From: Elusimicrobiota bacterium
GTDB lineage: Bacteria > CG03 > SLGR01 > PWQF01
Reading direction: 5' to 3'
NCBI GenBank assembly: GCA_003557485.1
Contig: PWOI01000062.1
Coordinates: forward strand, 1-8,476
DNA length: 8,476 nt
A program made the position numbers and the translations under genes. Positions within the stretch are counted from its first letter, which is position 1; every line of letters starts with the position of its first letter. Positions 1 to 8,476 of this stretch are shown in pieces. The notes beneath the pieces are model-generated. The model made no database searches. It saw only the letters and a program-made list of their open reading frames with translations, and was not told where the DNA came from.

Positions 1-1169
1 AGCCCGTCGCGGTATCGTCTCTCGGCCATATTGAAAGCTTCTTCGGCCTGACGCACGTTTTTCTCAAGGGCAGCTATTGTCTCTTCTTCTTTTATAAGGG
101 TGTAATATGCTTCTTCCACCTCAAGAAGAACAGCCTGGCGCGAATGTTCAAAGCTGTAATTCAGCTGCGCCAGACGCGAACGGGCCCGGGCTGTTTCAGA
201 GTATGTTGAAAAACCGCGAAATATAGGAAGAGATACATTAACCATAAAGTTCCAGCTCTCGCCCCAGGAATCCCTGAACCCGTCTGGATGATCAAACCTG
301 CGGTTATAGGCTGCTGTCACCTGGGGAAAAGCGGCGCTTCGGGCAATTGTTATTCCTCTGCCGGCAGCATCTTCACGGAGTTCAAAAATAATTAACTCCG
401 GCCTCTCTTCAAGGGCTTTTTTGATATAATCTTCAAGAAGCCTGCTCTTATATTCTGCCTTAAGGTCTCCTTCAGGAACTACCAGGCAGTCATCCCTTCC
501 CATAAGCAGAGCCAGAGAAGACCTGGCCATGCGGAGATTATTCTTTGACTCTATAATACGGGGTTTTATATTTGAAAGCTGCACTTCCGAGCGGAGAAGG
601 TCAAGCCTTGAAGCAAGGCCGTTTTCGTAAAGCCTCCTTGTCTGCTGCAGATATTTCTCCAGGCGCTTCTCAGACTCACGGTTTAGATCAACCATTTTTT
701 CCGCAAGCAGGGCGCCGTAAAACGCCTGTGTTATTTCAAACTCAAGCCTGTTAAGCTGCATGCGGTAGTTTTCCTCCTGTATTTTTACCTCGGCCGAAGC
801 GCTCCTGTATATAGCCGTATTCCTAAATCCGGTAAAAACAGGAAGCTGCACGCTTGCAGTTATGTCATAACGGTCCGCAGAAGTGTATGTGTCCGGAACA
901 GGCACCATCGGCACAGGTTCTTCATCGAGTCTAGTATATGTTCCCCCGAGCGTAAGGGAAGGAAGAAAATTGCCGGCAGCCTCCAGCAACCCTTTTCTTG
1001 CTTCATTTATTTTTTCCTTTGCGGCAAGCAGGTCCCTGTTATTATCTTTTGCCGCTGCTATACATTCCTCAAGTGTCATACTTACCTGCGGCTTTTCGTA
1101 TGAATAAAGCCGCGCGGCAGAAAGCAAGGGAAAGAGAATGATAATATTTACTATGATTTTCCGGTTCAT
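1..1169 (-). CDS. TolC-family outer membrane efflux protein (partial, C-terminus beyond window)
   Basis: An outer-membrane factor of the TolC/OEP family, which forms the trimeric exit duct for RND-, ABC- or MFS-type efflux and type I secretion systems. The frame is open from the ATG to the left edge, giving 389 residues; the family usually has 420-480, so roughly 30-90 are missing. Residues 1-24 look like a signal peptide (basic MNRK, then a hydrophobic run). A first OEP repeat begins with MTLEECIAAA (31-40) and contains the strand-turn motif LPVFTGF (109-115); a second repeat has the matching LPIFRGF near residue 313. Long charged, Leu/Ala-rich stretches between them fit the periplasmic helical barrel. 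The start codon overlaps the stop of the marR-type gene as ATGA, and a GGAG (1183-1180) lies 10 bases upstream, so translation is probably coupled. Adaptor and pump genes would be expected further left. The substrate is unknown. Confidence 0.9.
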   Translation of the reverse strand, partial: MNRKIIVNIIILFPLLSAARLYSYEKPQVSMTLEECIAAAKDNNRDLLAAKEKINEARKGLLEAAGNFLPSLTLGGTYTRLDEEPVPMVPVPDTYTSADRYDITASVQLPVFTGFRNTAIYRSASAEVKIQEENYRMQLNRLEFEITQAFYGALLAEKMVDLNRESEKRLEKYLQQTRRLYENGLASRLDLLRSEVQLSNIKPRIIESKNNLRMARSSLALLMGRDDCLVVPEGDLKAEYKSRLLEDYIKKALEERPELIIFELREDAAGRGITIARSAAFPQVTAAYNRRFDHPDGFRDSWGESWNFMVNVSLPIFRGFSTYSETARARSRLAQLNYSFEHSRQAVLLEVEEAYYTLIKEEETIAALEKNVRQAEEAFNMAERRYRDG

Positions 1170-1624
1170 TGAAGGGGTTCTCCGTATTTAATAATAAGCC
1201 TGTAAAGTTCTCCGAAAGACCTGATAAATTCTTCGCGGTCTTCAGAACTGAATTTCTCCAAAAACCGGGAGAGCCTGTCTTTATGTAAACTTTTAATTTT
1301 ATCGCATATGTCTTTGCCTTTTTGTGTAAGAAAGATGTTGACCACTCTCCTGTCGTTATCAGATCTTTTTCGCTCTACAAACTCTTTGCTTTCCAGCTGG
1401 TCGGTAAAATGAGTCATCATGGCAGATGAGATATCCAGGCTATTTACAAGGTCCTTCATACTTGGCGACCCCAGCCTCACTATTTCCCGGAGTATAAGAA
1501 TATGAGCCAGGCTCAAGTCATACTTGAGGATATCTTCCGTAACTTTAAAAGCAAGAGCTTTTCTCATCCGCGGAACAGCCACAAAGGCTTCATCCAGAAA
1601 CTGTTTTGTTTTATATGTTTTCAT
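1166..1624 (-). CDS. MarR-family winged-helix transcriptional regulator
   Basis: A 152-residue protein of normal MarR length. Family members bind palindromic DNA as dimers and usually repress a neighbouring efflux or stress operon until a small ligand or oxidation releases them. The winged helix covers about residues 37-102. The helix-turn-helix is near 55-80 (SMKDLVNSLDISSAMM, then a recognition helix with THFTDQLE), and the wing carries the diagnostic DNDRR at 89-93 between two beta strands. N- and C-terminal helices (1-35 and 105-150) would form the dimer interface. It is the first gene of the operon, overlapping the TolC-family gene by 4 bases, so efflux is the likely target. Upstream lie a consensus-like promoter and two palindromes suited to autorepression. 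No Shine-Dalgarno precedes the chosen ATG and the predicted transcript begins almost at it, so the message may be leaderless. Met20 is an alternative start but also lacks a ribosome site. The inducer cannot be predicted. Confidence 0.92.
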   Translation of the reverse strand: MKTYKTKQFLDEAFVAVPRMRKALAFKVTEDILKYDLSLAHILILREIVRLGSPSMKDLVNSLDISSAMMTHFTDQLESKEFVERKRSDNDRRVVNIFLTQKGKDICDKIKSLHKDRLSRFLEKFSSEDREEFIRSFGELYRLIIKYGEPLQ

Positions 1625-1632
1625 AATTAAAA

Positions 1633-1649
1633 ATTTTAATTATTAAAAT
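1633..1649. promoter_or_regulatory. putative MarR operator palindrome over the -10
   Basis: A perfect inverted repeat, ATTTTAAT-T-ATTAAAAT, with 8-base arms and a 1-base centre. It covers the -10 hexamer of the marR promoter. MarR-family operators are typically AT-rich palindromes of about 16-20 bases overlapping their own promoter, so size and position fit autorepression. The AT richness raises the chance of coincidence. Confidence 0.45.
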
Positions 1650-1660
1650 ATATTTGTCAA
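1633..1660 (-). promoter_or_regulatory. sigma70-type promoter of the marR-tolC operon
   Basis: Reading leftward, a perfect -35 TTGACA (1660-1655) is followed after 16 bases by the -10 hexamer TAAAAT (1638-1633). Transcription would start near 1626, only one or two bases before the ATG at 1624. This agrees with the absence of a ribosome-binding site. Hexamers and spacing are read directly; the start point is inferred. Confidence 0.65.
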
Positions 1661-1666
1661 GTTGAC
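1656..1666. promoter_or_regulatory. short inverted repeat over the marR -35
   Basis: GTCAA-G-TTGAC, a perfect 5-base-arm inverted repeat sharing five bases with the -35 hexamer. It could be a second operator half-region or a coincidence created by the TTGACA itself. It is unlike the AT-only palindrome over the -10, so the two need not bind the same protein. Confidence 0.25.
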
Positions 1667-1714
1667 GGGAAACAAAAAGCTATTTAAGGTGAAATGTTTA
1701 TTTGATAGAAAGAA

Positions 1715-2098
1715 TCAATAAAAGCCACCAAGGAAATCAGCTATGATATCTCTCCTGGTTATTATTCCAACAACTTTGCTGCCATCAAGTACAGGAAGGC
1801 GCCTGTAGGGAAACTTAGTAAATGTTTTTGTTATTTCTTCCAGAGGATCCGAAACTTTAACTGATACAACTTTTTTATTCATTATTTCACCAGCTCTGAG
1901 AGAAGAAAAATTATCTTTTGCCGTAGCTTCAATTATATTTACTTCGGAAACAATTCCTTTAATATTATTATTTCTATCAACCACCGGAACACTGGAGGCT
2001 TTTTTTTCTACCATTACCCTTCCTATACGGGCAACAGGGGTAATTTCATCAACAGTCACCATGTTTTCCTTTTTCATGATATCTCTGGCTGTAACCAT
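1715..2098 (-). CDS. possible internally initiated CBS-pair protein (127 aa, same frame)
   Basis: An alternative product nested in frame at the 3' end of the GH65-CBS gene. The ATG for residue 773 is preceded by GGGAGG (2112-2107) with 8 bases between GGAGG and the ATG, a better initiation site than that of the full-length gene. The product would begin MVTARDIMKKEN and contain exactly the two CBS domains, the size of free-standing bacterial CBS-pair proteins. Such pairs dimerise and bind adenine nucleotides, so a free copy could form mixed assemblies with the fused one or act elsewhere. The site may instead be the relic start of a formerly separate gene. The sequence shows the site; use of it is inference. 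Confidence 0.4.
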   Translation of the reverse strand: MVTARDIMKKENMVTVDEITPVARIGRVMVEKKASSVPVVDRNNNIKGIVSEVNIIEATAKDNFSSLRAGEIMNKKVVSVKVSDPLEEITKTFTKFPYRRLPVLDGSKVVGIITRRDIIADFLGGFY

Positions 2099-4414
2099 TT
2101 CTCTTTCCTCCCGGGTACTGATAACCCTGTACTTGAAAGGCAGAAGATCATACTGCTTTCCAAAAATTTCAATAATCCTTTTATTTTTCCTGCTGTTTTT
2201 ATTTTTAGCCGGAACAACCCGGACACGCACATTCCTGCCGAAAATTTCAATTTCATACCTGTCGGACTGATAAAAAAAGTTAAAAGCCAGCCTTGAAAAA
2301 TTTCCAGGAAGGCGCGGTGATATTTTCAATATCCCGTTCCCGACACGCACACCTGCAAAACCGTTTACAAGAGCCTGCCAGACACCTCCCAGGTTAGCGG
2401 CATGAATACCGTCGGATGTATTTCCGGCAATATCCATTATATCAAGGTTTGCGGCAATCCAGAAAAACTTAAAGGCCCTGAACATATCGCCCATTTCTGC
2501 CGCTGCAAGAGAGTGGGCGGAGAATGAAAGAGAGGACTTATGCAGGGTTCTTTTCATATAAAAATCATAATTTATCTTTTTTTCTTCTTTTGAAAAACCG
2601 TCAGGAAAAAGGCAGAAAAGCAGAACTACGTCAGCCTGTTTTAAAAACCTTGTTTTTTCCAGCCCTTCAAGCTCGGTATATTTCGGTGCTTCCGGAAGAA
2701 AGTATTTGTCATAAGATTTAATTCTGACATCTTTCTTTCTAAGGTAGCTTTTGAACTGGGTTATTATCCCGTATTTCTTTGATCGGGGAAACACAATCAA
2801 CGATGCTATGCTTCTCCATTTTACGACTTCTTTATCCTTTAATTTTATGCGACGCTTAATACTCTGAAAACCCGGAAGGCCCTTAAGTTCCTCATATAGA
2901 GAAGCCGCCCTTTCCAAGTTCCAGGAAGCCATATAATTGGTAAAAGCATTGTCGTCAACATCAACGTGGAATTCGTCCGGGCCTATAACACTGTCTATAT
3001 GGTAAAACCCCTCTTTTTTCTTTACCCTGCTTGTCCAGAACCTGGCTGTTTCAAATATTATTTCCGCACCGCATTTAAGCATAAACTCACTGTCTCCGGT
3101 CAAGCGGCAGTACTCGCTTATACCGTAAGCCACATCAGCTGTTATGTGATGCTCAAAATCCTGGGTAAATACCTGGCCAATCGACCCGTCCAGGCCTTTA
3201 GCGTAGCGCGGGGTCTGTTCCTGGCCGTCCGGTGTTGATTCCCAGGGATACATAGCCCCTTTGTACCCTTTTGAAGCGGCTATGCCCCTTGCAGCGTTGA
3301 GAGTATTATACCTGAGCATAAGAAGCTGTTTTGCCAGTCCGGGAAAAACGTGGATAAAAAATGGAAGAAGATATATTTCAGTATCCCAGAATACATGTCC
3401 TTTATACCCTTCGCCGCTAAGCGTTTTTGCTCCGATACTGAAACGGCCGTACTCTTCACCCGCAGATATTATTAAGTGATACATACAGAACCTGACAGCG
3501 AGCTGGGATTCTTCATCTCCTTCTATTACAACGTCAGCATCCTCCCATTTCTGGAGCATCGCTTTTTCGTGGGCTTTAAAGAGTTTTTCAAAACCCTCTT
3601 CTACTGCAGAATTGAGGTCTCTCATTGTTTCCCTTTTCAAGGATCTGCTGTCATAATCAAGTGACGTTTTTATACAGAATATTTTTGTGAAGGTTATTTT
3701 CTGATTTGTTTTTAATTCAAAATCATGAATCCGCCCGTTAAGAAACTCACTGTTTCTACCGGATTCAACTTCAAGGCTATCCGCTACCGATATTACATGG
3801 CGATAGGAATTTGTGCGGAAGGCAATATAGTCAGAAGCTTCTTCTTTGTCAGCTTTTATGGTGTTAAAGTGCCTCTTCTTTGACATCATAAGGCCGCCGG
3901 AGTTGTAGACCGAATCATCTATACTGTCAACAGCCGTAAGTGAAGCGCTTCCTTTTACAAGTTTCAATGAAATTTTCATTGCCCCTATATGCGGGTTATC
4001 CATACTGAAAAATCTTAACGAACGGTAAACAAAAACCCTGCCTTTTGCGTCTTTAAATCTGGTTTCCCTTACTATTGCTGCCTTTTTCATATCAAGAATT
4101 CTTCGGTGAGAAAGTATTTTCATTGCAAAGATATCAAACTTTTCACCGTCTACTGCTAAAATAAAATTTATTGGATTGGGAAGGTTTACCAGTTCGTCAA
4201 CCTGCGCACCTGATTTATCAAATATGCCCGGGATGAAAGTGCCGGGCTGGCAGCCGGAAGGATTTTCTTCATATATACCCCTGGAACCGACAAAGCCGTT
4301 CCCCAGGGCAAATTTACTCTCTGCGAAATTTTGTTTTTTTATGTCAGGCCCGGTTTCTTCCAACCGGAAAGTAGTATCTGAAGATATATATTTTTTAATA
4401 AAATCGCTTTTCAT
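1715..4414 (-). CDS. GH65 disaccharide phosphorylase fused to a C-terminal CBS-domain pair
   Basis: A glycoside hydrolase family 65 enzyme, a group of inverting phosphorylases that split alpha-linked glucose disaccharides (maltose, trehalose, kojibiose, nigerose) with phosphate into beta-glucose 1-phosphate and glucose. Residues 1-270 form the N-terminal beta-sandwich, with the family's LGNGFVGSRGIYEE at 37-50. The (alpha/alpha)6 catalytic barrel follows: GHVFWDTE (339-346), GPDEFH (478-483) with Glu481 as expected general acid, KQADV (592-596), and NTSDGIHAANLGG (665-677), part of the phosphate-binding region. The GH65 part ends near 765, close to usual family length. About 127 extra residues form two CBS domains (about 773-830 and 843-898); the second has the nucleotide-ribose motif GIITRRD (883-889), the first a variant ending in Asn826. 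No signal peptide, so cytoplasmic. The chosen ATG lacks a Shine-Dalgarno, but a nine-codon ORF ends just upstream. Divergent from the beta-phosphoglucomutase gene. The disaccharide used cannot be told. Confidence 0.93.
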   Translation of the reverse strand: MKSDFIKKYISSDTTFRLEETGPDIKKQNFAESKFALGNGFVGSRGIYEENPSGCQPGTFIPGIFDKSGAQVDELVNLPNPINFILAVDGEKFDIFAMKILSHRRILDMKKAAIVRETRFKDAKGRVFVYRSLRFFSMDNPHIGAMKISLKLVKGSASLTAVDSIDDSVYNSGGLMMSKKRHFNTIKADKEEASDYIAFRTNSYRHVISVADSLEVESGRNSEFLNGRIHDFELKTNQKITFTKIFCIKTSLDYDSRSLKRETMRDLNSAVEEGFEKLFKAHEKAMLQKWEDADVVIEGDEESQLAVRFCMYHLIISAGEEYGRFSIGAKTLSGEGYKGHVFWDTEIYLLPFFIHVFPGLAKQLLMLRYNTLNAARGIAASKGYKGAMYPWESTPDGQEQTPRYAKGLDGSIGQVFTQDFEHHITADVAYGISEYCRLTGDSEFMLKCGAEIIFETARFWTSRVKKKEGFYHIDSVIGPDEFHVDVDDNAFTNYMASWNLERAASLYEELKGLPGFQSIKRRIKLKDKEVVKWRSIASLIVFPRSKKYGIITQFKSYLRKKDVRIKSYDKYFLPEAPKYTELEGLEKTRFLKQADVVLLFCLFPDGFSKEEKKINYDFYMKRTLHKSSLSFSAHSLAAAEMGDMFRAFKFFWIAANLDIMDIAGNTSDGIHAANLGGVWQALVNGFAGVRVGNGILKISPRLPGNFSRLAFNFFYQSDRYEIEIFGRNVRVRVVPAKNKNSRKNKRIIEIFGKQYDLLPFKYRVISTREEREMVTARDIMKKENMVTVDEITPVARIGRVMVEKKASSVPVVDRNNNIKGIVSEVNIIEATAKDNFSSLRAGEIMNKKVVSVKVSDPLEEITKTFTKFPYRRLPVLDGSKVVGIITRRDIIADFLGGFY

Positions 4415-4417
4415 TTT

Positions 4418-4447
4418 TTATATAATTCTGGACTGAACTTCTCTCAT
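4418..4447 (-). CDS. nine-codon leader ORF ahead of the GH65 gene
   Basis: A tiny ORF, MREVQSRII then TAA, with a near-ideal ribosome site: GGAGG (4459-4455), 7 bases before its ATG. Its stop lies 3 bases upstream of the GH65-CBS start and in the same frame, and the GH65 ATG has no Shine-Dalgarno. It could deliver ribosomes to the GH65 start by termination-reinitiation, or be the remnant of an original, longer N-terminus cut by a stop mutation. The codons show no run of one amino acid that would suggest attenuation. Confidence 0.4.
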   Translation of the reverse strand: MREVQSRII

Positions 4448-4471
4448 GACTATTCCTCCGGTATGGTAATG

Positions 4472-4500
4472 ATTATATTTTATTTTCCGAAAAATACCAG
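4472..4500 (-). promoter_or_regulatory. promoter of the GH65-CBS gene
   Basis: A perfect -10 TATAAT (4477-4472) lies upstream of the leader ORF. The best -35 at 17 bases is the poor CTGGTA (4500-4495), so the promoter may need an activator. Predicted transcription start is near 4465, about 18 bases before the leader ATG. Its -35 region directly abuts that of the divergent beta-phosphoglucomutase promoter. Confidence 0.5.
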
Positions 4501-4529
4501 TTGACATATGCACAACCTTGGTTTAAAAT
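4501..4529 (+). promoter_or_regulatory. sigma70-type promoter of the beta-phosphoglucomutase gene
   Basis: A perfect -35 TTGACA (4501-4506), a 17-base spacer and a -10 TAAAAT (4524-4529) give a strong predicted promoter. Transcription would begin near 4536, about 29 bases before the start codon. The perfect 8-base palindrome CACATGTG (4530-4537) lies at the predicted start point, and AACC-TT-GGTT (4514-4523) in the spacer. Either could be part of a sugar-repressor operator, though both are short. Confidence 0.7.
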
Positions 4530-4564
4530 CACATGTGTAGAGATAACTTTAAAGGAGAAAAAAA

Positions 4565-5209
4565 ATGACCGAGGGAGCAATTTTTGACCTTGACGGCATA
4601 GTTGTTGATACTGTGCCTATTCATTTCGCAGCCTGGAAAAAAATGTTTTCCGAATACGGAAAAAATTTTACTTTTGAAGATTATAAAGAAAAAGTCGACG
4701 GGATACCCCGTATTGACGGGGCCGCTGCTGTGCTTACGGAACTTAAAGAAAAAGAACTTCAAGAGGCTGCAAACCTAAAACAGAAATATTTCCGCAGTGA
4801 ACTTGACAGTGCTAAAATACCGGTCTACGATTCCACCGTAAAACTCATAAGAGATTTAAAAAATAGAGGCCTTCCCGTAGGTGTTATTTCTTCAAGTAAG
4901 AACTGTACGCATATACTAAAAAATATCGGCATTTATGATTTACTTGACACAGTAGTAGACGGGAGCAGAGGGCTTAAAGGAAAACCTGATCCGGAAATTT
5001 TCCTGGTAGCCGCAAAAGAACTGGGTGTTTCACCGGAAAAATGTGTGGTTTTTGAGGATGCGGCCCTTGGTGTTGAATCTGCAAAAAAGGCTGGAATGTA
5101 TGTTGTTGGAGTAGACCGATATTCAAACCCTTCCCGGCTCAGTTCTTCCGATAAAATTATAAACGATGCGGAAGAATTAACTGCTTCTGAAGTTGCAGGA
5201 CTTATTTAA
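4565..5209 (+). CDS. pgmB: beta-phosphoglucomutase-type HAD hydrolase-family protein
   Basis: A 214-residue HAD-superfamily enzyme expected to convert beta-glucose 1-phosphate to glucose 6-phosphate through a beta-glucose 1,6-bisphosphate intermediate, in the cytoplasm. Motif I FDLDG (7-11) supplies the nucleophile Asp8 and acid/base Asp10. Thr16 and His20 match the hinge and cap positions of the Lactococcus lactis enzyme, and DGIPR (45-49) matches its cap substrate loop, with Arg49 at the same number. Motif II is ISSSKN (108-113), motif III GKPDPE (139-144) with Lys140, and motif IV FEDAALG (163-169) with Glu164/Asp165 for magnesium. The divergent GH65 phosphorylase makes exactly this substrate, a pairing common in bacteria, and supports mutase over generic phosphatase. 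The start follows AAAGGAG (4551-4557) after 7 bases. The gene ends 3 bases before the converging membrane-protein gene. Confidence in family is very high, in substrate good. Confidence 0.9.
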   Translation: MTEGAIFDLDGIVVDTVPIHFAAWKKMFSEYGKNFTFEDYKEKVDGIPRIDGAAAVLTELKEKELQEAANLKQKYFRSELDSAKIPVYDSTVKLIRDLKNRGLPVGVISSSKNCTHILKNIGIYDLLDTVVDGSRGLKGKPDPEIFLVAAKELGVSPEKCVVFEDAALGVESAKKAGMYVVGVDRYSNPSRLSSSDKIINDAEELTASEVAGLI

Positions 5210-5212
5210 TAA

Positions 5213-6151
5213 TTAAGATCCCGCATCTCCGGGTTGCTGACTTGAATGGTTTTCCTCAAGCTGCCGGTAAATATAAGCTGTAGCAAGCAGGGTCGCCGGA
5301 ACGGTAACAAGCAGTCCTATCCCTAACATAAAAAGTCCGAGCAAATTAAGCCCTACAAAAACAAGACCCATAAGCAGAATCTTCCATTTAAACCCTTTTG
5401 TAATTCTGTCGCTCATTTCAATGGACTCTATTATTCCGGCATTTCTGTCAACAATAAAATAATCATAGAAAAAGAATTTTATCATCCAGATAACCCCCGG
5501 AACTATAAGAAGAACAAACCCGGCCATTACAATAGCTGAATACAAAAAGGTAGCGGCAATATATTTTAAAAGAAGGTGAGACTGGCTGAAAAGAACCCCT
5601 AAAGACGGATTGTCATTGTCGCAGAAAAGTATCGTTGCCTTAATTACACCAAGAGTTAATATGAAATATAATATGTAATACCCTAAATAAACCACTAAGC
5701 GTAATACATTACCGGTTACAAGTCTTTCTATTACAAATGCATCGAAAAGGGTAAAAGCAGCCAGTATGACTACCATTGGAAGAAAGAAACCGAGGTTTTT
5801 AAAAAGAGTCCGAAACCCGAAAACTAAGGCTTTTTTTATTGAAAAAACTCCTTCCTGTACAATATCCTCTTCCGAAAAAGATTTTTCTTCCTCATGCGGA
5901 GGATGTTCTTGAGAATCTTCTTTATCCTCATACCGAGTAGACTCCTCTAAATCAGGAGATTTTTGAGTATCAGGGGTTTTGTATAAATGGCCGAATTCTT
6001 CTGTCTGGCTTATAACCTTCCAGGCATCTGCTTCTGATGCCCTTATAAGAATATCAGCGGGAACATCTCCCTGTTCAATCCATTCTATGAGAACCTTTTC
6101 TTCAACCTTTTTTTCAGTATCACCTTTTTTAATATTCCACTGCTGAGCCAT
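5213..6151 (-). CDS. GYF_2/DUF4339-like domain membrane protein of unknown function
   Basis: A 312-residue protein with three parts. Residues 4-48 resemble the GYF_2/DUF4339 domain: an early Trp5, then LIEWIEQGDVPADILIRA (21-38) and Trp44, the pattern of a short cytosolic peptide-binding or sensor module. Residues 55-97 are an acidic, Pro/Ser-rich linker, presumably disordered. From about 118 there are four to six hydrophobic segments (near 120-140, 151-176, 196-228, 256-295). The motif IVPGVIWMIKFFFYDYFIVD (215-234), then SIEMSDRITKG (243-253), recalls DUF975/YciC-like integral membrane proteins. There is no signal peptide, so it should sit in the inner membrane with the N-terminus in the cytoplasm. 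The start has AGGAGG (6161-6156), 4 bases upstream. It has its own promoter. Function is unknown and the neighbours give no clue. Confidence 0.82.
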   Translation of the reverse strand: MAQQWNIKKGDTEKKVEEKVLIEWIEQGDVPADILIRASEADAWKVISQTEEFGHLYKTPDTQKSPDLEESTRYEDKEDSQEHPPHEEEKSFSEEDIVQEGVFSIKKALVFGFRTLFKNLGFFLPMVVILAAFTLFDAFVIERLVTGNVLRLVVYLGYYILYFILTLGVIKATILFCDNDNPSLGVLFSQSHLLLKYIAATFLYSAIVMAGFVLLIVPGVIWMIKFFFYDYFIVDRNAGIIESIEMSDRITKGFKWKILLMGLVFVGLNLLGLFMLGIGLLVTVPATLLATAYIYRQLEENHSSQQPGDAGS

Positions 6152-6196
6152 AATGCCTCCTCAAATTTCGTGCTATAAAAATAACATACCAATATT

Positions 6197-6224
6197 ATTA
6201 TAGAAAACCCATCCTCTTAGTCAA
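6197..6224 (-). promoter_or_regulatory. sigma70-type promoter of the GYF_2-like membrane protein gene
   Basis: Reading leftward, TTGACT (6224-6219), a 16-base spacer and a perfect TATAAT (6202-6197). Predicted start is near 6190, leaving a leader of about 39 bases with an AGGAGG site. This separates the gene from the beta-barrel gene upstream. The remaining bases, 6225-6302, hold nothing recognisable. Confidence 0.65.
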
Positions 6225-6302
6225 GTAAAAACGCTGAAGAGTATGAAAGATCGTACATTTCTCCTTGCTTCTATAATTGAAGCTGCAGAATCCAATCTTT
6301 TA

Positions 6303-7118
6303 TCAAGGCGAAGAAAACAGAAAACCCGGCCTCATCTGAAGAGAAACTGTAAGGGAACCGTAGTTCCCCCAGTTATCTATATCTCTACTCTTCACTTTTG
6401 CTCCTCCTCCAAGCAGCCTGCCGCTGAAGACAAGATCGCAGACCCTGGAAACCGGGAGTCCCAGAGAAAGCCTTAAATCATAAATTGCTCCGCGAACCGA
6501 ATCCCCTAAAAGCCCGAAAGTGGAAAACGCATCGGCTTCAGCCATCATCCAGATAGCAGCCGGCTGATAGCGGACTCTTCCCTTAAAAGCAAAAACTGTT
6601 CCTATGTCGTTTTCAGAATCGTATTTATTTCCGCCCTCTTCCTTAAAAGAAACCTCTGCGTTCCTTATCTGGATTGAACCGCCAAGGTCAGCATCCAGTC
6701 CGGGTTTTGAAACTGCCCGGTAAAGATAACTGACCCGGTATCCGTCAAAAAGGTACCGGTGTTCCACAAGATCACCCTTATTAAAGGTCGTATCCCTGAA
6801 TGTTATATCCCTGTCCAGCTTTACGGAGGTGGTAATATCAAACGGGGCATATAGAAATATAATCCGGTGCCGTCCTGAAAAACCTAACTCAAGAGATGTG
6901 CGCCGGCTTAATATCAGATTTCTTTGCTGGCCTACATCTTTGGCTTTGTATTTTGTTCCATTTTCGCCGTAAAGGCCGTCATTCTGAAAAATATAGAGGG
7001 GCCCCGCCTCGTACTCAATTATCACATCATCCAAAAAAAAGCCTTCCGCGTATGCATCACCCGCGAAAACCAATATCCATAGCATGCAGAAAGCGGTTAT
7101 AAACTTAAAATATTTCAT
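6303..7118 (-). CDS. putative outer membrane beta-barrel protein, uncharacterised
   Basis: A 271-residue exported protein. Residues 1-24 are a clear signal peptide: MKYFKF, a hydrophobic core, and AYA before the cut ahead of Glu25. The mature part is rich in alternating polar/hydrophobic segments with aromatic residues, for example RHRIIFLYAPFDITTSVKL (83-101), YRVSYLYRA (127-135), ADLGGSIQIRNAEVSF (143-158), AFKGRVRYQP (177-186) and YGSLTVSLQMR (253-263). This pattern fits about eight to ten transmembrane beta strands of a small outer-membrane barrel. It resembles hypothetical proteins I recall from other Gram-negative bacteria, but I cannot name the family, and no catalytic motif is evident. 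The ATG has AGGAGG 4 bases upstream. It is transcribed from its own promoter, divergent from rpsT. Function unknown; a structural or transport role is only a guess. Confidence 0.78.
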   Translation of the reverse strand: MKYFKFITAFCMLWILVFAGDAYAEGFFLDDVIIEYEAGPLYIFQNDGLYGENGTKYKAKDVGQQRNLILSRRTSLELGFSGRHRIIFLYAPFDITTSVKLDRDITFRDTTFNKGDLVEHRYLFDGYRVSYLYRAVSKPGLDADLGGSIQIRNAEVSFKEEGGNKYDSENDIGTVFAFKGRVRYQPAAIWMMAEADAFSTFGLLGDSVRGAIYDLRLSLGLPVSRVCDLVFSGRLLGGGAKVKSRDIDNWGNYGSLTVSLQMRPGFLFSSP

Positions 7119-7162
7119 AAATCCTCCTGTAAAAACTATTGTTTAGGCTCAGGTTTGCCTCA

Positions 7163-7192
7163 ATTATAAGTTTTATGTAAAGCTCATGTCAA
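7163..7192 (-). promoter_or_regulatory. sigma70-type promoter of the beta-barrel gene
   Basis: Reading leftward, a perfect TTGACA (7192-7187), an 18-base spacer and a perfect TATAAT (7168-7163). The predicted start is near 7156, giving a leader of about 38 bases. The leader could form a small AGGC/GCCT hairpin (7145-7160, 4-base stem), too weak to assign a role. Confidence 0.7.
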
Positions 7193-7212
7193 ATAATGAA
7201 GGCTCTGATAAT

Positions 7213-7241
7213 TTGACAGCCAATATTTTTTATTGTATCAT
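7213..7241 (+). promoter_or_regulatory. sigma70-type promoter of rpsT
   Basis: TTGACA (7213-7218), a 17-base spacer and TATCAT (7236-7241). Transcription should begin near 7248, downstream of an in-frame ATG at 7233, which rules that ATG out as the rpsT start. The two divergent -35 boxes (this and the beta-barrel gene's) are 20 bases apart. Confidence 0.7.
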
Positions 7242-7277
7242 TGCAGGGAAAAAAGGAAAATAAAGGAGCTAAATAAA

Positions 7278-7559
7278 ATGACTAAACTTCCCACTGGGAG
7301 ACATACACAAACTATGAAAGCGGCGCGACAGAATAAAAAACGTTATGACATGAACAAGTCCTGCCGCTCAGCGGCGAAAACTGCCGTAAGAAAAGCCAGG
7401 GAAATGGCTGCCACGGATGTCAAGGCTGCCGGTGAACTTTGCCGCGAAGCAGAAAAAAAACTTGATACGGCTGTAACAAAAGGGGCTATGCATAAAAATA
7501 AGGCATCCCGTCTTAAAAGCCGCCTTAGAAAAGCCGTCAGCCGTTCAAAAGTCCGATAG
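7278..7559 (+). CDS. rpsT: 30S ribosomal protein S20
   Basis: A 93-residue, very basic, helical protein that binds 16S rRNA in the lower body of the small ribosomal subunit. The C-terminal hallmark is clear: KKLDTAVTKGAMHKNKAS (60-77) then RLKSRLRKAV (78-87), matching the S20 pattern of a D-x-A-x-x-KG-x-x-HKN-x-A core followed by KSRL. The N-terminus (MTKLPTGRHTQTMKAARQNK) is divergent and a few residues longer than the common form that begins near MANIKSA. The start at 7278 is preceded by AAAGGAG (7262-7268), 9 bases away. An upstream in-frame ATG at 7233 overlaps the promoter and is rejected. The last 23 bases overlap the 3' end of the converging holA gene; rpsT-holA adjacency is common in bacteria. 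Confidence 0.95.
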   Translation: MTKLPTGRHTQTMKAARQNKKRYDMNKSCRSAAKTAVRKAREMAATDVKAAGELCREAEKKLDTAVTKGAMHKNKASRLKSRLRKAVSRSKVR

Positions 7560-8476
7560 TAAATTTTTCCAAAAGAAATCCGGCATCTGTTGAAGAGGTC
7601 TTTAGCTTTATATCAATTTCCTTAAGGTTGTCGTAGCTCTCCAAAAGATCTGAAAGGGAGAATTGTTCAATCCGGGAAGATAAGCCCTTATAGCGGAATG
7701 CCGGTTTAAGTTTAAGCTTTTTAATTATCTCCTTCTCCACAACTCCCTTATCCTTTAAAATCCTGGAGTTTATCATCTGCTGCATTTTCCATTTAATCAT
7801 AGCAATTATTCTTACGGGCTCATTGCCGAAATTTATTAGATTTTTAAGGATTTTCAGCGCCTTCTTTACATCGTTTTCCATAAGGGCATCAAGGTATCCG
7901 AAAATATCATCTTTCCTGTATGTCGCGGCTACGTTTTGCACTTCTTCAATTCCTATTCTTCCGGAATACGGATAAGCAAGTCTTAGTTTTTCCAGTTCCG
8001 ATATAACGGCGCGCAGGTTAGTTCCGCATATGAAAGCCAGAAGAGAAGCGGCTTCGTATGAAACAGTCAAACCCATATTTCTGGCCCTGCCAGATATCCA
8101 TACAGGCATTTTATCATCATAAGGAGGCCTGAAATTTCTTCCGGGAAGTCCGGTGATATCTTCCAGCTTATCTTTGTCTGTTATTAATATAAGGGTTGCA
8201 GGATATTCGCTTTTCGAACTGTAATCTGATATGAACTCTTTTATCTCTTTAACTTTTCCGGAGAAAATACTCTCTGCCTGCCTGACCGAAACTATTTTAT
8301 GTTTGTTAAAAAGGCTACCTGAAAGAACCTCGTTCTGAATGTCGCCAAAACTCGCTTCGGAAGCATGGAGTGTAATGCGCTCGCTGGAGCCGAACTCATT
8401 CTTTAACTGTTCCGCAAGTTTCTCTTCATACTCTTTTTTAGTTAAGTCATCAGCTCCGGTAAGAAGGTAAACCGGA
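7537..8476 (-). CDS. holA: DNA polymerase III delta subunit (partial, N-terminus beyond window)
   Basis: The clamp-loader subunit that contacts and opens the beta sliding clamp at the replication fork. The frame stays open to the right edge, giving 312 residues; the family has about 330-345, so about 15-30 N-terminal residues are missing. An internal ATG at 8109 is not the true start, because homologous sequence continues upstream of it. The first visible residues, PVYLLTGADDLTKKEYEEKL, are the typical N-terminal strand and loop of delta, which lacks a working Walker A site. Then come ATLILITDKDKLE (8200-8160 region), the domain II stretch with CGTNLRAVISELEKL, and the C-terminal collar domain with KDDIFGYLDALMENDVKKAL and EPVRIIAMIKWKMQQMI. 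The gene ends inside rpsT, a 23-base tail-to-tail overlap, so any terminator would lie within the opposing gene. Confidence 0.92.
   Translation of the reverse strand, partial: PVYLLTGADDLTKKEYEEKLAEQLKNEFGSSERITLHASEASFGDIQNEVLSGSLFNKHKIVSVRQAESIFSGKVKEIKEFISDYSSKSEYPATLILITDKDKLEDITGLPGRNFRPPYDDKMPVWISGRARNMGLTVSYEAASLLAFICGTNLRAVISELEKLRLAYPYSGRIGIEEVQNVAATYRKDDIFGYLDALMENDVKKALKILKNLINFGNEPVRIIAMIKWKMQQMINSRILKDKGVVEKEIIKKLKLKPAFRYKGLSSRIEQFSLSDLLESYDNLKEIDIKLKTSSTDAGFLLEKFTIGLLNG

Follow-up and report, generated by a model that had tools for sequence, protein, structure and literature searches.

Does the locus described here encode a disaccharide phosphorylase that carries its own nucleotide sensor? 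The window (the whole 8,476-nucleotide stretch of DNA analysed, from an Elusimicrobiota bacterium) contains a gene in which an initial annotation, made from the sequence alone, had read a complete GH65 enzyme followed in one frame by two CBS domains. To our knowledge, allosteric control of disaccharide phosphorylases has hardly been described; glycogen phosphorylase is the classical AMP-controlled case and has a different fold and site. The initial annotation did not know the fusion as a described enzyme, and we likewise found no precedent for a GH65 or maltose phosphorylase with CBS domains in the literature searched, a body of work whose coverage excludes most subscription journals. The GH65 family and regulation by CBS domains are both known already. 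Their union appears to be new, and it makes this protein a variant, probably confined to one lineage, of an established family of enzymes.

Architecture and distribution of the fusion

All of the motifs quoted in the initial annotation (GPDEFH with Glu481, FWDTE, KQADV, NTSDGIHAANLGG and GIITRRD) were located in the translation of a single 899-residue frame (Table 1). Pfam bears out the claimed order of GH65 enzyme and then two CBS domains, and the frame lies on the minus strand, a point on which the annotation was silent. The three GH65 families PF03636, PF03632 and PF03633 each score above their cut-offs, and PF00571 matches two tandem stretches (9e-24, 84 bits against a cut-off of 24), giving two tandem CBS domains, a candidate Bateman module. 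The length that the annotation took as usual for GH65 enzymes also agrees with our data, as most unfused relatives are 722–803 residues long.

Table 1. Positions of the fusion gene, its domains and motifs, and the divergent neighbouring gene in the window.
Feature	Residues	Window position	Strand	Remarks
GH65 (predicted phosphorylase)-CBS fusion gene		1715..4414	minus	899 aa, ATG start, uninterrupted frame without internal stop
GH65 N-terminal domain	20-251	3662..4357	minus	Pfam PF03636, 1.6e-42
GH65 catalytic domain (GH65m)	308-680	2375..3493	minus	Pfam PF03632, 6.4e-106
General acid of GH65 catalytic domain	Glu481	2972-2974	minus	
GH65 C-terminal domain	690-735	2210..2347	minus	Pfam PF03633, 9.6e-07
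CBS1	about 775-833	1916..2092	minus	Pfam PF00571
Ribose motif GIVSEVN in CBS1	820-826	1937-1957	minus	
CBS2 and C-terminal tail	838-899	1718..1903	minus	Pfam PF00571 at 841-892
RRLPV in CBS2	871-875		minus	
Ribose motif GIITRRD in CBS2	883-889	1748-1768	minus	
Beta-phosphoglucomutase-family HAD gene		4565..5209	plus	TIGR02009; divergent from fusion gene

The genome from which the window comes is fragmented (212 contigs), which would suit a frameshift, chimera or assembly artefact that fused two genes, and the initial annotation had held that occurrence in this assembly alone would point to such an origin. The search for the architecture across genomes that it proposed gave the opposite result: the full-length fusion is present in seven genomes of the same order, the window's own and six more. 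The two parts meet at the same junction in all seven, the proteins form one clade, and dN/dS is low across the joined part. The six additional orthologues rule out an artefact for all practical purposes. Identity to the window protein is 84% in one genome of the same genus and 53–56% in five genomes of other genera; the same-genus copy is also found on NCBI contig PWMP01000192.1 ("Elusimicrobia bacterium isolate CSSed10_282R1").

In a tree built from the GH65 part only, the seven fused proteins cluster together, SH-aLRT support for the group is full, and the fused label changes once. Elsewhere in the phylum, genome G011 has a GH65 gene split over two contigs, the C-terminal piece of which ends at query residue 768 without CBS domains. 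The seven-member clade, the one label change and the CBS-less GH65 of G011 thus make a single origin of the fusion within this lineage most likely.

A large scan of genome contigs found no CBS domain on GH65 at any of the 79 other best loci. The same was true, among the matches listed, of about 1,200 other genomes sampled, which comprised 386 relatives and genomes of the phyla to which G065 (103), G318 (392), G259 (296), G102 (44) and G130 (3) belong; in the sampled phyla all other GH65 matches listed end near query residue 783 or before. The contig scan works through exact matches to short peptides and missed the 53–56% orthologues, and the samples of other phyla are non-exhaustive, so that confinement of the fusion to one order is likely, not proven. 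A search of viral contigs for relatives of the CBS pair returned none.

GH65 modules are joined to other partners as well. In fusions with a HAD (beta-phosphoglucomutase-like) domain, at either end, the extra domain is part of one chain, as it is here, but this domain is likely the enzyme of the next step and not a sensor as in GH65-CBS. In another small phylum GH65 is followed by a response-regulator receiver domain on the minus strand (L143:1078-3948 in G267; L144:1081-3951 in G130), in which the position of the phospho-acceptor Asp seems to be Ala (DLIISAII), so that it looks like a pseudo-receiver. This receiver-like fusion suggests that sensor-like domains have been joined to GH65 more than once. 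Separately, a GH65 module lies in a very long open frame of 3683 aa on the minus strand of L112:1-5349 (G003:C106); no Pfam domain besides GH65 was detected in the 1783 aa of this frame that were examined.

Class and substrate of the enzyme half

The nearest solved protein to the enzyme half is the kojibiose phosphorylase 3wiq (1.8e-158). A high-confidence AlphaFold model of this half superposes on 3wiq with a TM score of 0.94 (normalized to the target length) and a sequence identity of 38%. The phosphate site of GH65 phosphorylases is formed by two Ser, a His and a Lys, and hydrolases show replacements at these residues (PMC8626586). Every one of the seven orthologues retains Glu481, both phosphate-site Ser and His671; the nearest candidate for the Lys, residue 338, whose assignment is uncertain, is Lys in two of them and Arg in the other five. 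Retention of the Ser-Ser and His site supports assignment of the enzyme as a GH65 phosphorylase rather than a hydrolase.

With regard to substrate, kojibiose phosphorylases have been assigned the motif EEAPxx at CsKP positions 64, 392, 394, 402, 416 and 585 (PMC8537180). These positions read EETPFE in the window protein, with EE[TS]P common to all seven orthologues. Three of the four fixed positions (64, 392 and 402; E, E and P) therefore agree with the published motif and position 394 differs. This position is Thr or Ser in all seven fused proteins and Ala in 39 of 40 other readable aligned sequences, the sole exception being L061, which has Thr. Because of the mismatch at 394 we file the enzyme as kojibiose-type and not as kojibiose phosphorylase, and for the same reason its acceptor specificity may be shifted, possibly to an acceptor other than glucose. 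CsKP itself has the whole GH65 fold, the general acid, the Ser-Ser/His phosphate site and positions 64, 392 and 402 in common with the fusion. Unlike the fused clade it has no CBS domains, and it carries Ala394 where the clade has Thr/Ser and Lys338 where five of the seven orthologues have Arg.

The motifs of maltose, trehalose, alpha-1,3-oligoglucan and trehalose-6-phosphate phosphorylases (KV[MF]NES, TRIGPP, FAITQA and DQGQDE, respectively) were also compared, and none fits EETPFE. The initial annotation had called the protein a disaccharide phosphorylase and had named maltose, trehalose, kojibiose and nigerose as substrates to assay. The phosphorylase class is supported, the phosphate site being kept; as to substrate, the residues point to kojibiose-type alpha-1,2 glucosides over maltose, trehalose or nigerose.

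An enzyme half that acts on some other alpha-glucoside, for example one tied to the sucrose-phosphate-synthase-like glycosyltransferase (GT)/PfkB protein of this order, is a tenable though not the favored reading, and would be compatible with any view of how the enzyme is regulated. It gains from residue 394, which is Thr or Ser in every fused protein, and from the gene neighborhood in G004 and G007, where the fusion gene is adjoined, on the side opposite that of the beta-phosphoglucomutase-family gene, by a gene for such a glycosyltransferase, joined to a PfkB sugar kinase in G004 and followed by one in G007; gt and pfkB genes flank GH65 in two Clostridia as well. Against it, the kojibiose residue is conserved at three of the four defining positions, a kojibiose phosphorylase is the best match among solved proteins, and in four of the six genomes with a GT-PfkB gene this gene is on a different contig from the fusion.

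Six of the seven fusion genomes have the GT-PfkB pair, with a stop between its two parts in G007; the pair was not found in G001 or in G006, an eighth genome of the order that is 66% complete. The GT-PfkB fusion lies at L117:3307-5592, L153:1477-3933, G000:C97:6497-8401, G002:C15 and G005:C123 and is 761–818 aa long where complete; we know of no described fusion of this kind. In the two Clostridia (L064:1079-11336, L077:4638-13960) a kojibiose-type GH65 gene is clustered with the sucrose-phosphate-synthase-like GT and PfkB genes and, as read by eye, with an apparent LacI-type regulator, a sugar ABC importer and a GalT-like gene, possibly forming an alpha-glucoside pathway.

The CBS pair and its candidate ligands

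The ribose-phosphate motif of CBS domains is G-h-h-S/T-x-x-D/N (PMC11172384). The window protein has it complete in CBS1 and CBS2 alike: GIITRRD is present in CBS2, as the initial annotation had stated, and CBS1 carries GIVSEVN, which had been overlooked. Across the orthologues the motif is complete in CBS1 in five of seven (two lack the final acid) and in CBS2 in six of seven (one lacks the S/T), with at least one site in each protein, and RRLPV is invariant. Among solved proteins, a profile built from the seven CBS pairs matches best to MJ1225 (4.4e-33; PDB 3kh5/3lfz), an archaeal AMPK-gamma-like protein with the YRRLPV, G-I-I-T and FMGG (F-GG) stretches in common. Unlike the fusion, MJ1225 is a stand-alone four-CBS protein with no enzyme attached. 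AMPK gamma chains also match the profile, lower down, at about 5e-9. In AMPK gamma, His-Arg pairs hold the phosphates of AMP, and we presume that the Arg-Arg before LPV in the fusion resembles such a pair. The match to MJ1225, RRLPV and the ribose-phosphate motifs together make adenine nucleotides the most likely of the predicted ligands. A comparable arrangement is that of CBS-PPase, an inorganic pyrophosphatase that is likewise a metabolic enzyme with a CBS pair and is controlled by AMP, ADP and ATP, although its catalytic domain and reaction are unrelated to those of the GH65 fusion (PMC11172384).

AlphaFold models of the CBS part placed most residues below a pLDDT of 50 in two attempts (alignments of 2 or 1 sequences), as the alignment was too shallow.

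CBS pairs elsewhere may bind SAM, MTA or c-di-AMP, or may mainly support oligomerization. As MJ1225 is by far the best match, and the Arg-Arg before LPV is likened to the phosphate-holding His-Arg pairs of AMPK gamma, we consider it quite improbable that this pair is regulatory but made for another ligand (SAM/MTA, c-di-AMP or a diadenosine polyphosphate), despite weaker matches to MJ0100 and to the c-di-AMP protein CbpB. Also on the side of such a ligand, diadenosine polyphosphates affect CBS-PPase (PMC11172384).

The CBS pair is well conserved. Mean pairwise identity among the seven orthologues is 62.0% for GH65m, 49.6% for CBS1 and 64.3% for CBS2, in which 24 of 62 residues are invariant, and only 35.0% for residues 690–765 between the catalytic domain and the CBS pair. 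In a comparison of the window with G001, dN/dS is 0.051 for GH65m, 0.119 for CBS1, 0.070 for the CBS pair and 0.033 for CBS2, the last figure being rough since synonymous changes are near saturation there. This conservation and the low dN/dS support purifying selection on the CBS pair, which therefore does not look like an appendage that is neutral or in decay. Across the seven orthologues the C-terminal tail DIIADFLGG(F/Y)Y (window 1718-1753) hardly varies, less than most of the catalytic domain, and is likely an interface.

The CBS pair could instead be mainly structural, driving or stabilizing a dimer or higher-order assembly with little effect of nucleotides on catalysis. CBS modules do assemble into four-domain disks in homo-oligomers (PMC11172384), and the conserved tail could serve such contacts. 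We nevertheless find this reading unlikely: the ligand motifs and the basic pair of RRLPV are retained, although a protein part with a structural role alone would have no need of them, and unfused GH65 relatives manage without a CBS module.

Gene neighborhood and proposed mechanism

The divergent HAD neighbor scores 183.7 bits against TIGR02009 (cut-off 153.35) and 154.5 bits against the beta-phosphoglucomutase equivalog TIGR01990, under the cut-off of 189.4, and is thus placed in the beta-phosphoglucomutase family. A gene of this family adjoins the fusion gene in five of the seven genomes; such genes are also found near many unfused GH65 genes and are fused to some. The adjacency fits release of beta-glucose 1-phosphate by the GH65 half, a product that the neighbor likely consumes. 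A search of the intergenic region between these two genes for a divergent promoter gave one plus-strand match (4501-4529), no more than in shuffles. Window positions 3-1624 hold, on the minus strand, a gene for a TolC-family outer-membrane efflux protein and, upstream of it with a 4-base overlap, one for a MarR-family regulator; the fusion gene in G001 is likewise followed by these two genes.

Our preferred reading, to which we give a probability of about 0.55, is that the protein is a kojibiose-type inverting GH65 phosphorylase that reversibly cleaves alpha-1,2-glucosides and whose flux is set by adenine nucleotide on the CBS pair. The GH65 half would convert kojibiose, or a closely similar alpha-1,2-linked glucoside, and phosphate to beta-glucose 1-phosphate and the acceptor, or the reverse, and the beta-phosphoglucomutase that is mostly encoded alongside would form glucose 6-phosphate from beta-glucose 1-phosphate. 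At the C-terminal end, the CBS pair would fold as a Bateman module and bind AMP, ADP or ATP; in its nucleotide-bound state it would, within a homodimer, alter the catalytic rate, so that flux follows energy charge. From these features we infer what the substrate is, that a nucleotide binds, and that its binding is relayed allosterically by way of the dimer to the active site. As to the sign of control, AMP and ADP might activate and ATP inhibit; activation by AMP or ADP would suit a catabolic role. Energy-state sensing of this type may, as the initial annotation proposed, serve to spare ATP.

More tentatively, the protein may be an alpha-1,2-glucoside phosphorylase with a slightly shifted acceptor and the first of the glycoside phosphorylases to be gated by a nucleotide-sensing module like that of AMPK. 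AMP/ATP would then set the direction or rate of the reaction, perhaps so that, with GT-PfkB and beta-phosphoglucomutase taking part, the making and the breakdown of a reserve or solute sugar are kept in balance. As a conserved natural fusion, it offers a clean case in which energy sensing at the phosphorolysis step can be tested directly, in an uncultured lineage. Phosphorylases serve in making sugars, and the fusion would provide a natural part for engineering phosphorylases that respond to nucleotides.
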